Below, in pieces: positions 1 through 64,000 of a stretch of DNA of 64,000 bases (positions are counted from its first letter, which is position 1; each line of letters starts with the position of its first letter). Source of the DNA: Pyxidicoccus parkwaysis (lineage in GTDB: Bacteria; Myxococcota; Myxococcia; Myxococcales; Myxococcaceae). Position numbers and translations under genes: made by a program. The DNA lies in the NCBI RefSeq assembly GCF_017301735.1, contig NZ_CP071090.1, positions 12,879,001 through 12,943,000 on the forward strand. Reading direction: 5' to 3'. The notes under the pieces are model-generated. The model saw only the letters and a list, made by a program, of their open reading frames with translations. It was not told the DNA's origin and searched no databases.

Positions 1-1064
1 TCAGCACCAGCTACTACGTGGGCTCGACGCTCGTGAGCTACAACGGCACCGCGTGGGAGCTGGACCCGGCGGAGGTCGCGCCGCGCTCGCAGCCGGCGGC
101 GTCCACCGCCAGCGTGGACTCAATCGAGGCCGGCGTCTTCGCGTCCTCGGGCGTGCACCTGCCGACGTTCCAGAGCTACCTGGCTTCCATCAACGCCGCG
201 CTCACCGTGGGCCGCAATGTCACGAAGCGGGACATGCATGACCGGCAGCAGCCGTTCAACCTGCGCGTCTCCTGGTCCGGCACGCAGACCAGCGGCGCCA
301 GCGGCTCGGTCTACGACGTGGCGTGGCTCCAGGTCCTGCAGGGCGATTTGCGCCGCGGCTACCTGCTCGGCAAGACGACGCCCGCCACCGGCCGGCGCGT
401 CGTCGCCACCCCGCTGCATGACACCTGGTCGGAGAACGTGCAGACGCCCGGCGCGCCGACGGGAGCGGTGCGGCTGGGAGACGACGGTTCGTTCGCCGTG
501 ATTGTCCCCGCGGGGAAGGCGCTGACGTGGCAGCTGCTCGACAACACCACCGCGAAGAAGAGCCAGGTGAAGGAGCGCTTCTGGGTGACCTTCCAGAAGG
601 GCGAGGTCCGCACCTGCGCGAGCTGTCACGGCGTCAACACGTCCGACCAGACGGGCTCGGTCGCTGCTCCGGTGCCCGCGCCGACCAACGCGCCGCAGGC
701 GCTGGCGAGCCTGCTCCAGTACTGGAAGGCGAACCACCCGGCCGGCACCGTGCAGCACACGGCGGCGAGCGGGAGCGCCCTGAAGGCGAGTGGCTCGGTG
801 TCGCTGACCGTCAGCCGCACGGGAGGCAGCACGGGGCCGGTGACGGTGGCCTTCTCGACGGCGGACGGCACCGCGCGGGCGGGCGTCGACTACGCCGCGA
901 CGAGCGGCACGCTGAGCTGGGCCAATGGGGATACCGCCTCAAAAACAATCACCGTCCCGCTGTTCAACAGCCCTGGCACGGCGCAGACCTTCTCGGTCAA
1001 CCTGAGCAACCCGCAGTACGGCTCGCTCGGAGCGGTCAGCAGCGCCACCATCACCGAGAACTGA
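1..1064 (+). CDS. HzsA-related haem-c protein with C-terminal Calx-beta domain (5' end outside window)
   Basis: The reading frame is open from base 3, so the true start lies upstream of the window; at least 353 codons are present. About 200 residues in, the motif CASCH is a single c-type haem attachment site, followed by a short Pro/Ala linker. The last 100 residues (TADGTA, AGVDYAATSGTL) form a Calx-beta fold typical of secreted adhesive or calcium-binding proteins. The segment before the haem site resembles the C-terminal part of proteins annotated as hydrazine synthase alpha-subunit (HzsA)-related, which in myxobacteria are extracellular proteins with no proven hydrazine role. The location is inferred to be periplasmic or extracellular because a c-type haem needs export. 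The upstream half is not visible, so signal peptide and full domain order are unknown. Confidence 0.75.
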   Translation, partial: STSYYVGSTLVSYNGTAWELDPAEVAPRSQPAASTASVDSIEAGVFASSGVHLPTFQSYLASINAALTVGRNVTKRDMHDRQQPFNLRVSWSGTQTSGASGSVYDVAWLQVLQGDLRRGYLLGKTTPATGRRVVATPLHDTWSENVQTPGAPTGAVRLGDDGSFAVIVPAGKALTWQLLDNTTAKKSQVKERFWVTFQKGEVRTCASCHGVNTSDQTGSVAAPVPAPTNAPQALASLLQYWKANHPAGTVQHTAASGSALKASGSVSLTVSRTGGSTGPVTVAFSTADGTARAGVDYAATSGTLSWANGDTASKTITVPLFNSPGTAQTFSVNLSNPQYGSLGAVSSATITEN

Positions 1065-1202
1065 CGCGGGGCGTGCCTCGGGGTGGATGACGGAGCTCCG
1101 AGGCCGGCCTCGAGATTCCGAGACACGATAGCCTCACGCTCCGAGGAACTGGCTCCGGCGCCGCGCTTCGAAGAGGAGCTCGCCGCCCCCGGGTGAGGCG
1201 GC

Positions 1203-2633
1203 TCACGACTGCCCGCGAAAGACGGGCAGTCCCTTGCGCAGCCGGTCGAACAGGTCGCTGTTGCAGACCAGGCCGTCCTCCTCCATCACCTCGTCGACGA
1301 ACAGCGCGCGCAGGCGCTTGGGCACCTCGTCCCCACCGTCCCGAAGGGTGTACGTGTTGATGTCGAAGTGCTGCTCGGCGTGGACCTCGCCGCTGACGGC
1401 GTGGTCGTCCTCGATGACGACGCGCGCGTGGATGGCGGTGGCCAACAGCAGGCAGTCGTTGTGGTGGCCGAGGACGACGTCGCGCGCGTGGATGTCTCCC
1501 CGGACGCTGAAGTCGCCGTCCGTATTGAGCGCGTGACAGCGCACGTCCCCCAGGATGTTGACGAGCGAGTCGTTCATCTGGTCCTCGAGGACGCCGTGCA
1601 CGATGAGGCTGCCCGTCACCGCGAAGGCCTTGTGGATGGCGAGGTGGCCCTCCACCTCCAGGTCTCCGTGGTGGAAGAAGGGGCGCTCCAGGGTCAGCGG
1701 TCCCTGGAGGCGCACGTGCCTCGGTGGCACGTCGAGCACGTCCCGCAGCGTCGCCAGGACGGCCAGCGCCTGGTCGGGGTCGCCGGAGCTCTCGAGCACG
1801 GTGGCGAGCTCCTGGGCGGAGTCGACGTCGAGGTTGAAGGAGAGCCAGCTCTTCGGCACCGCGGCGCGCAGGGCAGCGGTGTCGAAGGGAAAGGGCGCGA
1901 ACGGGTCCTCGCTCCAGGAGTAGGGGACGTGAGGCTGGCCTCCCGCGCGCTCGAGCAGGGCGATGAGGGCGTCGTATTCCGGGGTGCGGCTGTGGGGCCT
2001 GCCCTTGTGGTCCACGCGCCCGCGCAGCGCGGCGCGCAGCGGAGTGCGACCGAGCCCGTCGAGCGCATTCACCTCGGCGCCCCGCGCGAGCAGCATCTCG
2101 GCGATGGGCACGGACCCGCTTTGGGCCGCCTGGTGGAGCGGGGTGGCGTCTTTGTCGTCGCGCACGTCGATGGGGGCGCCCGCGTCGAGCAGCTCCTGGT
2201 AGAGGCGCGGACTGCCGATGTCGAACGCGGCGGCGCGGGCGTCCTTCACGTCGGGCGGTACCTTCGCTCCCGCCTCGCGCAGCAGGTGGATGATTTCGAG
2301 CGCACGCTGCTCCTGCGCGGCGTCGTCCCGGTAGGAGGGCAGGGCTCGCAGCAGGGGCGTCTTGGTGTGGTCGTCGCGCGCGTTCGGGTCGGCCCCCGCG
2401 TCGAGCAGGGTGCGCACCACGTCGACGCTGGGGAGCGGGTGGTCCTTCTGGTAGGGCGGGAGCACGGCGAAGTGCAGCGGCGTGGAGCCGTAGTCCCCGC
2501 GTCCGTTCACGTCCGCGCCCCGGGAGAGCAGCTCGCTCACTGCGGCCGCGCTCAGCTCCGCCCGCCAGCGCTGGCGGTCCTGGCAGAGGGAGAGCAGGGC
2601 CTGGGTCGCATCCGGGTTCGTGCTCGTGGACAT
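1203..2633 (-). CDS. Ankyrin-repeat protein with a C-terminal beta-helix-like domain
   Basis: 476 residues from the ATG at 2633; an upstream in-frame ATG at 2702 would overlap the preceding gene and gives a poor N-terminus. Residues about 30-210 hold at least four ankyrin repeats (GSTPLHFAV, DAGADPNARD, ATPLHQAAQ, LARGAEVNA, GRTPLRAAL). After a spacer, residues about 300-440 show short alternating polar/hydrophobic strands with regular G/H/V spacing (GDLEVEGHLAI, GSLIVHGVL, GDFSVRGDIHA), which looks like a stacked beta-helix similar in style to bactofilin-like or acyltransferase hexapeptide folds. Ankyrins mediate protein binding, so a cytoplasmic scaffold role is likely. No catalytic motif or signal peptide is seen. 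It lies 65 bp downstream of the serine hydrolase and may be co-transcribed with it. Confidence 0.8.
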   Translation of the reverse strand: MSTSTNPDATQALLSLCQDRQRWRAELSAAAVSELLSRGADVNGRGDYGSTPLHFAVLPPYQKDHPLPSVDVVRTLLDAGADPNARDDHTKTPLLRALPSYRDDAAQEQRALEIIHLLREAGAKVPPDVKDARAAAFDIGSPRLYQELLDAGAPIDVRDDKDATPLHQAAQSGSVPIAEMLLARGAEVNALDGLGRTPLRAALRGRVDHKGRPHSRTPEYDALIALLERAGGQPHVPYSWSEDPFAPFPFDTAALRAAVPKSWLSFNLDVDSAQELATVLESSGDPDQALAVLATLRDVLDVPPRHVRLQGPLTLERPFFHHGDLEVEGHLAIHKAFAVTGSLIVHGVLEDQMNDSLVNILGDVRCHALNTDGDFSVRGDIHARDVVLGHHNDCLLLATAIHARVVIEDDHAVSGEVHAEQHFDINTYTLRDGGDEVPKRLRALFVDEVMEEDGLVCNSDLFDRLRKGLPVFRGQS

Positions 2634-2698
2634 GGCCGGACATCTGAGCGCCTGACGCCGGGGAGAGGCAACTCCCTCGGGAGGCATGGGAGTTGGGG

Positions 2699-4399
2699 TC
2701 ACCGAGGTCCGGCTTCGGAGCGCGGCGCCTCCGCTACCGCGAGCCTCTCCGCACGCAGACGTCGCATGCGACGATGGCTGATGGTCAACCCATCGACTCC
2801 ACCGGATGCCGCCCGCGTGAACGTCACCGTGCCGAGCGAGCAGACGAAGCGGTCTCCGCCGACAGCGTCCAGCATGACTTCGTCCCGTCGTGGCCAGCGA
2901 ATCGCCAGCCTGCCGTCCGCGACGCGCACCGTGTAGGTCATGTCGACCTCGTCGCTGCGGTACTTCCCGGTGAGCGCCGCCAGTGCCGAGTCCGTGGGCA
3001 TGGGTTCAGTCACGCGGATGAAGTCCCTCGTCGTCGGCCAGGCGTCCTTGATGCTCAACTCGCGGGGGGCATTGGCCGCCGGCTTCGAGAAGCGCCACAC
3101 GTGCATCGACTCGCCCGGGCGGAACGCGCCATTGCCGATGGGCACGAAGGCCGTGGGCACGCCGACCTGGCGCAGCGCTCCGTCCTTGAACTCCAGCTGC
3201 ACCACCGCATCCGTCAACGGACTCCAGTAGGTGCCGACCAGCTCCGACAGCTCCGCTTCCGGCACCTTCACGGCGGGCGGCATCACGTTCTTCAGGAACT
3301 CGCCCAGATACACCTCGGCCACCTTCCGCGTGAGGCCCGAGGGATCGATCGTGCCGTTGTTGCACAACGCGACGATGGCCAGCCGCTGGTCCGGGAAGAG
3401 GATGGCGTCCGTGCGGTAGCCGCCGTCCATGCCGTCGTGACTCACCATGCGCAGACCGCGATGCGCCTCCAGATGCAGGCCGCCGCCGTAGAGGGTGGCG
3501 GTGCCGTCGTTCAACCTGCCGGAGGTCTGCATCAACGCAATCAGCTCCGGCCCGCCGACGCGCCCGTCGAGCAGGTTCTGCTCCCACTTGAGCAGGTCGA
3601 CAATCGTGGTGAACAGGTTGGTCGAGCCGTAATGGTCGATGTTGGGGACGCTGATCCGCCAGCCGCCGCCATCGCGGGGAGTGTAGGCCGATGCTCGCCG
3701 GGGCACGAGCTCGGTGTGGTCGTCGTGGAAATGGGTATCGGCCATGCCGAGTGGCTTGAAGATTCGCTCGTCGGCGAAGGCTCGCAGCGACTTGCCGGAC
3801 ACGCGCCGCACGATGACGCCCAGCAGCGTGTACGCGGCATTGCCGTACACAATCTCCGAGCCCGGGGCGAAGTTCAGACTGCGTTGCCGGGTCAACGCCC
3901 AGAGGATGTCCGCTTCGGTGTACAGGTCGTCGCCGCGCCAGCCGGCCAGGTTCAGCAATTGGCCTTGTTCGCGCAGGCCGTTGGTGTGGTGCATCAGGTG
4001 GGCGAGGGTGATTGTCTTTCCGAAGTCGGGCATCTCCGGCAGGTACTTGCGCATGTCGTCGCCCAGCGACAGCTTGCCCTCCTGCGCCAGCAGCCCGATT
4101 GCAAACGCGGTGAACTGCTTGGTGATGGAGCCCGTGTGGAAGACGGACTGCGGCGTGATGGGGACGTCGTACTCCAGGTTCGACATGCCGTAGCCGCGCG
4201 CGTAGTCCAGCGCACCGTCGCGGGAAATCCCTACGGCGCAGCCGGGCGTGCCCTTACCGCTCCATGGCGCGAAGAGGGCGTCCACCTGTTTATGGCGTTG
4301 GGTGGGCAGCGGGCCCTGGTGCCGCTCGGCGCCTTCACTCGCGGCGGCGAACGTCAGACCGAGGAGCAGGAACGACGACACGAGTGACTTGCGTGGCAT
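2699..4399 (-). CDS. Secreted serine hydrolase of the beta-lactamase/class C PBP family
   Basis: 566 residues with an N-terminal signal peptide (basic MPRKS, then a hydrophobic stretch to about residue 20). The catalytic SxxK motif is SITK at residues 91-94, the second element YxN is YGN at 185-187, and HDG in the region after 280 fits the third (HxG/KTG-like) motif. This makes it an active-looking member of the class C beta-lactamase-like family, which includes DD-peptidases, esterases and true beta-lactamases; the substrate cannot be told from sequence. The C-terminal 200 residues form an extra beta-rich domain, as in many family members of unknown function. A 12-bp palindrome and a 14-bp direct repeat lie upstream and may control it. 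Confidence 0.85.
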   Translation of the reverse strand: MPRKSLVSSFLLLGLTFAAASEGAERHQGPLPTQRHKQVDALFAPWSGKGTPGCAVGISRDGALDYARGYGMSNLEYDVPITPQSVFHTGSITKQFTAFAIGLLAQEGKLSLGDDMRKYLPEMPDFGKTITLAHLMHHTNGLREQGQLLNLAGWRGDDLYTEADILWALTRQRSLNFAPGSEIVYGNAAYTLLGVIVRRVSGKSLRAFADERIFKPLGMADTHFHDDHTELVPRRASAYTPRDGGGWRISVPNIDHYGSTNLFTTIVDLLKWEQNLLDGRVGGPELIALMQTSGRLNDGTATLYGGGLHLEAHRGLRMVSHDGMDGGYRTDAILFPDQRLAIVALCNNGTIDPSGLTRKVAEVYLGEFLKNVMPPAVKVPEAELSELVGTYWSPLTDAVVQLEFKDGALRQVGVPTAFVPIGNGAFRPGESMHVWRFSKPAANAPRELSIKDAWPTTRDFIRVTEPMPTDSALAALTGKYRSDEVDMTYTVRVADGRLAIRWPRRDEVMLDAVGGDRFVCSLGTVTFTRAASGGVDGLTISHRRMRRLRAERLAVAEAPRSEAGPR

Positions 4400-4447
4400 G
4401 GCGTGTCTCTATGGCAACGGGGTTGCAAGAGACAGTGCCAGCGCGAG

Positions 4448-4459
4448 CCCCACGTGGGG
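4448..4459. promoter_or_regulatory. 12-bp perfect palindrome upstream of the serine hydrolase
   Basis: CCCCACGTGGGG reads identically on both strands and sits about 50 bp upstream of the hydrolase start at 4399. Position and symmetry suit an operator for a dimeric regulator. No regulator gene is adjacent, so this is inference. Confidence 0.35.
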
Positions 4460-4485
4460 GAATGTTCAGCCGGCGGTGACGGGCA

Positions 4486-4520
4486 TGCGGCGAACGGGCA
4501 CCCCTGTGCGGCGAACGGGC
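4486..4520. repeat. Two 14-bp direct repeats spaced by 21 bp
   Basis: TGCGGCGAACGGGC occurs at 4486-4499 and again at 4507-4520. The 21-bp spacing is two helical turns, so both copies face the same side of the helix, as expected of a tandem protein-binding site. They lie in the leader between the serine hydrolase and the next gene upstream. Confidence 0.4.
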
Positions 4521-4586
4521 CGCTCCCGGAGCGCTCGGTCCCGCCGCGCTTCGGGGCACGAAGGCTCACGAGCGGACCGAGGCTCC

Positions 4587-4631
4587 GGTGAGCAGGTGAA
4601 CCCGACGCCCGGCGCCGGCGACCTGCTCACC
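4587..4631 (-). terminator. Factor-independent-type hairpin after the 4642-5133 lipoprotein gene
   Basis: GGTGAGCAGGT (4587-4597) pairs perfectly with ACCTGCTCACC (4621-4631), an 11-bp stem starting 10 bp past the stop codon; the loop itself contains a GC-rich inverted repeat. There is no clear U-tract, which is common in high-GC genomes. Confidence 0.6.
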
Positions 4632-4641
4632 CGAGGGCCGC

Positions 4642-5133
4642 CTAGAACTGCCAGGTCGGCGTGATGCCGCTCGCGTACTGGCCCTGGTTCTTGAAGTAGA
4701 TGTCCACGAAGCAGGAGTCCGAGTAGCCGCCCGGGGCGTAGGGGCCGCTGCACTCCACGCTCTGGCTCGTCCGGTCGAGCCCGCCCGCCGTCGGCGAGCC
4801 GCAGACAATCTGCGCGGCGAGCTGGTTGTTGTAGAGCGTGTTGTGCATGTTGATGGCGGTCTTCTGCTTACAGGTCGTCACGCAGTACGAGTACATCTTC
4901 GTCCCGTCGAGCGACCGGCCAATCTGCTGGGTGACGGTGCAGTCCGCCCCGGTCAACCCCGAGCGGGTGTACGTCTGCGTACCCACGGTGGGCGTAGGCG
5001 GCGTCGCGTAGGACGTGCTGCCGCCTCCCTGCTCGACGGCACCCGTGGGGCCGTTGTCCCGGCCGTCCAGCTCCGCACCACCACAGCCCCAAACCATACA
5101 TACAGTCACTGCCGTCAGCATGACCCGGTTCAT
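4642..5133 (-). CDS. Small secreted lipoprotein of unknown function
   Basis: 163 residues. I chose the ATG at 5133 because it begins a standard lipoprotein signal (MNRVMLTAV, lipobox VWGC at residues 14-17); an earlier in-frame GTG would put charged residues ahead of it. After the lipidated Cys there is a Gly/Ser/Thr-rich linker and then a compact domain with five or six cysteines (GADCTVT, YCVTTCKQK, IVCGS, ECSGPY, DSCFVDI) that could form disulphides in the periplasm. I do not recognise a family. It is transcribed away from the gene at 5394, and the 260 bp between them should contain both promoters. A clear hairpin terminator follows. Confidence 0.7.
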   Translation of the reverse strand: MNRVMLTAVTVCMVWGCGGAELDGRDNGPTGAVEQGGGSTSYATPPTPTVGTQTYTRSGLTGADCTVTQQIGRSLDGTKMYSYCVTTCKQKTAINMHNTLYNNQLAAQIVCGSPTAGGLDRTSQSVECSGPYAPGGYSDSCFVDIYFKNQGQYASGITPTWQF

Positions 5134-5393
5134 TTCAGACTCCAATCTGGATTCAACGGATTCATATACCAACCGGAATCCTTTGGAAGATACGAGCGGT
5201 CGCGTTCGCGCCCCGGCGCACGCACCTGGAGTAGCGGGGCCCTTCCGGGGCCTTCAGCCGTGACTCCAGCGTCACGCCGGAGGAGCAGCCGCTCCCCTGC
5301 ATCTGCAATTTGATGGCATCATCTCCGGCGCCTGTGGGTGACATCTCGGGGGGCGGGGTGGGGCAGGCAGCAGGCTCTCTCCAGGGAGGAACC

Positions 5394-6521
5394 ATGAGGC
5401 TGAACGATGTGCTGGTGTGTCTGGCAGCAGCGTGTTTGTCGGTGTCCGCCGCGGAGGCGGCGCCACCCAGCGTCTCCATGCTGCCGCCGTCTGGCGGAGG
5501 AACAGCGCCCCCAGGCCTGTCCCCTGGAGGCGAGGAGGTCCTGAACGCCTTTGAGCCCTGTGACCCTCAGAATGAGCTCTGGTCACCCATCCTGCCCTAC
5601 GTGGGACAAAAGGTAGCGAACTACGAGCCCCCCGGCGATGGCGCGGTCGTGAAGGTACGGGAGGTCTTCGACTCGCTGGAGGCCGAGGACCTGCCACGAC
5701 TTCAAGCCGCCCTCGGGGCCCTGAACATGAGGGGCTGCCGCCTCGGCAGCGCGGAGGACTCCATGGTCTTCTTCTGGGCGCCCGTCAGCGCCAGGAAGGT
5801 CGCCTTCATCTGGCGTGTGGGGCAGATGCAGATTCCCAGCCAGCCCGAGACTCACGGCAACCCGGTGGCTCCGCTGATTCTTTCATCCCCTCATGAAGGA
5901 ACCGACGGAGTCTTCCGCACCGCCACGACGGTGATGGCCACCACCCGCGCGCGAATCCTGCTCATGAACGTGGTCCACAAAGGCTCCAGCAGCGAGACGG
6001 CCACGTGCCAGAACAGTCCCATCTCGGATGGCGCGCATTCTGTCTCAACGCTGTTTCATCGAGCCCATGTCAACCTCGCGAGCATGTATCCCTACGCGTT
6101 CTTCGTTCAACTGCACGGCATGGTAGGGGCCCCGAACTTCCACCTGCTGCTGGTCAACAGCTTCAACTCCCGCTTCACCACGAAATACAAGTCCGGACCG
6201 CAGTTGGTCGGTGAAGCCCTGCCGGAGTTCTTCGATACCGAGCAACGCGGTGAGTTCGCGCTGTGTAGCGACTTCGACGGTGGGTACAACTACCAACGCC
6301 CCACGGGCTGTCACAACACCAACGTGAACGCGCATCAACTCAACCGTGGCAATCAATGCGCGGTCGGAGAGGAAGACACTGGACGCTTCCTGCACGCCGA
6401 ACTGGACCCTTCCTTCCGAGACAATGCCAACTGGCGAAACCGCTCTCAGTTGTTCGGCAACGCCTTGAACCGAGCCATGGAGCAATGGCTGGTCGCTCCC
6501 AAGTCCTACCCTGTGGAATAG
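5394..6521 (+). CDS. Secreted protein of unknown function
   Basis: 375 residues starting at the ATG at 5394, which has a strong ribosome binding site (AGGGAGGA seven bases upstream) and opens a clear signal peptide (hydrophobic residues 6-22, cleavage after an AEA-like site). The mature protein is not Ala/Gly-biased and contains several His/Asp/Asn clusters (SPHEGTDGV, FHRAHVN, LHGM, TGCHNTNVNAHQLNRG, FLHAELDPSFRDN). Such clusters suggest a metal- or substrate-binding hydrolase; the spacing H..E...H..HAELD reminds one of N-acetylmuramoyl-amidase-like or N-formylglutamate-amidohydrolase-like enzymes, but I cannot assign it. A perfect 11-bp hairpin follows the stop codon. Confidence 0.75.
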   Translation: MRLNDVLVCLAAACLSVSAAEAAPPSVSMLPPSGGGTAPPGLSPGGEEVLNAFEPCDPQNELWSPILPYVGQKVANYEPPGDGAVVKVREVFDSLEAEDLPRLQAALGALNMRGCRLGSAEDSMVFFWAPVSARKVAFIWRVGQMQIPSQPETHGNPVAPLILSSPHEGTDGVFRTATTVMATTRARILLMNVVHKGSSSETATCQNSPISDGAHSVSTLFHRAHVNLASMYPYAFFVQLHGMVGAPNFHLLLVNSFNSRFTTKYKSGPQLVGEALPEFFDTEQRGEFALCSDFDGGYNYQRPTGCHNTNVNAHQLNRGNQCAVGEEDTGRFLHAELDPSFRDNANWRNRSQLFGNALNRAMEQWLVAPKSYPVE

Positions 6522-6536
6522 CCGCTCCGCGCGAGG

Positions 6537-6566
6537 CCCGGGGGCGCGCTGGGAAGCGCCCCCGGG
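6537..6566 (+). terminator. Terminator hairpin after the 5394-6521 gene
   Basis: CCCGGGGGCGC (6537-6547) pairs perfectly with GCGCCCCCGGG (6556-6566), with an 8-base loop, 15 bp past the stop codon. No U-tract. Confidence 0.7.
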
Positions 6567-6749
6567 GAGAAACGATGCAGGGAAGGTGTCTGAGAGGCGC
6601 CCATTGCCTCCCGCCCCACGTGACGCCCGAGGACAGGCCCACCAGGCCCCCGGTCAGCAGGGCCCTCGCCCCCAGCCCAGCGCACCGAGGGGCCTCCTCT
6701 CCTGCTCGGCGCTGATGCGCGCCGCTCGCGAGGAGCGCTCCGGCGCCGC

Positions 6750-6842
6750 GGCGGGGGCTCCCACGTCGGAGGCGGGGGCGCAGAGGACGCGAAGGTGGAG
6801 CTCATCGACTCCGAGTACGAGCAGTTCTGCGCCAACGCGTGA
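6750..6842 (+). pseudogene. Possible 3' remnant of a lost gene
   Basis: Between the terminator at 6566 and the protease gene at 6955 one frame ends with a Gly-rich linker followed by a charged tail (AEDAKVELIDSEYEQFCANA) and a TGA at 6840-6842. The tail has the composition of a real C-terminus, unlike the shadow frames around it, but no start codon or ribosome binding site leads into it. The rest of 6567-6954 shows nothing I can support. Confidence 0.25.
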
Positions 6843-6954
6843 CGAGGGGCCGTCCCCGGGCATCCTTCAGGGGTGACCGCCTCTCTCGTGTCGTGGGGCG
6901 AGAACCCCACCGCCTATCGTCGCGGCACCATCCCGCTTATCGTCGGAACCTTCG

Positions 6955-7815
6955 ATGATCGGCATCTTCAAGAACAGCGCCGGCCGGCTCCGCAATGGCT
7001 GGTGGCTCCTCATCTTCTACTTCACTCTCGGTGTCCTGGTCGTACCGGCGACCGTCTACGCCTCCTCATCAGGACGCTCCGTCAGCCTGGCGTTCCAGGC
7101 GTTGTTGGTAGTGATTGCCACGTCTGTTTGTCTGGCCTTCAGGCGCGAGCGTATTGCCTCCGTGCTCGGGACCGCGGCCAGTTGGAAGAAGCATGTTCCG
7201 CTGGGGCTCGCATCCGGCGCGTTGATCTGGGCATCGGCGGCGGGAACGGTCTGGCTCATCGGAGCCGTCGAGTGGGAGTGGGGCGGGGGCAATGCTCGAG
7301 CCGTTATCGACGGCCTTCTCGACTGTGTCGCGGTGGCCGTGGTCGAAGAGTTGATGTTTCGCGGCTTTCCTTTCCAGCGCCTCGTCGACGGCGTGGGGGC
7401 ATGGGCCGCTCAGGTCCTGATGGGGCTCTACTTCGTGCTCACGCACTCGGCTGGAATCAGCGCCGCCGGGAATCTGAAGGTGCTGGCCATGGCGAACATC
7501 TTCGCCGCCAGTCTTCTCTTCGGAACCGCATACCTGCGGACACGCTCACTCGCCCTGCCCATCTCGCTGCATTTCGCGCTCAACTTCGTGCAGGGCCCGC
7601 TTCTTGGCTTCGGTGTGAGCGGAAACGAAACCCAGGGCGTGTGGATGCCCGTCCTGGCGAAGGGCTTCGAGTGGTGGACGGGCGGCGCATTTGGCTTGGA
7701 GGCCAGCATTCCGGGGACGGCCGCCATCATCCTGGCACTTGCCACGGCGCTGCTGTGGCGCCGACGGACGGTAGCGGCCGGACCGGAGGCCACGCGGGTC
7801 TCCAGCCCTTCCTGA
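6955..7815 (+). CDS. CPBP-family intramembrane metalloprotease (CAAX/Abi type)
   Basis: 286 residues with about seven to eight hydrophobic membrane segments. The three family motifs are present: EELMFR (residues 131-136, EExxxR), FVLTH (160-164, FxxxH) and HFALN (206-210, HxxxN). Together these form the metal-binding intramembrane active site of CPBP proteases, the family that includes Rce1-type CAAX endopeptidases and bacteriocin-immunity (Abi) proteins. Substrate is unknown. It stands alone, after a 390-bp largely empty stretch, and its ATG at 6955 is the only sensible start. Location: inner membrane. Confidence 0.88.
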   Translation: MIGIFKNSAGRLRNGWWLLIFYFTLGVLVVPATVYASSSGRSVSLAFQALLVVIATSVCLAFRRERIASVLGTAASWKKHVPLGLASGALIWASAAGTVWLIGAVEWEWGGGNARAVIDGLLDCVAVAVVEELMFRGFPFQRLVDGVGAWAAQVLMGLYFVLTHSAGISAAGNLKVLAMANIFAASLLFGTAYLRTRSLALPISLHFALNFVQGPLLGFGVSGNETQGVWMPVLAKGFEWWTGGAFGLEASIPGTAAIILALATALLWRRRTVAAGPEATRVSSPS

Positions 7816-8039
7816 GTCGATGGCTTGATGAGGCGGAGCGCACGAATGAACGGCTCCGGGATATCGCGGTGGCGTCGGCGGAGTGGAACTTCACGCCCGC
7901 GAGCGTGACGACAGGGCGCGAGCTGCTGCGGCGCATGCCCTACAACCGCGCGGCGGTCGACTGGTCAGACCGGAACGTCGATGAGACCTACGTCCACACC
8001 TGGTGGCCGCGCTCCCTGACCACGTTCATCATCAGCTGA
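7816..8039 (+). pseudogene. Possible fragment of a decayed gene
   Basis: A frame running from the end of the protease gene to a TGA at 8037-8039 encodes about 70 residues with plausible protein composition (SRWLDEAERTNERLRDIAV, ELLRRMPYNRAAVDWSDR) and coding-like third-position GC, but it has no start codon of its own with a ribosome binding site. It may be the C-terminal remnant of a deleted gene. I do not recognise the family. Confidence 0.25.
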
Positions 8040-8088
8040 CGCGAGCGACAGCCACGCATCAGGCTGTACGTGCGGCAGACCCTCGCTC

Positions 8089-8454
8089 TCAGCGAGCGCG
8101 TGCCGTGCAGGAGGTCTTGATGTAGTCCACATCATCGTAATAGGCGCAGGTGAAGGAGACATCGAGCCTGGCGGTCGCGGTGCAGTCCTGGCGCCCCGTC
8201 TGCGCGGTGAGGTCTGTTTCCAGATTCACGCAGTCGCAGCTCTTGCAGCTCTCCTTCTTGGTCAGACACAGATGGCGCGTCACATCGGTGACGATGGTCG
8301 CGCAGTATTGAGTGGCGCGTTTGCAGCTGGTGTCTCCACACTCAATGCTCTCTGGGAACGACTGGGTGTCCTCGTCTCCGTTGTCTTCCTTCGAGTCACC
8401 ACAGCCCACCACCAGCATGGAGAGAAGCACCAGGTACCGCGCCGTCGCCTTCAT
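8089..8454 (-). CDS. Small cysteine-rich lipoprotein
   Basis: 121 residues from the ATG at 8454, which has GGGAGGA as ribosome binding site. The N-terminus is a lipoprotein signal with lipobox VVGC at residues 15-18. The mature part carries about ten cysteines in pairs (ECGDTSCKRATQYC, HLCLTKKESCKSCDC, QDCTATA, FTCAYY, KTSC), so it is probably a disulphide-stabilised periplasmic or surface protein. No family recognised. It is divergent from the first histidine kinase, with about 220 bp between the two starts. Confidence 0.75.
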   Translation of the reverse strand: MKATARYLVLLSMLVVGCGDSKEDNGDEDTQSFPESIECGDTSCKRATQYCATIVTDVTRHLCLTKKESCKSCDCVNLETDLTAQTGRQDCTATARLDVSFTCAYYDDVDYIKTSCTARAR

Positions 8455-8676
8455 GTCGTCCTCCCGAGGAGTCATGGGGGGCATGAGCGCCCCCTCCTGA
8501 CGGGAAGAGACAGGCCGGACGACACCGTTGCATGAAATCGACTGCGAACCTCCCGGCTGGCTCGCCTGCCCGCTCCCACAGTGAAACCTCCGGGGTTGAG
8601 CGGTGAACACCTCTCGAGTCCGCCCCTCACACGCGACATGGAATGCCGCGCGAGAGCAGGTAGTACACGCTCGCGC

Positions 8677-11193
8677 ATGAGCCAGGTCTCGGGAAGGTCG
8701 AGTGCAGTGGTGAGAGACGAAGTGGCCGAGCGGGAGACGGCAGGAGCAGACCACCCCGGCGCGGTCTTCGCGGGAGGCGGAGCGCTCGGAGCGCTGTGCC
8801 GTGAGAAGGACTGGGCCTCCCACCCGCTGGGCCCCGTGGCGTCCTGGCCCCAGAGCCTCAAGACGGCGGTGAGCATCGTGCTCAACTCGCGCTTCCCCAT
8901 GATTGTCCTCTGGGGGCCCGAGCTCTTCCAAATCTACAACGATGCCTACCGCCTGCTGATGGGCACCAAGCACCCCTCGGGGCTCGGCCAGGGCAACCGC
9001 GAGTGCTGGCCCGAGGTCTGGCACATCAACGAGGCCATCTACCCGCGCATCTTCGCGGGCGAGTCCCTCCTCTTCGAGGAGCGGCTGTACCCGCTCGCGC
9101 CGCACGGCCGTCCCGAGGAGTTCTACCTCACGCTCAACTACCATCCCGTCCGCGACGAGTCGGGCCGCGTCGGCGGCATCTTCGTCACCATCTTCGACGT
9201 CTCCCAGGAGGTGCGCGCCCGCCGCGAGAGAGACCGCGCGCTGGCGGAGGCGAGGGCCGAGCGCGAGCGCCTCTATGAAGTCTTCATGCAGGCGCCGGCC
9301 ATCATCTCCGTGCTGGAGGGGCCCGACCACGTCTTCACGGTGGCCAACGCGCGCTACAAGGAGCTCGTCGGCGGCCGTGACGTGGTGGGCAAGAAGCTTC
9401 GCGAGGCCCTGCCCGAGGTCGTCAACCAGGGCTTCCTGGAGCTCCTGGACGGTGTGCGCAGCAGCGGCAAGCCCTTCGTGGCCCATGACGCCCTGGTGCA
9501 GTTGGACCGCAACGGCGACGGCGTGATGGAGGATGTCTACGCGGACTTCATCTACCAGCCGCTGCGCGATGCGGCTGGAAACGTATTCGGCATCATGGCG
9601 CACGCGGTGGAGACGACGGCGCAGGTGCTGGCACGCAGGCGAATCGAAGCGCTCGCCGCCGAGCGCGCCGCCATGCTCGGCCACATCGCCGACGCGGTGC
9701 TGACGTTCGACCCGGCCGGCCACATCACCCTCCTCAACGAGACGGCGCGGCGGCTCTTCCCCGCGCTGAAGGAGGGAGCCGTCCTTCCCCCCGGGGGCGT
9801 CGGCGTGCGGCAGGAGCGGCTCGACGGCACGCCGCTCTCCCGCGAGGAGCTGCCCTCGGTGCGCGCGGCCCGGGGCGAGCGCCTCGTCAACGAGGAGTGG
9901 TTCGTGCACGCCCCCGATGGCCGCAAGCTGCGCCTGCAGGGCAGCGCCGCTCCGGTGCACGACGAGCGCGGCACCCGGCTCGGCGCGGTGCTTACCATCC
10001 GGGACATCACCCAGCAGCACCGCCTGCGCCAGCAACTGGAGACGGAGCGCAACCGCCTGACGCAGGTGTTCATGCAGACGCCCGCCGCCGTCATGGTGTG
10101 CCGCGGGCCCACGCACGTCATCCAGTCCGCCAACATGGGGTACATGGACATCACCGGCCACCGGCCCCTCGTCGGCAAGACGCTCGCGGAGGCCTTCCCC
10201 GACCTCGCGGGCCAGGGCCTCTTCGAGCTCTATGACCAGGTGCTCGCGACGAAGGAGCCCATCATCGGCAACGAGGTCCCGGTGCGGGTGGAGCGCTTCG
10301 GGCGCGTGGACGACGCGTACTTCAACTTCGTCTACCAGCCGCTCCTCGACGAGCACGGCCAGGCCTTCGGGGTGATGACCCACGCGGTGGAGGTCACCGA
10401 GATGGTGCGCTCACGCCGCCAGGCCGAGGAGCGCACCCAGGAGCTGGTCCGCCTCACCCACGCCCTGGAGCAGTCCAACCGTGAGCTGGACCAGTTCGCC
10501 TACGTCGCCTCGCACGACCTCAAGGCCCCGCTGCGCGGCATCGCCAACCTCTCCGGTTGGCTCGAGGAGGAGCTGGGCACCAGCCTCACCGCCGAGGCCC
10601 GCGAGTACATCCGCCTGCTGCACGGCCGCGTGCACCGGATGGAGGCCCTCATCAACGGCATCCTCGACTACAGCCGCGCGGGCAAGTCTCACGACCAGAT
10701 GGAGCAGGTGAACACCACCGCGCTGGTGCGCGAGGTGCTGGAGTTGCTCGCTCCCGGGCCGGAGGTGCGGGTGGAGGTGAAGCCCGGCCTCCCCACGGTG
10801 CTCGCCGAGCGCGTGAAGCTGCAGCAGGTGTTCATGAACCTGCTGGGCAACGCCATCAAGTTCACCCGCATCGCCCGGCCGGACCCGTGCATCCAGTTGG
10901 CGTGGAAGGACGCGGGGGACGCCCACGACTTCGCCATCACCGACAACGGCCCGGGCATCGCGCCGGAGTATCACGAGCGCATCTGGGGCATGTTCCAGAC
11001 GCTGGAGAGCCGCGACACCATCGAGGGCACCGGCATCGGCCTGTCGGTGGTGAAGAAGATTGTCGAGATGCACGGCGGCCGCGTGTCCGTGGAGTCCGCC
11101 CCGGGCGCCGGGGCCACCTTCCACGTCCTGTGGCCCAAGCGCCCCATGGAGCCGGGGCCTACGGCATCTCCACCAGCGTCCAGTACTTGTTGA
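8677..11193 (+). CDS. Multi-PAS sensor histidine kinase
   Basis: 838 residues from the ATG at 8677; earlier in-frame starts (8581, 8638) give an unnatural N-terminus. An N-terminal PAS-like sensor (residues about 30-200; FPMIVLWGPELFQIYNDAY) is followed by three further PAS modules separated by short coiled coils (each starting with a phrase like VFMQAPAIISVLEG or VFMQTPAAVMVCRG). The kinase core follows: the DHp helix with phospho-acceptor His613 in ASHDLKAPLR, N-box near FMNLLGNAIKFT, and G-boxes DNGPGI and GTGIGLSVV. The ASHDLKAPL type of DHp is that of cyanobacterial-phytochrome-like kinases that phosphorylate small Rcp1-type receivers, and such a receiver is encoded directly opposite its 3' end. 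No transmembrane segment, so probably cytoplasmic. Confidence 0.92.
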   Translation: MSQVSGRSSAVVRDEVAERETAGADHPGAVFAGGGALGALCREKDWASHPLGPVASWPQSLKTAVSIVLNSRFPMIVLWGPELFQIYNDAYRLLMGTKHPSGLGQGNRECWPEVWHINEAIYPRIFAGESLLFEERLYPLAPHGRPEEFYLTLNYHPVRDESGRVGGIFVTIFDVSQEVRARRERDRALAEARAERERLYEVFMQAPAIISVLEGPDHVFTVANARYKELVGGRDVVGKKLREALPEVVNQGFLELLDGVRSSGKPFVAHDALVQLDRNGDGVMEDVYADFIYQPLRDAAGNVFGIMAHAVETTAQVLARRRIEALAAERAAMLGHIADAVLTFDPAGHITLLNETARRLFPALKEGAVLPPGGVGVRQERLDGTPLSREELPSVRAARGERLVNEEWFVHAPDGRKLRLQGSAAPVHDERGTRLGAVLTIRDITQQHRLRQQLETERNRLTQVFMQTPAAVMVCRGPTHVIQSANMGYMDITGHRPLVGKTLAEAFPDLAGQGLFELYDQVLATKEPIIGNEVPVRVERFGRVDDAYFNFVYQPLLDEHGQAFGVMTHAVEVTEMVRSRRQAEERTQELVRLTHALEQSNRELDQFAYVASHDLKAPLRGIANLSGWLEEELGTSLTAEAREYIRLLHGRVHRMEALINGILDYSRAGKSHDQMEQVNTTALVREVLELLAPGPEVRVEVKPGLPTVLAERVKLQQVFMNLLGNAIKFTRIARPDPCIQLAWKDAGDAHDFAITDNGPGIAPEYHERIWGMFQTLESRDTIEGTGIGLSVVKKIVEMHGGRVSVESAPGAGATFHVLWPKRPMEPGPTASPPASSTC

Positions 11194-11578
11194 GGGTGGC
11201 CATCACCTCCACGAAGTTGACGAAGGTGACGGGCTTGAGCAGGTACCCGGCGACGTTGAGCTTGTAGGCCTCCACCTTGTCGCGCTCGTTGGCGGAGGTG
11301 GTGAGCACCACCACCGAGGTGGAGCTCAGCTCCGGGTCCGCGCGCACGGCGCGCAGGAACTCGATGCCGTTCATCTTCGGGAGGTTGAGGTCCAGCAGCA
11401 CCAGCCGCCGGCCCTCGGGCACCTTCCCGTTGCGCAGCATCTCCAGGCCCTCGACGCCGTTGCCCGCGACATACAGGGGATTGGCGATGTGGTTCTTCTG
11501 GAAGGCGCGGCGGACGTTCATCACGTCCACCTCGTCGTCTTCGATGAGCAGGATGTGCAGTGTCTTGTCAGCGGACAT
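11159..11578 (-). CDS. Single-domain response regulator (Rcp1-like)
   Basis: 139 residues forming one receiver domain and nothing else. The acidic pocket is E13/D14/D15, the phosphorylated Asp is D63 (LLDLNLP), the conserved Thr lies in VVVLTTSA and the Lys in YLLKP. It has no output domain, so it should act by protein contact or as a phosphotransfer intermediate. Its 3' end overlaps the 3' end of the histidine kinase at 8677-11193 by 35 bp on the opposite strand, so the two mRNAs are complementary at their ends. It is divergent from the kinase at 11776, sharing a 197-bp promoter region. Confidence 0.93.
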   Translation of the reverse strand: MSADKTLHILLIEDDEVDVMNVRRAFQKNHIANPLYVAGNGVEGLEMLRNGKVPEGRRLVLLDLNLPKMNGIEFLRAVRADPELSSTSVVVLTTSANERDKVEAYKLNVAGYLLKPVTFVNFVEVMATLNKYWTLVEMP

Positions 11579-11775
11579 TCAAAAGCCCTACCACCATCGT
11601 GCGCGTGTTGCCTGATTTCATTCCTACTCATTCCTCAACGCTCTCAAGTGGACAGACGGGTCCTTTCCCGCCTGCTCGCGTGGGTCTTGGCTTGAGCTTC
11701 GTCTCGCCCTGACGGTATGGGCTTGGGTGTCTCGTGTCCCAGGCCCGGCCAGCCTGCTCTTCCTGATGCCCCACC

Positions 11776-12933
11776 ATGGATGACACATCCCAGAAGAAGG
11801 CACAGCGTGTCGCGGGGCCAGACGCCGGGGAGGACCCGGGCGAGGCGCGCTTCCAGGCCCTGGCGGAGGCCACCGGCGAGCTCACCTGGCTGGCGGGTCC
11901 GGAAGGTCAATTCCAGACACTTCCGCCCGCGTGGTGTGCCTTCACCGGCCAATCCGACACAGACCTCCCGCACGACGGGTGGCTGGGCCCCGTACACCCC
12001 GAGGACCGCGAGCCCGCGCGGCGGCGCTGGCAGGAGGCGCTGGCCACCGGCAGCCGCTTCCTCGCGACGCTCCGGCTGCGCCGTCGTGACGGCACGTACC
12101 GCGACATGCGGGTGCGCGCGGTGCCGGTGCGCGGCGCGGACGGCGACATCCGCGAGTGGGTGGGCGTGCATACCGACATCACCGACCTGCGCGAATCGGA
12201 GGCCGAGCGCGCCCGGCTCGCGCTCGCGCTGGAGCGGACGCACGCCGAGCTGGACCAGTTCGCCTACGTGGCCAGCCACGACTTGAAGGCCCCGCTGCGC
12301 GCCATCTCCAACCTGTCGCAGTGGCTGGAGGAGGACCTGGGGCCGTCGCTCGGCGAGGGCCCCCTCCGGCAGCTGGAGCTGCTGCGCGGGCGCGTGCGCC
12401 GGCTGGAGGCGCTCATCGACGGCATCCTCGACTACAGTCGCGCGGGCCGCGTGCGCCATGCACTGACGCGGGTGGATGTGACGGGGCTCCTGGACGAGGC
12501 CTGGGCGCAGCTCTCCGCGCCGCCGTCCGCGCGGCTGGAGGTGGGCCCGGGAATGCCCGTGCTCCTCACCGAGCGCCCCGCGCTGCTGCACGTCTTCCGC
12601 CACCTGCTGGGCAACGCCGTGAGGCACGCGCGCCGCGAGGACGTCCTCGTGCGCGTGGGCGTGAGCGGGGACGCGGCGGAGTACACCTTCCGCGTGGAGG
12701 ACAACGGCCAGGGCATCCCCGCCCGCTTCCACGACATCATCTGGGGCGTCTTCCAGACGCTGGAGGCGCGGGACAAGGTGGAGGGCACCGGCATCGGCCT
12801 GTCCGTGGTGCGCAGGCTCGTGGAGGCCCGTGGCGGCCGCGCGTGGGTGGAGTCCACCGGGGGCGCGGGGGCGACGTTCCTCTTCACCTGGCGCGAATCG
12901 CACGAGGAGGGCGGGTTTGCCCATACGTCATGA
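11776..12933 (+). CDS. PAS sensor histidine kinase
   Basis: 385 residues: one PAS domain (residues about 30-145, with the PAC-like ending GDIREWVGVHTDITDLRE), a DHp helix with His168 in ASHDLKAPLR, and a HATPase domain (LLGNAVRHA, DNGQGIPARFHD, GTGIGLSVV). Its kinase core is closely related to that of the first kinase, suggesting duplication, and it likely talks to the same receiver class. No membrane segment. It starts at ATG 11776. The following hybrid kinase begins 31 bp after its stop, so the two are likely co-transcribed. Confidence 0.92.
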   Translation: MDDTSQKKAQRVAGPDAGEDPGEARFQALAEATGELTWLAGPEGQFQTLPPAWCAFTGQSDTDLPHDGWLGPVHPEDREPARRRWQEALATGSRFLATLRLRRRDGTYRDMRVRAVPVRGADGDIREWVGVHTDITDLRESEAERARLALALERTHAELDQFAYVASHDLKAPLRAISNLSQWLEEDLGPSLGEGPLRQLELLRGRVRRLEALIDGILDYSRAGRVRHALTRVDVTGLLDEAWAQLSAPPSARLEVGPGMPVLLTERPALLHVFRHLLGNAVRHARREDVLVRVGVSGDAAEYTFRVEDNGQGIPARFHDIIWGVFQTLEARDKVEGTGIGLSVVRRLVEARGGRAWVESTGGAGATFLFTWRESHEEGGFAHTS

Positions 12934-12964
12934 GCCCTCGCGTGGCCCCGCGCAGCCCGACTCC

Positions 12965-15424
12965 ATGAACGAGAGCCTCCGCATCCTCCTGGTCGACGAT
13001 GACGACGTCGACCGGATGGGCATCCAGCGCGTGCTGCGCGCCAGCGGACTCTCCGCGGAGGTCTTCGAGGTCTCCGGTGGAGCCGAGGCCCTGGCACTGC
13101 TCCGGGAGCAGGCCTTCGACGTGGTCCTGCTCGACTTCCGCATGCCCGGCTTCGACGGGCTCTGGGTGCTGCGCGAGGCCGCGAAGCTGGGGCTGGGCAC
13201 GCCCATCGTCATGCTGACCGGCCAGGGGGACGAGCACACGGCCGTCGAGCTGATGAAGGCGGGCGCCGTCGACTACATCCCCAAGGCGAAGCTCGCTCCG
13301 GACGCATTGGAGCAGCGGCTGCGGCAGGTGCTGCGGCTGCACCTGGCGCAGCAGCAGCAGCGCACCCTCTCTGAGGCCCTGCCGCTGCTGGTGTGGTCCG
13401 CCCGGCCCGACGGCACGTGCGACTACGTCAACCGGCGCTGGCAGGAGTCCAGCGGGCTGACGCGCGAGGAGAGCACCGGGCGGGGATGGGCCGCCATCTG
13501 CCACCCGGAGGACCAGGCGCAGGGCCTGGCGCGGTGGGAGGCGTCGCTGAAGAGCGGTGAGCCCTTCGAGAACTCCTGCCGCCTGCGGCGCGCCGCGGAC
13601 GGCGCGTGGCGCTGGCACCTCATCCGTGCCCTGCCGCTGCGCAGCGCGCAGGGCGGCATCATCCAGTGGCTCGGCACCTGCACGGACATCGACGACCAGA
13701 AGCGCGCCACCGAGGCACTGAGCTTCCTGGCGGAGGCCAACACCCAGCTCACGGCCTCGCTGGATTTGGCCGCCACGCTGGAGCGGCTCGCGGCGCTCGT
13801 CGTGCCCCGGCTGGGCGAGTGGTGCGCCATCTACCTCGTCGAGGAGGACGGGCGCATGCCGGCGCCGGTGCGGGTGGCCCACGCGGACCCGTCCCGCACG
13901 CCGCTGGTGCAGGAGCTCCACCGCCGCTACCCGCTGCCCGCTGACTTCCCCTTCAGCTACCCCCGCGTGCTGCGCACGGGCGAGCCGGAGCTGATGGCGG
14001 AGCTGACCGAGGCGCAGGTGCGCCAGGGGCTGGGCGCGCGAGAGCCGCTGGGGCCGCTGGAGTGCCTGAGGCCCAGCTCGTGGATGATTGTCCCCCTGCG
14101 CGCCCAGCACCGCGTCTTCGGCGCGCTGCGGGTGTGCGGCGGCCCGGGCCGGAGCTACACGCAGCGGGACCTGGAGCTGGTCCAGGAGCTCGCGCGCCGG
14201 GCGGAGGCCGCGCTCGACAACGCGCGGCTGTTCGAGGTGGCGAAGGCGGAGCACCAGCGCGCCGAGCAGGCCAACCGTGCCAAGGACGAGTTCCTCGCCA
14301 CACTGTCGCACGAGCTGCGCACGCCGCTGACGGCCATCCTCGGCTGGACGCGGATGCTGCGCTCGGGGCACCTGACGCCGGAGAAGCAGGCGCGGGCGCT
14401 GGAGACGGTGGAGCGCAACGCGCAGGTGCAGACGCAGCTCATCGAGGACCTGCTGGACGTCTCGCGCATCATCGCCGGCAAGCTGCGGCTGGAGATGCGG
14501 TCGGTGGTCCCCATCGCCGTGGTGGAGGCCGCGCTGGACTCGGTGCGTCCCACGGCCGAGGCCAAGGGCGTGCAGCTCCACGCCGAGCTGGAGCCGATAC
14601 AGGACGCCCTCAGCGGCGACGCTGCCCGGCTCCAGCAGGTGGTGTGGAACCTGCTGAGCAACGCCATCAAGTTCACCCCGAAGGGGGGCAGCGTCACCGC
14701 CCGGCTGCGGCGCGCGGACGGCGGCGTCGTCATCGAGGTGGAGGACAACGGCCAGGGCATTCCCCCGGACTTCCTTCCGCACGTGTTCGAGCGCTTCCGC
14801 CAGTTCGAGGGCGGGCTGGTGCGAAAGCACGGGGGCCTGGGGCTGGGGCTCGCCATCGTCCGCCACCTCACCGAGCTGCATGGGGGCACCGTCGAGGCGC
14901 ACAGCGAGGGTGAGGGGCGCGGCGCGCGCTTCACCGTGACGCTGCCCATGCTCTCCGGGCGCGCCGGTGCGGACCCGGCGCGGGCGGCACCGGCGAACGC
15001 CCGCGAGGAGACGTCCTTCACCGTGAGGCCGGAGCTCCAAGGGCTGCGGGCGCTGGTGGTGGACGACGCGCAGGACACCCGGGAGTTCGTGGCCGCGGCG
15101 CTGGAGTCCTGCGGCGCGCACGTCGTCACGGCCGCCCACGCCGCCGAGGGCATGGACCGGCTCGTGGCCGTGCGCCCCGACGTCATCATCTCCGACCTGG
15201 GCATGCCGGGAGAGGATGGCTACTCCTTCATCCGGCGGCTGCGCATGCTTCCACCCGAGGCGGGAGGACACACGCCCGCCATCGCGCTGACGGCCTTCAC
15301 GCACATGGACGACCGGGCCCGCGCGCTGCTCGCGGGCTTCCAAGTCCACCTGCCCAAGCCCGTAGAGCCCGCCGAGCTCGCCCGGGTGCTGGCCACGCTC
15401 ACCGGGCGCAGACCTCCGGACTGA
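12965..15424 (+). CDS. Hybrid histidine kinase: REC-PAS-GAF-HisKA-HATPase-REC
   Basis: 819 residues from the ATG at 12965. Domains in order: receiver with D57 (LLDFRMPG) and switch Lys in YIPKAKL; PAS (about 145-255; WSARPDGTCDYVNRRW); GAF (about 270-420; GEWCAIYLVEEDGR); DHp with His449 in LSHELRTPLTAI; HATPase (NLLSNAIKFT, DNGQGIPPDF, GLGLGLAIV); and a second receiver with D744 (IISDLGMPG). The two receivers, one at each end, indicate a phosphorelay with input from another kinase, plausibly the one encoded just upstream. No transmembrane segments. No effector domain is present, so output must go through another protein. Confidence 0.93.
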   Translation: MNESLRILLVDDDDVDRMGIQRVLRASGLSAEVFEVSGGAEALALLREQAFDVVLLDFRMPGFDGLWVLREAAKLGLGTPIVMLTGQGDEHTAVELMKAGAVDYIPKAKLAPDALEQRLRQVLRLHLAQQQQRTLSEALPLLVWSARPDGTCDYVNRRWQESSGLTREESTGRGWAAICHPEDQAQGLARWEASLKSGEPFENSCRLRRAADGAWRWHLIRALPLRSAQGGIIQWLGTCTDIDDQKRATEALSFLAEANTQLTASLDLAATLERLAALVVPRLGEWCAIYLVEEDGRMPAPVRVAHADPSRTPLVQELHRRYPLPADFPFSYPRVLRTGEPELMAELTEAQVRQGLGAREPLGPLECLRPSSWMIVPLRAQHRVFGALRVCGGPGRSYTQRDLELVQELARRAEAALDNARLFEVAKAEHQRAEQANRAKDEFLATLSHELRTPLTAILGWTRMLRSGHLTPEKQARALETVERNAQVQTQLIEDLLDVSRIIAGKLRLEMRSVVPIAVVEAALDSVRPTAEAKGVQLHAELEPIQDALSGDAARLQQVVWNLLSNAIKFTPKGGSVTARLRRADGGVVIEVEDNGQGIPPDFLPHVFERFRQFEGGLVRKHGGLGLGLAIVRHLTELHGGTVEAHSEGEGRGARFTVTLPMLSGRAGADPARAAPANAREETSFTVRPELQGLRALVVDDAQDTREFVAAALESCGAHVVTAAHAAEGMDRLVAVRPDVIISDLGMPGEDGYSFIRRLRMLPPEAGGHTPAIALTAFTHMDDRARALLAGFQVHLPKPVEPAELARVLATLTGRRPPD

Positions 15425-15503
15425 CTCCATACCCGGGGCGACTTCCTGCACCCGTCGCGTGCTCAACCGCGCCGGGCCCCGTTTGTCACGAACCCGCGAC
15501 AGT

Positions 15504-15525
15504 CACCGCGAGTGCGTTCGCGGTG
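15504..15525. terminator. Inverted repeat between the hybrid kinase and the 1141-residue protein
   Basis: CACCGCGA (15504-15511) pairs with TCGCGGTG (15518-15525) around a 6-base loop, 80 bp after the kinase stop codon and 98 bp before the next start. It may be a terminator or an operator; the sequence does not decide. Confidence 0.4.
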
Positions 15526-15622
15526 TCCTTCCCGTTGCGACGGGTGCGCACAACTCCGCTGTCTCCTGCCGGATAATGCAGGTGCGAGCAGTTCGCGCGG
15601 CAGTCAGAGGGGGCCGCATTCC

Positions 15623-18600
15623 ATGCGCGTTGATGGTTCTTCACGTTCTTCCCAGACGCAGTCTTCCCAGGGCGCCGAGTCGTCGCGCCCCAATGAGCCC
15701 GCCGAGCGGAACGCCTCCCCGGAGGAGGCGAGGAATCCCCCGGGCCACGACTCCGCCTCCGGCTTCGACGAGGGCTCGCGGAACCGGATGGAGCCTCCTC
15801 CTCCGCCGCCTCCGCCGCCACCTCCTCCGGAGCCGCCGCCCGAGCCCCGGAAGGTCCCCCAGAAGGACCTGAAGCGCGGCGACAGCGGGCCCGAGGTGGA
15901 GCAACTCCAGCAGTCGCTGGTGGAGCTGGGCTACCTCACCGAGCAGCAGGTGGCCACGGGCCCGGGCGAGTTCGGCCCGAGGACGGAGGCCGCCCTCCAG
16001 CGCTTCCAGGAGGAGCACGGCCTCACCGCCAACGGCGGGTACGCCGCGGACACGCGCGAGGCGCTGGCCAGCGCCCTGGCCTCCGCGCCCGCGAGGGGCC
16101 CGCGTGCGACGGGCGGCGACATCTCCGCGGAGGCGGCGTTCATCACCCAGTTCACCACGCGGTACAACCCCACCGGCCCCAACGGCAGCACCAACTGCGG
16201 CCCCGCCAGCCTCGCCATGACGCTGGCGTACACGGGCCACATGCCTCCGGGCCTCTCGAAGGAGCAGCAGGTGGACTACTCGCGCGCGCTGATGAGCCCG
16301 CGCCGCGCGTCGGAGTTCACGTACACGCAGGCGTCGGACGGCACGCGCGTGCCGCTGCTGGACAGGGACCACGAGCTGACCGGCGGCTCCATGATTTCGG
16401 ACGGCATCCAGGCCGCGGGCCTCACCTCGCGCTACGGCCAGGGCTGGGACGCGCTGGACCGGCAGCTCGACGCGGGCAACCCCGTCATCGCCCACGGCTA
16501 CACCAACGCCAACTGGCGCTCGCAGTTCCCCCAGCGCATGGGCTCCGGTGACATCGGCCACCTCAACGCCATCCTCGGCAGGACGGCGGAGGGCAAGTAC
16601 GTGGTGGCGGACCCGCTGCACACCGGCGGCCCGGTGGAGATGACGCGCCAGCAGCTCAGCGTCTTCTTCTCACCCACCGGAGGCCAGCCCTCCTTCAACG
16701 CGCTGGAGGGCGCCAGCGCCAACCGGGGCATCGCGGGCGCGGCGGCGGGCCTCGCCGCGGGGGCCGCCGCCGTCGTCGGCGCCGCCGTGGGCGCCACGGC
16801 CGCGCAGTTGGTGAACCAGGCCGTCGCCGCGCTGAAGCCGCCGCCGCCCGAGACGAAGGCCTTCGCGGGCACGTCGGACGCCGGGGCCGCCCACGCCACC
16901 CAATCCACCACGGGCGCCGGGGACGTCCAGGCGCGGGCCCAGGCGGACGCGAAGGCGCTCGAGCAGACGCTGAAGACCAGCCTGAAGGACGCCGCGAAGC
17001 AGTTCGAGGACGCGCTCAACCGCGACCCGGACCCGGCCTACCAGGAGGCCTTCGTCCGCGCCGCGGAGCCCTCCCTGGCGAAGATGGGCGCGCTCTACAA
17101 CGGCCTGTCGCCGGAGACCGAGCGCTACCTGAACCCGCCGCCGCCCTACGTGAAGCCCAGCCTGTCCAACCCGGCGGTGCTGTCCAAGGCCGGGGGCATC
17201 GAGAGCGCCGCCAAGCACGAGGCCTACTACAGCCTGGCGCGCGTCGCGGACCGGCTGAAGGACCCGGCCGCGGGGCTGGTGGGCTCCTTCTTCGCGCGCG
17301 ACATGCGCCCCGGCGTCGCCTCCACGGGGGCGCTGACCAGCGCGGTGCGGGCCTCCATCGAGGGCGGCCTCGGCTCGCGGCTGGCGTTCGACGTCGAGCG
17401 CCGCCTGGCCGCGCCCCGCATCGGCCCTCAGGGGATGTCGGGGCCCAACTTCAGCGCGGACCTCCAGGCGCTCCACGAGACGATGTGGCGCTCCATCGAC
17501 AAGCTGCGCGCGGACTTCAACTCCGCCGCGGAGAAGGCGGGGGCGCACCAGAAGAAGCTCACCGAGCTGCTCTCCGTGCCGTCGAAGGTCCTCTCCAAGG
17601 AGCAGCGGGACGCCGCCGTCCAGGCGTTCATGAAGACGGACAACCGGGAGGCGGAAATCGCCGACTTCGAGCGGCTCAGCCGGCTGCTCTCGAAGGCGGC
17701 GCCGGGGGGCATGCCGGCCGTTGGCGATGCGCGCGCCACGGAGCTGGCCCGCTCGATTCCGCGCCTCGCCGACACGCAGGCCGGTGCGGAGTGGCTGGCC
17801 TCGCAGCTCGAGGCCAAGGGCGAGGGCAAGCCCGTCTTCTTCGACGTGGCCTCCAAGCTGAAGGACGGCAAGGACTTCGACGAGAAGCTCGCCGTCGCGC
17901 TGGTGAAGGGCGCGGGCATGGCGGCCATCAGCTCCGCCTCCGCGAAGGACTTGCAGAAGGCCAACAAGGTCTTCGAGGGCCTGGCGCAGTACTCCGGTGT
18001 CTTCGGGATGAACCGCGAGGACATGCGCACGTACCTCACCGTCCTGCGCGGCATCAAGCCGCGGATGCCGGACGCGCAGGTCGAGAAGAAGGCGAGGGCG
18101 CTCAATAACCTGCTGGCGGAGCAGGGCACGGGGTTGCCCGGCAACCCGGACTCCATCCCCGGTCAGGCGCTCCGCGGCCTGGGGCTCGCCGTCGTCACGT
18201 CGGCGTTCATCGGTGACGCGGCGGACTGGGACAAGGCGGACCTGGCCGCGAAGCTCAAAATCATCGGCGACGGGGTGAGCGCGGGCGGTGACGCGGCGGC
18301 CTTCACCACGGACATCCTGGCGAAGGGCGCCACGGCGGCGAAGGTGTTCACCAAGGTGTCCGCGGTGGGCGCCATCATCGGTGCGGCCGGAGACGGGCTC
18401 CAGGGGCTGCAGGCGCTCCAGGAGGGCAAGTACTTCCGGGCCACCTCCTCGGTCATGCAGTCAGCGGGAGGCCTCGTCCTGGGCCTGTCTGGCGTCTTCG
18501 GCTTCGGGCCGGGCACGCAGATTGTCGGCGCGGCGCTGTTCGTGGGCGGGCTCGTCCTGAAGTTCCTGGACCCGGACCAGCTCATCGTGCGCGGCGAGCA

Positions 18601-19048
18601 GATTGATTTGCTCGCCCGCAGCGGCATGGACCGGAAGGTCGCGGAGGGGCTCGTCAACACGGGGCCCGAGTTCCTGGAGGAGAAGCTCATCCGGGGCGCG
18701 GGCATGACGCCGCAGCAGGTGCAGAAGCTCATCGGCGAGCACCTGGAGGTCGCCGGCAACAAGGGCGCGGTCGACACGCTGGCGAAGGCCTCCGCCGCGT
18801 ACGGCATGTCGGGGCCCAACCTCCAGGCGTTCCTGGAGCGGCTGGGCAAGGCCCACAACCGGGGCCAGGCGGACCTGAGCCTGCTGGCCTGGCAGCTCCA
18901 GCAGATGTTCTTCGGCGCCCAGGGCGGGCTCGGCGCCGTGCCCGACGACACCCCTCCGGCGGTGCGCTTCCGCCAGTGGGTGGACACCGCCTTCCCGGAC
19001 GTCGCCGCATGGGCGCGGGAGCAGCAGCGCCAGGCGGTGCGCGCGTAG
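15623..19048 (+). CDS. Large protein with peptidoglycan-binding and C39-like peptidase domains
   Basis: 1141 residues from the ATG at 15623. The first 90 residues are Ser/Gln/Pro-rich and disordered, including a run of proline (residues about 55-75), with no Sec signal peptide. Residues about 88-150 form a peptidoglycan-binding domain (LKRGDSGPEVEQLQ, GPRTEAALQRFQ). Residues about 165-360 form a C39-like papain-fold domain with Cys192 in TNCGPASL, His313 in GHLNA and Asp330 in VADPLH as catalytic triad. The remaining 780 residues are mainly helical, with a Gly/Ala-rich hydrophobic stretch near 370-400 and a second hydrophobic pair near residues 935-985. The layout suggests an exported cell-wall-active or effector-like protein, but the export route and function are inference. 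A strong bidirectional terminator follows. Confidence 0.85.
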   Translation: MRVDGSSRSSQTQSSQGAESSRPNEPAERNASPEEARNPPGHDSASGFDEGSRNRMEPPPPPPPPPPPPEPPPEPRKVPQKDLKRGDSGPEVEQLQQSLVELGYLTEQQVATGPGEFGPRTEAALQRFQEEHGLTANGGYAADTREALASALASAPARGPRATGGDISAEAAFITQFTTRYNPTGPNGSTNCGPASLAMTLAYTGHMPPGLSKEQQVDYSRALMSPRRASEFTYTQASDGTRVPLLDRDHELTGGSMISDGIQAAGLTSRYGQGWDALDRQLDAGNPVIAHGYTNANWRSQFPQRMGSGDIGHLNAILGRTAEGKYVVADPLHTGGPVEMTRQQLSVFFSPTGGQPSFNALEGASANRGIAGAAAGLAAGAAAVVGAAVGATAAQLVNQAVAALKPPPPETKAFAGTSDAGAAHATQSTTGAGDVQARAQADAKALEQTLKTSLKDAAKQFEDALNRDPDPAYQEAFVRAAEPSLAKMGALYNGLSPETERYLNPPPPYVKPSLSNPAVLSKAGGIESAAKHEAYYSLARVADRLKDPAAGLVGSFFARDMRPGVASTGALTSAVRASIEGGLGSRLAFDVERRLAAPRIGPQGMSGPNFSADLQALHETMWRSIDKLRADFNSAAEKAGAHQKKLTELLSVPSKVLSKEQRDAAVQAFMKTDNREAEIADFERLSRLLSKAAPGGMPAVGDARATELARSIPRLADTQAGAEWLASQLEAKGEGKPVFFDVASKLKDGKDFDEKLAVALVKGAGMAAISSASAKDLQKANKVFEGLAQYSGVFGMNREDMRTYLTVLRGIKPRMPDAQVEKKARALNNLLAEQGTGLPGNPDSIPGQALRGLGLAVVTSAFIGDAADWDKADLAAKLKIIGDGVSAGGDAAAFTTDILAKGATAAKVFTKVSAVGAIIGAAGDGLQGLQALQEGKYFRATSSVMQSAGGLVLGLSGVFGFGPGTQIVGAALFVGGLVLKFLDPDQLIVRGEQIDLLARSGMDRKVAEGLVNTGPEFLEEKLIRGAGMTPQQVQKLIGEHLEVAGNKGAVDTLAKASAAYGMSGPNLQAFLERLGKAHNRGQADLSLLAWQLQQMFFGAQGGLGAVPDDTPPAVRFRQWVDTAFPDVAAWAREQQRQAVRA

Positions 19049-19057
19049 GGCCTCAGG

Positions 19058-19084
19058 CCCGGAGCCCTCCTGACGAGGGCTCCG
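19058..19084. terminator. Bidirectional terminator between two convergent genes
   Basis: An 11-bp perfect stem (19058-19068 with 19074-19084; core CGGAGCCCTC / GAGGGCTCCG) and 5-base loop lies 10 bp after the upstream stop codon and 19 bp from the stop of the opposite gene. Confidence 0.75.
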
Positions 19085-19102
19085 GCAGGGAGCTCGGGTG
19101 AC

Positions 19103-20773
19103 TCAGAGGTTGTAGTAGGAGACCTGCAGCTGGTCGCGGAGCCTGGCCTCGATTTCACTGCACAGCTTGCCTTCTTTTCCCCACTGCTCGATGAGGGCCC
19201 GCCACGCCTCCTGCTCCTTCGGCAGGGGCGACCGGTAGGCGCCCTCGAGCACCGCGCGGAACGAGCGCTCCAGGATGCCGTCCTGCACATGCCGGTCGCT
19301 GGGGTCGCCGCCGTACTTGTTCCGGTCCGTTATCTTGTCCGAGATGGCGTAGCTGATGGCTTCGGAGTCCTTGCCCTCGGCGGCCATCTGTTTGGCCATG
19401 GCCTCGTACTGCTGGTAGTCGCCGCCGGTCATCCGGTAGCCGGGGTTTTCGAGGGCGCGCTTGAACGCCTTGTCGATGGCGTTCTTGATGGCGGTGGGCG
19501 AATCCGGCTCGCCGCCGTAGACGAGGACGTTCGTAATCTTGTCCGAGATGGCGTAGCTGATGGCCGAGGAGTCCTTACCCTCGGCGGCCATCTTCCGGGC
19601 GAGGGCCTCGTACTTCTGGTAGTCGCCGCCGGTCGTCTTGTAGTTGGGGTTTTCGAGGGCGCGCTTGAACGCCTTGTCGATGGCGTTCTTGATGGCGACG
19701 TCCGAGTCCGGGTCACCGCCGAAGACGAGGACGTTCGTAATCTTCTCCGTAATGGCGTAGCTGATGGCCGCGGAGTCCTTGCCCTCGGCGGCGAGCTTCC
19801 GGGCGATGGCGTCGTACTTCTGGTAGTCGCCGCCGGTCGTCTTGTAGTTGGGGTTTTCGAGGGCGCGCTTGAACGCCTTGTCGATGGCGTTCTTGATGGC
19901 GACGTCCGAGTCCGGCTCGCCGCCGTAGACGAGGACGTTCGTAATCTTGTCCGAGATGGCGTAGCTGATGGCTTCGGAGTCCTTGCCCTCGGCGGCCATC
20001 TTCCGGGCGATGGCCTCGTACTTCTTGAAGTCGCCGTCGGTCATCCTGTAGCCGGGGTTCTCGTTGGCGCGCTTGAACGCCTTGTCGATGGCGTTCCTGA
20101 TGGCGATGTCCGAATCCGGCTCGCCCCCGTAGTTCCGGACGTTCATGGCCTTGTCGGAGATGGCGTAGCTGATCTCCATGAACGTCTTGCCCTCGGCGGC
20201 CATCTTCTGGGCCATCTCGCGGTAGCGGCCGTACTCCTCGGGGGTCGTCCGGTGACTCTTGTCGTCGTAGGCGCGCTTGAAGGCCATGTCCGTCAGCGCG
20301 TTGAAGTCAGCGTCGGTCTTGGGAAAGAGCGGGCCGTAGCGGAGCTCGGACACCATGCCCTTGAGTGTGGATTCAATCAGCGCGGCGTCGTTGCAGCCGT
20401 TCTTCTGCATCATCAGCGCGTACTGGTAGAGGTCGTTCCGCCCGGCCCCGCCGGGAAGCGGCTCGCCCTCCGCGGCCGCGGCGCGGATGGCATTGTCGAC
20501 GGCGCGCGTCATCCGGTCCGGAGGCAGCACGGTGGAGGAGGGCGGGAGCATCGCCTGCGTGGGCGTCGCCTTCTGCTGGGCCGCCGAGGCCGTGAAGGTG
20601 GCCGCGGTGGGGGCGGTCCGCGTGGTGGGCGCCACGGCCGGTGCCGCGATGGTGCCCTTCAGACTGTCCAGGAACGCCAGCTCCGTGGTCTTCGTCAGCT
20701 GGGAAGTCTGAGGGCTCTGGGTGCTCTCGGGCTTGCGGGTGGAGACCGAAGGGGGACGCTCACCGACCTTCAT
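19103..20773 (-). CDS. Tandem-repeat protein built from 68-residue helical units
   Basis: 556 residues starting at ATG 20773 (ribosome binding site GAGGAA). A Ser/Thr/Gln-rich N-terminus of about 130 residues without signal peptide is followed by seven units of 68 residues; the five central ones are strongly alike and the first and last are diverged. Each unit has the pattern AIDKAFKRA, then ENPxY, then a GDYQKYEAIARKMAAEGKDS helix, then AISYAISDKITN and a GGEPDS turn. Predicted helical hairpins would stack into a solenoid, as in other helical-repeat binding proteins. I do not recognise the repeat family. The start and composition are similar in style to the 1141-residue protein encoded convergently next to it. 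Function unknown. Confidence 0.85.
   Translation of the reverse strand: MKVGERPPSVSTRKPESTQSPQTSQLTKTTELAFLDSLKGTIAAPAVAPTTRTAPTAATFTASAAQQKATPTQAMLPPSSTVLPPDRMTRAVDNAIRAAAAEGEPLPGGAGRNDLYQYALMMQKNGCNDAALIESTLKGMVSELRYGPLFPKTDADFNALTDMAFKRAYDDKSHRTTPEEYGRYREMAQKMAAEGKTFMEISYAISDKAMNVRNYGGEPDSDIAIRNAIDKAFKRANENPGYRMTDGDFKKYEAIARKMAAEGKDSEAISYAISDKITNVLVYGGEPDSDVAIKNAIDKAFKRALENPNYKTTGGDYQKYDAIARKLAAEGKDSAAISYAITEKITNVLVFGGDPDSDVAIKNAIDKAFKRALENPNYKTTGGDYQKYEALARKMAAEGKDSSAISYAISDKITNVLVYGGEPDSPTAIKNAIDKAFKRALENPGYRMTGGDYQQYEAMAKQMAAEGKDSEAISYAISDKITDRNKYGGDPSDRHVQDGILERSFRAVLEGAYRSPLPKEQEAWRALIEQWGKEGKLCSEIEARLRDQLQVSYYNL
19301..20320 (-). repeat. Five in-frame 204-bp tandem repeats
   Basis: Units begin at 20320, 20116, 19912, 19708 and 19504 (minus strand), each 204 bp, coding for 68 residues. 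The units at 19912, 19708 and 19504 share long stretches with no difference even at third codon positions, which indicates recent duplication or gene conversion, while the outermost units are more diverged. Confidence 0.85.
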
Positions 20774-20904
20774 GGGAATTCCTCGGGCAGTTTCTACTTC
20801 TTGGATTGCCTGATTATGGGGCTAGCCCTCTTTAAAGTTGCATCCGCGGGCGCGCAAATGATTGACCCGATGCGGCATGTGGAAATCCACGAGCCAGCGG
20901 GGGC

Positions 20905-21265
20905 ATGAAGAGAGGAGATGGCGGACCTGGGGTGTTGGCGATTGCGACCACCTGTGAGGGATTGCGCTCCCAGTCCTGCTTGCCGCCATTCCCCGTGAAG
21001 CAGCACCGGGCCGTTCACTTTCCAACACCCGGGGTTGCCCACGGCATGTGGTTGTTCAATGCCCGTGCCACCCGCAGGAACTCCGCCTGGCCGTCGGTCC
21101 GTGCCCTGGATTCACATCGTGGCCCACCAGCAGGAGGCTGCCGTCCGGAGACATGGCGCCCGAGATGGCGGCCCGCTCCAGGCTCCGGTTGGGACGGCCT
21201 CTACAGGAAATCCCGCGCCGACGTCATGGGTGCCGGCCAACCTGGAGCGGGTGAACCGGGGGCTG
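20905..21265 (-). pseudogene. Probable decayed gene (frameshifted)
   Basis: On the minus strand, coding-like peptide pieces can be read in successive frames: ERAAISGAMSPDGSLLLVGH with a beta-propeller look near 21180-21110, then DGQAEFLRVARALNNHMPWA near 21110-21040, ending at a TGA, then GNGGKQDWERNPSQVVAIAN near 20990-20930. No single frame links them. This fits a gene broken by at least two frameshifts or stops. The remainder of 20774-21284 holds only the presumed promoter of the repeat protein (AT-rich at 20800-20850). Confidence 0.35.
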
Positions 21266-21284
21266 GAATATGCTCGAGCCCTCC

Positions 21285-22304
21285 ATGGCTCAGACACCTC
21301 CGCCGAATCCCTCTCAGCAGCTCCTGGAACACATCTCCAGCTATTGGATTTCCCAGATCATCGGTGTGGTCGCGCGACTTGGCCTCGCGGACCTGCTCGC
21401 GGGTGGTCCTCTTTCGAGCGATGCGCTGGCGCCACGGGTAGGAGCCAGCCCGGATGGGCTGTTCCGGCTGATGCGCGCGGGGGTGGTCGCAAGCCTCTTC
21501 ACGGAGGTGTCTCCCCGTACATTCACACTCACCCCTCTGGGGGCCTGCCTCCGGACGGAGGTGCCCGGCTCGATGCATGACATGGCCATCATGATGACGG
21601 CCCCAGGCCATTGGCGGCCCTGGGGAGACCTCTTCACTGCCGTGCAGACAGGGCGCTCCACGGCCCGAGGAGCGCTGGGCGTCGACCTCTGGGAGCACTA
21701 CCAGAAGAACCCGGAGGAGGCCTCGCACTTCGACCGTGCGATGGGCAGCTTCTCCAGCTTCGTCGCCACGGAAGTGGCACGACTCTACGATTTCTCAACT
21801 CATGCCCGCGTGGCCGATGTCGGGGGCAGCCAGGGCGTGTTGCTTGCCGCCGTGCTCCGTGCTCATCCCTCCTGTCGAGGCATCCTCTTCGACCTGCCGC
21901 ACGTCATCGACGGAGCCCGGGCCCAGGTGGAGGCCGAGGGGCTGAGCCAGCGGATGGACCTGGTGGCGGGGAGCTTCTTCGAGCCAGTCATTCCCGCTGC
22001 GGAGGCCTACCTCCTCAAGCACATCCTTCATGACTGGGACGACGCCTCGTCAACCGCCATCCTCCGGCAGATTCATCACGCCGCACCGCCGGGAGCCCGG
22101 CTGGTTGTCGTCGAGATGGTGATGCCGGAAAGCGGGGAGCCTTCGCGCACGGCCTTCATCGACCTCAACATGCTCGTGCTCGCGGATGGACGCGAGCGCA
22201 CGGCCCGTGAGTACGAGACGCTGCTCACCAGCGCCGGCTGGGCACTGGAGCGCATCACTCCCTCCCCGAGCGGCGTGAGCCTCCTCGAGGCACGCAAGCG
22301 CTGA
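21285..22304 (+). CDS. SAM-dependent O-methyltransferase (family 2, CrtF/hydroxyindole-type)
   Basis: 339 residues from the ATG at 21285 (or 344 from the ATG at 21270). The N-terminal 100 residues are the winged-helix dimerisation domain of this family (ISQIIGVVARLGLADLLAGG, LFRLMRAG). The SAM-binding fold starts at VADVGGSQGVLLA with the acidic residue in ILFDLPHVI; the general-base region is LLKHILHDWDD, where the His is the catalytic base in plant-type and bacterial O-methyltransferases. It therefore probably methylates a hydroxyl on a small molecule; the substrate is unknown and no biosynthetic genes lie nearby. Followed 29 bp later by a YbjN-like gene. Confidence 0.9.
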   Translation: MAQTPPPNPSQQLLEHISSYWISQIIGVVARLGLADLLAGGPLSSDALAPRVGASPDGLFRLMRAGVVASLFTEVSPRTFTLTPLGACLRTEVPGSMHDMAIMMTAPGHWRPWGDLFTAVQTGRSTARGALGVDLWEHYQKNPEEASHFDRAMGSFSSFVATEVARLYDFSTHARVADVGGSQGVLLAAVLRAHPSCRGILFDLPHVIDGARAQVEAEGLSQRMDLVAGSFFEPVIPAAEAYLLKHILHDWDDASSTAILRQIHHAAPPGARLVVVEMVMPESGEPSRTAFIDLNMLVLADGRERTAREYETLLTSAGWALERITPSPSGVSLLEARKR

Positions 22305-22333
22305 GGGACCCACGCGCGTCGAAGGGCGAGTCC

Positions 22334-22783
22334 ATGGACAGGCCATTGCCAGTGCTACCGCCGCATCCCACGCTGTACCTCGCGGACGCTGGCGCGCTCG
22401 CAAGCTACCTGCGCGCGCAGGGGAGGCGTCATCGTGTGCGGCAGGACCGCGTCGTCATCTCGCTCGGTGTTGGAGAGTTCTCTGACGCCACGCTCGACGT
22501 CTTCTGGCTCGACGACCAGGTGCGGTTCAATGTGATTGCCGCGCTCGACATCTCCTCCGCGGACCTCGCGCAGGTCGCCCTCGCGGCCGAGCGGGTGAAT
22601 GAGGAGATAGGGTTTCCGGTGTGGCGGGTGCTGCCGATGCTCTCCGCGACGTACACGGTCACCCTCGACCACGAGGGGAGGCTCTCGAGCCGGGTGCTCG
22701 AGTACGCAATCGCGCTGCTGCGCGATGCGCTCGTGCGCGATCAGCCCGTGTTCCGTGCGCAGCCCGGGGTGGTCCCGCCGTGA
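22334..22783 (+). CDS. YbjN-like protein (type III chaperone-like fold)
   Basis: 149 residues, no signal or membrane segment. The order of strands and helices (RVVISLGVGEF, VRFNVIAAL, then helix ADLAQVALAAERVNEEIGF, then VWRVLPML and TYTVTLDHEG, then a C-terminal helix) matches the YbjN/secretion-chaperone-like fold, in which small dimeric proteins bind partner polypeptides. It begins 29 bp after the methyltransferase and may be in its operon. Assignment is by pattern and remains tentative. Confidence 0.6.
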   Translation: MDRPLPVLPPHPTLYLADAGALASYLRAQGRRHRVRQDRVVISLGVGEFSDATLDVFWLDDQVRFNVIAALDISSADLAQVALAAERVNEEIGFPVWRVLPMLSATYTVTLDHEGRLSSRVLEYAIALLRDALVRDQPVFRAQPGVVPP

Positions 22784-22885
22784 TTGCCCGGGCCAGTTCC
22801 TTCACGTACGACAGCACTCGCCTCCTGCCCGCCGCGGCCTGGCGCTCCTTGTCCGCGTCGCGACGAGGATGCGAGGCTGGGCGCC

Positions 22886-23326
22886 ATGTCCGGGAATGAT
22901 TCGAAGCAGAACGGGGACGACGCTCTCGAGCGCGCGGAGTTCGAGCGCGCCGAGGAGGAGCTCGAACGCTCGCTGCGAATCAAGCCGTCGAAGCTGATGA
23001 CGCCTCCGAAGCCAATACCCGTGATGAGCAAGATCCACTTTCACGGGTATCCGCTCATCTGGCTGGGTGAGGACGCGTTTGTCTACGTCCATTTCCTCGT
23101 CGGCGAGCAAAGGCTCGACAAGCCACTCGACGTGACGTGGACTTCGCTCGACCCGGGTGTCCTCTCGATTCGGGAGACAGGGCGCCAGGCGCAATCCGTG
23201 ATGGCGCGTCTCGTCGGCGCGTCCCCCGGAACCACCAGGGTCGTCGCGACGACGCAAGAAGGGCACCGCGAGGAGCTGGAAGTCCGCGTCGTCGATCGCG
23301 ACAGCATCGAAATCCAGTGGTTTTGA
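22886..23326 (+). CDS. Small protein with a BIG2-like Ig domain
   Basis: 146 residues from the ATG at 22886. The first 45 residues are charged and probably helical (ALERAEFERAEEELERSL). Residues about 55-146 read as an Ig-like BIG2 domain (LDVTWTSLDPGVLSI, GTTRVVATTQEGHREELEVRVVD), a fold usually found in surface proteins. There is no signal peptide, which is odd for this fold, so it may be cytoplasmic or exported by another route. An earlier in-frame start at 22784 would overlap nothing but gives a low-quality N-terminus. Confidence 0.7.
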   Translation: MSGNDSKQNGDDALERAEFERAEEELERSLRIKPSKLMTPPKPIPVMSKIHFHGYPLIWLGEDAFVYVHFLVGEQRLDKPLDVTWTSLDPGVLSIRETGRQAQSVMARLVGASPGTTRVVATTQEGHREELEVRVVDRDSIEIQWF

Positions 23327-23332
23327 GGTCGT

Positions 23333-23521
23333 GCCGCCCACATTGGAAAAGCAACAGCAGACATTCAATCCGTGAGTTGCGCGGAGTTGACTGTCAATCA
23401 GCGCCGTCCATCCGGGACGCTTTGTATGCTCCGCGCATAGCGGGTCCAGCTCATTGGATGAATTGATGAGTCTGTCCGTGATGTAGCTGAGAGCGCTGGC
23501 GAGTCCGGTGATGGGCGGCAT
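23333..23521 (-). pseudogene. Possible truncated 5' gene fragment with a strong ribosome binding site
   Basis: Minus-strand ATG at 23521 is preceded by AAAGGAG at ideal spacing and opens a frame of about 63 plausible residues (PPITGLASALSYITDRLI, SSNELDPLCAEHTK) before running antisense into the end of the BIG2 gene. The good ribosome binding site suggests that this was the start of a real gene now truncated. The remaining part of 23522-23628 holds only the presumed promoter of the neprosin gene. Confidence 0.3.
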
Positions 23522-23628
23522 GCACTCCTTTCGATTCCGGCTTCGCCGCTGCCTCAAACGCTGAGCACGCTGAGGGCACGCTCCTGTGCTTCTCAGCAAC
23601 CGTCGCAGGTGTACGAGAGGAGCCGTCC

Positions 23629-24654
23629 ATGTCGAGAGCTGGCTTGTTTCTGTCGATGTTTCTCATCGGGTGTGTCGAGCCGGAGCCGCTCGGCGAACCT
23701 GCGAGCGATGTCCGCTCGCAGGTCGTCGCAGGTACGTCGGAGGTGGAGCTCGCGCTCGCGCCTTGGGAATACCACTGCGAGATGATGACGGAGGCCGCAC
23801 GCGCCGCCGTGCCTCCGCCTCCCCCCAGCATCGAGAAGGCCGCATCGGCCCCCCACGTGCGCGCTGTCTGCCCGCCGGGTCAGGTGCCGTTCTACCATCA
23901 AGCGGAGCTCCGGACGCTGAAGGCCGGTCCGCCGTTGTCCCCCGGGCTGAAAGGGACGGCTGGCTCGGCCGCCGCGCAGCCGCTGGCGGGAGCGTATTGG
24001 TACGCCGGAGTGATGAGGCCCACGGACGCGTTGAGCCAGAGCGGCGTCGGAGCGTCAATCCTGTTCTCGAACCCGGCGGTGTACGACCAGAGCGACATGG
24101 TGACATCCCAGATGTCCATCGTCCGTGGCGCCAACTACCACCTGGTGGAGATGGGCCTGCGAAAGTTCTGGGACGCCTTCCCGCGACTGATGATTTCCCA
24201 GTGGAGCTACGGCCAGTTCAACGACGCCGCCGGATTCGTCCGAGTCCACGGCGTCTACGCGCCTGGGATGCCGCTCTCCAACTATTACGGATACGCGGTC
24301 CAACAGTACATCCGTTATGACAACGGCAACTGGTGGATCTGGTTCAACGATGCCTGGGTCGGCTACTTCCCCGGCTCGCTCTGGAGTGGCCAGTTCACCT
24401 CTGGCGACATGGCGCATTTCTATGGCGAGGTCTACTCGGCGCAGAGCCGGGTCCCGCCGCTTACCGATATGGGCACGGGGCAGTTCTCCGGGACCTGGGG
24501 TACCGCCTACATGCAGGGGATGTGCACGCACAGCGCGGGCGCCGACTGCTACTACCTCACCGACGCCTGGCGTTCCGAGACCAACGCCGCGTATTACTCA
24601 CTCTCGTATTGGAATGGCTCGTATATGGAGTTCGGTGGTAACGGCGGCGGCTGA
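23629..24654 (+). CDS. Neprosin-domain lipoprotein (putative glutamic prolyl endopeptidase)
   Basis: 341 residues. N-terminal lipoprotein signal with lipobox LIGC at residues 12-15. Residues about 120-341 show the neprosin (DUF239) pattern: FSNPAVYDQSDMVTSQMSIV, RVHGVYAPG, NWWIWFNDAWVGYFPGSLW, HFYGEVYSA, TDMGTGQF, and a C-terminal Cys pair (MCTHSAGADC). Neprosins from plants are glutamic peptidases acting after proline, and candidate catalytic Glu residues are in LVEMG and YGEVY; I cannot confirm them without alignment. Bacterial members are uncommon but known in predatory and soil bacteria. Lipidation suggests an outer-membrane, possibly surface-exposed, protease. Confidence 0.75.
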   Translation: MSRAGLFLSMFLIGCVEPEPLGEPASDVRSQVVAGTSEVELALAPWEYHCEMMTEAARAAVPPPPPSIEKAASAPHVRAVCPPGQVPFYHQAELRTLKAGPPLSPGLKGTAGSAAAQPLAGAYWYAGVMRPTDALSQSGVGASILFSNPAVYDQSDMVTSQMSIVRGANYHLVEMGLRKFWDAFPRLMISQWSYGQFNDAAGFVRVHGVYAPGMPLSNYYGYAVQQYIRYDNGNWWIWFNDAWVGYFPGSLWSGQFTSGDMAHFYGEVYSAQSRVPPLTDMGTGQFSGTWGTAYMQGMCTHSAGADCYYLTDAWRSETNAAYYSLSYWNGSYMEFGGNGGG

Positions 24655-24698
24655 CATCCAGCGCCGGCAGGCGGCGAGCCACGCGTGTACACGGTGCT

Positions 24699-24714
24699 GG
24701 GGGCGGAGGCCCCC
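24699..24714 (+). terminator. Short GC-rich hairpin after the neprosin gene
   Basis: GGGGGC (24699-24704) and GCCCCC (24709-24714) with a 4-base loop, 45 bp after the stop codon. Nothing else is supported in 24655-24960 except a GAGGGAGG ribosome binding site for the next gene. Confidence 0.4.
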
Positions 24715-24960
24715 GCCGTCGCGCGCTGGCTCGAGGCGTCATCACGGCGCATCGGCTGGGCCTTTCCATGCGTCAGTGACCGTCACACCCACTCCGCGGG
24801 CCGAAGTGGAATGTGTCGCCACTCATGCATACCGGGTTTCCACTATTCGAATTGCAGGATGCGCGACACGAGGCATCGCAACGGTGCATTTTTGCCTCTT
24901 GATTGTTGAGGTAACTGAGAGTCAAGAGCATGGTGGGGCGCGGTTCTCGAGGGAGGCATT

Positions 24961-25275
24961 GTGATGACGATGAAAGTGACCTTCATGGGCTTCGGGCTGC
25001 TGGCCCTGGCCGTGGGCTGTGGAAACACTCCGCCGGAGGAGTCGGCAACGCCGCCGGACTCCCAGGTCCAGGCCTCACCCGCCCGGGACATGCCGTCCGA
25101 GCGGGAACTGGCCGCGACGCGCACCGCGGCTTCCGTGACGGCGGTTCCCGTGCGGTACGTGGTCGACCCTGGCACGACGACCCGGCTCTCCGTCTCCGCA
25201 GGTGCGGAACGGGCGAATTCCTCATCACCTTCCGAGCCCCTGACTCCAGGCGCGGCACGGCGCTCCCTGAAGTAG
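24961..25275 (+). CDS. Short lipoprotein of unknown function
   Basis: 104 residues; starts at GTG 24961 or the adjacent ATG 24964, both served by GAGGGAGG. Lipobox AVGC at about residues 17-20, followed by a Pro/Ser/Thr-rich, low-complexity chain with no recognisable domain. It ends 30 bp before the DUF1036 gene and is likely co-transcribed with it. Confidence 0.65.
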   Translation: MMTMKVTFMGFGLLALAVGCGNTPPEESATPPDSQVQASPARDMPSERELAATRTAASVTAVPVRYVVDPGTTTRLSVSAGAERANSSSPSEPLTPGAARRSLK

Positions 25276-25305
25276 TGCACTCCGTCTGGGATTGGGGAAA
25301 CTCAC

Positions 25306-25722
25306 ATGTCGACGAGAAAGCTTGCGATGGCGTTCGCGGTCGCCGCCGGGCTCGGCTTCGCCGGGCCGGCCCACGCCTGGGTGCAGTTCTGCAATGGAAC
25401 CAGCGTCACCATCTGGACCGCCTATTCCTGGCGTGACACCGGCTGCATTCCCGAGGATGGCAGCAGTTGGAGGAAGGCGGGCTGGTGGGAGCTGGCGCCG
25501 GGACAGTGCAAGATTGTCTATGGCCCCGCCATCTCGAACTCGATCTCCTACTACTACGCCGAGGGCGGTGGGCTGGTCTGGGCGGGCCCCTACTTCACGT
25601 GTACGCCGTGGAGCGCCTTCGATTGGTGCGACAACACCTGCAACACCAACTCGCGCAACCTGGGCTACCGGGAGCTCAACACGGGCGGCGCCCAGAACTA
25701 CACGCTGACCTTCAACCCGTAA
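25306..25722 (+). CDS. Secreted DUF1036 protein
   Basis: 138 residues with a Sec signal peptide cleaved after AHA (residue about 24). The mature domain matches the DUF1036 pattern: VQFCNGTSVTIWTAYSW, then GWWELAPGQCKIVY, then YYYAEGGGLVWAG, with conserved Trp, Tyr and Cys. The family is periplasmic or secreted and of unknown biochemical role. Ribosome binding site is weak; the preceding lipoprotein stop is 30 bp upstream. A clear hairpin terminator follows at 25774. Confidence 0.85.
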   Translation: MSTRKLAMAFAVAAGLGFAGPAHAWVQFCNGTSVTIWTAYSWRDTGCIPEDGSSWRKAGWWELAPGQCKIVYGPAISNSISYYYAEGGGLVWAGPYFTCTPWSAFDWCDNTCNTNSRNLGYRELNTGGAQNYTLTFNP

Positions 25723-25773
25723 CGTTCCGAGCCGTCCCCGCCCAGGTCGACGCGGGGCCGCCAGTCGCCCCCG

Positions 25774-25796
25774 CCGGGGCTGCGTTTCAGCCCCGG
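25774..25796 (+). terminator. Terminator after the DUF1036 gene
   Basis: CCGGGGCTG (25774-25782) pairs perfectly with CAGCCCCGG (25788-25796) around a 5-base loop, 51 bp past the stop. The rest of 25797-26035 shows no gene; a short coding-like tail (ASGQRSSYVFCN before a TGA near 25898) may be a relic. Confidence 0.65.
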
Positions 25797-26035
25797 ACGC
25801 GCGCCGCGAGCCGCGGAGCCGCCACGTCCGCAAGCATCCCCGGGACGTACCCGACGCTCGCCTCCGGGCAGCGCAGCAGCTACGTCTTCTGCAATTGACG
25901 CGTCGCATGGGCTGAAGGGCCCCAGCACTGGCCGTGGGGCCCGCAGCTTGTGATTGAACATGCGATTGCATGTGAGGGGTTGTGTGTGAGAGATTGCGCC
26001 TCCGGGACTTTCTAACTGAGGTGCCGGGAGGGCGT

Positions 26036-28078
26036 ATGAGCTACCTGAGCCTGCCACGCTTGACCTTCAGCGGACTGTTCGAGGGCGACGTCAACACAGT
26101 CAACAACGACGTCCGCAATTACAGCAGCTCCACCTTCGAGCCGCGCTTCCAGGAGGCCTGGGTCCAGCATCCGGACGGAAAGACAACCTATAACGGTTGG
26201 TGGAACCCTGATGGCGGCAACACGTTCCGGCTGCTGGACTGCGCCGTTTCCGGCGCCGTCGGGCCGGACGGTGCGGCGGCGGGCGACGTCGCCCTGTCGC
26301 TGCGCATCGCCACGCAGACGGCACGCACGGCGGCCAAGCTGGTGGACCTGGACCCGCAATACCAGTTCGCGTCGGGCATCTGGGGCCTGCGCCTCGAGCT
26401 GACGGACGGGAAGCGGACGCTGATGGCGGGGACCTTCCAGCCTGCCTGCTTCCGCGACGTCTATTTCGGCCGGCTGACCGACAAGGTGACGGGCCAGCCC
26501 GTAGGCGGCAGCCCCGGTGCCTCGGCGCGCTTCACGGGCGTGCTGACCGAGCTCGTCTGGCATGAGGGGGCCGCCGCCTCCCCCGTGCTGGCGGCCTTCA
26601 AGGCGTCCGCGGAGAAGAACCAGGGCCGGCTGTCGCTGAGCCTGATGACCTATGGGTACAGCAAGAGCCGGGGGACGACGGACTTCACCTTTGGCCGGGT
26701 GCTGGGCACGCTGGCGCCCTGGTTCTCGGGTGAGCCGCTGACCTTCGCGCCGGGCCGCCGCTTCTCCCCCTCCATCGCGGACGCGGCCAGCGGGCCGCCC
26801 TCGGCGTCGCAATACAATATCGGCTACCTGAACGCCGCGTTTGCGCCCGGCAACACCAGCCTGGTCGTGGACTTCGGCATGTCCCTGCCGCTCTGGCTGC
26901 TGCCGTCGGGCGACAAGAACATCGTGGACGGACAGAGAATCGTGCCACAGGACCTGGGCCCCATCCGTGTGGTGGTGCTGACCCGGGCCGACACGGTCGG
27001 GGCCGACGGGACCATCAGCACCCCCATCATGGAGGGGGCGGCCGTGGCTGACAGCGACTATGTCGTGATTGGCACGCTCACCGACTATGGCGGGGCCTGG
27101 CTCGCCAGTACGGGCGGCGTCGTCAACATGGCCGTGCCGGAGGCAGCGCGGGCCCTGGTCGGCGACCATCCGCTGGCCCTGCTCATCCAGGTGAAGGGCG
27201 CTTGGACCGTGGGCATCCGCGAAAGCAATGGCGGGCAATGGGCGCGAGCCGATGATTTCGTGCAGCGCCTGGACGCGCCGGTGAAGGGCTGGGCCTCCAG
27301 CACCGTCACCCTTCATGCCATGCGCTACGGCGCGCCCTTCGCGGGGGCCAGCCTCGCCGTCTCCCTGTCCGCGCCCGACGACACCAGCGGTGGTGCCGGT
27401 CCGGACGAGGTGAAACCCCCACAGGTGAAGATCCCCAAAATCAACGTGCCGGCCGACACGGTGCGCTTCGACGCCTCCCTCACCGCCGATGACAGGGGCG
27501 TGGCCGTCCTCACCTATTACGCGGCCGACCCTGGCAATCCGCGCGAATACATCGACGGCCAGATATACGAAATCAATTACGCCCTGGCAGGCGGCGGGCA
27601 GTCGCCCCTGCCGATGTTCGAACAGGTGGCCGTGCATGTCCGCGACGGGTTCGACCCGCCGGCTACGCCCAGCTGGGAAACGGACGTCGCGCCCGTGCTG
27701 GTGCAGTACGGCAATCTCTACCCCATCATGAGCCGGGGCCTGTTCAGCTTCTCCGACTACAACACAGTCGTACAGCATGCGCGGCTGCTCTATCTGGCCT
27801 TCACCCGGCCGCCGGAGGACCCGAACTACATGCCGGCCACGCGTGACCTGTCGGCGGGCAAGCTGCGCATGATTGTCAATTGGCTGGCGACATTCCTGCC
27901 AGGCGCGCCCGGCGATTATGGGGCGCTGCCTGTGGCCAAGGTGGGAGCCACCCTGGAACCGTCGGCTCCGCCGCCCGTGCTGGGAGATGTCGCCGTTCGT
28001 CGCGGCAGTCCCGGTCTGCGCAAGGCCATCCGCAGCATGGGCCACGGCACGCCCGTGCCTCCAGGCGTGAAGGCGTGA
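26036..28078 (+). CDS. VioB N-terminal-half-like protein
   Basis: 680 residues from the ATG at 26036 (GGGAGG upstream). No signal peptide. The start SYLSLPRLTFSGLF followed by DVNTVNND matches the pattern that opens VioB (short strand, PR.xF.G, then N..T.N.D), and the end carries YPIMSRGLFSFSDY and NYMPATRDLSAGKLRMIVNW, which parallels VioB's central FMSDKVFSLAD and YYMPSTRELS region. VioB, RebD and StaD are large oxidative enzymes that dimerise imines of aromatic alpha-keto acids in bisindole synthesis. Here the chain stops where the ferritin-like half of VioB would start, and that half is encoded next. Homology is recalled rather than computed, so the reaction is not assigned. Confidence 0.65.
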   Translation: MSYLSLPRLTFSGLFEGDVNTVNNDVRNYSSSTFEPRFQEAWVQHPDGKTTYNGWWNPDGGNTFRLLDCAVSGAVGPDGAAAGDVALSLRIATQTARTAAKLVDLDPQYQFASGIWGLRLELTDGKRTLMAGTFQPACFRDVYFGRLTDKVTGQPVGGSPGASARFTGVLTELVWHEGAAASPVLAAFKASAEKNQGRLSLSLMTYGYSKSRGTTDFTFGRVLGTLAPWFSGEPLTFAPGRRFSPSIADAASGPPSASQYNIGYLNAAFAPGNTSLVVDFGMSLPLWLLPSGDKNIVDGQRIVPQDLGPIRVVVLTRADTVGADGTISTPIMEGAAVADSDYVVIGTLTDYGGAWLASTGGVVNMAVPEAARALVGDHPLALLIQVKGAWTVGIRESNGGQWARADDFVQRLDAPVKGWASSTVTLHAMRYGAPFAGASLAVSLSAPDDTSGGAGPDEVKPPQVKIPKINVPADTVRFDASLTADDRGVAVLTYYAADPGNPREYIDGQIYEINYALAGGGQSPLPMFEQVAVHVRDGFDPPATPSWETDVAPVLVQYGNLYPIMSRGLFSFSDYNTVVQHARLLYLAFTRPPEDPNYMPATRDLSAGKLRMIVNWLATFLPGAPGDYGALPVAKVGATLEPSAPPPVLGDVAVRRGSPGLRKAIRSMGHGTPVPPGVKA

Positions 28079-28094
28079 GAGGGAGGACCCTGCC

Positions 28095-29132
28095 ATGCTG
28101 AAAATCAATCCCAGATATGTCGCCCAGGTGCGAGCCGCCGCAGGCCCCGAGGACCTGCACGGGATGGTGCAGAGCGCCATCGAGCTGGAACATGCGACGA
28201 TTCCCACCTATCTGTGCGCCTATTTCACCCTCAAGCGCGGGACCAACCAGCCCATCGCCGAGATCATCCGTTCCGTGTTGATCGAGGAGATGCTGCACAT
28301 GTCCATCGCGTCGAACCTGCTGATTGCGCTGGGCGGCCATCCCTCCATCGACAACCCGGCCTTCGTGCCGAAATATCCCGGCCCTCTGCCCATGGGCATC
28401 GGCGACGGGCTGATTGTCCCTCTGGCCCGATGCTCCATCGAGCTGGTGCGCGATGTCTTCATGAAGATTGAGGAGCCGGTGGACCCCCTGCCGCTGAAAG
28501 CGTTCGCGGCGGAGACGCCCAGCTACTCCACCATCGGCGAGTTCTATGCGGCCATCGCCGACAAGCTTCGTGAATTCGGACCGTCCGCCTTTTCGCGGCC
28601 GTCGGGCCCGCAGATGCTGAACAACAACTGGTTCCCCGCCGACGAGCTGTTCAGGATTCATGATGTCGACAGCGCCTGCTCCGCCATCGACATCATCGTG
28701 CGGCAGGGCGAGGGCACGAAAATCAGCCCCGTGGACCTGGAGGGTGGCATTGCCCACTACTACCGGTTCGAGCAGATTGTGAAAGGCCGGCGGCTGGTGG
28801 CCGCGCCCAAGGCTGAACACGGCTATGCCTTCGCGGGCGCGCCGCTGACGCTGGACCTGCGCAATGTCTGGAACATGCAGGAGAACCCGGACCCCGACAA
28901 ACTGCCGCCCGGCTCGCGGGCGCGGCAGGTCTCGCTCCAGTTCGCCGCCGCCTACACCAGCCTGCTGCGCGCCCTGCACGAGGCCTTCAACGGCAAGCCA
29001 GACGCCATCAACCAGGCCATGGGCCTCATGTACGAACTGCGTCTGCTGTCGCAGCAGGTGCTGGAGACGCCGTTGCCCGACTCGCCGGGCCAGTCCACCG
29101 GCCTCTCCTTCCGCTACCAGCCGTCCATCTGA
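28095..29132 (+). CDS. Ferritin-like protein, VioB C-terminal-half type
   Basis: 345 residues, starting 16 bp after the preceding stop with GGGAGG as ribosome binding site. The helical core shows IELEHATIPTYLCAYF, then LIEEMLHMSIASNLLIALGG (ExxH iron-binding pattern), and a later helix GIAHYYRFEQIVKGRR; these are the candidate metal-ligand helices of the ferritin-like domain found in VioB-type enzymes. Together with the 680-residue partner the total length (1025) is close to that of VioB (about 1000), so the pair looks like a split version acting as a complex. No VioA-type amine oxidase is nearby, so a violacein-like product is not implied. Cytoplasmic. Confidence 0.75.
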   Translation: MLKINPRYVAQVRAAAGPEDLHGMVQSAIELEHATIPTYLCAYFTLKRGTNQPIAEIIRSVLIEEMLHMSIASNLLIALGGHPSIDNPAFVPKYPGPLPMGIGDGLIVPLARCSIELVRDVFMKIEEPVDPLPLKAFAAETPSYSTIGEFYAAIADKLREFGPSAFSRPSGPQMLNNNWFPADELFRIHDVDSACSAIDIIVRQGEGTKISPVDLEGGIAHYYRFEQIVKGRRLVAAPKAEHGYAFAGAPLTLDLRNVWNMQENPDPDKLPPGSRARQVSLQFAAAYTSLLRALHEAFNGKPDAINQAMGLMYELRLLSQQVLETPLPDSPGQSTGLSFRYQPSI

Positions 29133-29162
29133 CCCGTACAACGACAGAAGGGAAGAACCTCC

Positions 29163-30224
29163 ATGCGCGCATCCCTGATGCCGGCTTGCGTCGCCGGCGC
29201 CCTGCTGCTGGCCGGTGCCGCCCTGCCGGCGGCGGCGGATACCGACAGCGGCCCGGTCAGCCCCGTCTATTCCACACGCGGCATCCACAACCCCGCCGCC
29301 TATAGCAATTGCGATCCGGCCGACTGCCTGGTCGGCCGCGCCCAGGGGGAGCCGAGCGATCCGCTCTATCCCGTCTACTGGACGGCCAGCTGGAACATGT
29401 ATGTCGTCACCAACCATTACGACAAGTATTCACCGCCCTATGACGGCAAGCCGCCAGCAGCACTGGTGGAGGGCAAGGATTACACGGTCTCCAAGGGGTG
29501 GACCTATTACGACAGCACCTGGACGGGCGGCACCGGCACCGGTGCCATGATGGAGTATTACGAGAAGAAGTGCCTGCCCATCTTCCCCATCGACAACAGC
29601 TTCTCCTGTTCCTTCATCTCCCTGGGCAACCGGGCCTTCTTCGTCACGTATGACGACCGGCCCAACTGGATGCCCAAGGTCTGTCTGTTCTCGCCCCTGA
29701 ACCACCCGCCGCGCCGCAACTTCATCCAGCACCTGCCCTACAGCAAGGGAGACAGCCAGCGCATCTCCGGCAATGTCGTCCAGGGCTATTCGGTGTGGGT
29801 CAGCCGCAAGACGGGGGCGGTGACCCAGGTGGGCGTCTCGCCGGACCGCACCCAGGATGGCGACATCATGTTTGGCTATGGCTTCAACACTGCGTATACG
29901 CCGGACGCCACTGACAAGAACGCCGCTCCCTACCGCCATCCGCAGAGCTTCTATTTCTCAGGCTTCCCAGGGTACCCGAAGGCTCTGTTGAAGAAGCCCG
30001 TCTATCCATTCGCGCCCATCGTCAGCCAGAACTACACCAGCTTCTCCATGCTGAAGCCGGACCCGGCCAAGACCTGGAACCAGGTGGCCGACGCGATGGT
30101 GAACAACCCGCCGCCCTGCCAACTGTTTGAGCCGCCCAAGAACGCCAAGGCCGCTGGGGTCAAGGAGGAGGGCACGGCTGAACAGCCCGCGCCCGGCACC
30201 TGGGGCGACATCCCTGGTAAGTGA
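29163..30224 (+). CDS. Secreted protein of unknown function, third gene of the VioB-like operon
   Basis: 353 residues, 30 bp after the ferritin-like gene with GGGAAG as ribosome binding site. Sec signal peptide with cleavage after AAA-D (residue about 26). The mature protein is aromatic-rich (many Tyr and Trp) with repeated phrases such as YPVYWTASWNMYVV, YYDSTWTGG, GYSVWVSRKTGAV and MMEYYEKKCLPIF, two probable disulphides and a Pro-rich C-terminus. No family recognised. Its fixed position after two cytoplasmic VioB-half proteins suggests that the operon product or its substrate is handled outside the cytoplasm, but that is inference. Confidence 0.7.
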   Translation: MRASLMPACVAGALLLAGAALPAAADTDSGPVSPVYSTRGIHNPAAYSNCDPADCLVGRAQGEPSDPLYPVYWTASWNMYVVTNHYDKYSPPYDGKPPAALVEGKDYTVSKGWTYYDSTWTGGTGTGAMMEYYEKKCLPIFPIDNSFSCSFISLGNRAFFVTYDDRPNWMPKVCLFSPLNHPPRRNFIQHLPYSKGDSQRISGNVVQGYSVWVSRKTGAVTQVGVSPDRTQDGDIMFGYGFNTAYTPDATDKNAAPYRHPQSFYFSGFPGYPKALLKKPVYPFAPIVSQNYTSFSMLKPDPAKTWNQVADAMVNNPPPCQLFEPPKNAKAAGVKEEGTAEQPAPGTWGDIPGK

Positions 30225-30264
30225 CGATGGGCGGAATGGAGGCTCTGTTGCTGGTGCAGTTTCG

Positions 30265-31242
30265 CTACCCGCGAATGAGCCCCGTCATGATTGCCGCGGA
30301 CAGCGCCACCGCGCCTGCGACCACGACCAGGAAGGTCCGCTCTGCCCGTTGCGTCGGCTGCCCGTGGTGCAGCATCACCCTGCGAATGCCAGCGGCGCCG
30401 TGGACTCCAAGCGCGACCACGGCGAGGAAGTAATAGGGCGCAAGGCGCGCGCTCCATGGGTCTGTCAGCAGGCCCTCGGAGGCCCAGGCCCAGCCCGTAT
30501 CGACGTGCCTCAGCAGGCGTGCGCGAAGGACCGCCGAGACGTGCGAGAGGAAGAACATCGCGAGGTAGAGCGCCGAGGCGGCCTGCAATGAGTCGAGCCA
30601 GCTGACTGTGTATGGAAGCTTGCGCCGCAACAGGATGAGACCGCTGAGCATCTGGAAGGTGATGCTTCCCAGCAACACAGCTTCGATGAGCGGGTGCCGA
30701 TACACCAGCCGGAGGGTGTGCATGATGGCGGTATGCCGCTCTCCACCCCACAGTGCGCCGACATGATTGACCAGATGGGCTGCGGCAAAGCAGGTCACCA
30801 GCACCGCTGAAACGCCGTGCGCGAACGCCAGTCGCCCCTGCGCCGGCTGCGCCCCTTCGCTGGGGCGATGCGACGGCCGCTCCCAGAACGCGATGCAGGC
30901 GGACACAAGCCAGAGCACGAGCCACACGTGCAGTCCCTTGAACGGAACGGCCCGCTGAAAATCCAGCCAGCCTCCGAGAAGGCTGTAGAGCGGAGGAGTT
31001 CCGACCACGGCGAAGGCAATCCACCGCGAACGGGGATGGAGGCGGTGGTCCAGTCGGTGCGCGATGAGCAGCCCGATGACTGGAACCCCCATCGAGATGA
31101 CGAGAAAGATGGGACCGAGCGCCGGCCCGGACCAGATGAGGACCGGGTAGGCAAGCGCCGCAAGGGCGGGGAGGGTGCGGCTGAGACGGCGGGTGACTGT
31201 CGATGGCAGGCCGTCGAGGGAGGGGGCCGTGGCGACGTTCAA
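30265..31242 (-). CDS. Integral membrane protein, cytochrome-b-like
   Basis: 325 residues from a TTG at 31242 (no ATG or GTG gives a better start). About eight membrane segments. Conserved-looking histidines sit in or near helices (AAHLVNHVG, FFLSHVSAVL, VALGVHGAAG), the spacing typical of di-haem four-helix cytochromes such as succinate dehydrogenase anchors, so haem b binding is possible. It is divergent from the MocR-type regulator at 31333, with 90 bp between starts, which suggests control by that regulator. Substrate unknown. Confidence 0.7.
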   Translation of the reverse strand: MNVATAPSLDGLPSTVTRRLSRTLPALAALAYPVLIWSGPALGPIFLVISMGVPVIGLLIAHRLDHRLHPRSRWIAFAVVGTPPLYSLLGGWLDFQRAVPFKGLHVWLVLWLVSACIAFWERPSHRPSEGAQPAQGRLAFAHGVSAVLVTCFAAAHLVNHVGALWGGERHTAIMHTLRLVYRHPLIEAVLLGSITFQMLSGLILLRRKLPYTVSWLDSLQAASALYLAMFFLSHVSAVLRARLLRHVDTGWAWASEGLLTDPWSARLAPYYFLAVVALGVHGAAGIRRVMLHHGQPTQRAERTFLVVVAGAVALSAAIMTGLIRG

Positions 31243-31289
31243 GGTGGCTCTCGCTTTGAGTGCTGTCCGAGATGACCGTAGCGTCCGGC

Positions 31290-31332
31290 TGGACTATCCA
31301 TTGGGTCCAATTCCGAAGAATCGAGTGGACCA
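31290..31332. promoter_or_regulatory. Candidate MocR operator
   Basis: Three half-site-like words occur just before the regulator start: TGGACTA (31290-31296), GGGTCCA (31303-31309) and TGGACCA (31326-31332); the second and third are near mirror images. MocR-type proteins bind repeated sites between themselves and a divergent target, which fits this place. Not proven. Confidence 0.4.
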
Positions 31333-32754
31333 ATGCTGAGCCTTCCTCCGCGCCAGTCGGGCACGACCCTCACGCAGTGGCTGTACGAGGAGCTGCGGCG
31401 GGCGATGCTTTCCGGCCGGCTCCGGCGCGGTGCCTCGCTTCCGACGACGCGCGCCCTCGCGGCGGAGTACGGAATCTCCCGAAGAATCGTGGTCGAGGTG
31501 TTCGAGCGCCTGCGTGATGAAGGGTACCTGCACGCGCGGGTCGGGGTGGGCACCCGGGTCAGCGAGAATCTTCCGGAGGATTCCCTGGCCGGTCCTGTCT
31601 CGCCCTCTCGCCCGAGGCGAGCAATCAATCCACTCGAGAACCTCGCGCAGCACGCGGTGCACGGCTGGCCGGTCCGGCCGTTCCGCGCCTTCGAGCCGGC
31701 CTTGTCCGAGTTCCCGGTCGAGCTCTGGGCGCGGCTCACTTCACGCTGCATGCGCCGAGCGGGTGGGGCCATCCTCGCGGGCGGAGATTCCGCCGGGCTG
31801 CGTGCGCTGCGCGAGGCCATCGCCGAATACCTCGGCGCCTCACGCGGCGTGGCGTGCTCGGCCGACGACATCATCGTGACCTCGGGGGCGCAGCAGGGGC
31901 TCGACCTGCTGGCGAGGGTGCTGTTGCGACCTGACGATTCGGTGTGGGTCGAGGACCCCGCGTACCCCGATGCAGTCGAAATCTTCCGGCTGACCGGCGC
32001 GAAGGTCGTTCCCGTCGCGGTGGATGCGCATGGCATCGACCCGAAAATCGGACGCGCCCGGTGCCCGCGGCCGAAGGCCATCTACCTGACCCCGGCCCAC
32101 CAGTTTCCTCTCGGCATGAGCTTGCGGCTCGACCGTCGCCTCGAGCTGCTGCAGTGGACGCGCAAGGAGCAGACCGTCGTCATCGAGGATGACTACGACA
32201 GCGAGTTCCGCTTCTCGGGGAAGCCCCTTCCGGCGCTCAAGGGGCTCGGCGCGTCCGAGCACGTGTTCCTGGTTGGGACCTTCAGCAAGTGTCTCTTTCC
32301 CTCGCTTCGCCTCGGCTACATCGTGGCCCCGCAGCGGTGGCGCGACCCGCTGCTCCGGCTGCGCCGACAGGTCGAGCGCTATCCGCCCGGGCTCCCCCAG
32401 CTCGTGCTCGCCTCGTTCCTCGCGGAGGGACACTTCGCCAGGCACCTGCGACGAATGCGCGAGCTGTACGCGGGCAGACTCGCGCTGCTTCGGAGCGAAG
32501 TCGGCTCGCGGCTGGGCGGGTTGCTACAGATTCCGGACGTCGAAGCCGGACTCAACACGCCCGCATATCTCCTGGGCTCGATGACCTCTCGTGAGGCGGT
32601 CGAACGCGCGCGCCGCAGGGAGCTCGAGGTCTGGCCGTTGGAGCGCTATGCGCTCGCCCGGAAGGACCTTCGCGGACTGTTGCTGGGCTTCGCGGCGTTG
32701 AGCGACCGGCAGATTCGCAAGGGTGTGACGGAGCTGGCGCGCGCCCTGGGATAG
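31333..32754 (+). CDS. MocR/GntR-type regulator with aminotransferase-like domain
   Basis: 473 residues. Residues about 10-80 are a GntR-type winged helix (YEELRRAMLSGRLRRGASLP, TTRALAAEYGISRRIVVEVFERL). The rest is a fold-type I PLP-dependent aminotransferase-like domain with the PLP-binding Lys319 in TFSKCLFPSLRLGY and the DDYDSEFR motif where PLP-binding Asp/Tyr lie. Proteins of this class sense PLP or amino-compound ligands and control PLP metabolism or uptake genes. The divergent membrane protein is the likely target. I do not assign pdxR because no PLP-synthesis gene is adjacent. Confidence 0.9.
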   Translation: MLSLPPRQSGTTLTQWLYEELRRAMLSGRLRRGASLPTTRALAAEYGISRRIVVEVFERLRDEGYLHARVGVGTRVSENLPEDSLAGPVSPSRPRRAINPLENLAQHAVHGWPVRPFRAFEPALSEFPVELWARLTSRCMRRAGGAILAGGDSAGLRALREAIAEYLGASRGVACSADDIIVTSGAQQGLDLLARVLLRPDDSVWVEDPAYPDAVEIFRLTGAKVVPVAVDAHGIDPKIGRARCPRPKAIYLTPAHQFPLGMSLRLDRRLELLQWTRKEQTVVIEDDYDSEFRFSGKPLPALKGLGASEHVFLVGTFSKCLFPSLRLGYIVAPQRWRDPLLRLRRQVERYPPGLPQLVLASFLAEGHFARHLRRMRELYAGRLALLRSEVGSRLGGLLQIPDVEAGLNTPAYLLGSMTSREAVERARRRELEVWPLERYALARKDLRGLLLGFAALSDRQIRKGVTELARALG

Positions 32755-32757
32755 GAA

Positions 32758-32802
32758 CCGCGTGGCAGACGGGCCCCGGTGTCGGGACCGCCTTCCACGC
32801 GG
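32758..32802. terminator. Inverted repeat between convergent genes
   Basis: CCGCGTGG (32758-32765) pairs with CCACGCGG (32795-32802), with a GC-rich 29-base interior that can itself fold. It lies between the regulator stop and the stop of the LysM gene. Confidence 0.35.
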
Positions 32803-32828
32803 GGCGAGGTGCTGCTGGGGGCTGTCGG

Positions 32829-33437
32829 TCAGTAGCCGACGTAGCCGCTGCCGTTGCTGAGTCCCTTGATGCCGGGGACGTTGGACACCGAGCCGTAGCG
32901 CGCGATGGAGTAGCGGACGCCCGCGATGATGTTGTCCACCGGGTTGCGGATGTTGTCGTGGCCGGGGAGCTTGTACGAGTCGAACGTCGGCTGGATGGTC
33001 TGCATCAGGCCGATGGAGGGCGTGCCCTTCTTCGCGTTGGAGTCCCAGAGGTTGATGGCGTTCGGGTTCCCGCTCGACTCGTGCTGGATGATCTTCGCGA
33101 TGTCCTGGGGGTTCATCTTGTCCGCCGGGACGCCGTTCGCCTTGAGGATGTCCATCGCCTGCTTGATCCAGTCACCGACCTGGCCCTTGGGCACGTCACC
33201 CGTGGCCTGCGTCCCGGAGGTCTTGTCAGTGCCGCCCTTCAGGTCCGGGCCCTTGGCGCTGGTGCCCCCCGCCTGGAACTCGTCCTTGCTGCCCGGAATC
33301 TTGAGCTTCGCGCCCGCGAAAATGAGGTCCGCGTTCTTGATGTTGGGGTTCGCCTTCATCAGCGAGCCCACGTCCGTCTTGAAACGCTTCGCGAGGCTGC
33401 TCAGCGTGTCGCCAGACTTGATCCGATAGTCACTCAT
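32829..33437 (-). CDS. LysM plus lytic-transglycosylase-like protein
   Basis: 202 residues. Residues 3-48 form one LysM domain (YRIKSGDTLSSLAKRF, LMKANPNI, AGAKLKIPG), which binds peptidoglycan. After a Gly/Thr-rich linker, residues about 85-200 form a small SLT-type domain; Glu in IIQHESSGNP is the expected catalytic acid and SIGLMQTIQPTF is the family's second motif. So it should cleave glycan strands. It lacks a Sec signal peptide, so release may need another route, as with phage tail or effector-type lysozymes. An inverted repeat lies upstream of it. Confidence 0.88.
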   Translation of the reverse strand: MSDYRIKSGDTLSSLAKRFKTDVGSLMKANPNIKNADLIFAGAKLKIPGSKDEFQAGGTSAKGPDLKGGTDKTSGTQATGDVPKGQVGDWIKQAMDILKANGVPADKMNPQDIAKIIQHESSGNPNAINLWDSNAKKGTPSIGLMQTIQPTFDSYKLPGHDNIRNPVDNIIAGVRYSIARYGSVSNVPGIKGLSNGSGYVGY

Positions 33438-33505
33438 GGGGGGAACCTCGCGGGGGGGCCGAAAACGTTATGACTGATTCTCGGGAGCTGATTTCAGGAG
33501 TTTCG

Positions 33506-33527
33506 CCTACATTTACGTTTTTGTAGG
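33506..33527. promoter_or_regulatory. Hairpin-like inverted repeat upstream of the LysM gene
   Basis: CCTACA (33506-33511) and TGTAGG (33522-33527) flank an AT-rich 10-base centre, about 70 bp upstream of the LysM start, in the only AT-rich patch of this region. It could be an operator or part of the promoter. Confidence 0.3.
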
Positions 33528-33601
33528 TGCGTTCCCTTCCTGACCCCCAGTCACCGGGAGGCGGGGCTCTCACCTGGCACCTGCGGCCCTCTCCGGCGCG
33601 A

Positions 33602-33633
33602 GCCCCGCGGAGGAGCACCGTCCTCCGCGGGGC
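33602..33633 (-). terminator. Terminator after the 33643-35262 lipoprotein gene
   Basis: A perfect 13-bp stem (33602-33614 with 33621-33633; core CCCCGCGGAGGA) with a 6-base loop starts 10 bp past the stop codon. Confidence 0.75.
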
Positions 33634-33642
33634 CCTCCCGCG

Positions 33643-35262
33643 CTACGGGCCCACGGCCAGCGGCGCCTGCAGGTCAGTCACGAGCGCCTGTCCCCACGTC
33701 GTCTGCAGGCCGGCGAAGGGGAAGGGGAGGCGTGACAGCGCCAGGTGCACCTGGGCCCCCACGGTGAGGTTGGGGCCGGAGTACGTGAAGACGTAGCGCG
33801 TGGTGTAGCCCGAGCTCGTGAGCGGGAAGAGCGCGCCGGGCTCGCTCACGGGCTCGTTGCGGAACACGCTGAAGCCGGAGCCGGCGTAGCCGCGCTCGCC
33901 GGTGGAATCCCCGATGATGCCGCTGGCGTTGAGGTCCGCGTCGACGAAGGCCTGCGGGGACGCCGAGCCGAACATGCCCACCGGCTGGTCGAAGGTGAGC
34001 GTCACCGACTCACCGGCGTTCAGCTGGTTGTTGGCGTTGGAGTCGGTGAACTTCGCCACCAGCGCTCCGAGCGGCCTCGCGGACACCGCGTCGCCTCCGA
34101 AGAAGAAGCCCGTGCTGCTCCAGGAGGTGCCGTTGTCGAGCGATACCGCGCGGACCTGCACGTTGTACTCGCGGCCCGCGGCGATGGAGGCCGTGGGGGT
34201 GATGGAGAGCACCTGTCCGCCCAGGCCCAGGCTGGTGGTGACGGCGAGGCTCTGCTTGCCCGTCTCGTCTGTCAGCCGCACCAGCAGCGACGAGGGCTGC
34301 ACGGCCTGGTTGAACACGAGCTGAAGGGGCTCGCCCGGACGAAGCATGTTCTCCGAGGGCGCCTGCGAGCCGCCCGTCAGCGCGGGCACGTTGCTGGAGA
34401 CGATGGCGAGCGTGCCCGTGGACCGGGGGGCGGGCAGCACGAGCAGGCGCGCCGAGGCGTCCTGCAGCAGCTCGCGGGCGGTGTACACCGAGGTCAGCCC
34501 GCCGGACTCCGCGCTGCCGTCGGCGTTGCTGTCCACCGCGGGCACGGTGATGACATAGCTCAGCCCGGAGCCGCTCAGGCCGCCCAGTCGGGACAGCTCC
34601 TCGGGAGAGGGGATGCCGGTGAAGGTCACCAGCCCGTCCGCACCGGCGGTGGCCTCGGCGATGACGGAGCCGCCCAGCTCCCCATGCGCTCCGCCGCGCG
34701 AGAGGTTCGTCCACGCGGGAGTGGCCTCGATGAAGGCCCGGGCGCCGTTCGCGGGACGGCCCTCGGAGGTGAAGATGGCCGCGCGCACGCTGCCGTCCAG
34801 CTTCGCGAGCATCAGCGGCCCCACCAGCGCATTGCCGTTGCCGAGCGGGTAGGCGCCCGCCTCCGCGTTGATGGTGACGGGCACCCGCGTCGCGGCGTAG
34901 CCCGCCTTCTGGAGCGACACGAGCAGCTCCGCCCCGGCGGGCAGGTCCGAGAAGGAGAACGTCCCGTCCGAGGCGGTGGCGGTGGAGAGGTGGACCGGTC
35001 CGGCGGACAGCGTCACGTCCACTCCGGAGAGCGGCGCGAAGCGGGTGTCGAGCACCTGGCCGGACACGGTACCGGTGGGGGTGGAAGGCTCCTGGCCTCC
35101 CGTCGTGGGAGTGCCCGCGTCCGTCTCGACGAGGTTGGGCAGGCCCTCCACGAACGAGGGGAGCTGGGACTCGGCATTCACGGTGGGCTCCTCCCCGGAG
35201 GAGCCGCCGCAGTTCAAGAGCATGAGGGACACGACGGCCAGTGCAGCAGCGCGAAGGCGCAT
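33643..35262 (-). CDS. Surface lipoprotein with carboxypeptidase-regulatory-like and Ig-type domains
   Basis: 539 residues. Lipobox LLNC at residues 15-18; ribosome binding site AAGAGG. Residues about 60-140 are a carboxypeptidase-regulatory-like (transthyretin-fold) repeat (GTVSGQVLDTRFAPLSGVDV, GTFSFSDLPAGAELLV). A second such region follows near 165-250, then two Ig-like repeats of the type annotated SbsA/Big_5 (NVPALTGG, GEPLQLVFNQAV near 310 and GESVTLTFDQPV near 440). Such proteins are cell-surface or spore-coat components in myxobacteria; no enzyme motif is visible. Confidence 0.85.
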   Translation of the reverse strand: MRLRAAALAVVSLMLLNCGGSSGEEPTVNAESQLPSFVEGLPNLVETDAGTPTTGGQEPSTPTGTVSGQVLDTRFAPLSGVDVTLSAGPVHLSTATASDGTFSFSDLPAGAELLVSLQKAGYAATRVPVTINAEAGAYPLGNGNALVGPLMLAKLDGSVRAAIFTSEGRPANGARAFIEATPAWTNLSRGGAHGELGGSVIAEATAGADGLVTFTGIPSPEELSRLGGLSGSGLSYVITVPAVDSNADGSAESGGLTSVYTARELLQDASARLLVLPAPRSTGTLAIVSSNVPALTGGSQAPSENMLRPGEPLQLVFNQAVQPSSLLVRLTDETGKQSLAVTTSLGLGGQVLSITPTASIAAGREYNVQVRAVSLDNGTSWSSTGFFFGGDAVSARPLGALVAKFTDSNANNQLNAGESVTLTFDQPVGMFGSASPQAFVDADLNASGIIGDSTGERGYAGSGFSVFRNEPVSEPGALFPLTSSGYTTRYVFTYSGPNLTVGAQVHLALSRLPFPFAGLQTTWGQALVTDLQAPLAVGP

Positions 35263-35777
35263 GAAGATGACCTCTTGGATGGAGTTGAGCGCGCGAGGGG
35301 GACATACGTTCCGGCCCCGAAACGCCCCGCGCGAGGAGGATGAATAGCATCCAGGTCTGTCATTGCCTCCGGTCCGCCACCGGCGCGGAGCTGGACGGCG
35401 GTTTCATCGACTCGAGTCTGTCCATTCCCGGCGAGGACACGGCACGTCAGCCGAGGCGACATGTTCCCTGACACCGGAGGCGGCAAGAGCCCATGGGCCC
35501 AGGGCACTCCGTATGTCTATTGATGGAGAGACGAGAGGCTCCGCACGAACGTCCAGGCGCGGGCGGCTCGGCTCCTCCACCACCTGGCGAGAGGAAAGGG
35601 GGGGCGTCCCAGCAGTGGGACCGGAGGGCGGGGCCGCTCGACGTGCAATCACGAAACCAGCGGGGCCCCGAGCGCGCCTTTTCCCACCGCGCACGCCCCG
35701 TTCTCCTTCACGGAGCAAGTGTTCCCGGGAGCGGAGCACATTCAAGGGAGCAGCCGCTTTGATGGGGCCGCCCGCGA
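35263..35777. other. 515-bp intergenic region
   Basis: Separates two divergently transcribed lipoprotein genes and should hold both promoters. I see no gene, repeat or clear hairpin here; frames present look like noise. Confidence 0.5.
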
Positions 35778-37502
35778 TTGCGCGTGGCGTCCCCCATGAG
35801 GCCTCCGATGCTTTTCTCCTCCCGCTCGTCCTGCGTGCTCTTCGCCACCTGGGGCCTGCTGCTCTCAGCGGCTCCAGGCTGCCGCGATTCGTCCCAGCCC
35901 ACTCCCGATGCCGGTGTCCCCAGCGATTCGGGCACCTCCGACGCAGGGCCGTCAGACTCCGGGACGCCTCCCTGGGACGGCACCTACACCGTGCTGGAGG
36001 AGCTGGGAGACGGCACGGGTGACCCCGGCGTGCTCTCGTCCTGCGCCGTCGTTCCACAGGTGGGCGAGAGCGTCGCCGGAGGCTGCCTCGACCCGGCCAT
36101 GTTCGACCTGTCCGCCTGCGACGCCCCGTCGCTCGCCAACGTCCCGAAGGACGGCATCTTCCATGTCCGGCTGCGGGAGGAGTCCGTGCTGGCGGACGGC
36201 GGAGTGGAGGGCTCGTACTACACCGTGACGATGGGCCTCATCGGCGACGGCGGGCCCAGCAGGTTCTACTACGCGCCCGTCACTCACGAGGAGCGCGACG
36301 GGGACAGCCTGCTCCTCGGCATCCAGAAAACCTCCCGGGACGGAGGCAGCACCACCACCGTGCTGGCGGGGTGTGAGGCGCGCAGCAACCGCTACTTCAC
36401 GGGCTGCTTCGCCCGGTGCGTCAACGGCCGGGTGGTGGAGCGGGCCACCGCGGACGCCGACCGCATGCTGTGGCGCGAAGGCGAGCAGGAGTCCTCCGGC
36501 GGCCTCCATCTCGTGTCGGAGACGTACGTCGCGCAGGGCACGCCGTTGGACATCTACGTCGCCAAGAACCACGCCTACGTCGTCTCCGCCAATGCCTACC
36601 TTCGCCCGGGCAAGCCGGGCGGCATCTCCGTCTTCGACGTGACGGACCGGCGCCACCCCGTGCTCGAGAAGGTCATCAGCCTCCCCGACGACCAGCTCTG
36701 GAACAGCGTATGGACCAAGGGGGACGCGCTGTACGTCGCCAGCCAGGACACCGGCATCGTCGTCTTCGACATCTCCAACCCGGCGGACCCGAAGTTCGTG
36801 CGCCGCGTGCCCTCCAGCGCCCCCCTCGCCGTGCACACCGTGCTGGTGGACGGAGACCGCCTCTACGGCATGGGGCTCTGGCCTTCGAGCAACACCCTCG
36901 TGTTCGACGTGTCCAAGCCGCTGGAGCCCGTGCTGCTCCAGCGCCTCGCGTTTCCCCTGGTGGGCCCCTACGACGGAGCCCATGACGCCTTCGCCTACCA
37001 GGGCAAGCTCTACATCAGCCACTTCGAGGGCGGCCTCAAGGTCGTCGACGTCGCGGACCCGAACGACATGAAGCTGGTGGGGACCTACACGTACCCGAAC
37101 ACCACCGCCCACCACAACGCGGTGGGAACCTTCGCCGGGCGCACCATCGTCTTCGAGGGCGGTGAGAACCATGGCGCTCACCTGCGCGTGCTGGACGCCA
37201 CCGACCCGGCGCACATCGTGAAGATTGGCGAGTTCCGCATGCGGCCCACCACCTCCATCCACAACATCCTCCTGGTGGGCACGCGCCTGTACGTCGCCTG
37301 GTACCAGGAGGGCGTGCGCGTGCTGGACGTGTCCAACCCCACGAAGCCCCGGCAGGTGGCCTACTACAACACGCACCGCGAGACGGACCCGGAGCGCACC
37401 GAGGACGTCTTCGAGGGCGCCATCGGCATCCGCGTGCCCGGCGACGGCTACGTGTACGTCGTCGACAGCTCACGCGGCCTGCTCATCTTCAACCAGCTCT
37501 AG
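35778..37502 (+). CDS. LVIVD-repeat beta-propeller lipoprotein
   Basis: 574 residues from ATG 35778; ATG 35796 (568 residues) is an equally good start just before the signal. Lipobox AAPGC near residue 35, then an Asp/Ser/Gly-rich linker. The C-terminal 330 residues contain LVIVD-type repeats (GISVFDVTDRRHPVLEKV, GIVVFDISNPADPKFVRRV, TLVFDVSKPLEPVLLQ, GLKVVDVADPNDMKLVG, GVRVLDVSNPTKPRQVAYY) that form a beta-propeller. Such proteins are secreted or surface-bound and probably bind other molecules. A weak 6-bp hairpin overlaps the stop codon. Confidence 0.87.
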   Translation: MRVASPMRPPMLFSSRSSCVLFATWGLLLSAAPGCRDSSQPTPDAGVPSDSGTSDAGPSDSGTPPWDGTYTVLEELGDGTGDPGVLSSCAVVPQVGESVAGGCLDPAMFDLSACDAPSLANVPKDGIFHVRLREESVLADGGVEGSYYTVTMGLIGDGGPSRFYYAPVTHEERDGDSLLLGIQKTSRDGGSTTTVLAGCEARSNRYFTGCFARCVNGRVVERATADADRMLWREGEQESSGGLHLVSETYVAQGTPLDIYVAKNHAYVVSANAYLRPGKPGGISVFDVTDRRHPVLEKVISLPDDQLWNSVWTKGDALYVASQDTGIVVFDISNPADPKFVRRVPSSAPLAVHTVLVDGDRLYGMGLWPSSNTLVFDVSKPLEPVLLQRLAFPLVGPYDGAHDAFAYQGKLYISHFEGGLKVVDVADPNDMKLVGTYTYPNTTAHHNAVGTFAGRTIVFEGGENHGAHLRVLDATDPAHIVKIGEFRMRPTTSIHNILLVGTRLYVAWYQEGVRVLDVSNPTKPRQVAYYNTHRETDPERTEDVFEGAIGIRVPGDGYVYVVDSSRGLLIFNQL

Positions 37503-37587
37503 CCCGGCACCCGGGCCCTCCAGGCGAAATGGGGGGCCCTGCTGGAGCACCTGGCATGGCTCCAGTCGTTGCGAGGGCCGCTCCCAG

Positions 37588-37920
37588 TCAGCCGCAATCG
37601 CAGTAGAACTCCGTCTTTTTCGGCGGCGCCGGGGGCAGGAACTGCCTCATCTCGATGTGACAAGGCGCCTCGCAGACCTCGACGAGCTGATAGTTCAGCA
37701 GGAGCGACGCTTCGCAGTCGGCCTCAGGACGTACTACGTACGTGTCTGAATTGAAGCTGCATTTCGCCAGCCCGGAGTAACGCTCCTGGAAGCGGACCTT
37801 CGTCGAGTCGCCGGTCTCCAGGAGCGTCATCGACACCGACCTCCGGGATTCGGGGCAGTCGGTCTTCACGGGATAGTCGAACTCACGAGCCCCCGCTTTC
37901 GGTATCTCGCCGAGGACCAT
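37588..37920 (-). CDS. Small hypothetical protein, probably the 3' part of a frameshifted gene
   Basis: 110 residues from ATG 37920. The same frame continues upstream with protein-like sequence (SDHLALYYFEGEQTESTWT) for about 30 codons to a TGA but offers no start codon there. In a neighbouring frame directly upstream (about 38055-37998) lies a hydrophobic, signal-like stretch (VALTAIVTAIIVAAAQRLLS). A single-base shift near 37998 would join them into one secreted protein. So this is either a gene with an internal frameshift or one with a late start at 37920. Four Cys near the C-terminus (VCEAPC, YCDCG) suit an exported protein. No family recognised. Confidence 0.55.
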   Translation of the reverse strand: MVLGEIPKAGAREFDYPVKTDCPESRRSVSMTLLETGDSTKVRFQERYSGLAKCSFNSDTYVVRPEADCEASLLLNYQLVEVCEAPCHIEMRQFLPPAPPKKTEFYCDCG

Positions 37921-38271
37921 GGTCCAGGTGGATTCTGTCTGCTCCCCTTCGAAATAATAGAGGGCGAGGTGGTCTGACTTGTCTTCGATCGCGTCAGCTC
38001 AAAAGCCTCTGGGCGGCTGCCACGATGATTGCAGTCACGATTGCAGTGAGCGCTACCCGGGGGCGGGGGACGCGGACATGGCAAACTTTTGCATCGCGTC
38101 CTGCGTCATCATTCAATGCGGCGGCACGGACTGGGCCTGATTGCACTTCGCTCCGGGAAATGACCCACAGACGGGCTCCTCCGCGTGTCGGCTCGGTGCA
38201 GGCATCCGTACGTGTCCAGTGAGCCCAGCGCTGCGTGGTGCTTTCGCAGCAGCGTGAGAGCCAGCCAGACC

Positions 38272-38317
38272 GTAAGTCTTCGCCGTGCCCCGTCGTGACG
38301 GGCTCCCGCGTCTCGTG
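38272..38317. repeat. Left terminal inverted repeat (46 bp)
   Basis: Starts GTAAGTCTTCGCCGTGCCCC and matches the reverse complement of 42117-42162 at all 46 positions. The following AT-rich patch (38320-38345, containing TATTTATAT) is a plausible promoter for the passenger operon. Confidence 0.95.
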
Positions 38318-38363
38318 CAAAGTTACGCGTGTATTTATATGCGGAATGCCGTAGGTAGTTCAA

Positions 38364-38646
38364 ATGAGCGCCACAGCCAAACCTCGCCGAGGCCGCCCCC
38401 CGAGTCAAAGACCTCGCCAAGACCTACGAAGGAAAGACCTACGTCATCACGACGTTCAGGCTGAAGAAGCGAACCGTCGCCGAGGCCGATGTCATCGAGG
38501 AGGCCTTGGGGCTTGGGTCCAGGACGAACGCGCTCCAGTTCGCCGTCGAGCAGGTCTTCAAGAACCTTCACAAGTTGGCGAGGTCCATGACCCGGGCTGA
38601 AATTGACCGCGACATGCGGCGGCGACTGAAGAGGCTGGGAGGATAG
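38364..38646 (+). pseudogene. AT-hook/small DNA-binding protein, frameshifted in a C6 tract
   Basis: The ATG at 38364 opens MSATAKPRRGRP, whose RRGRP core is an AT-hook, but the frame is lost at a run of six C (38395-38400). Removing one C gives RGRPRVKDLAKTYEGKTYVI and continues to the TAG at 38644-38646, about 93 residues in all, with TFRLKKRTVAEADVIEEALG and NALQFAVEQVFKNL reading like a ribbon-helix-helix or similar small regulator. The downstream frame has no start of its own, so the gene is either broken, read by frameshifting in the C tract, or hit by a base-calling error. It lies 6 bp before the SDR gene and would be the first gene of the cassette operon. Confidence 0.6.
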
Positions 38647-38652
38647 CGCTCG

Positions 38653-39714
38653 ATGGCCACTGTGTTTTTGACGGGGGCGACCGGCTTCGTAGGAGGTGCG
38701 ATTCTTGCCCAGCTCCTAGCCGATGCTCGTGTCGAACAGGTTGTCCTGCTGGTTCGTTCTCGTGATTCGGACCATGCCGATGAACGGGTCGTTGAAGCGT
38801 TGGGCCGCTTCGATGTGCGGATGCCAGGGGCCGGTCGGGTGGTTGTGGTTCGCGGGGCCCTGAACGACTTTATTCTGCCTCGGGAAATACTCGGAAGGTT
38901 GACCCACGTCGTCCATGCGGCGGCCCACACTTCGTTCCGGTCGGTACGTACAGCACGCGAGACGAACGTTGAGGGGACAAGGTTCCTTGCTCGCGCCCTC
39001 ATGGGAGCGGCGAAGCTGGAGCGGTTCCTATTCGTGGGCACCGCGTACCGTCTTGGCGTGGCCGATGTAGGTCTCGTCCAGGAGGACATGCGCTCATCAG
39101 ACCAGCACGTCGCTGAGTACACGCGGACCAAGGCTGAGGCCGAGGTGGTCTTGGAGGAGGCGAGCAGATTGCCTCTGGTGATCGCTCGCCCGTCGATTGT
39201 CGTGGGCCACACGCGGTTGGGGGTGAAACCGTCTGCCAGCCTTTTTTGGTACTACCGAGCACTGGCAAAAGCCGGCATCAGTCCCTTTTCCGATGTCCAG
39301 CTCCGAGACATTGTGCCCGTTGACTGGGCCGCAGGCGCCAGCGTCCACCTGCTGCTGAAGCGGTCCTTGGCGCGAGTTCGGTATCACATCTCCGCTGGAG
39401 AAGGCTCGTCCGAGACGTGGGCGGCCATTCGCAACAGGTTCGCAGAGCTGGGGCAGGCATCCCCAGCGCACGAGCGCGTTCAGGTCGCTGCCCTTTCCGG
39501 CCACCCCGCATGGACCGTAGCCGGCTTCCAGCCTTGGACGGTCGGTGCCATCACGGAGTGCGCCAGGTTTTCGCAGCTTCCCTACGGCGCCTTCTCCAAT
39601 GAACGAATTCTGGCTGAGGGGTTGGAACCTCCGCCTCGTTTCACCACCTACATTGAAACCTGTTTGGCCAGCAGTGACCGCACCGTCGATGAGCAGGCTC
39701 GTGATGATGTCTGA
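38653..39714 (+). CDS. Extended SDR, thioester-reductase/NAD-binding-4 type
   Basis: 353 residues. The Rossmann NAD(P) motif GATGFVGG lies at residues 8-15 and the catalytic pair is Y156/K160 (EYTRTK). THVVHAAAHTSF is the conserved strand-4 region, and DIVPVDWAA the typical motif of the thioester-reductase-like (Male-sterility, NAD_binding_4) subfamily, which reduces acyl thioesters to aldehydes or alcohols or acts on NDP-sugars. The substrate cannot be told here. It overlaps the next gene by 8-11 bases and is the first intact gene of the cassette operon. Codon use is less GC-rich than the chromosome around it. Confidence 0.85.
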   Translation: MATVFLTGATGFVGGAILAQLLADARVEQVVLLVRSRDSDHADERVVEALGRFDVRMPGAGRVVVVRGALNDFILPREILGRLTHVVHAAAHTSFRSVRTARETNVEGTRFLARALMGAAKLERFLFVGTAYRLGVADVGLVQEDMRSSDQHVAEYTRTKAEAEVVLEEASRLPLVIARPSIVVGHTRLGVKPSASLFWYYRALAKAGISPFSDVQLRDIVPVDWAAGASVHLLLKRSLARVRYHISAGEGSSETWAAIRNRFAELGQASPAHERVQVAALSGHPAWTVAGFQPWTVGAITECARFSQLPYGAFSNERILAEGLEPPPRFTTYIETCLASSDRTVDEQARDDV

Positions 39715-40891
39715 AATGCATGCTGGGGTGCCGTTCAAGGGTGAGTTGTACGAGGAGTTGACCCATCGGGCGATTCTCGAATGCCATAAATGGAATCTCG
39801 GTGCGGGCGACCGGCCTACGATGTGCCGCTTTCCCCTCATTGTTTCCAGCCGGCTCTGGAACGAGCTTGGGGACATGGCCGAAGCCCTCGTCCAAGAGGC
39901 GGTGAACGCCGAGCGAGAACTGTTAGAGCGCCCTGAGCTGCACGCTTTGCTGGGGCTTTCCAAGAAGACCGCATCCTGCCTTCGCGGAGCACCCTGGTCA
40001 GATGCCCCGAGGTACACACGGTTAGATTTTCATCCGACCGATGACGGCTTCCGCATCACGGAGAGCAACTGCGACGTTGCTGGAGGGCTCCTGGAGGCAT
40101 CGGGGGTGGGAAGCATTCTTGCCTCGCTCCTTGGCATCAAGGCGCCTGCGGACCCCGCTGGCGAATTTGCCGATGCCTTCGCTCAGCGACTTGGTCGCGG
40201 GGCGAACGTCGGCCTGGCGCACCTGGCCAACTACTCCGAAGACCGACAGGTCGTCCTTTACCTCGCCCGCCGCCTTCAAGAACGCGGTCTGAAGACCTGG
40301 CTCTTTCATCCGTCTCAGTTGCGCCCCGGTCTCCAGATCGCAACGCCTTCCGGATCTCAAAGCCTTGATGCCGTGTACCGATTTCTCCCGGGTGACTGGC
40401 TTGAACAGCTCCCCAGTGAATGTGGATGGAAAGAGCTGTTCTCGTCCGAGCGAGTCTCAAACCCCCTGAGCACGCTCCTGGTTCAATCCAAGCGGTTCCC
40501 CCTTGTCTGGCCAGAGCTGCGGTCGGCGCTCCCAACGTGGGGGCGCCTTCTGCCTGAGACAAAGGCACCGGTGGCCAAGATGGAAGCCGAGACCGGATGG
40601 GTGCTCAAGCCCGCTTTCGGCCATGAGGGCGCCAACATCGTCTTGGATGGCTCGACGGTCTCCGCCGTGGCTGGTGCCCTGTGGAAGAGGGCAAGACGAA
40701 ATCCGACAGGCTGGGTCGCTCAGCGGCGGTTCGAGAGCTCGACGCTCGACACTCCCGAGGGGCCGAGGTTTCCGTGCATCGGCATCTTCGTCGTCGGGGG
40801 AAGGCGTGCCGGGGGTTATGCGCGACTCAGTACAACGCGGGTGATAGATGCTTCCGCACAGGAAGCTGTGGTCCTTGTGGAGGAAGAATGA
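39704..40891 (+). CDS. Glutathionylspermidine-synthetase-like ATP-grasp ligase
   Basis: 395 residues from ATG 39704 (ATGs at 39707 and 39716 are alternatives), all overlapping or abutting the end of the SDR gene, which implies translational coupling. The pattern follows the C-terminal synthetase domain of glutathionylspermidine synthase: FRITESNCDVAGG (ligand loop), a Rossmann-like middle (RQVVLYLARRLQERGLKTWL), TGWVLKPAFGHEGANIVL (ATP-binding) and FPCIGIFVVGGRRAGGYARLS near the end. The family makes amide bonds between a carboxylate and an amine using ATP. There is no amidase domain. Glutathionylspermidine itself is unlikely; homologues work on peptides and small molecules. Confidence 0.8.
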   Translation: MMSEMHAGVPFKGELYEELTHRAILECHKWNLGAGDRPTMCRFPLIVSSRLWNELGDMAEALVQEAVNAERELLERPELHALLGLSKKTASCLRGAPWSDAPRYTRLDFHPTDDGFRITESNCDVAGGLLEASGVGSILASLLGIKAPADPAGEFADAFAQRLGRGANVGLAHLANYSEDRQVVLYLARRLQERGLKTWLFHPSQLRPGLQIATPSGSQSLDAVYRFLPGDWLEQLPSECGWKELFSSERVSNPLSTLLVQSKRFPLVWPELRSALPTWGRLLPETKAPVAKMEAETGWVLKPAFGHEGANIVLDGSTVSAVAGALWKRARRNPTGWVAQRRFESSTLDTPEGPRFPCIGIFVVGGRRAGGYARLSTTRVIDASAQEAVVLVEEE

Positions 40892-41589
40892 ATCAGACCC
40901 ACGCACTTGCTCGGTGGAGGGCTGCGGCCGGGCCATGGGCTCATTTCCTGAAGCCATCATTGCTCGCGGCCGCGGTTGACGGCGTGGAGCCACTGCCATC
41001 AGCCGTCGCCCACCTTCAATGGAAACCAGAGGGCAATGATGTAGCAGCCGTGCTGGAATTGCCCGCGTTGGAGTCGATTGCGATGGGCGTGGCTCTCGGC
41101 CGGAAGGGGTGGTGCGTCGTGCCCATGTTCAACACGGTTCACGGGGAAGGAGAAGTGCTTGTAACCCGGTACGTGATTCGGGCCTTGCTCGGTGCGGTCC
41201 CAGACCTGCCAGAAAAGCCATCAGGCCCGCCCGTCTTCCTGCTCGACTCCGAGCGACAGTCAGCCTCGGAAACCTGGCTTCGCGATGGCTACTTCGACAA
41301 CCGCTGGTATGTCTTTGAAAGCGATTTCCCGAGCGCGGAATTCTTCACGTCCAAGGGGGTTGGTCGGCTGCTGGTAGTTACCCGAGGCAATGCTCTTCAG
41401 CCTGACATTCGTGACGCCTTCGCTGCTCACTCGACCCTTCAACGGTTTCTCGTAAATCCAGATGACGGGCAGCAGGCTCCATTTCCAGCGCCACGTGCCG
41501 CGATTTGGAGGAGCATCGCGAGCTTTGGAAGGGCACTCGAACGGAACTGGGACGGGACCTTCGGCCGCCGCCGCGTCTCGCACGGGTAG
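40888..41589 (+). CDS. Unknown protein, third gene of the cassette operon
   Basis: 233 residues; its ATG overlaps the stop of the ligase gene as ATGA, a sign of coupled translation. The middle (ALESIAMGVALGRKGWCVV, PMFNTVHGEGEVL, VTRYVIRALLGAVPDLPEKP, GPPVFLLDSERQ) and the end (RLLVVTRGNALQPDIRDAF) look like an alpha/beta fold. No signal peptide and no motif I recognise. Its strict coupling to the ATP-grasp gene suggests that the two proteins work on the same substrate or in one complex. Confidence 0.75.
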   Translation: MNQTHALARWRAAAGPWAHFLKPSLLAAAVDGVEPLPSAVAHLQWKPEGNDVAAVLELPALESIAMGVALGRKGWCVVPMFNTVHGEGEVLVTRYVIRALLGAVPDLPEKPSGPPVFLLDSERQSASETWLRDGYFDNRWYVFESDFPSAEFFTSKGVGRLLVVTRGNALQPDIRDAFAAHSTLQRFLVNPDDGQQAPFPAPRAAIWRSIASFGRALERNWDGTFGRRRVSHG

Positions 41590-41646
41590 GTCGGCGGAGG
41601 GGCTCGGTCGCGACGGTAATCTTTGGAGTACCGAGAGGTATTCCAG

Positions 41647-41808
41647 ATGCCAAACGTTCTACGTCCCAGGACCACGGTGCCGGCGAAACCGCCCGTGCCA
41701 CCAAGACCACCTGCTCCACCCTCTGAGCCTGCGCCGCAGAAGGCGCCGAAGCCCCCAGTGCCACCTGCGGCATTCCCGCCACCGGGGCCCGGGCGGGACG
41801 CTCACTGA
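41647..41808 (+). CDS. 53-residue proline-rich peptide
   Basis: Starts at ATG 41647 with GAGAGG about 9 bases upstream, 57 bp after the preceding stop. After MPNVLRPRTTV nearly every second or third residue is proline (PAKPPVPPRPPAPP, KAPKPPVPPAAFPPPGPG), ending GRDAH. Third codon positions of the prolines vary (ccg, ccc, cca, cct), as expected if the amino acids are under selection. It lies in the operon with an ATP-grasp ligase and could be a modified peptide or an adaptor; it may equally be a chance frame, since the tnpA remnant occupies the opposite strand at its end. Confidence 0.45.
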   Translation: MPNVLRPRTTVPAKPPVPPRPPAPPSEPAPQKAPKPPVPPAAFPPPGPGRDAH

Positions 41809-42082
41809 GACGCACCGGCACCAGGGCCGCGCTCTTCGTGGTGGGCTTCGGACGGGGGCCTCCCGCGGGGCGTCCCTTGCGCCACTCGTAGAGCGTCGGC
41901 CCGGACACACCCAGCTTCTGCGCCGCGTCCGTCACCGTCCTGCCCGCCGCCACGGTGTGCTCGGCGTAGCGCACTGCGAAGGCGCGCAGGGCCTCGGGGA
42001 ACGGCAGCGAACCACTGCGTCGCCCGGCCTTCAATCGCTGCGCTTCCTGACGGAACTGCTCCAACTTCTTCTCCAACTCCAC
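41797..42082 (-). pseudogene. tnpA: IS66-family accessory transposase TnpA, 3' end replaced
   Basis: GTG at 42082 preceded by AGGAGG. The first 70 residues match the IS66 TnpA pattern: MELEKKLEQFRQEAQ, then a helix-turn-helix (GRTVTDAAQKLGVSGPTLYEWRKG). After about residue 95 the frame runs on to 41378 but is antisense to the cassette genes and no longer looks like TnpA, so the true 3' end was lost when the cargo was joined. Alone it cannot transpose; TnpB and TnpC are missing. Confidence 0.75.
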
Positions 42083-42116
42083 GTGCCACCTCCTGGCGTG
42101 TGGCCGCCGGAGGTCT

Positions 42117-42162
42117 CACGAGACGCGGGAGCCCGTCACGACGGGGCACGGCGAAGACTTAC
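42117..42162. repeat. Right terminal inverted repeat (46 bp)
   Basis: Ends in GGCGAAGACTTAC and is the exact reverse complement of 38272-38317. It sits 35 bp outside the tnpA start, as in IS66-type elements. Confidence 0.95.
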
Positions 42163-42216
42163 GCCGCACCCGCGCGGGTGGGCAGGAGACGTTCAACCTG
42201 CGCTTCCCTTCAACTG

Positions 42217-42267
42217 AGCGGCCCCGGTACGCCCTCCCAGTGAGAGGGATGGCGTGCCGGGGCTGCT
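42217..42267 (-). terminator. Terminator after the 42292-42561 lipoprotein gene
   Basis: A 17-base arm (42217-42233) pairs with 42251-42267 with two mismatches, one of them a possible G-U pair, giving a long GC-rich stem 24 bp past the stop codon, outside the mobile element. Confidence 0.6.
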
Positions 42268-42291
42268 GTGTACAGCCGTGTGCCGCGAGGA

Positions 42292-42561
42292 CTACCAGCA
42301 GCCGCAGACGATTCCGGGCTTGCTCATGTACGAGTGACAGGTGCCCGGCTCGCCCGTGCTCCGCACGCAGGCGGAGGTGGCGGGCAGGTTGGCGCACTCG
42401 GGGGCGCTCAAGGCGAAGTCCGGACAGATGATGGTGGCGGCCTGCTCCTGGGACGCCTCGTTGGCGGTGGGCTCGAGCGAGGCATCCTCCGCCGGCCCTC
42501 CGCAGGCGGCGAGGGCAAGGAAGGACAGCAGCATCAGAGAACGACGGACGGTGTTGGTCAT
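42292..42561 (-). CDS. Small lipoprotein
   Basis: 89 residues from ATG 42561, with lipobox LAAC at about residues 17-20. The mature part contains six cysteines (IICPDF, PECANL, SACVRS, GTCHSYM, IVCGCW) and ends in the pattern CGCW, so a disulphide-bonded mini-domain is likely. Family unknown; similar Cys-rich mini-lipoproteins are frequent in myxobacteria. The upstream neighbour ends at 42715 and has its own hairpin, so this gene probably has its own promoter in the 150 bp between. Confidence 0.7.
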   Translation of the reverse strand: MTNTVRRSLMLLSFLALAACGGPAEDASLEPTANEASQEQAATIICPDFALSAPECANLPATSACVRSTGEPGTCHSYMSKPGIVCGCW

Positions 42562-42660
42562 GGTGCGACAGACAGTAGGGCGGCGCTCTGACAGCTCACA
42601 AGAACTCTCGCCTCGCCGCGGGCCTCTCGAAACTCCGAGCCGTCTGCGCTGAAACAAGAA

Positions 42661-42687
42661 GGCCCCGGCGCATGAAGCACCGGGGCC
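42661..42687 (-). terminator. Terminator after the 1118-residue gene
   Basis: GGCCCCGG (42661-42668) pairs with CCGGGGCC (42680-42687), extended by two further pairs across one mismatch, 28 bp past the stop codon at 42715. Confidence 0.6.
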
Positions 42688-42714
42688 CTCGGATGAAACA
42701 GTACCGCCCGCGGA

Positions 42715-45700
42715 CTACAGGCCGGGAAGCTTGCTGACGAGACCGCCCAGCGTCCCGAGCGCGTCCTTGGCCAGGTCACCCGCCTTGCCGCCCAGGTCCT
42801 CCAGCGTCCCGAGTGCGTCCTTGGCGGCATCGACACCCGCCTCGGCCAAGCCCTTCAGCTTGCCCACCGTGTACTCCGCCACGTCACCGCCCACGCTGGA
42901 CAGGTCCTTCAGTGCCTCGACGCCCTCCTCGCCCAGGTTCTCCAGGCCGTCCACCACCGCCTTCGCGCCGTCGGACATCCCGTTGGCCCAGGCCTTCGCC
43001 ACGTCCTTCATGGCGCCCACCCCGTCCTTCAGCAGCTCGGTGGCTGCGTCCTTCGCCCAGTCCACCCCCGCGTCCACGCCCCGAGCGATGGCCTCCGCCG
43101 CCTTGCGCGCCGCCTCCCCCGTCTGCTTCGCCACGTCCTTCAGCGCCTGCTGGGCCTTCGCCGCGGCCGCCTTGGCCAGCTCACCCGTGCCCTTGGCGAG
43201 GTCCTCCAGCTTGTCCACGCCCGCCTCGCCCAGGTTCTTCAGCGCCTCCACGGCCTCGCCGGCGAACTCGGTGAACTTCCCGCCCGCCTGCTTGATGACG
43301 TCCCAGGCCTTCTCGGCAATCTTGCCGCCCTGGCTCAGGCCCCACTTCGCCATCTCGAAGGAGTCCTTCGGGCCGTAGTGGGCGACCAGCTGAGCGACGC
43401 CCGCGGGCCCCTGGGCCACCGCGCTTACCAGGTTGACCGCCTTCACCCAGTCGGGCGCCTTGTACGTCTCGCCCTTCTGCTGGGCCTCGACCATCTTCGC
43501 CTTCTCGGAGTGCAGGCCGATGTCGAGCGCCAGCTCCGCCACGCCCAGCACCGCGCCCGCCGCCAGGTCCACGCCGGCGCCCACGCCCGTCGCGTCCAGG
43601 ATGAGGCCACCCACCGCGTCCAGCGCGTTGAGCTTCGCGCCCGTGGCCGCCAGGAAGCTCAGGTCCTTGTTCTGCGAGTAGAGGTCCGCGGACTCCTTGG
43701 TGAGCTTCGCCGCGTCGTACAGGCCCGGCAGCGCGCCCAGGCCCGGGACAATCTTGCTCAGGTTCTTCAGCACCTTCCCGGCGACGTCACCGGTGACCGC
43801 GACGCCCATCTTGCTGAGCAGGCCCGACATCATGTCGAGGCCCTTGGAGAGCGTCTCGCCGAGCTTGCCGAGGGCGCGGCCATCCATGTGCTCGAGGAGC
43901 GGGCCCGCGACCTTCAGCACGTCCTTGATGATGGAGCCGTCCGTCTTGCCCGCGAAGCTCGCCAGCTTGGCGACGCCGCCCGCGTCCATGTTGGACGTGA
44001 GCTTCACGAAGGTGTCCAGGTCCTGGCCGTCCAGATGCTTCACCGTCTTGGCCAAGTTGTCGAGCGCGTCGGGCTCGTTGATGAGCTTGCCGAGCTCGCC
44101 CGCGTCCATGCCCTTCATGGCCTTGGCCAGCTTGTTGGCGTCCTTCCCGTCCAGCCCCTCCATCGAGCCGATGACCTTCTCCAGGTCTCCGCCCGACTTC
44201 ACCTTCTTCAGCATGTCGGCGAGGTGGTCGGTGGTCCCATCCACCTCCATCTTCTTGGACAGGTTGAAGAGCTTCTCGGTGGTGCCCCCGTTCTTGAGGG
44301 CGTCCGCCATGATTTTCGGGTCCAACCCGCTCACGGCGCCCAGGAACCGCTTCGCCTCGGCCGGGCTGGAGGCGCTGTTGTTGATGTGCCGGAGGACGTT
44401 GTCCAGGCCCTCCGCGTTGTTCGCGTCGAGCTTCGAGAGCAGCGGGGTGATGTCCTTGATGTCGACCTTGCTCCCGGCCTGGCCCAGCTCGCTGACCTGG
44501 TTGGCGGTGAGCTTGTTCTTCAGGTCATCCGGCAAATCGCCCAGCGTGCGGTTGGCGAGCGATTGGGCATCCTTGACCAGCGCCTCCGGGTTGGGGACGC
44601 GCGCGTCGCGCAGCGTCTGGAGGAACGCCTTGCCGTCGCGCCACGCGCCCGGGGCCTCGCCCGCCATCTGGAGGGCGGCGATGGCCTTGTCCTCCGGCTT
44701 GGCGTTCGGGTCGACGAGCGTCAGGGCCGCTCCGGCCAGGCGCGCGGGGCCGTCCAGCTTGCGCAGCGCCGGCTGCAGGTCCTTGAGGGCCTTCGGTCCC
44801 TCGGCGCCGAGGAAGTTCTTGGCCGCGTTGGCCAGCGCCACGCCCGCCTTCGCCTGGCTCTGCGGCGAGGCGTTCGGGTCGAAGAGCGCCGTGTAGCCAT
44901 CCACCAGCGCCTTGGCGTTGCCCAGCTGGGCGTTGGCGCGGTTGAGGACGTCGTTGCCGGGGATGCGCTCACCGATGTTGCCGAGCACCTCCTTCACCTT
45001 CTCGGGAGGGAGCGCCTGGTTGACGGAGCTGCCCAGCGCGAGCGCGGCGGACAGCCGCTGGTCGGGCGACGACTTCGGGTCGACCAGCTTGCGGGCCGCG
45101 CCGCGGGCGCTGTCGGTGCGGAAGACGTTGACGAACTCGCGCTCGGTCAGCTTCAGCGCGTCCGCGATTTCGACCGACTCCTTCGCCTCCTTGGGCGACT
45201 TGCCCGCCTGGAGCTCCGTGGTGAAGAGCGGGTCCTTCAGCGCCTTCTTCACCGCCTCGTCGGTGCGGGTCTCTCCCGCCGCCGAGATGATGCGGCCCAG
45301 GGCCTCCTTGTCCTTCACTCCCTTGAAGTCGACGTCGTTGGCGCGCGGGCCCTCGCCCGTCTTCGCCTGGCCCTCGAGCCGGTCTCCCAGATTGAGGAGG
45401 TCCTGGGGGTTCTTGATGCCGAGCTTCTCCAGCGCCTCCTTGTTCTCGGGCTTGCTGTCGAGAAGCTCGAACTGCTTCTGCGCGTCGAGGCGCTGCTGCG
45501 TCTGCGCGGCGGAGGGCGCCTGCGTGCCCAGCAGCTTCTCCAGGTCGGCCTTGCGGCGCGTGCCCTCGAAGGCGGACGCCAGCTCGTTCTTCTTGGGCTC
45601 GGTGGCCTTGATGTCCTTCTCGGTGAAGGGCGGGGCAATCTTCTCCCGCTTGGCGATGTCGTTCGCCTTGGTCATCTCCGTCGCCGCCTTCTTGGCGGTG

Positions 45701-46071
45701 ATGGCGACGTTCTCTTCGGCCTTCTGGAGCGCCTCGGCCTTCTTCTCGGAGGCCTTGGCGGCCTCGGCGGCCTTCTGCTCGGCGACCTTCGAGGCCTCGC
45801 CGGCCTTCTTCTGCTCCTCCGGCGGCTTCGTCTTGTCGGCGGCCTGCTTCTTCGCGGCCTCTGCGGCCTTCTGGGCCTCGGCGGCCTTCTTCGCGGCCTC
45901 GGCGGCGGCCTTCGCGGCAGCTTCAGCAGCGCGGCGGGCGGCTTCCGCGGCCCGGCGGGCCTCCTCGGCACGACGGCGCGCTTCCTCCGCGGCCCTCGCC
46001 GCCGCCGCCGCGTCGCTGCCCGAAGTCCCGCTTGCGCTGCTCCCACCTACGCCACGAGCTGGTCCGACCAT
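42715..46071 (-). CDS. Very large Ala-rich helical protein
   Basis: 1118 residues from ATG 46071, which has GAGGAAG at the right distance; an earlier ATG at 46113 lacks one. No Sec signal. Residues about 20-170 are a continuous charged Ala/Lys/Glu/Arg coiled coil (AAEEARRRAEEARRAAEAAR). Residues 170-720 are helical with Ala/Leu/Asp bias and repeated short phrases such as ALKDPLF and LVDPNAKPEDKAIAALQMAGEAPG. A hydrophobic pair lies near residues 805-855 (GGLILDATGVGAGVDLAAGA), and the last 200 residues are an amphipathic 11-residue-like repeat region (ALKDVAKQTGEAARKAAEAI). The layout resembles large toxin/effector or structural proteins; no enzymatic motif is visible. Confidence 0.8.
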   Translation of the reverse strand: MVGPARGVGGSSASGTSGSDAAAAARAAEEARRRAEEARRAAEAARRAAEAAAKAAAEAAKKAAEAQKAAEAAKKQAADKTKPPEEQKKAGEASKVAEQKAAEAAKASEKKAEALQKAEENVAITAKKAATEMTKANDIAKREKIAPPFTEKDIKATEPKKNELASAFEGTRRKADLEKLLGTQAPSAAQTQQRLDAQKQFELLDSKPENKEALEKLGIKNPQDLLNLGDRLEGQAKTGEGPRANDVDFKGVKDKEALGRIISAAGETRTDEAVKKALKDPLFTTELQAGKSPKEAKESVEIADALKLTEREFVNVFRTDSARGAARKLVDPKSSPDQRLSAALALGSSVNQALPPEKVKEVLGNIGERIPGNDVLNRANAQLGNAKALVDGYTALFDPNASPQSQAKAGVALANAAKNFLGAEGPKALKDLQPALRKLDGPARLAGAALTLVDPNAKPEDKAIAALQMAGEAPGAWRDGKAFLQTLRDARVPNPEALVKDAQSLANRTLGDLPDDLKNKLTANQVSELGQAGSKVDIKDITPLLSKLDANNAEGLDNVLRHINNSASSPAEAKRFLGAVSGLDPKIMADALKNGGTTEKLFNLSKKMEVDGTTDHLADMLKKVKSGGDLEKVIGSMEGLDGKDANKLAKAMKGMDAGELGKLINEPDALDNLAKTVKHLDGQDLDTFVKLTSNMDAGGVAKLASFAGKTDGSIIKDVLKVAGPLLEHMDGRALGKLGETLSKGLDMMSGLLSKMGVAVTGDVAGKVLKNLSKIVPGLGALPGLYDAAKLTKESADLYSQNKDLSFLAATGAKLNALDAVGGLILDATGVGAGVDLAAGAVLGVAELALDIGLHSEKAKMVEAQQKGETYKAPDWVKAVNLVSAVAQGPAGVAQLVAHYGPKDSFEMAKWGLSQGGKIAEKAWDVIKQAGGKFTEFAGEAVEALKNLGEAGVDKLEDLAKGTGELAKAAAAKAQQALKDVAKQTGEAARKAAEAIARGVDAGVDWAKDAATELLKDGVGAMKDVAKAWANGMSDGAKAVVDGLENLGEEGVEALKDLSSVGGDVAEYTVGKLKGLAEAGVDAAKDALGTLEDLGGKAGDLAKDALGTLGGLVSKLPGL

Positions 46072-46204
46072 GTATTGCTTCCTCAGAAATGAGAAATCCC
46101 TGATCCCAATCATCGTCTGAAGGTCCGGGAAGTTGCGTGTCCGTCACCCGACGGTGCATGCGCACAAGGGCTCACCCTCCTGAGAGGAAGAGCGACCCGC
46201 TCTC

Positions 46205-46223
46205 AGAGTGAATGTCTCACTCT
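46205..46223 (-). terminator. Short hairpin after the 46226-46951 gene
   Basis: AGAGTGA (46205-46211) pairs with TCACTCT (46217-46223), 5-base loop, directly after the stop codon. Confidence 0.45.
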
Positions 46224-46225
46224 CA

Positions 46226-46951
46226 TCAGAGGAAGAACGGCCCATTCGCGGAGTGAAGGAGCCTGGGCGGCATGGGAGCCCTGTTGCGGGCGAGGGCAGG
46301 GAAGGGGGCGTTCAGGTGGCGAAGAATGAGCCGGCCGGATGACGCTACCTGCCTCTCACGCTCAACATCCGTGAGCGCCGTGGTCACGCGGGCAGCCTCG
46401 AGCCGCGTGCTCCTTTCAATCCATGCGTCGATCTCCCTGTCCAGCAACCACTGCTCGAAGCCGTTGGAGGGTCGGACCACGGAGGCCTGGACCGTATCGC
46501 CGAGGTAGTAGGTCACCTTGTAGGCGGAACCTTCCGCGGTGCCACTGAAGAAGGGGCGCACCGCCAGCTCCTTGCCCGTAGAGCCCGGAACGAGGTCCAG
46601 CGTGCTGACCACCTGATCTCCGCTTCGCGCCGCGAAGTGGAGCGGGCCCACCTCACCCCGGTTCAGGACGGCTTGCCGCCAGTGCCTGGCCCGCTCGAAG
46701 TGGCTGTTGACGCCGTCCCCTTCGCCCTGCATCCGTGAAACCGTGACGCCATCCTCGGTGGAGGCCAGGCTCGCTTCACCCACGGCGCAGTGGGTGATGC
46801 CCTCGAACCGACTGACGCACTCCGATGCCGCGACGACTCCCTGCTGCATGCGGTCGCTGCTCGCGGGGCCCGTGGAGTCTGCGCCAGCACAACCCGCCAC
46901 TCCACTCAGGATTGCCGCCGCCAACACGTGGCCCATCACTTTCATCGCCAT
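46226..46951 (-). CDS. Secreted lipoprotein of unknown function
   Basis: 241 residues from ATG 46951, chosen because GGAGGTG precedes it at 8 bases; earlier in-frame starts lack this. Lipobox AGC at about residues 20-22. The mature domain reads as beta-rich (GVTVSRMQGEGDGVNSH, STLDLVPGSTGKELAVR, SAYKVTYYLGDTV) followed by a C-terminal helix (EIDAWIERSTRLEAARVTTA). No family recognised. Confidence 0.7.
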   Translation of the reverse strand: MAMKVMGHVLAAAILSGVAGCAGADSTGPASSDRMQQGVVAASECVSRFEGITHCAVGEASLASTEDGVTVSRMQGEGDGVNSHFERARHWRQAVLNRGEVGPLHFAARSGDQVVSTLDLVPGSTGKELAVRPFFSGTAEGSAYKVTYYLGDTVQASVVRPSNGFEQWLLDREIDAWIERSTRLEAARVTTALTDVERERQVASSGRLILRHLNAPFPALARNRAPMPPRLLHSANGPFFL

Positions 46952-47099
46952 TGTAAGAGCACCTCCATTGCGAATGTGAATGGTCTTGCCCATCCCGTCT
47001 GGCGCGCATGCCTTCCATTTCAGGCATGCGCGAGTTCAGGGAGCGACCGCGCGGTGGCGATGCATTGCGCACGCCAGACGGGAGTCCTCTGGACCCACA

Positions 47100-47240
47100 G
47101 TCGAGAAAGGCGGACACACGAGCGCTCAGCAGCCGCCGCGCGAGCCCACGCCGCTGTCGGTGCTGGTGAAGGGCACGCCCTTCCAGGTGCAGGTGTGGCA
47201 GGCGCTGCTGCGAATCTCTCCCGCGGGCCGTGTTGGCCGG
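47100..47240 (+). pseudogene. Fragment of an Ada/Ogt-type DNA alkyl-cysteine methyltransferase
   Basis: Plus-strand peptide PLSVLVKGTPFQVQVWQALL followed by RISPAGRVG closely follows the conserved start of the Ogt/Ada C-terminal domain (GTxFQxxVWxALxxIPxGxV). The active-site PCHRV motif that should follow about 50 residues later is missing. So this is a short remnant of a DNA-repair gene. Other parts of 46952-47312 show nothing else. Confidence 0.55.
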
Positions 47241-47312
47241 CCCGTTGTCGGCGAGCCATTCAATGGGGGGCGGCGCCTGGTGGCACCCGGCGCCGAACCA
47301 GGCATCGATGGT

Positions 47313-48221
47313 TTAGACCATCACCTGCCACAGTCCTGCCACGATCAACCCGACGCTGCGCCCGGCGAACGAACCGATGCCATCTGGCCCGGAGCGAAGC
47401 ACCACGAACTCATTCCGTCGTCGGCTCGGAATCTTCAGCGGACGCAAAGCACCTTTCTCGTAGACATCGATGCCTCCCAGGTGTGCCAGATAGAGCGTCG
47501 CGCCGTCTGCGGCGATGCCTGTGTAGTCGCGCTCCAGTTCAGGTGCCTGCACCGCCTGCCATTTGTTCGCGGAGCCAATCCACAGCGTCGTGTTGTCACC
47601 AGCGAGTGCGTATCGCCCCCTCGGCAGGCGGCATATGCAATTGAGGCTGGGATTGCTGGTCAACGGCAGCTTGTGCCAGGTCTTGCCATCAAATCGCGCG
47701 CCATGGCCATCGGAGGTCACCGCGCTCATGTCGGCGGCGGACGGGCCCGCGATGTCTTCGATGGTCACGTCTTCGCCATCGATGATGAGCCGGGGCAAAG
47801 CGGTGAACCGGTCACCGACAAGTTGGTAGACCTGTCCAACCGAACCGGCGCAGACGAGGTCCCTGCCGAGCAGCCGCAGTCTCCGCAATGGCCCCAGGTC
47901 CTCGACAGCGGGATTCAAGAAGCTCCGCTGAGACTGCTCGAGTTCCGCGGGCGAGGTCGCCCCTCGCCAATCGAAGCGGATGACCGTCCCGTTCTCTCCG
48001 AGCACATACCCGGGCCCCTTTGCCGCCGCGTCGATTGATACGGCGGCGTCACCCGTGAAGCGGAACGCCAGCTCAAGGCCGTCACGCACGACGATGACGC
48101 GGCTTTGGGGGATATCGTCGTCACTGTCAACGGTGCACGCCAGTAGCATCGCGCCAGGCGCCGGGTTCGCGCCTTCCTGGATGTAGTCCTGGCGCTTCAA
48201 TACCTTGGGAAACGGGTTCAT
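47313..48221 (-). CDS. Hypothetical protein, probable beta-propeller
   Basis: 302 residues, no signal peptide. Six or seven short repeats with a strand-turn-strand look and DG/GW-type turns (ELAFRFTGDAAVSID, GPGYVLGENGTVIRFDW, DLVCAGSVGQVYQLVGDRF, GHGARFDGKTWHKLP, YALAGDNTTLWIGS, TLYLAHLGGIDVYEKGALR) suggest a beta-propeller of the YCF48-like or WD-like class. No catalytic motif. It is isolated between two remnants and has the lowest codon bias of the neighbourhood, so recent arrival is possible. Confidence 0.65.
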   Translation of the reverse strand: MNPFPKVLKRQDYIQEGANPAPGAMLLACTVDSDDDIPQSRVIVVRDGLELAFRFTGDAAVSIDAAAKGPGYVLGENGTVIRFDWRGATSPAELEQSQRSFLNPAVEDLGPLRRLRLLGRDLVCAGSVGQVYQLVGDRFTALPRLIIDGEDVTIEDIAGPSAADMSAVTSDGHGARFDGKTWHKLPLTSNPSLNCICRLPRGRYALAGDNTTLWIGSANKWQAVQAPELERDYTGIAADGATLYLAHLGGIDVYEKGALRPLKIPSRRRNEFVVLRSGPDGIGSFAGRSVGLIVAGLWQVMV

Positions 48222-48268
48222 CTCCCAATCCTAGTACTGCTTGCGCAGCGCCGGGATGACCCTCTGAA

Positions 48269-48318
48269 GTATAGGACGGATAGGAGCCCTGTTGAGGGCG
48301 GCGGGCTGGTGAAGAGGG
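48269..48318. repeat. 50-bp direct repeat, copy 1
   Basis: Begins GTATAGGACGGATAGGAGCC and is repeated at 51011-51060 in the same orientation with one mismatch. The two copies flank the gene at 48561-50984 together with its upstream paralog remnant. Confidence 0.85.
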
Positions 48319-48320
48319 GC

Positions 48321-48500
48321 CAAGAAGGGCCATGCCAGGTGCTCCACCTGCGCGTCGACCTGTCCGCGCGCCGCGAGCCCGCAGCCCTGGCCGTGGACCT
48401 GCCCCGGAAGGACGTGTCGATTCAGCTCCTGGAGGGGGACGTGCCCATGCCGGAGACCTGGGAGCGATTCGCCGCGCTGACCGGGTTCATGATGGTTTCA
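48321..48500 (+). pseudogene. C-terminal remnant of a tandem paralog of the 48561 gene
   Basis: The frame reads RVDLSARREPAALAVDLPRK and then LLEGDVPMPETWERFAALTG, nearly the same as the C-terminal part of the 807-residue protein downstream (RVELSARSGPASLKVQVPRM and LLEGEVPMPETWKQYKALRG). The remnant begins right after direct-repeat copy 1, so a duplication was cut back by recombination. It is not expressed as a protein of its own. Confidence 0.75.
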
Positions 48501-48560
48501 TGCGCAAGTCGTGAGGGCTTCTGGAGGTGAGCCCGCGCGCGCGAGTGCCAGGCTCGGCGC

Positions 48561-50984
48561 ATGCCCTCTTCACGAGTTGCGCTGAAGCTCGTCCCGCTGG
48601 CGTGGGTCCTCGTGCTGTCATGGGGCCCCTTCGCCCATGCGCTTCCTTCCGCGTCGACCCCGGAGCCGCAAAGCCCCGAGCCCGTGCCGGAGCCGCGCGA
48701 GGCGTACGCCTGCACCTTCGAAGTGGCCCCAGCCGAGGTGCTCCTGCGCGTGGTGGACGTGCGGGGGCAGCCCATCCCGGGGGCTCGGGTCGCACAGGGG
48801 CCCGCCACGTCTTGGGGGCCGCCACGCTTCTCAGAAGATGGGCCGGTGACGGACGCGAGGGGTGAGGCGCGCCTCGCGCTGCGACCGGGCCCAGACCTGC
48901 GTGCCTCCGTCGACGTCATGGCGGAGGGCTATGCGCCCATGCGCGCTTCGTTGGGAGTGGCTGCGGGCGAGCAGCGGAGGATGGACGTGAAGCTGTGGAA
49001 GCCCGTATCGATTTCGGGCCGGGTCCTGGATGCCCGCGGGCGGCCACTGCCGGGTGCGAAGGTGTGGGGCTCGAAGGGCCACGACCATGGCGTCTCCGCC
49101 GAGAGCGATGCCAAAGGACGCTTCACCGTGACCGGGATTCCCGAGGGATGGGTTACGTTGAGCGTGACGCTCAGCGGACAATTCATTGCACAGACGCGGG
49201 TCGTCGCCCCCCGGCGGGACGTGGAGCTGCGAGGTGCTTTCTCGGCTCTGGACGTGCAGGTCCTCGACGCGCAAGGGCAGCCGCTGCCCGACGTCCCCGT
49301 TAACATCGAGACTGTCCCCGCGACTGGCTTCCTCGCGCCCGTGATGAAGACCGATGTGAAGGGACGGGCCGAGCAGGCCGTGCTTCCTGTGACGCGGGTT
49401 CGCGCCACCGCCTTCTGGAACCGCGAGAGCTTCGGGTGGCAGACCTCCGGTGAGGTCTCTCTCGTCGCCGGGAAGCGCCACTCCCTGGTGCTCTCGTTCG
49501 AGGGGAGCAGTCTCCGTCCGCCGCTCACCGGCAGGGTCGTGGATACGGCCGGACGCCCCATCGCGGGAGCCGACGTGATGGCCACGCCGCTCGCGCATCG
49601 CGACCCGGGCATCGTGAGAGATTCGCCCGAGTCGCCGGCGCAGTTCGAGAGGAGCCAGACCCGCAGCGACGCACAGGGGCGCTTCACGCTGAAGGACCTG
49701 CGAGCGGGCGCGGTGCGCGTCAGGGCCTGGCATCGGTACACGCTTTTCCAGGATGTGCCCCCCGTGCAGGTGGCTCCCGGACAGGACGAAGTCACCGTGG
49801 TCCTGGAGCGCCAGCGCGCGGTCGAGGGACGGGTGGTGGACCCGGAGGGAAGGCCTGTTTCCAACTTCCAAGTGAATGACCGTTCCTTCAGCGACGCCCA
49901 GGGGCAGTTCTACGATGTGCCCGTTCCTGAAGGCCGGACGACCCTGACGTTCTGGGCGGAAGGGTTCGCGGCGGAGCTCCGCGTCGTCGATGTCCCTGCG
50001 GGGAAGCGGGGCCGGCTTCGCGAGCCCATCGTCTTGCAGCGCGGGCGCAGGGTGAGCGGACGCGTCGTGAAGGAGGACGGCTGCACGCCCATCGCCGGTG
50101 CCGTCGTCTCTCTCGACCACGCGGACGCGCCAGAGAGTGGCGTGAGAGACTTCGTGTCGACGTTGACGGACGCGGACGGGCGCTTCCAGCTCGGCTCGCT
50201 GGGGGAGGAGCCACTGTTCCTCCGCGTCGCCAAACGGGAGGCTTCCATCTTTTCAAGTGCCCTCATTCCCCTCGTGCGTGTGCCCGTGGGGGCCGAAGAG
50301 GACGCGGTGACGGTGCGCTTCACTCCCGAGGTGAGCCTCACCGGTGTGGTGAAGGACAACCAGGGACGCCCCATGGGCGAGGCGTGGCTGCACGCGGATT
50401 GCGCGCTGTTTCCCATTCCCCTCGACGCCGCGGGGCGCTTCGCGATGCATGGGTTGGATGGCGGCCAGCCGTGCTCCCTCCAGGTCAGCACGGATGACGA
50501 TGCCGGGCCTCCGCTCCATTTCTTCTCTCCCCGGCAGGTCATGCTTCCCGCGCGTGGCACCTTGCGTGTGGAGCTGTCCGCTCGAAGCGGTCCGGCCTCC
50601 CTGAAGGTCCAGGTGCCCAGGATGGACATGTGGCTCGGGCTCCTGGAGGGAGAGGTCCCCATGCCGGAGACATGGAAGCAGTACAAGGCGCTACGAGGCG
50701 TCCTTCGCACCGACCCCTGCGAGGACTGCAGGGCGCTCCAACGGCACGACAAGCCTGGTGAATACACGTTCAGCCAGCTTCCGCTCGGCCGATACACGCT
50801 GCTGGTGGGAGCGCTACGGCCCGGGCTCGACGGGATGGCGTTCGTCCGCGTGCCCGTGAACCTCACTGCGCCCGGACAGACGCGGGTCGAGGTTTCCGCT
50901 ACCGAGCTACGGCACGTCCTCGAATTGCCGCGTCGTCCCCCGACTCCGCCCGAAACACCGCCGAGCGGAGGCTGCGGTACTTGA
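48561..50984 (+). CDS. Secreted multi-domain carboxypeptidase-regulatory-like protein
   Basis: 807 residues with a Sec signal peptide (cleavage after AHA, residue about 27). At least seven carboxypeptidase-regulatory-like (transthyretin-fold) repeats follow, each with the phrase VxDxxGxPxxGAxV and later G.F...LxxG (VVDVRGQPIPGARVAQ, VLDARGRPLPGAKVWG, VLDAQGQPLPDVPVNIE, VVDTAGRPIAGADVMA, VVDPEGRPVSNFQVND, VVKEDGCTPIAGAVVS, VKDNQGRPMGEAWLHA). There is no catalytic domain. Such chains are surface or matrix proteins, probably adhesive. A remnant of a second copy lies just upstream. Confidence 0.88.
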   Translation: MPSSRVALKLVPLAWVLVLSWGPFAHALPSASTPEPQSPEPVPEPREAYACTFEVAPAEVLLRVVDVRGQPIPGARVAQGPATSWGPPRFSEDGPVTDARGEARLALRPGPDLRASVDVMAEGYAPMRASLGVAAGEQRRMDVKLWKPVSISGRVLDARGRPLPGAKVWGSKGHDHGVSAESDAKGRFTVTGIPEGWVTLSVTLSGQFIAQTRVVAPRRDVELRGAFSALDVQVLDAQGQPLPDVPVNIETVPATGFLAPVMKTDVKGRAEQAVLPVTRVRATAFWNRESFGWQTSGEVSLVAGKRHSLVLSFEGSSLRPPLTGRVVDTAGRPIAGADVMATPLAHRDPGIVRDSPESPAQFERSQTRSDAQGRFTLKDLRAGAVRVRAWHRYTLFQDVPPVQVAPGQDEVTVVLERQRAVEGRVVDPEGRPVSNFQVNDRSFSDAQGQFYDVPVPEGRTTLTFWAEGFAAELRVVDVPAGKRGRLREPIVLQRGRRVSGRVVKEDGCTPIAGAVVSLDHADAPESGVRDFVSTLTDADGRFQLGSLGEEPLFLRVAKREASIFSSALIPLVRVPVGAEEDAVTVRFTPEVSLTGVVKDNQGRPMGEAWLHADCALFPIPLDAAGRFAMHGLDGGQPCSLQVSTDDDAGPPLHFFSPRQVMLPARGTLRVELSARSGPASLKVQVPRMDMWLGLLEGEVPMPETWKQYKALRGVLRTDPCEDCRALQRHDKPGEYTFSQLPLGRYTLLVGALRPGLDGMAFVRVPVNLTAPGQTRVEVSATELRHVLELPRRPPTPPETPPSGGCGT

Positions 50985-51010
50985 GTGCTCCTGTGCCCGT
51001 TACCCCAACG

Positions 51011-51060
51011 TATAGGACGGATAGGAGCCCTGTTGAGGGCGGCGGACTGGTGAAGAGGGT
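51011..51060. repeat. 50-bp direct repeat, copy 2
   Basis: Same sequence and orientation as 48269-48318 with one base different, just after the 807-residue gene and overlapping the region between the two convergent stops. Confidence 0.85.
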
Positions 51061-51068
51061 AACGCCGT

Positions 51069-52520
51069 TCAATAGACGGCGAGGAACGCCAGAAGGTCGG
51101 CCTTCTGTTGTTGAGACAGGGCCTCGGCGGGCAGCCCCGGGGCCTCCGGCGGATGGATGGCAGGCATGTTGAGCGTGGGGACGTTGGGGAGGATGGAGCG
51201 GCTGTAGGTGTTGATGACCTGCGCCAAGGTGGAATGGCTGTTGTCGTGGAAGTAGGGCGCGGTGTGGGCGACGCCGCGGAGCTGGGGAATGTCGAACGAC
51301 TCGAAGTCCCTGGGGCTTCCGGAGATGAGGCAGCGTCCCGGGTCGGTCGACCACCACTGGGGGACGAAGTCGGGGCCGGTGATGGGTGCTCCGGTCGCCG
51401 GGTCGATGGCGGGATTGAGGTCGAAGGGGTCACCGCTGGCGGTCACCGGGATGGGCGGAAGGTCGGTGACCTGGGTGGTCCGGGTCCCGTCTGTGTAGAA
51501 GCGCAGGCGGATGCGGGGCATCTCCACCTCGTTGGTGAGCAGCCCCTGGCGGGCGCCGATCTGCCCGAGATAGGTGAGGGTCGTGACCCCGAGGGCCATG
51601 AAGTTGTTGTCGGGCGGAGTGTTGACCACCGGCACAGGGCCGTCGGGGGTGACCTCGTAGACGACGTTGCCGTTGTGATCGAGTTCGAAGAAAAACGAAT
51701 CTAGAACCGCGCGGTCGGGGATGACGTTGCCGGTCGCCCCGCCGTGGCATCTGGCGCAGACCGTCTGGAAGACCGCCTTGCCGCGCGCTTGCGCGGCCGT
51801 CAGGGGCATGCCGTCCTCGGGGCTCTGGATGCTAGAGATGGGGACGCCGGCCGCGACTTGGGCGGCCACCTGGGCGGCGCGATTGGAGCTGAAGATAGAG
51901 CTCGCGTAGGCGGCGATCAGGTCGAGCTTGCCGGGGCCCATGGCGTGCGAGAGCTGGCTGTGAGTCTTGAGGGCGCTGAGGGCCAGCTCTTGCAGCGTGG
52001 CCTCGCGCCCGTCGAACTGGAAGGGCGCTGTGTAGGAGACGTTCGCCACCGACGGCACTCCCCGCCACACGGAGACGGTGCGGTCCGGCGGCGTGATCAC
52101 GTTCCCCGCGCTGTCGAGGAGGTCCATATTGTCGGGCAGCGGGAGGGTGATGCGGATGAGCCCCCTCTTCATGTGCTCGTAGGTGAGGGTGGAGGCGCCG
52201 GGATCGTCGGCGTCGATCGCGTTGAATAGGGGATCGCCGGGGTTTTGCGCGAGGCGCGCGGCGACGCTGGCTGGGCGCAGCGTGGTGTGCTCGCTCTCGG
52301 GGTGACAGCTGGCGCAGGCGCGGCCGTTGGTCCCGGAGAGTGCCATGTCGAAAAAGCGCTGGCCGGCGAGGGCCTGGCCTTTCGAGGTGGGCTGGACGGC
52401 GTGCCCCACCGGCGGGACGGGGGGAGCCGGCTCCTCGGCGTAGGCGGCAAGCGCCGCGGTGATCAGCATGATGCTGAGGGGAGCGACGGGAGACGAGCGC
52501 ACATGGGGGCGTCCGTTCAT
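51069..52520 (-). CDS. Dihaem cytochrome c peroxidase-like protein (MauG/CcpA family)
   Basis: 483 residues from ATG 52520. Sec signal peptide cleaved near residue 28. Two c-type haem sites: C69-ASCH and C255-ARCH. The surrounding phrases (GQALAGQRFFDMALSGTNG, GRACASCHPESEHTT, GKAVFQTVCARCHGG, and FDIPQLRGVAHTAPYFHDNS near the C-terminus) match bacterial dihaem peroxidases, in which one haem is the electron entry and the other the peroxide site. It should act in the periplasm, reducing H2O2, or be a MauG-like modifying enzyme. The segment around 250 residues between haems is as expected. Alone, convergent with the preceding gene. Confidence 0.9.
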   Translation of the reverse strand: MNGRPHVRSSPVAPLSIMLITAALAAYAEEPAPPVPPVGHAVQPTSKGQALAGQRFFDMALSGTNGRACASCHPESEHTTLRPASVAARLAQNPGDPLFNAIDADDPGASTLTYEHMKRGLIRITLPLPDNMDLLDSAGNVITPPDRTVSVWRGVPSVANVSYTAPFQFDGREATLQELALSALKTHSQLSHAMGPGKLDLIAAYASSIFSSNRAAQVAAQVAAGVPISSIQSPEDGMPLTAAQARGKAVFQTVCARCHGGATGNVIPDRAVLDSFFFELDHNGNVVYEVTPDGPVPVVNTPPDNNFMALGVTTLTYLGQIGARQGLLTNEVEMPRIRLRFYTDGTRTTQVTDLPPIPVTASGDPFDLNPAIDPATGAPITGPDFVPQWWSTDPGRCLISGSPRDFESFDIPQLRGVAHTAPYFHDNSHSTLAQVINTYSRSILPNVPTLNMPAIHPPEAPGLPAEALSQQQKADLLAFLAVY

Positions 52521-52694
52521 GAAGATCTCCAGGAGCAAGAGGGAGCGAGCAGCGTATTCAGGAGAGGGCATGCCCCCATTCGTGTCAATCCCTCGCCCCG
52601 GCCAGGAGGCTCCTCGCGCGACCGTGTCCACGGGTACAAATCCTGTCTCCCCGACCACGTCATGAAGCGGGCTGGAGGCGCGACAGGTTCGGCT

Positions 52695-53579
52695 TCAGCC
52701 CTTCGCTCGCGCTACTGCAATTGCGTTGAAGCTGGCCAGCCGGTACGGCGTTGAGTCCTTCGGGGCCCGCGTGAAGTAGCGGGCCTCCATCTCGTCGGCC
52801 TTCACCACTTCCTCGAGCCCCATGCCATGTCGCGCCAGGAAGGCGGGCAGCTCCTCCGGGTCCAGGCCGAAGATGAAAGGCTCGCCCTTGCGCTGCACGT
52901 AGCGGCGCTGCTGCTGGGCGCCGAAGGAGACGTCGCTTCCCTCCACGATGCCCCGGTGGAGAAGGTCGAAGATGATGGCGCTGCCCGGCCCCGACCGCTC
53001 GCGGACGAACCGGAGCACCTGTTCCACCGCCGACTGCTGCAGGTAGTACGTCACCCCTTCCCAGAGGAAGGCCGTCCTGGCCGTGGTCGAATAGCCAGCC
53101 GCGGTGAGGCGCTCCTCGAGGGAGTCCCGCTCGAAGTCCACCTGAACGTAGGCGACCTCCGGCGGAAGTGAGCCGAAGAGCCGCCGCACCCTGTCCTGCT
53201 TCAGTCGCGAGGTGGCGGGGGCATCCACCTCGAACACGCAGGCTCCCGCCGCGCGCAGCTCCTCGGCGAAGCGGTAGGCGCGCGTGTCGTAGCCCGCGCC
53301 GAGCACCACCACCTGCCGTGCACCGCCCCGCAGCTCCTGCTGGATGAAGCTATCGAAGACCCAGGTGCGCGCGCCCACGAAGGCGTACGAGCCCGGCATC
53401 AGCTTTGTGTAGAGCCTCAACGCCGCTCGCCGCAGCGGCTCCACCGAGACGAGCACTTTCAGGGGCGCGGAAAGAAAGCGGACGGCTACGTCGTCGGGCC
53501 CCCGAAGCGCCGGCTCGCGGTGCATCGATGCCCGGGCCAGCGCCGCCAGCTCCGCGGTTCGGCTCGCCTTCTTCGCCAT
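52695..53579 (-). CDS. SAM-dependent methyltransferase of the leucine carboxyl methyltransferase family
   Basis: 294 residues. The SAM motif is QVVVLGAGYDTRAYRF, followed by ACVFEVDAPATSRLKQDR (acidic SAM-ribose contact), and LWEGVTYYLQQSAVEQVLRF is the family's post-motif; together these mark the LCMT/TIGR00027-type. Bacterial members often methylate polyketides or other small-molecule carboxyl or hydroxyl groups, and others are of unknown substrate. No secondary-metabolite genes are adjacent. The start ATG 53579 gives a charged MAKKASRTAEL N-terminus with no signal, so cytoplasmic. Confidence 0.9.
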   Translation of the reverse strand: MAKKASRTAELAALARASMHREPALRGPDDVAVRFLSAPLKVLVSVEPLRRAALRLYTKLMPGSYAFVGARTWVFDSFIQQELRGGARQVVVLGAGYDTRAYRFAEELRAAGACVFEVDAPATSRLKQDRVRRLFGSLPPEVAYVQVDFERDSLEERLTAAGYSTTARTAFLWEGVTYYLQQSAVEQVLRFVRERSGPGSAIIFDLLHRGIVEGSDVSFGAQQQRRYVQRKGEPFIFGLDPEELPAFLARHGMGLEEVVKADEMEARYFTRAPKDSTPYRLASFNAIAVARAKG

Positions 53580-53705
53580 TCGCGCCAGGCCTTCCCCGCG
53601 CCATCTGCTCCAGGCGCGCCGGGCGACGATACTTGAAGAACGCGGGGAAGGACTGTCTGAGGTGACAACCTCCCCGACGCAGGGGGCCGCTGCGCGTCTC
53701 CATTG

Positions 53706-54845
53706 CTACTTCTTCGGGGTCACCTGCACCTGTGTCGTCGCGGTGAGCGTCTCGGAGAGACCGGTGGCGTCGGTCGTGACTGTGCCGGCGCCTTCCTGCT
53801 GGCCCCTGACGGTGAGCACATAGCTGGCCGAGCCGCCGGCGGTCGCGGCGCTGGTCGTGACCCGGAGGTCCTGCGTCGGCAGGACCCGCTCCATGTCGCC
53901 CTCGCCGATGGTGTTCTCGGCGCCGACGAGGAAGGGAGCGCCAAAAGCGATCGGGAGGTTGTTCGGGTCATAGGCGTACGTGATGTCCTCGACGCCATTG
54001 ACGCCGATCCAGACCTGGAAGATGTCGCGTCTGTTGGTGCCGAATACGTTGAGTCGGAACTCGACGACCACCCAATCGCTGACACCGTCGGTGAGGACGG
54101 TGAGGAAGATGCCCGGCGCGCCGCCGCCGTCGAGGTCGGTCCAGAAAGGCGCCAGGATGTTGTTGGGCAGCGCCGCGCTCGGACCGCCGGGCAGGTCGCA
54201 ACAGTTGTTGTCGTCGGGGGTGCCGCCGCCCACGACGATGTATCCGTTGGAGTCGACGCCGATGCGGGTCCACGTCTGGCCGGCGTACTGGAATGCCGGA
54301 ACATCGAAGTTGAGGAGCTGCTCGTCGCCGATGGGGGTCGGACTGACGCCCAATGTGTCGAGCGGGATGTATCCGAACAACGAGCCGGGAGCCACCGTGG
54401 GCACTCCCGGGCTCGCGTGAGCGAGCGAGACGCCGTGGCGCTGGGCATGACGGGCGTCGATGATGGTGGCACCGTCGGCGCCGAAGATATGGAGGTTCTT
54501 GCTGGTGGTCGTGTCGAGGTCGAGCACCACGTCCTCGAACGAGCGATTGATGACGGTGACCTCACACCGCGTCGTCTGAAGCCGCGGGATTGTCTGCGGC
54601 GCGCAGCTCTGCGAGAGCTCGACGGCGCCCGGCGCCAGCGTCGCGGCCGTACCGTGTTCCGCGCGTGAAGCTGCGGGAGCCGGCTGGCTTGTCGCCAGAT
54701 GAAGCGCCGGTGCCTCGGTGCTTCGCGCCGTCGCGGCGGCCGTGGCCAGGCCAACAAGGCAGGAAAGGCTCCCCGCGATGAAGGTCAAAGGACGGCTGAT
54801 AACGACTCGGGTGCGTCGTGTTTCCGTCCGGTCTTGTGGGGGCAT
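53706..54845 (-). CDS. Secreted protein with beta-rich, protease-accessory-like domain
   Basis: 379 residues with a Sec-like signal (hydrophobic ISRPLTFIAGSLSCLVGLAT). Residues about 170-340 carry a repeated beta pattern (GVDSNGYIVVGGG, NILAPFWTDLDGGGAPGIFL, WVVVEFRLNVFGTNRRDIFQ, QVWIGVNG, EDITYAYD) that matches the nidogen/Ig-like domain found at the C-terminus of secreted subtilisin-like proteases and adhesins; the protease domain is absent. The C-terminal 70 residues look like one more Ig fold. So it is probably an extracellular binding or inhibitor protein. The low GC at wobble positions relative to neighbours hints at a foreign origin. Confidence 0.7.
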   Translation of the reverse strand: MPPQDRTETRRTRVVISRPLTFIAGSLSCLVGLATAAATARSTEAPALHLATSQPAPAASRAEHGTAATLAPGAVELSQSCAPQTIPRLQTTRCEVTVINRSFEDVVLDLDTTTSKNLHIFGADGATIIDARHAQRHGVSLAHASPGVPTVAPGSLFGYIPLDTLGVSPTPIGDEQLLNFDVPAFQYAGQTWTRIGVDSNGYIVVGGGTPDDNNCCDLPGGPSAALPNNILAPFWTDLDGGGAPGIFLTVLTDGVSDWVVVEFRLNVFGTNRRDIFQVWIGVNGVEDITYAYDPNNLPIAFGAPFLVGAENTIGEGDMERVLPTQDLRVTTSAATAGGSASYVLTVRGQQEGAGTVTTDATGLSETLTATTQVQVTPKK

Positions 54846-54944
54846 GACTCAACCTTCTGTCGCGTGAGCTCCGACGCTAGTGCCGGCGAGGCAGTGAAGG
54901 AACCGGTGCTACTCGTGCAGGGCTGTGTCGGGTGCCAACCAAAG

Positions 54945-55820
54945 TCATTCATGCCTTCGCTCCAGGATGAAGAGCTCGAGGTCCTCGTCCTGGCCCAGAT
55001 GACGGAGCGCTCGCGGCTTGTGGCCCATGTGCCGAAAGCCGACCTTCTCCAGCACACGCCGGGCGCCGGGGTTGCGCGAGAAGCAGTTGGCGTGAATGGA
55101 CTCCAGCCCGAGCGTCTCGAAGCCGTAGCGGACGAGCGCCTGTGCCGCCTCCGTGCCCAGGCCCTGTCCCCAGTGTGCACGGCCGAGCCAGTAGGACAGC
55201 TCGGCCGTATGGGGGCGCTCTTCCCCGGCCTCCATCAGTCCCGCCACGCCCATGAGCTCGCCGGAGTCAGGACGGCAGAGCGCGAAGACGTGGGCGCGCG
55301 CGTTCAACGAAGCGAGCCAGGCTTCCGCCATGCCGTCCTCGAACGGATGCGGGATTCCCGCCGCGACCTCGCGCTCCCCCGCTAGCCGTTGGACCGCGCT
55401 GGCGTCTTCCGGACGGATGGGGCGGAGAATCATGCGGGGCGTTTCGATGGCGCGGCCCCGGGGACTGGGTGCGAGCGCGCGGCGGATGACGGGGAGCAGG
55501 TCGGTCGTCCCGAGCGCGTCCACGGCCAGCTCCCATCGGCCCTCGGCGCAGAGGCCGCTCAGCCCGCCGTCTTCGTACGCCTGCAGGGATGCAGTCTTCA
55601 GCGCCTCGCGTACCGCCTCGGCGACCACGCGCCCGGCCTCGTCACAGCGTTTGCACTCGAGTTCGACGCCCAGGCGGCTGCGCCGTCCCTCCTCCGTGAG
55701 AATCCAGGGGCGCATCGTCCACGGCGGGTCATGGCGCATGTGCTGCCGGTGGCCACATTCGAGGTCGGCAACCCAGTGGCCTTCCGAGTCGAGATGGAAG
55801 CCTGTGATTTTCTGCCTCAT
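54945..55820 (-). CDS. DUF3565-GNAT acetyltransferase fusion
   Basis: 291 residues from ATG 55820. Residues 1-65 match DUF3565 (RQKITGFHLDSEGHWVADL, then ECGHRQHMRHDPPWTMRPW, then a C..C pair ECKRCDEAG that probably binds metal). Residues about 120-291 are a RimJ/RimL-type GNAT domain (ETPRMILRPIRPEDASAVQR, SYWLGRAHWGQGLGTEAAQA with the acetyl-CoA P-loop GQGLGTEA, and HANCFSRNPGARRVLEKVGF). The two domains are usually encoded separately. Substrate unknown; GNATs of this type acetylate protein N-termini or small molecules. It starts 5 bp after the DUF1552 stop, so translational coupling is possible. Confidence 0.82.
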   Translation of the reverse strand: MRQKITGFHLDSEGHWVADLECGHRQHMRHDPPWTMRPWILTEEGRRSRLGVELECKRCDEAGRVVAEAVREALKTASLQAYEDGGLSGLCAEGRWELAVDALGTTDLLPVIRRALAPSPRGRAIETPRMILRPIRPEDASAVQRLAGEREVAAGIPHPFEDGMAEAWLASLNARAHVFALCRPDSGELMGVAGLMEAGEERPHTAELSYWLGRAHWGQGLGTEAAQALVRYGFETLGLESIHANCFSRNPGARRVLEKVGFRHMGHKPRALRHLGQDEDLELFILERRHE

Positions 55821-55825
55821 CCGGC

Positions 55826-57226
55826 CTACCCGAGCAGCTCCGACAGGGGCCCTTCGGCGATTCTCGTCGGTCCTTCCGCCCCGAAGGTGTTGAAGCTGGA
55901 ATCGCCCGCTGCGTGGCCCAGGGTATTGAACAGGTTGGACACCTGGCGGTTCCGTGTCTTGCCCTCGGCCGGGTACACCACCGTCCGTCCATCCGTCTTC
56001 AGCCCCAGCGCATTGCCACCGAGGACGAGCTTGGGCCACTCCCGGGACTCCGAGTGGTGCTGCTCACCATTGTCGGACATGAAGACAATCACCGTGTGGT
56101 CCAGCATCGAGCCGGACGCATGGAGCTCCGGCGTCGCCGCCAGCGCACGTGCGAGCTTCGCCACCAGCGCCACGTGCTTCCGGGTGACAGCCGCGATGCC
56201 GGTCCAGTTGGCCGCGTTGTCGATGCCGTGCTGAAGGTCGTGTCGCCCGACGCTCGCGATGCTCGGGTCATAGGCCACGTCGAATCCCGAGGTCCCCGCC
56301 GCCAGCACCACCAGGTTCGTCAGTCCACCCAGCAGCGCGGTGGTGGCAATCTCGAACTGCGCCTCGAGCCACTTGAGGTTGTCGGGCGGGGTGCTGCTTC
56401 CCTGGAGCAACGGGTTCACGGACGGGTGGGGAGGCAACAGCGGCGTCACCTGCGCCGCCATTGCCTGCAACTGCGACTCCCTCGCACGCAGCGCCTCGAG
56501 CGAGGCCAGGTACCGCTCCAGCTTCAGGCGCTCGTTGGAGTTGCCTTTGAAAGTTCCCAGCGCGGCCTTCACGTCCTCACGCGCGAAGTCGAAGAGCATC
56601 CGCCGCTCCTGTCCCACCGCCGAGCCGGCCGAGAGCGAGCCGAAAATCGTGCTGTACGCGAGCATCGGATTCACCAGGATGCCGGCGGGCTTGCGCGGAC
56701 CGTACGCACACGTCTCGTAGACGATGGGGGTGCTCGCGGAGCTGGTGCCAAGTCGGATGGCATCGAAGGGCGCGGTGCCCTTGAGCTTCGGCGCCAGCAC
56801 CGCATCGAGGGTGGCGGCCGAGCCATTCACCGCGCAGCTCAGCGCTCCCGTCCCCGAGGAGTGCCCACCTCCGGCAATCATCGACGACAGCCCGAGCAAC
56901 ACCGCCGCCCGGTTCTCGAGGGACAGCGCTCCGCTGCCTCCGGCGAGCGGCCCCAGGCACAGCGCGCTGGAGAGGTCATCGCCCATGCGCAGCAACGGCG
57001 TCTCGGGATACACGTCGAGGAAGTTGTGCCGTGTGCCAATCCTCGAGCCGAGGGCCGCGCGAGTCCCACTGGACAGGAACGCCTCGGGATAGATGCCATT
57101 GCACTCCAGCACCAGCACCAGCCGCATGGGCTTCGCCGTCTGGGCAAGCGCCTCGCGGTAGAGCGGCGCGAACAGTCCCATGGCCGCCGCGGACTTGAGC
57201 AACGCGCGTCGGGTCAGCATGCTCAC
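55826..57226 (-). CDS. DUF1552 protein (Tat-type export signal)
   Basis: 466 residues from GTG 57226, which overlaps the upstream stop as GTGA; ATG 57220 is two codons further in. The N-terminus LTRRALLKSAAAMGLF carries the twin-arginine pattern (RRxLLK) used for folded export. The body has the DUF1552 phrases ECNGIYPEAFLSSGTRA, GGGHSSGTGALSCAVNG, NSNERLKLERYLASLEALRARESQL, GHDLQHGIDN-like region and VFMSDNGEQHHSESREWPKL. The family is always next to DUF1592 genes; its enzymatic role is unknown. Confidence 0.85.
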   Translation of the reverse strand: MSMLTRRALLKSAAAMGLFAPLYREALAQTAKPMRLVLVLECNGIYPEAFLSSGTRAALGSRIGTRHNFLDVYPETPLLRMGDDLSSALCLGPLAGGSGALSLENRAAVLLGLSSMIAGGGHSSGTGALSCAVNGSAATLDAVLAPKLKGTAPFDAIRLGTSSASTPIVYETCAYGPRKPAGILVNPMLAYSTIFGSLSAGSAVGQERRMLFDFAREDVKAALGTFKGNSNERLKLERYLASLEALRARESQLQAMAAQVTPLLPPHPSVNPLLQGSSTPPDNLKWLEAQFEIATTALLGGLTNLVVLAAGTSGFDVAYDPSIASVGRHDLQHGIDNAANWTGIAAVTRKHVALVAKLARALAATPELHASGSMLDHTVIVFMSDNGEQHHSESREWPKLVLGGNALGLKTDGRTVVYPAEGKTRNRQVSNLFNTLGHAAGDSSFNTFGAEGPTRIAEGPLSELLG

Positions 57227-59265
57227 TCTCCCTGCGCCGGCTCGCGGCGCGTCGTCCAGGTGTCGCTGGTCATCAGGGCGCTCAGCAGGGCCTTGAACGA
57301 GCCCTGGTGGTCATCGTAGGCCTGCTCCATCCGCGCCAGCGTGCAGGCGTCGCTCCGGTTCTCGTCGCGGCCCATGAAGTAGCGGAAGGCGTGCCGGATG
57401 AAGCAGCGCTTCACGTGGCCCGAGGCGGCGAGCTTCTCGCTGAGCTCCACCGCATCCCGCACGGGGCCGTCCAGGCCCGGGTCCGGCATGTTGCTCAACG
57501 TCGACTGCCCGTTGGGAGCCATCCATCCCCCGTTGGCGGCGTGGTCCCTCGTCCGCAGGTAGCCGGCGTGGTTGTAGATTTCAAACGGGTAGCCGAGCGG
57601 GTTCATCAGCGAGTGACAGCCCTGGCACTCGCTCCTGCCGGTGGCGTCATCGAGGCGCGCACGCGCGTTCTTGTCCGGCGCATGAGGCCCCACCTGCGCC
57701 CTGACGCGCACCGAGCTGAGCGGGGGCACATAGCCGCAGAGCAGGTTCTCCCGCACCCACTTGCCCCGGTGTACGGCGGACGGGTCGTCCTCGAAGTTTC
57801 CGCCATGTGAGGCCAGCCACGCCGGGTGGGTGAGCACTCCCGCGCGCTCCGTTGCCGGAACCATCCGCCAGCGCGCTTCGCGCGTCGCCGCAATCTCCGC
57901 GGTGGTGCCGTAGGGCTGGCCCGTATACCGCGTGGCGTTGCCGTCGAAGCCCGAGTCCTGCGTCGCGGCGAGGAAGTACCGCCGGGAGGTCAGCAGCGTC
58001 TGGAGCACCGCGGTGTCCTCCACCACCACGCGCGCGACGAAGTCGTCCATCTGCTGAACCAGCGTCGACTCGTAGCCGTAGTAGCCGGAGAGCAGGTTCT
58101 CCCAGGCCGAGGCCTGTGCCCGGTAGACGCTCACCTCCCCATCGTCGAAGGCGCTGGTCGCCTCCGGACGTTCCTTGAAGATGGCCTCCACCTTCGTGTA
58201 GCCCAGCCATTGGCGGAAGAAGTTCGCCACGCCATCGGAGAGCCAGAACTCGCCCCGGCGGGGACGCTCCGTCTCACCGAAGTCCTGGACCAGGTCGAAG
58301 CGGGTGGGGTCCACGCCGCCGACGTGCTGCTCAATCAGCGAGCCCACGACCTGAGGCGAGCGAATCCCTCCGTCGCGCGCCGCGTCCGCGATGTCTCCGT
58401 AGTGGCCCTGGGAGGAGGCGGAGGTGTCGGGGTACCTCCAGGTGGGAACCGCGCCCGGGGCTCGGTCTCCCAGCGCATAGGTGAGCTGCTGCGCGAGCTC
58501 CCACTCACCGAGCTCGACCCGGCCGTTGCCGAGCGGCGTACCCAGCTCCTCGCGGAAGAGCGCGCCGCTCATCAAGGTCGCCGCGGTGACGACGCGCGAG
58601 AGGCTGTGCGTCCGTGCGTCCGCGCCTCCGTCGGAAGTCTCCTGCGCGAGCACCGACTGGGTGAAGGCGGTCAACCGGTCCAGCTCATCCACGCGCGCCG
58701 GCCGGTACATCACGCCTCGTTCGAGCAGGATGGCGAGGTAGTGGCGAATGCAGGAGGTGCTCGGCTTCGCGTCGTCCCACATGCAACGCAACGACGCGTC
58801 CTCGCGGAGCAGCTCGAGCCTGTTCGAGCCTGTGTAGGGCCCGGCCCACGTCGCGCCGTACTCGTCCACGATGGGGAGGATGATTTCGACCATGGACTCG
58901 TCGACCGTGTCGTCGGCGGCGTAGCTGCCGTAGGGAGAGCGTGGATTCGGGTCGAGCGGATTGTCGTAGAAGCTGAAGCCGGTCCATCCGCGCGTCACGG
59001 AGCCGCCGACGTTGCGGGTCCACTGCCAGCGGTTGATGCGGCGAATGCGTGTGGGGGTGTCGGAGGCGGCCCCGCGGCAGGCAAAGAGCTCCTCCTGGGG
59101 AATCAGGTTCGGCGAGATTTCGGACTCCTCGCTTCCGCCGTCGCCAGCGGAGGAGACTCCGCCATCCAGGGCGTCCGGCCCCTTCGTGGCGGACCCCGTG
59201 CACGCGCCGAGCACCAGCAGGATTCCGGTGACGCAAGCTCGCACTCCGATACGACGAGCGCTCAT
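57223..59265 (-). CDS. DUF1592/DUF1588-type secreted haem-c protein
   Basis: 680 residues from ATG 59265 (GGAGGG ribosome binding site). Lipobox LGAC at residues 20-23. The body holds the DUF1587/1592/1588/1585 series: TRIRRINRWQWTRNVGG at the start, then EELGTPLGNGRVELGEWELAQQ, GGIRSPQVVGSLIEQH, the DUF1588 segment RAGVLTHPAWLASHG, a Cys motif SECQGCHSLMNPLGYPFE (c-type haem or related CxxCH), and HVKRCFIRHAFRYFMGRDE near the end. This family always pairs with DUF1552 in planctomycetes and myxobacteria; function unknown, possibly polymer degradation or electron transfer. Confidence 0.87.
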   Translation of the reverse strand: MSARRIGVRACVTGILLVLGACTGSATKGPDALDGGVSSAGDGGSEESEISPNLIPQEELFACRGAASDTPTRIRRINRWQWTRNVGGSVTRGWTGFSFYDNPLDPNPRSPYGSYAADDTVDESMVEIILPIVDEYGATWAGPYTGSNRLELLREDASLRCMWDDAKPSTSCIRHYLAILLERGVMYRPARVDELDRLTAFTQSVLAQETSDGGADARTHSLSRVVTAATLMSGALFREELGTPLGNGRVELGEWELAQQLTYALGDRAPGAVPTWRYPDTSASSQGHYGDIADAARDGGIRSPQVVGSLIEQHVGGVDPTRFDLVQDFGETERPRRGEFWLSDGVANFFRQWLGYTKVEAIFKERPEATSAFDDGEVSVYRAQASAWENLLSGYYGYESTLVQQMDDFVARVVVEDTAVLQTLLTSRRYFLAATQDSGFDGNATRYTGQPYGTTAEIAATREARWRMVPATERAGVLTHPAWLASHGGNFEDDPSAVHRGKWVRENLLCGYVPPLSSVRVRAQVGPHAPDKNARARLDDATGRSECQGCHSLMNPLGYPFEIYNHAGYLRTRDHAANGGWMAPNGQSTLSNMPDPGLDGPVRDAVELSEKLAASGHVKRCFIRHAFRYFMGRDENRSDACTLARMEQAYDDHQGSFKALLSALMTSDTWTTRREPAQGE

Positions 59266-59557
59266 TCCACGACCCTCCTGATGCAACAGCCTAACACCCG
59301 GAGCGGGATGGCCTGCGAGTCATGGGGTGCGGTATCGCGCTCGAGCTCGAGGACGGAGCGCCCTTGCGCAGCATGCAATGCCACCCAACGCTGACAAGGA
59401 ATTGACGCAACCGTGCCATCCGTCTCCGTCAGTCCGCGTACCCTGCGCTCAGACGGAGCCCAGGCCCATCCAGCCCGACGCGTCTCGAACGAAGCATCTC
59501 GTGGCGACTGGCGACCTCCATTCCACTCTCGATGTCGCAGTTCGAAGGGGAGGCAAT

Positions 59558-60379
59558 GTGAGCACATCCCGACGAGGCTTTCTGACGGGCGTGTTGGGCA
59601 CGGGCGCAGCGGCCACGGTGCTACCGGGTTGCGCGCCGGACGTGGACCCGGCTCCGGTGGTGGACGTGACGCCGGACGCGGAGACGGGCGCTGTCACTCT
59701 CGAGGTGTCGCGCTACCCGGACCTGGCGCGCGTGGGCGGAGCGGTGACGCTGCGCCAGCCGGGCCTCAAGCCGCTGCTGGTGGTGCACCGGACGGAGGAG
59801 GGGTTCTCCGTGCTGGACGCCACGTGTACGCACAAGGGCTGTCCACTGGGCTACGACGGCAGGGACGTGGTGTGCCCGTGCCACGCGGCGCGCTTCGACT
59901 CGGAGACCGGCGCGGTGAAGCTGCGCCCCGCCACGGCGGCGCTGGAGGTGGTCGCTTCCACGGGCGTGACCTATGAAGCCGGGGTGCTGACCATCCAGCT
60001 CGGCGACGCGGATTTCCCTCCGGCGCTGAACGGAACGGTGACGCTGCCCTACAGCGAGTTCCCCGAGCTGCGCGACAACGGAGGGTCGGTGACGGGAGTT
60101 CCCCGGGGCTACGGGCGGCCCATCATCGTCTCGCGGGAGCCGGGCGGAACCCTGGTGGCCGTGAACGCGTTGTGCACGCATAACCGTTGCAGGGTGGGCC
60201 TCGAAGAGGACCATCTCCGCTGCCCCTGCCATGGCGCCACGTTCAATCTGGATGGCACCATGCGCCAGGGGCCGGTGTTGGACGGGAATGGAACCCGGGG
60301 CACCACGCCTCCCTTGATGACGCTCACCGTCACGGAGACGGATGACGGCGACGGCGTCATCGTGTCTGGCCTGCGCTGA
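59558..60379 (+). CDS. Tat-exported protein with two Rieske [2Fe-2S] domains
   Basis: 273 residues from GTG 59558 (AAGGGGAGG upstream). Twin-arginine signal SRRGFLTGVLGTGAAATVLP ending at a possible lipobox LPGC (residues 22-25). Two Rieske domains follow in tandem. The first has C90-T-H92 and C106-P-C-H109; the second C206-T-H208 and C222-P-C-H225, so both have the complete two-Cys two-His cluster set. Export by Tat fits proteins that fold with their cluster in the cytoplasm. Single-Rieske homologues are electron carriers; two in a row would allow inter-cluster electron transfer, or one may be structural. The upstream region 59266-59557 holds only the promoter. Confidence 0.88.
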   Translation: MSTSRRGFLTGVLGTGAAATVLPGCAPDVDPAPVVDVTPDAETGAVTLEVSRYPDLARVGGAVTLRQPGLKPLLVVHRTEEGFSVLDATCTHKGCPLGYDGRDVVCPCHAARFDSETGAVKLRPATAALEVVASTGVTYEAGVLTIQLGDADFPPALNGTVTLPYSEFPELRDNGGSVTGVPRGYGRPIIVSREPGGTLVAVNALCTHNRCRVGLEEDHLRCPCHGATFNLDGTMRQGPVLDGNGTRGTTPPLMTLTVTETDDGDGVIVSGLR

Positions 60380-60738
60380 AGCGGCCGCTTCGCTCGAGAG
60401 CGGAACGGCGGACGCGCCGTCGGTCCTCTGACTTGGCTCCTCTTCCAGCAGCGTCCGGCGAGCATGAGGGGAGGGAACGGCATGAAGCTCAGCGCCCACG
60501 CGATGTGCGCCGCACGATCCCCAGCAGAGCTCAACAGGACGACGGTGACCCAGAGCCTTGCGGCGACCGAGCCAGTTTCCGTGCCGGCCGCTGAAGGGCT
60601 CGGCGCTGAGGCGCCGTCACTTTGATGTGGTTGCCGCTCAGTGGAATCCACCGCGCCTTTGTCCTCCAGTAGGGCCGCGGTGAATGCTACCGACCCAGGC
60701 AAAGTCTTACCCCGGATGGAGTGGCTCTCCTGTTTGGC
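60380..60738. other. 359-bp region between convergent genes
   Basis: Lies between the stop of the Rieske gene and the stop of the CBASS ATPase gene. Contains a GCGGCCGC palindrome at 60381 and a weak 5-bp hairpin after it; nothing that I can call a gene. Confidence 0.5.
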
Positions 60739-61614
60739 TCAAGGAGCCATCATGGGCGAGGGCGCAACCCGTGCTAGCGCGGCCATCAGCCCTGTGGGGC
60801 CGAAGGGCTCATTGCGACGCAGGCACTCCAGCATGGCGGCGCGGGCAACCCGATGCATGAGGTCTGAGTATGAGTAGGGAACCTCGCTCGTGCTCTGCCG
60901 GACCAGGGTCTCCACGTCAGCAGAGGAATGGGCGCTTCCCCGGAGCAAGTGTTCGAACAGGCGCTGGCGCTCGAGTTGACCAGGTCGGGTGAACTCAAGC
61001 GTCAAGGCGGCTCGGCGCCGGATGGCCGGGTCAAGTGCGTTCACCCTGTTGGTGATCATCAGCACCGCCATGCGGACCTTGTCCCGTGGAAGTGTGTCCA
61101 ATTGCTTGATGAGTACGTTGAGCCCCGCACGGTCCTCGTGATGTGCCTGCTGCTCTGAGCGGCTCATGCCGATGTCGTCTGCCTCATCAATGATGAGCAG
61201 GCCATAACCCTTCCCCACCTTGGACCTGGCCTGGGCGAATGCCTCGGTCACCCTCGTCGAAAGTTCTCCAACAAGACCCGTACCGCGTATGTCGGAGGGA
61301 GTCTCCAGGGCCTGCACGTTCTCCCCCAGCTCACGAGCCAGAGGAGTGCCCACGGAAGTTGCGAGCGCGGTCTTCCCACAGCCGACCTCGCCGCTCAGCA
61401 ACACCAGGGGAGTCATTCGCTGCGCGGTCGCCACGAGGGGAAGCCCTTTGGGGTGGTGGCGCTTGAGCCATTTGGAAAGACGGTCCGGAGTCAGTAGCAG
61501 GAGCAATTCCTCAAGCAGCAGTTGCTTCTGGTTCTCCAGGCCAATAAGCGCGTCGAAGTTTTCCTGTGCCTGAGCCGACGGGTGAGTCGTTTCCGTGAGT
61601 TGCAACCCAGCCAT
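60739..61614 (-). CDS. cap6: CBASS TRIP13/Pch2-like AAA+ ATPase
   Basis: 291 residues. Walker A GEVGCGKT at 75-82, Walker B LLIIDEADD at 139-147, sensor-1 region AVLMITNRVNALDPAI with the following arginines (RRRA) as likely sensor/arginine finger. The length and the pairing with a HORMA gene fit the bacterial TRIP13 (Cap6) that remodels closed HORMA and switches the cyclase off. The ATG at 61614 overlaps the HORMA stop by one base (TAATG), so the two are translated together. Last gene of the operon on the minus strand. Confidence 0.85.
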   Translation of the reverse strand: MAGLQLTETTHPSAQAQENFDALIGLENQKQLLLEELLLLLTPDRLSKWLKRHHPKGLPLVATAQRMTPLVLLSGEVGCGKTALATSVGTPLARELGENVQALETPSDIRGTGLVGELSTRVTEAFAQARSKVGKGYGLLIIDEADDIGMSRSEQQAHHEDRAGLNVLIKQLDTLPRDKVRMAVLMITNRVNALDPAIRRRAALTLEFTRPGQLERQRLFEHLLRGSAHSSADVETLVRQSTSEVPYSYSDLMHRVARAAMLECLRRNEPFGPTGLMAALARVAPSPMMAP

Positions 61615-62096
61615 TACCAGTCCCCCATTCGCTTTCGAATCAGCCCGTAGCCTTGGTCCGAGTACGCCCTGTCCCGTGTCCCCTCTCCCTGGAGCGATGA
61701 TCCACCGGAGCCCCAGCCTCGCCTCGTCAGCTCGGCGTCCATCTCCGGATCCAGATGTCCCTCCCGGAAGGAGACGAGGATTGAGCCTCGGGTGCCATCC
61801 GGGAGCATGTAGAGCCGCTGCCCGCCAGAGCGGGAGGCCTCCAGCAATGAGCCGTCATCGCTGACTTCGTACCTGAATCCGACCCGCGTCCCATCGGGCT
61901 TCCTGAATTGCAGCTCGAAGTATTCGAGGACCTGCTGAAACAGCATGTACGTCAGGTCGTCACGCCACTGATGGGCACTCTCCAGCGAGATGAATCCCAG
62001 GTTGGCGGCTCCCACGAGCTCATCGAACACCGACTTCATGACCTCCCGGACCCGGGCTTCAGTGAAGGTAGAGGTCCTGGTGTGAGAGAAGGTCAT
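61614..62096 (-). CDS. cap7: CBASS HORMA-domain protein
   Basis: 160 residues. The N-terminal helix (TSTFTEARVREVMKSVFDEL), the acidic/aromatic middle (DDLTYMLFQQVLEYFELQF), the strands DGTRVGFRYEVSDDGS and RGSILVSFREG, and the C-terminal part RGWGSGGSS plus RAYSDQGYGLIRK follow the bacterial HORMA pattern seen in CBASS operons, where the protein must bind the cyclase to activate it. Assignment rests on this pattern and the neighbours (cyclase upstream, TRIP13-like ATPase downstream). Its start overlaps the cyclase stop (ATGA) and its stop overlaps the ATPase start. Confidence 0.75.
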   Translation of the reverse strand: MTFSHTRTSTFTEARVREVMKSVFDELVGAANLGFISLESAHQWRDDLTYMLFQQVLEYFELQFRKPDGTRVGFRYEVSDDGSLLEASRSGGQRLYMLPDGTRGSILVSFREGHLDPEMDAELTRRGWGSGGSSLQGEGTRDRAYSDQGYGLIRKRMGDW

Positions 62097-63121
62097 TCCT
62101 TCACCTCGCAGTGATGCTTGAACGGACTGCCGAACAGTTCCACCAGGGATTCCAGGCTCGCGACATCATCCCCACGGAGGTCCGCGGCAATCGCCCGGTT
62201 GATGCTGTCGCAGCCTTCTTCCAGCCATTCCGCCAGCTCGTCGACCTGGAACTTGTCCCACTGCGACACGATGTTGTTCTCGGGATTGACCGGGTCGAGG
62301 ACCGTCCACACGGCATTGCCCGATGCGGCCGGGAGGCGGGAGAAGTCTGAGAAGGCGACCCGCTCCCGCTTGCGTACCGTGCCGGCCAGTAGGCTGAACC
62401 ACCGCGACAACGTGCCGGCGTAGGTCTCCTCGACCTCAAGACGGTCGTAGGCATGCGCGCAGAGCAGGTCCAGGAGAATGGACGGCACGTCTTTGAGTAC
62501 GCGTGCACCATCCACCCGGAATTCCCGCCACCATTTGATGAGCCGCACGCATTCGTTGAAAAGGACGCGTCCCGCTAGCAGGTTGCTCTTTCCTGTGCGC
62601 GCCGTGACGAACTCGATGTGCTTCTGAACAGAAGTCCGACGCTTCTCACCATTGGAGCGCAGCAGCACCTGCGCGAAGTTGTCTCCAGGGACCGCGAGCA
62701 TGGGCACCAGGTCGTAGCGGAGCTTGGTACCGACGAAGTCGAGCTGGATGGAACTGCGCGTCGGCGTGCGGCTCGTATTTGGGTACGAGGTCTGCGCATA
62801 GCGGGCGAAGCGGCGGAGCAGTTCGTCGATTTGCGCTCCATCCTCGTCACGTGGCGATACGACGAAGGGAAGGTCGATGTCCTGGCCTTCGACGTATGAG
62901 TCGCCCTGTAGATGTCGCCTCAGGCCTGTCTTCTTGGCGAAGGAGCCGGAGTTCGGAGTGGAGCGCACCGTCAGCCCGTCAGCTTCCGCTTGACCGCAGA
63001 TGCGCTCACGAATCTCCTTCGACTGCTTGATGATGATGTCGTCCTTGTCTCCCGCGCGAATCCAATCCACGAAATTAGACATGCGGCTGTGGAGCCGGCT
63101 TCTCGTGCTAAGCTTGACCAT
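62093..63121 (-). CDS. CBASS CD-NTase (cGAS/DncV-like nucleotidyltransferase)
   Basis: 342 residues from ATG 63121; GTG 63160 and ATG 63082 are alternatives. The nucleotidyltransferase core has GSFAKKT (residues 59-65, the GS motif), DID at 81-83 (two metal-binding Asp) and D128 in IQLDFVG (third Asp), followed by RYDLVPML. This marks an active CD-NTase that makes a cyclic di- or trinucleotide after phage infection. Bases and ring size cannot be predicted here. It comes 77 bp after the SAVED gene and overlaps the HORMA gene by 4 bases. Confidence 0.88.
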   Translation of the reverse strand: MVKLSTRSRLHSRMSNFVDWIRAGDKDDIIIKQSKEIRERICGQAEADGLTVRSTPNSGSFAKKTGLRRHLQGDSYVEGQDIDLPFVVSPRDEDGAQIDELLRRFARYAQTSYPNTSRTPTRSSIQLDFVGTKLRYDLVPMLAVPGDNFAQVLLRSNGEKRRTSVQKHIEFVTARTGKSNLLAGRVLFNECVRLIKWWREFRVDGARVLKDVPSILLDLLCAHAYDRLEVEETYAGTLSRWFSLLAGTVRKRERVAFSDFSRLPAASGNAVWTVLDPVNPENNIVSQWDKFQVDELAEWLEEGCDSINRAIAADLRGDDVASLESLVELFGSPFKHHCEVKE

Positions 63122-63198
63122 GGGAAATGCCTCTGGAGGGAAAAGGGTTCCACGCACCACAGAACGTGGCGCTCACTGCATTCGGGACTGGTGATGTC

Positions 63199-64000
63199 CT
63201 AGAAGATGTCGACTGAAGGACGGCCCTCAGCCGCTTCGGAGAGGCACATCCGCCACTTGTAGCGAGGCTTCTCCTGCAAGCCGAAGTTGTAGACGTAGCA
63301 GGGGCGCATCCAGGTCGTGTTCAACTCCTGGCCCAGGTGGAATGCGATGCTGACTGGAACCGCCGCGAAGATGTGGACGCTCTGAATAGACGGATTGCTC
63401 GTGAGCTGGCTGTCCAGCATCTGGCGAAGCTGCTGTGCGTAGGACTGGGCCTGTGACTTGCGTCGAATAACACCTCGCGCGGGCGACTCGAGCCTGCAGT
63501 GGAGGTCCAACCTCACCTCCTCGTCCTCCAGCACCTCGCGGCAATCTTCGAGCTGGACGGGGGCGGAGATGGACAGCCGGAGCCTGGCCGCAGCACCTGA
63601 TTCGTGGAGTTGACTCTCGATGATGAGCGGGGGGAAGGGTGCACTGGACTCCGCCTCCCAGGTGAAGCGCTTCTTGTCACGGTCATGCTCGAAGACATGC
63701 ACCGGACGGGTTTTCGCAAGGTACCCCGCGAGCGTCGCCAGGGGGATGAACGGAAAGCCGTAGTAGATGAGCTCGCTACCGCGCTCCGCGAGCGCTCGGC
63801 GGAGCTTGCTACGGGGAGAGGCGAGCTGCCGGACTTCCGCCTCAAGCTTCTCCTTGCTCCATTCGCGGCTCTCGAGCGCACGAGTGTGGTCGATGGACAC
63901 CTCGCGGATGCGCCGGTTCTGGAAGAGCTCCGGTGCGTCGGCTGGTCCAGGTGCAGTCTCCGCTCTGGAATAGGCTTCATGGCGAATGAGGACGAGTTCA
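63199..64000 (-). CDS. CBASS SAVED-domain effector (5' end outside window)
   Basis: At least 266 codons; the frame is open to base 64000 without a credible start (GTG 63900 is preceded by in-frame coding-like residues LVLIRHEAYSRA and NRRIREVSIDHT), so the gene continues to the right. The last 110 residues read as a SAVED domain: QSVHIFAAVPVSIAFHLGQE, then TWMRPCYVYNFGLQEKPRYK. SAVED domains bind the cyclic nucleotide made by the CD-NTase and switch on a fused killing domain, which may lie outside the window or be absent. First visible gene of the operon. Confidence 0.78.
   Translation of the reverse strand, partial: ELVLIRHEAYSRAETAPGPADAPELFQNRRIREVSIDHTRALESREWSKEKLEAEVRQLASPRSKLRRALAERGSELIYYGFPFIPLATLAGYLAKTRPVHVFEHDRDKKRFTWEAESSAPFPPLIIESQLHESGAAARLRLSISAPVQLEDCREVLEDEEVRLDLHCRLESPARGVIRRKSQAQSYAQQLRQMLDSQLTSNPSIQSVHIFAAVPVSIAFHLGQELNTTWMRPCYVYNFGLQEKPRYKWRMCLSEAAEGRPSVDIF

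What the first reader, a model, noticed from the sequence alone, without database searches (positions are those of the whole stretch)
26036..30224. Split VioB-like enzyme with a secreted third partner
The first gene starts and ends like the N-terminal two thirds of VioB (LPRLTFSG near the start, NYMPATRDLS near the end) and the second gene is the ferritin-like remainder. VioB, RebD and StaD are single chains. The split pair lies in an operon with an aromatic-rich secreted protein and without an amine oxidase, so it might make a non-indole product or act in trans with another oxidase.
Basis: partly seen in the sequence, partly recalled or inferred. Interest (0 to 1): 0.75.

Follow-up and report, generated by a model that had tools for sequence, protein, structure and literature searches.

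The report
Two-chain VioB-like enzyme plus exported partner
Three neighbouring genes in a bacterium that is probably a myxobacterium encode a two-part relative of the enzyme that builds the violacein skeleton, plus a third protein that looks exported; similar sets in some other bacteria sit beside a known metabolite-export gene cluster, which suggests that they make and finish an unknown aromatic compound.

Summary
Gene A (26036-28078, 680 aa) weakly resembles the N-terminal part of VioB; gene B (28095-29132) is a PF12902 ferritin-like protein; gene C (29163-30224) has an export-type start and is aromatic-rich. Gaps of 16 and 30 bases suggest one operon. It is not a unique "split VioB": of 20 fetched loci with A at 200 bits or more, 14 have B as a separate next gene, 1 is fused and 5 have no PF12902 gene. 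A and B distances track each other (r = 0.86, 0 of 2000 permutations). B keeps a diiron-type ligand set. C is a conserved unnamed family: 14 of 15 C loci carry A or an A-like gene, 10 of 15 ebo genes (metabolite export, known from scytonemin); the window's own genome has no EboE. In a genus that is probably Pseudomonas, 7 of 7 C loci share one layout: ebo, two VioB-N-like genes, two CxxCH proteins and C. Best reading: a two-chain VioB/RebD-type oxidase makes an aromatic product and C acts on it outside. Substrate, haem and product are untested. A fails the VioB equivalog test (23 against 1250 bits). New variant of a known kind.

The parts
26036..28078 (+). Gene A: VioB-N-like protein, 680 aa, no signal peptide seen by eye; conserved MSYLxxPRLxFxG start and NYMPxTRDLS near the end
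   Evidence: TIGR04492 E 1.4e-5; 15-member alignment; model pLDDT 73.9, pTM 0.76; profile homology to A-like proteins of ebo loci
28095..29132 (+). Gene B: PF12902 ferritin-like protein, 345 aa; diiron-type ligand set E32, E65, H68, E126, E206, H221 (assignment inferred)
   Evidence: E 1.1e-63; PDB 3hl1; residues invariant in 15 A-linked members
29163..30224 (+). Gene C: aromatic-rich protein with an export-type N-terminus, 353 aa, five invariant Cys and invariant H42, H181, H190; no CxxCH
   Evidence: 15-member alignment; hydrophobic N-terminus, 13.0% aromatic; no solved relative at E <= 1
28079..28094 (+). A-B gap, 16 bases, with a purine-rich ribosome-site-like stretch
   Evidence: bases printed; no test of function
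29133..29162 (+). B-C gap, 30 bases, with a purine-rich ribosome-site-like stretch
   Evidence: bases printed; no test of function

Best explanation
A and B are the two subunits of a VioB/RebD-type oxidase working in the cytoplasm. B carries a ferritin-like diiron site. A supplies the VioB N-terminal part, where by analogy with haem-dependent VioB/RebD/StaD a haem might sit. Together they would oxidise, and probably couple, an arylpyruvate imine or similar aromatic intermediate made by an amino-acid oxidase encoded elsewhere. C is exported and acts on or handles the product outside the cytoplasmic membrane, much as periplasmic ScyE is thought to finish scytonemin after ebo-dependent export. 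Shown by computation: homology, gene order, A-B co-divergence, a natural A-B fusion, the conserved residue set, the export-type N-terminus of C and the recurrent ebo neighbourhood at other loci. Inferred: that A and B bind each other, metal and haem, substrate, coupling chemistry, and C's role. How the product would leave a cell without ebo genes is unknown.
For: VioB order of the two halves. 10 of 15 A members and 10 of 15 B members match TIGR04492 at E <= 1, best 1.7e-7 and 1.4e-5. The natural fusion L043 has A and PF12902 in one chain and matches TIGR04492 at 3.2e-8 in 2 stretches. A-B distance correlation r = 0.86, 0 of 2000 permutations as high, 13 loci. E32, E65, H68, E126, E206, H221 are invariant in 15 of 15 A-linked B proteins. 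Gene order A-B-C in the window, in L039 of the same family, in two Alphaproteobacteria and in a cyanobacterium. C lies inside the ebo cluster in Mycetohabitans. Seven of 7 C loci in the genus of G325 have EboA-F matches, two VioB-N-like genes, two CxxCH proteins and C, and in the two loci tested (L123, L128) a ScyD/ScyE-like neighbour, E 3.6e-15 and 1.9e-16, both below its cut-off. [quoted passage not shown] VioB and StaD/RebD are haem-dependent (PMC5577590 and PMC10851217, passages).
Against: VioB similarity is weak and local: 23 bits for A, 17 for B. No characterised VioB, RebD or StaD sequence could be aligned. No haem ligand could be named; A has no invariant His. The 15 rows of A3 and A1 were chosen because they have B; five more fetched A or A-like loci (L042, L044-L047) have none, further A-like hits (for example in G017, G024, G025, G027, G035, G039) were not examined for neighbours, and L123-L129 have A-like genes without PF12902 in the stretch fetched. 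The window genome has no EboE, and 10 of the 15 A3 loci have no ebo match in the stretch fetched. A-C and B-C distance correlations are weak: r = 0.37 (126 of 2000 permutations as high) and r = 0.27 (467 of 2000), 6 loci; C's nearest relative is the lone C of G002 (66%), not the MAG (57%) that holds the nearest A and B. The fold search of A gave only a beta-sandwich resemblance at about 397-540.
Confidence: 0.5

Rival explanations
1. A-B makes a soluble bis-indole or bis-aryl pigment in the classical VioA/VioB or RebO/RebD manner with an amine oxidase in trans; C is a co-transcribed exported protein with an unrelated job.
For: VioB order of the halves; C is missing beside A-B at loci such as L005, L038, L040, L041, L059, L061, so A-B can work without C.
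Against: C recurs beside A or A-like genes at 14 of 15 C loci over several phyla; no amine oxidase among ten of the eleven genes around the operon.
Confidence: 0.2
2. A-B is an oxidase that modifies a monomeric aromatic or prenylated ebo-type metabolite and does not couple two units; VioB coupling is a derived use of the fold.
For: The ebo cluster of L004 encodes a UbiA prenyltransferase and a DHQ-synthase-like enzyme; E. [quoted passage not shown]
Against: None decisive. The products of E. coli carrying EDB may be shunt products, and the link from EDB to the loci seen here rests on inferred Pseudomonas identity.
Confidence: 0.2
3. A-B is an iron- or redox-stress module: B binds iron or removes peroxide, A is a beta-rich scaffold, and there is no metabolite.
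For: Ferritin-like family; the A fold search shows only generic beta-sandwich matches.
Against: VioB similarity in both halves, ebo and ScyE-like neighbours at related loci, LodA/GoxA-annotated oxidase upstream in Mycetohabitans.
Confidence: 0.1

Closest known systems
VioB (TIGR04492), violacein pathway
   Same: N-terminal part and ferritin-like part match the profile in the same order; weak matches in both halves
   Different: Two chains; 23 bits against a cut-off of 1250; no VioA-type oxidase found among the genes scanned; partner C
RebD / StaD chromopyrrolic acid synthases
   Same: Haem-dependent enzymes that couple indolepyruvate imines (PMC10851217 and PMC3640393, passages; SpcD is listed there with 1123 aa); their kinship with VioB is recalled
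   Different: No sequence of either could be aligned here; their clusters carry a tryptophan oxidase and a P450 gene, neither identified among the genes scanned here
ebo cluster (EboA-F) and scytonemin ScyE
   Same: A-B or C lie in or beside ebo clusters in Pseudomonadota, Cyanobacteria and Bacteroidota
   Different: The window genome has no EboE; A, B and C are not ebo genes; C and ScyE were not compared with each other
EDB cluster of Pseudomonas fluorescens NZI7
   Same: Contains a full ebo cluster and non-ebo ORFs with signal peptides (PMC6282210, passage); L123-L129 have ebo genes plus proteins with export-type starts
   Different: Its primary papers are not held, so gene-by-gene identity with L123-L129 was not tested; L123-L129 have no PF12902 match in the stretch fetched
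Ferritin like protein, PDB 3hl1 (Caulobacter CC_0557, name recalled)
   Same: Same kind of domain as B (E 1.2e-8 single, 1.4e-23 profile)
   Different: Known here only as a solved chain; whether an A gene lies beside it was not examined

Membership tests
VioB equivalog (TIGR04492) | Whole-protein score above the curated cut-off of 1250 bits | tested here: not met
   A 23.1, B 17.0, fused L043 31.9 bits
VioB / RebD / StaD | Single chain holding N-terminal part and ferritin-like part | tested here: not met
   Two genes in the window; a fused form was seen only in L043 among 20 loci with A at 200 bits or more
VioB / RebD / StaD | PF12902 ferritin-like domain | tested here: met
   B, E 1.1e-63. 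That VioB, RebD and StaD carry PF12902 is recalled; only VioB's profile similarity to B was seen
VioB / RebD / StaD | Haem-dependent | not testable with these tools
   No haem motif known to me for the family; no PDB sequence matched A's profile at E <= 1
VioB / RebD / StaD | Clustered with a flavin amino-acid oxidase (VioA, RebO, StaO) | tested here: not met
   None among ten of the eleven genes called at 21270-33437; the rest of the window was not domain-scanned
VioB / RebD / StaD | Couples two arylpyruvate imines | not testable with these tools
   Needs enzyme assay
PF12902 ferritin-like | Score above Pfam gathering cut-off 22.3 | tested here: met
   215.5 bits
PF12902 ferritin-like | Diiron-type ligand set (four Glu, two His) | tested here: met
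   E32, E65, H68, E126, E206, H221 present in B and in 15 of 15 A-linked members; assignment as ligands is inference
ebo-linked system | ebo genes in the genome | tested here: not met
   No EboE (NF035939) match in G000; no ebo profile match in the window. The other five ebo genes were not sought genome-wide
EDB cluster | Gene content as published for NZI7 | not tested
   Primary papers not held
c-type cytochrome | CxxCH motif in C | tested here: not met
   No CxxCH in any of 15 C proteins

The most novel reading that the evidence does not exclude
A-B, and its relatives without B, are the unrecognised biosynthetic oxidases of many ebo systems. Cytoplasmic VioB-N-like enzymes make an aromatic intermediate, ebo proteins move it out, and exported partners (C, CxxCH haem-motif proteins, ScyE-like propellers) finish it. 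Single-chain VioB, RebD and StaD would then be a fused offshoot of this older two-gene enzyme.
Probability: 0.3. Interest if true: 0.75.

Novelty: new variant of a known kind. Interest (0 to 1): 0.58.

Why it matters
What ebo clusters handle outside scytonemin is open, and the paper that named ebo set the inserted non-ebo genes aside as beyond its scope (PMC5133447, section 12 part 1). Tying a VioB-type oxidase and a new exported family to ebo loci gives a concrete, testable hypothesis on what some of these clusters make, and offers a two-gene version of VioB/RebD chemistry whose subunits can be studied apart.

Tried and rejected
Structure of C: mean pLDDT only 44.8, so its fold search (no match at E <= 0.001) says nothing. 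Structure of A: pLDDT 73.9; the PDB look is filled by a beta-sandwich at about 397-540, so no function was read from it and the other parts of A are barely tested.

Idea that C is a cytochrome or a relative of the CxxCH proteins: no evidence for it (hhalign probability 0.5%; no CxxCH in 15 C proteins). Idea that PF12902 alone marks the system: rejected. In 398 Pseudomonadota genomes PF12902 matched in 17; of the 14 loci fetched only 2 have A; three weak ones (G244, G264, G380) were not fetched, and L083, L091 and L092 are short contigs where a neighbour could be cut off. Empty-site test in the genus: not possible, since on the one flank tried (30265-33437, DNA level) the listed matches in the other 26 genomes are short or partial, at most about 715 of 3173 bases (list cut). 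G116 as a C carrier: dropped, E 6.9e-4 over 89 residues. Promoter scan: 0 found, 0.5 expected; terminator-like sites: 5 found, 2.6 (sd 1.5) expected. Direction of evolution (fusion or fission) was not tested with a tree.

Bias to note: the 15 rows of A3 and A1 were picked for having both A and B. The Ebo, CxxCH, VTT and A2-like profiles were built from some of the same loci (L004, L039, L042-L046, L057, L058, L060, L061, L084, L097), so matches there are by construction, though ebo genes in L058, L060 and L061 are also named in the records and EboE in G195 and G325 was found with NF035939. L096 and L124-L129 are independent tests; L123 is the same genome as L097, and L080, L111, L116 are copies or near-copies. 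L092 and L093 were left out of the residue check.
Full report
What was checked. The three ORFs exist at the given coordinates. A is 26036-28078, B 28095-29132 and C 29163-30224; gaps of 16 and 30 bases with purine-rich stretches make one operon likely. A has no Pfam domain; its one NCBIfam match at E <= 1 is VioB TIGR04492, E 1.4e-5 over 66 residues. B is PF12902, E 1.1e-63, and also touches the VioB profile further along, E 9.8e-4, so both halves lie in VioB order. C has no match at E <= 1 in Pfam, NCBIfam or the PDB sequences but has a hydrophobic N-terminus and 13.0% aromatic residues.

The genome. PF12902 occurs at three places: the window; a second A-B pair at 10.52 Mb (L005) without C, since C occurs once in the genome; and a 500-aa PF12902 protein at 5.09 Mb beside a protein with a weak GoxA match (L006). 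In 96 genomes of the family, 15 match A or A-like proteins. Among the 27 same-genus genomes only G000 and G054 match, and G054's copy resembles the 10.52 Mb pair (L041 and L005), so the window's A-B-C looks like an accessory acquisition. Its nearest A and B found are in an alphaproteobacterial MAG (55% and 62%, next best 37% and 48%). C's nearest is a lone C in G002 of the same family (66%), then the MAG (57%).

The A-B pair. Of 20 distinct fetched loci with an A score of 200 bits or more, 14 have B as a separate next gene, L043 is fused, and L042 and L044-L047 have no PF12902 match in the stretch fetched (near-copies L080, L111, L116 not counted). The 15 loci with both parts were aligned for A and for B. 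A and B distances over 13 loci correlate at r = 0.86 with 0 of 2000 permutations as high. E32, E65, H68, E126, E206 and H221 are invariant in all 15 A-linked B proteins; of 13 PF12902 proteins without A that were checked, 12 keep all six and L088 has Q at the fifth. Four Glu and two His is the usual make-up of a ferritin-like diiron site (established knowledge). Ten of 15 A members and 10 of 15 B members match TIGR04492 at E <= 1, best 1.7e-7 and 1.4e-5; the scores printed (23.1 and 17.0 bits for the window, 31.9 for L043) are far below the cut-off of 1250. So the pair is a relative of VioB, not a VioB.

PF12902 is wider than the pair. In 398 Pseudomonadota genomes it matched in 17, 16 over the cut-off. 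Of 14 such loci fetched only G195 and G349 have A.

C. A 15-member alignment has five invariant Cys (C55, C137, C149, C174, C319) and invariant H42, H181 and H190. Surveys: 4 of 195 genomes of the window's phylum at E <= 0.001, one of them (G116) marginal; 3 of 398 Pseudomonadota; 1 of 385 Alphaproteobacteria, the centre itself; 7 of 84 in the genus of G325; 4 plasmid records; 0 phage records. These searches with C itself find all 15 aligned C loci (one of the two near-identical Mycetohabitans records is not counted). Fourteen of the 15 carry A or an A-like gene in the fetched stretch; the exception is L054 in G002, whose genome has A-B elsewhere (L040). Ten of 15 also carry ebo genes: L004, L057 (EboB and EboD only), L058 and L123-L129. 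Five do not: the window, L039, L054, L056 and L084.

The ebo link. In Mycetohabitans endofungorum A-B is followed by a 3-dehydroquinate-synthase gene (EboD), C, EboE, UbiA (EboC), EboA, TatD (EboB) and the phosphodiesterase (a second strain is). In strain B13 the same cluster has only a 62-aa frame left of C. In Aureibacter A-B precedes EboA, TatD, EboC, 3-dehydroquinate synthase, EboE and an alkaline-phosphatase-family gene. In Gloeothece A-B-C follows TatD and 3-dehydroquinate-synthase genes. Of the 15 A3 loci, 5 have ebo matches nearby. EboE was found in 3 of 398 Pseudomonadota: G195 (A-B-C present, but chosen for that), G325 (C and A-like present) and G381 (none of them). EboE was absent from G000 and from 11 relatives of its family or order; of the 13 genomes searched only G195 had it.

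The EDB-like layout. All 7 C loci in the genus of G325 run EboD-C-A-B-E-F, CxxCH protein, VioB-N-like protein of about 800 aa, C, second CxxCH protein, second VioB-N-like protein of about 600 aa. Both VioB-N-like sets are homologous to A nearly end to end: hhalign 99.9%, E 7.2e-31 over 554 columns, and 99.3%, E 7.3e-21 over 522 columns. The next gene, tested in two of the seven (L123, L128), is ScyD/ScyE-like, E 3.6e-15 and 1.9e-16, below the 80-bit cut-off. The genus is probably Pseudomonas: a neighbouring chemotaxis protein has its five best listed plasmid matches, of 39 records, in Pseudomonas; this is indirect. In six aligned CxxCH proteins the motif is invariant, and it is present in all 14 of the proteins.

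Literature. ebo proteins export the scytonemin monomer, which periplasmic ScyE is then posited to dimerise; the EDB cluster of P. fluorescens NZI7 contains a full ebo cluster plus ORFs with signal peptides (PMC6282210, passages). EDB was reported to convert tryptophan to indoles that repel C. elegans (PMC9655573, passages; the primary paper was not seen). The paper that named ebo left inserted genes unanalysed (PMC5133447, section 12 part 1) and has no occurrence of ferritin or VioB in its main text. In the held library none of the 19 papers holds both an ebo term and VioB, chromopyrrolic or ferritin-like. One search lists two papers that hold both the bare words ebo and ferritin-like (PMC5869019, PMC8532002); by title they concern stress survival and plant desaturases, and they were not opened. 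PF12902 beside lodA and lodB genes was reported in fungi (PMC4417212, passages). No claim of novelty beyond these searches is made.

Mechanism. The most likely working is a cytoplasmic two-chain oxidase (A-B) and an exported partner (C). That A and B bind each other is supported by fusion and co-divergence; metal in B by conserved residues; everything about haem, substrate and product is inference. A-C and B-C distance correlations are weak (r = 0.37 and 0.27, six loci), so C may be exchanged between systems, as its presence both with A-B and with the B-less EDB-like layout also suggests. In the window's host the missing EboE means that export is unexplained.

Verdict. New variant of a known kind; the ebo link is the interesting part.

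Noticed in passing
L006 6835-14931 (G000:C1 about 5.089-5.097 Mb): A 500-aa PF12902 protein is followed by a 462-aa protein with a weak GoxA match (NF038173 E 0.001), two further ORFs and a FAD-type protein by eye: a possibly split LodA/GoxA system with a ferritin-like partner, as reported for fungi.
   Followed up: partly
L005 8358-11319 (G000:C1 about 10.52 Mb): Second A-B pair in the same genome, A 34% identical to the window's A, no C beside it; a close relative is in G054 (L041).
   Followed up: partly
L097 12498-14387 (minus): VTT-domain membrane protein (PF09335) fused to a DHQ-synthase-like EboD; separate VTT genes lie near A or A-like genes in L039, L042, L043, L044, L047 and L084.
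   Followed up: partly
L044 6469-7908; L057 5448-6782; L097 1454-2746 and 6141-7391: Protein family without Pfam match where tested, export-type start by eye and one invariant CxxCH, paired with A-like proteins that lack PF12902; a relative in L113 lies beside a tyrosinase gene on a Sinorhizobium plasmid.
   Followed up: partly
L060 13802-13987: Remnant of C (62-aa frame) between EboD and EboE in Mycetohabitans strain B13; C is annotated as a full-length gene in strains B3 and B14.
   Followed up: partly
L115 4207-6936: Single-chain 909-aa PF12902 protein in a Rhizobium leguminosarum plasmid whose N-terminal part gave no A match at E 1e-5: another long form.
   Followed up: no
L042 5725-9264: A homologue without PF12902 neighbour, followed by a protein with an export-type start and weak, sub-threshold kelch matches.
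   Followed up: no
L058 2531-5592: LodA/GoxA family CTQ oxidase and a protein annotated as tryptophan 7-halogenase lie about 3.4 kb upstream of A-B, with a transposase gene between: a candidate amino-acid oxidase partner.
   Followed up: no
window 25306-25722: DUF1036 protein with an export-type N-terminus on the same strand, 313 bases before A; probably its own unit.
   Followed up: no
window 30265-31242 (minus): Membrane-type protein by eye with a sub-threshold Sdh_cyt match, convergent with C and 40 bases from its end.
   Followed up: no
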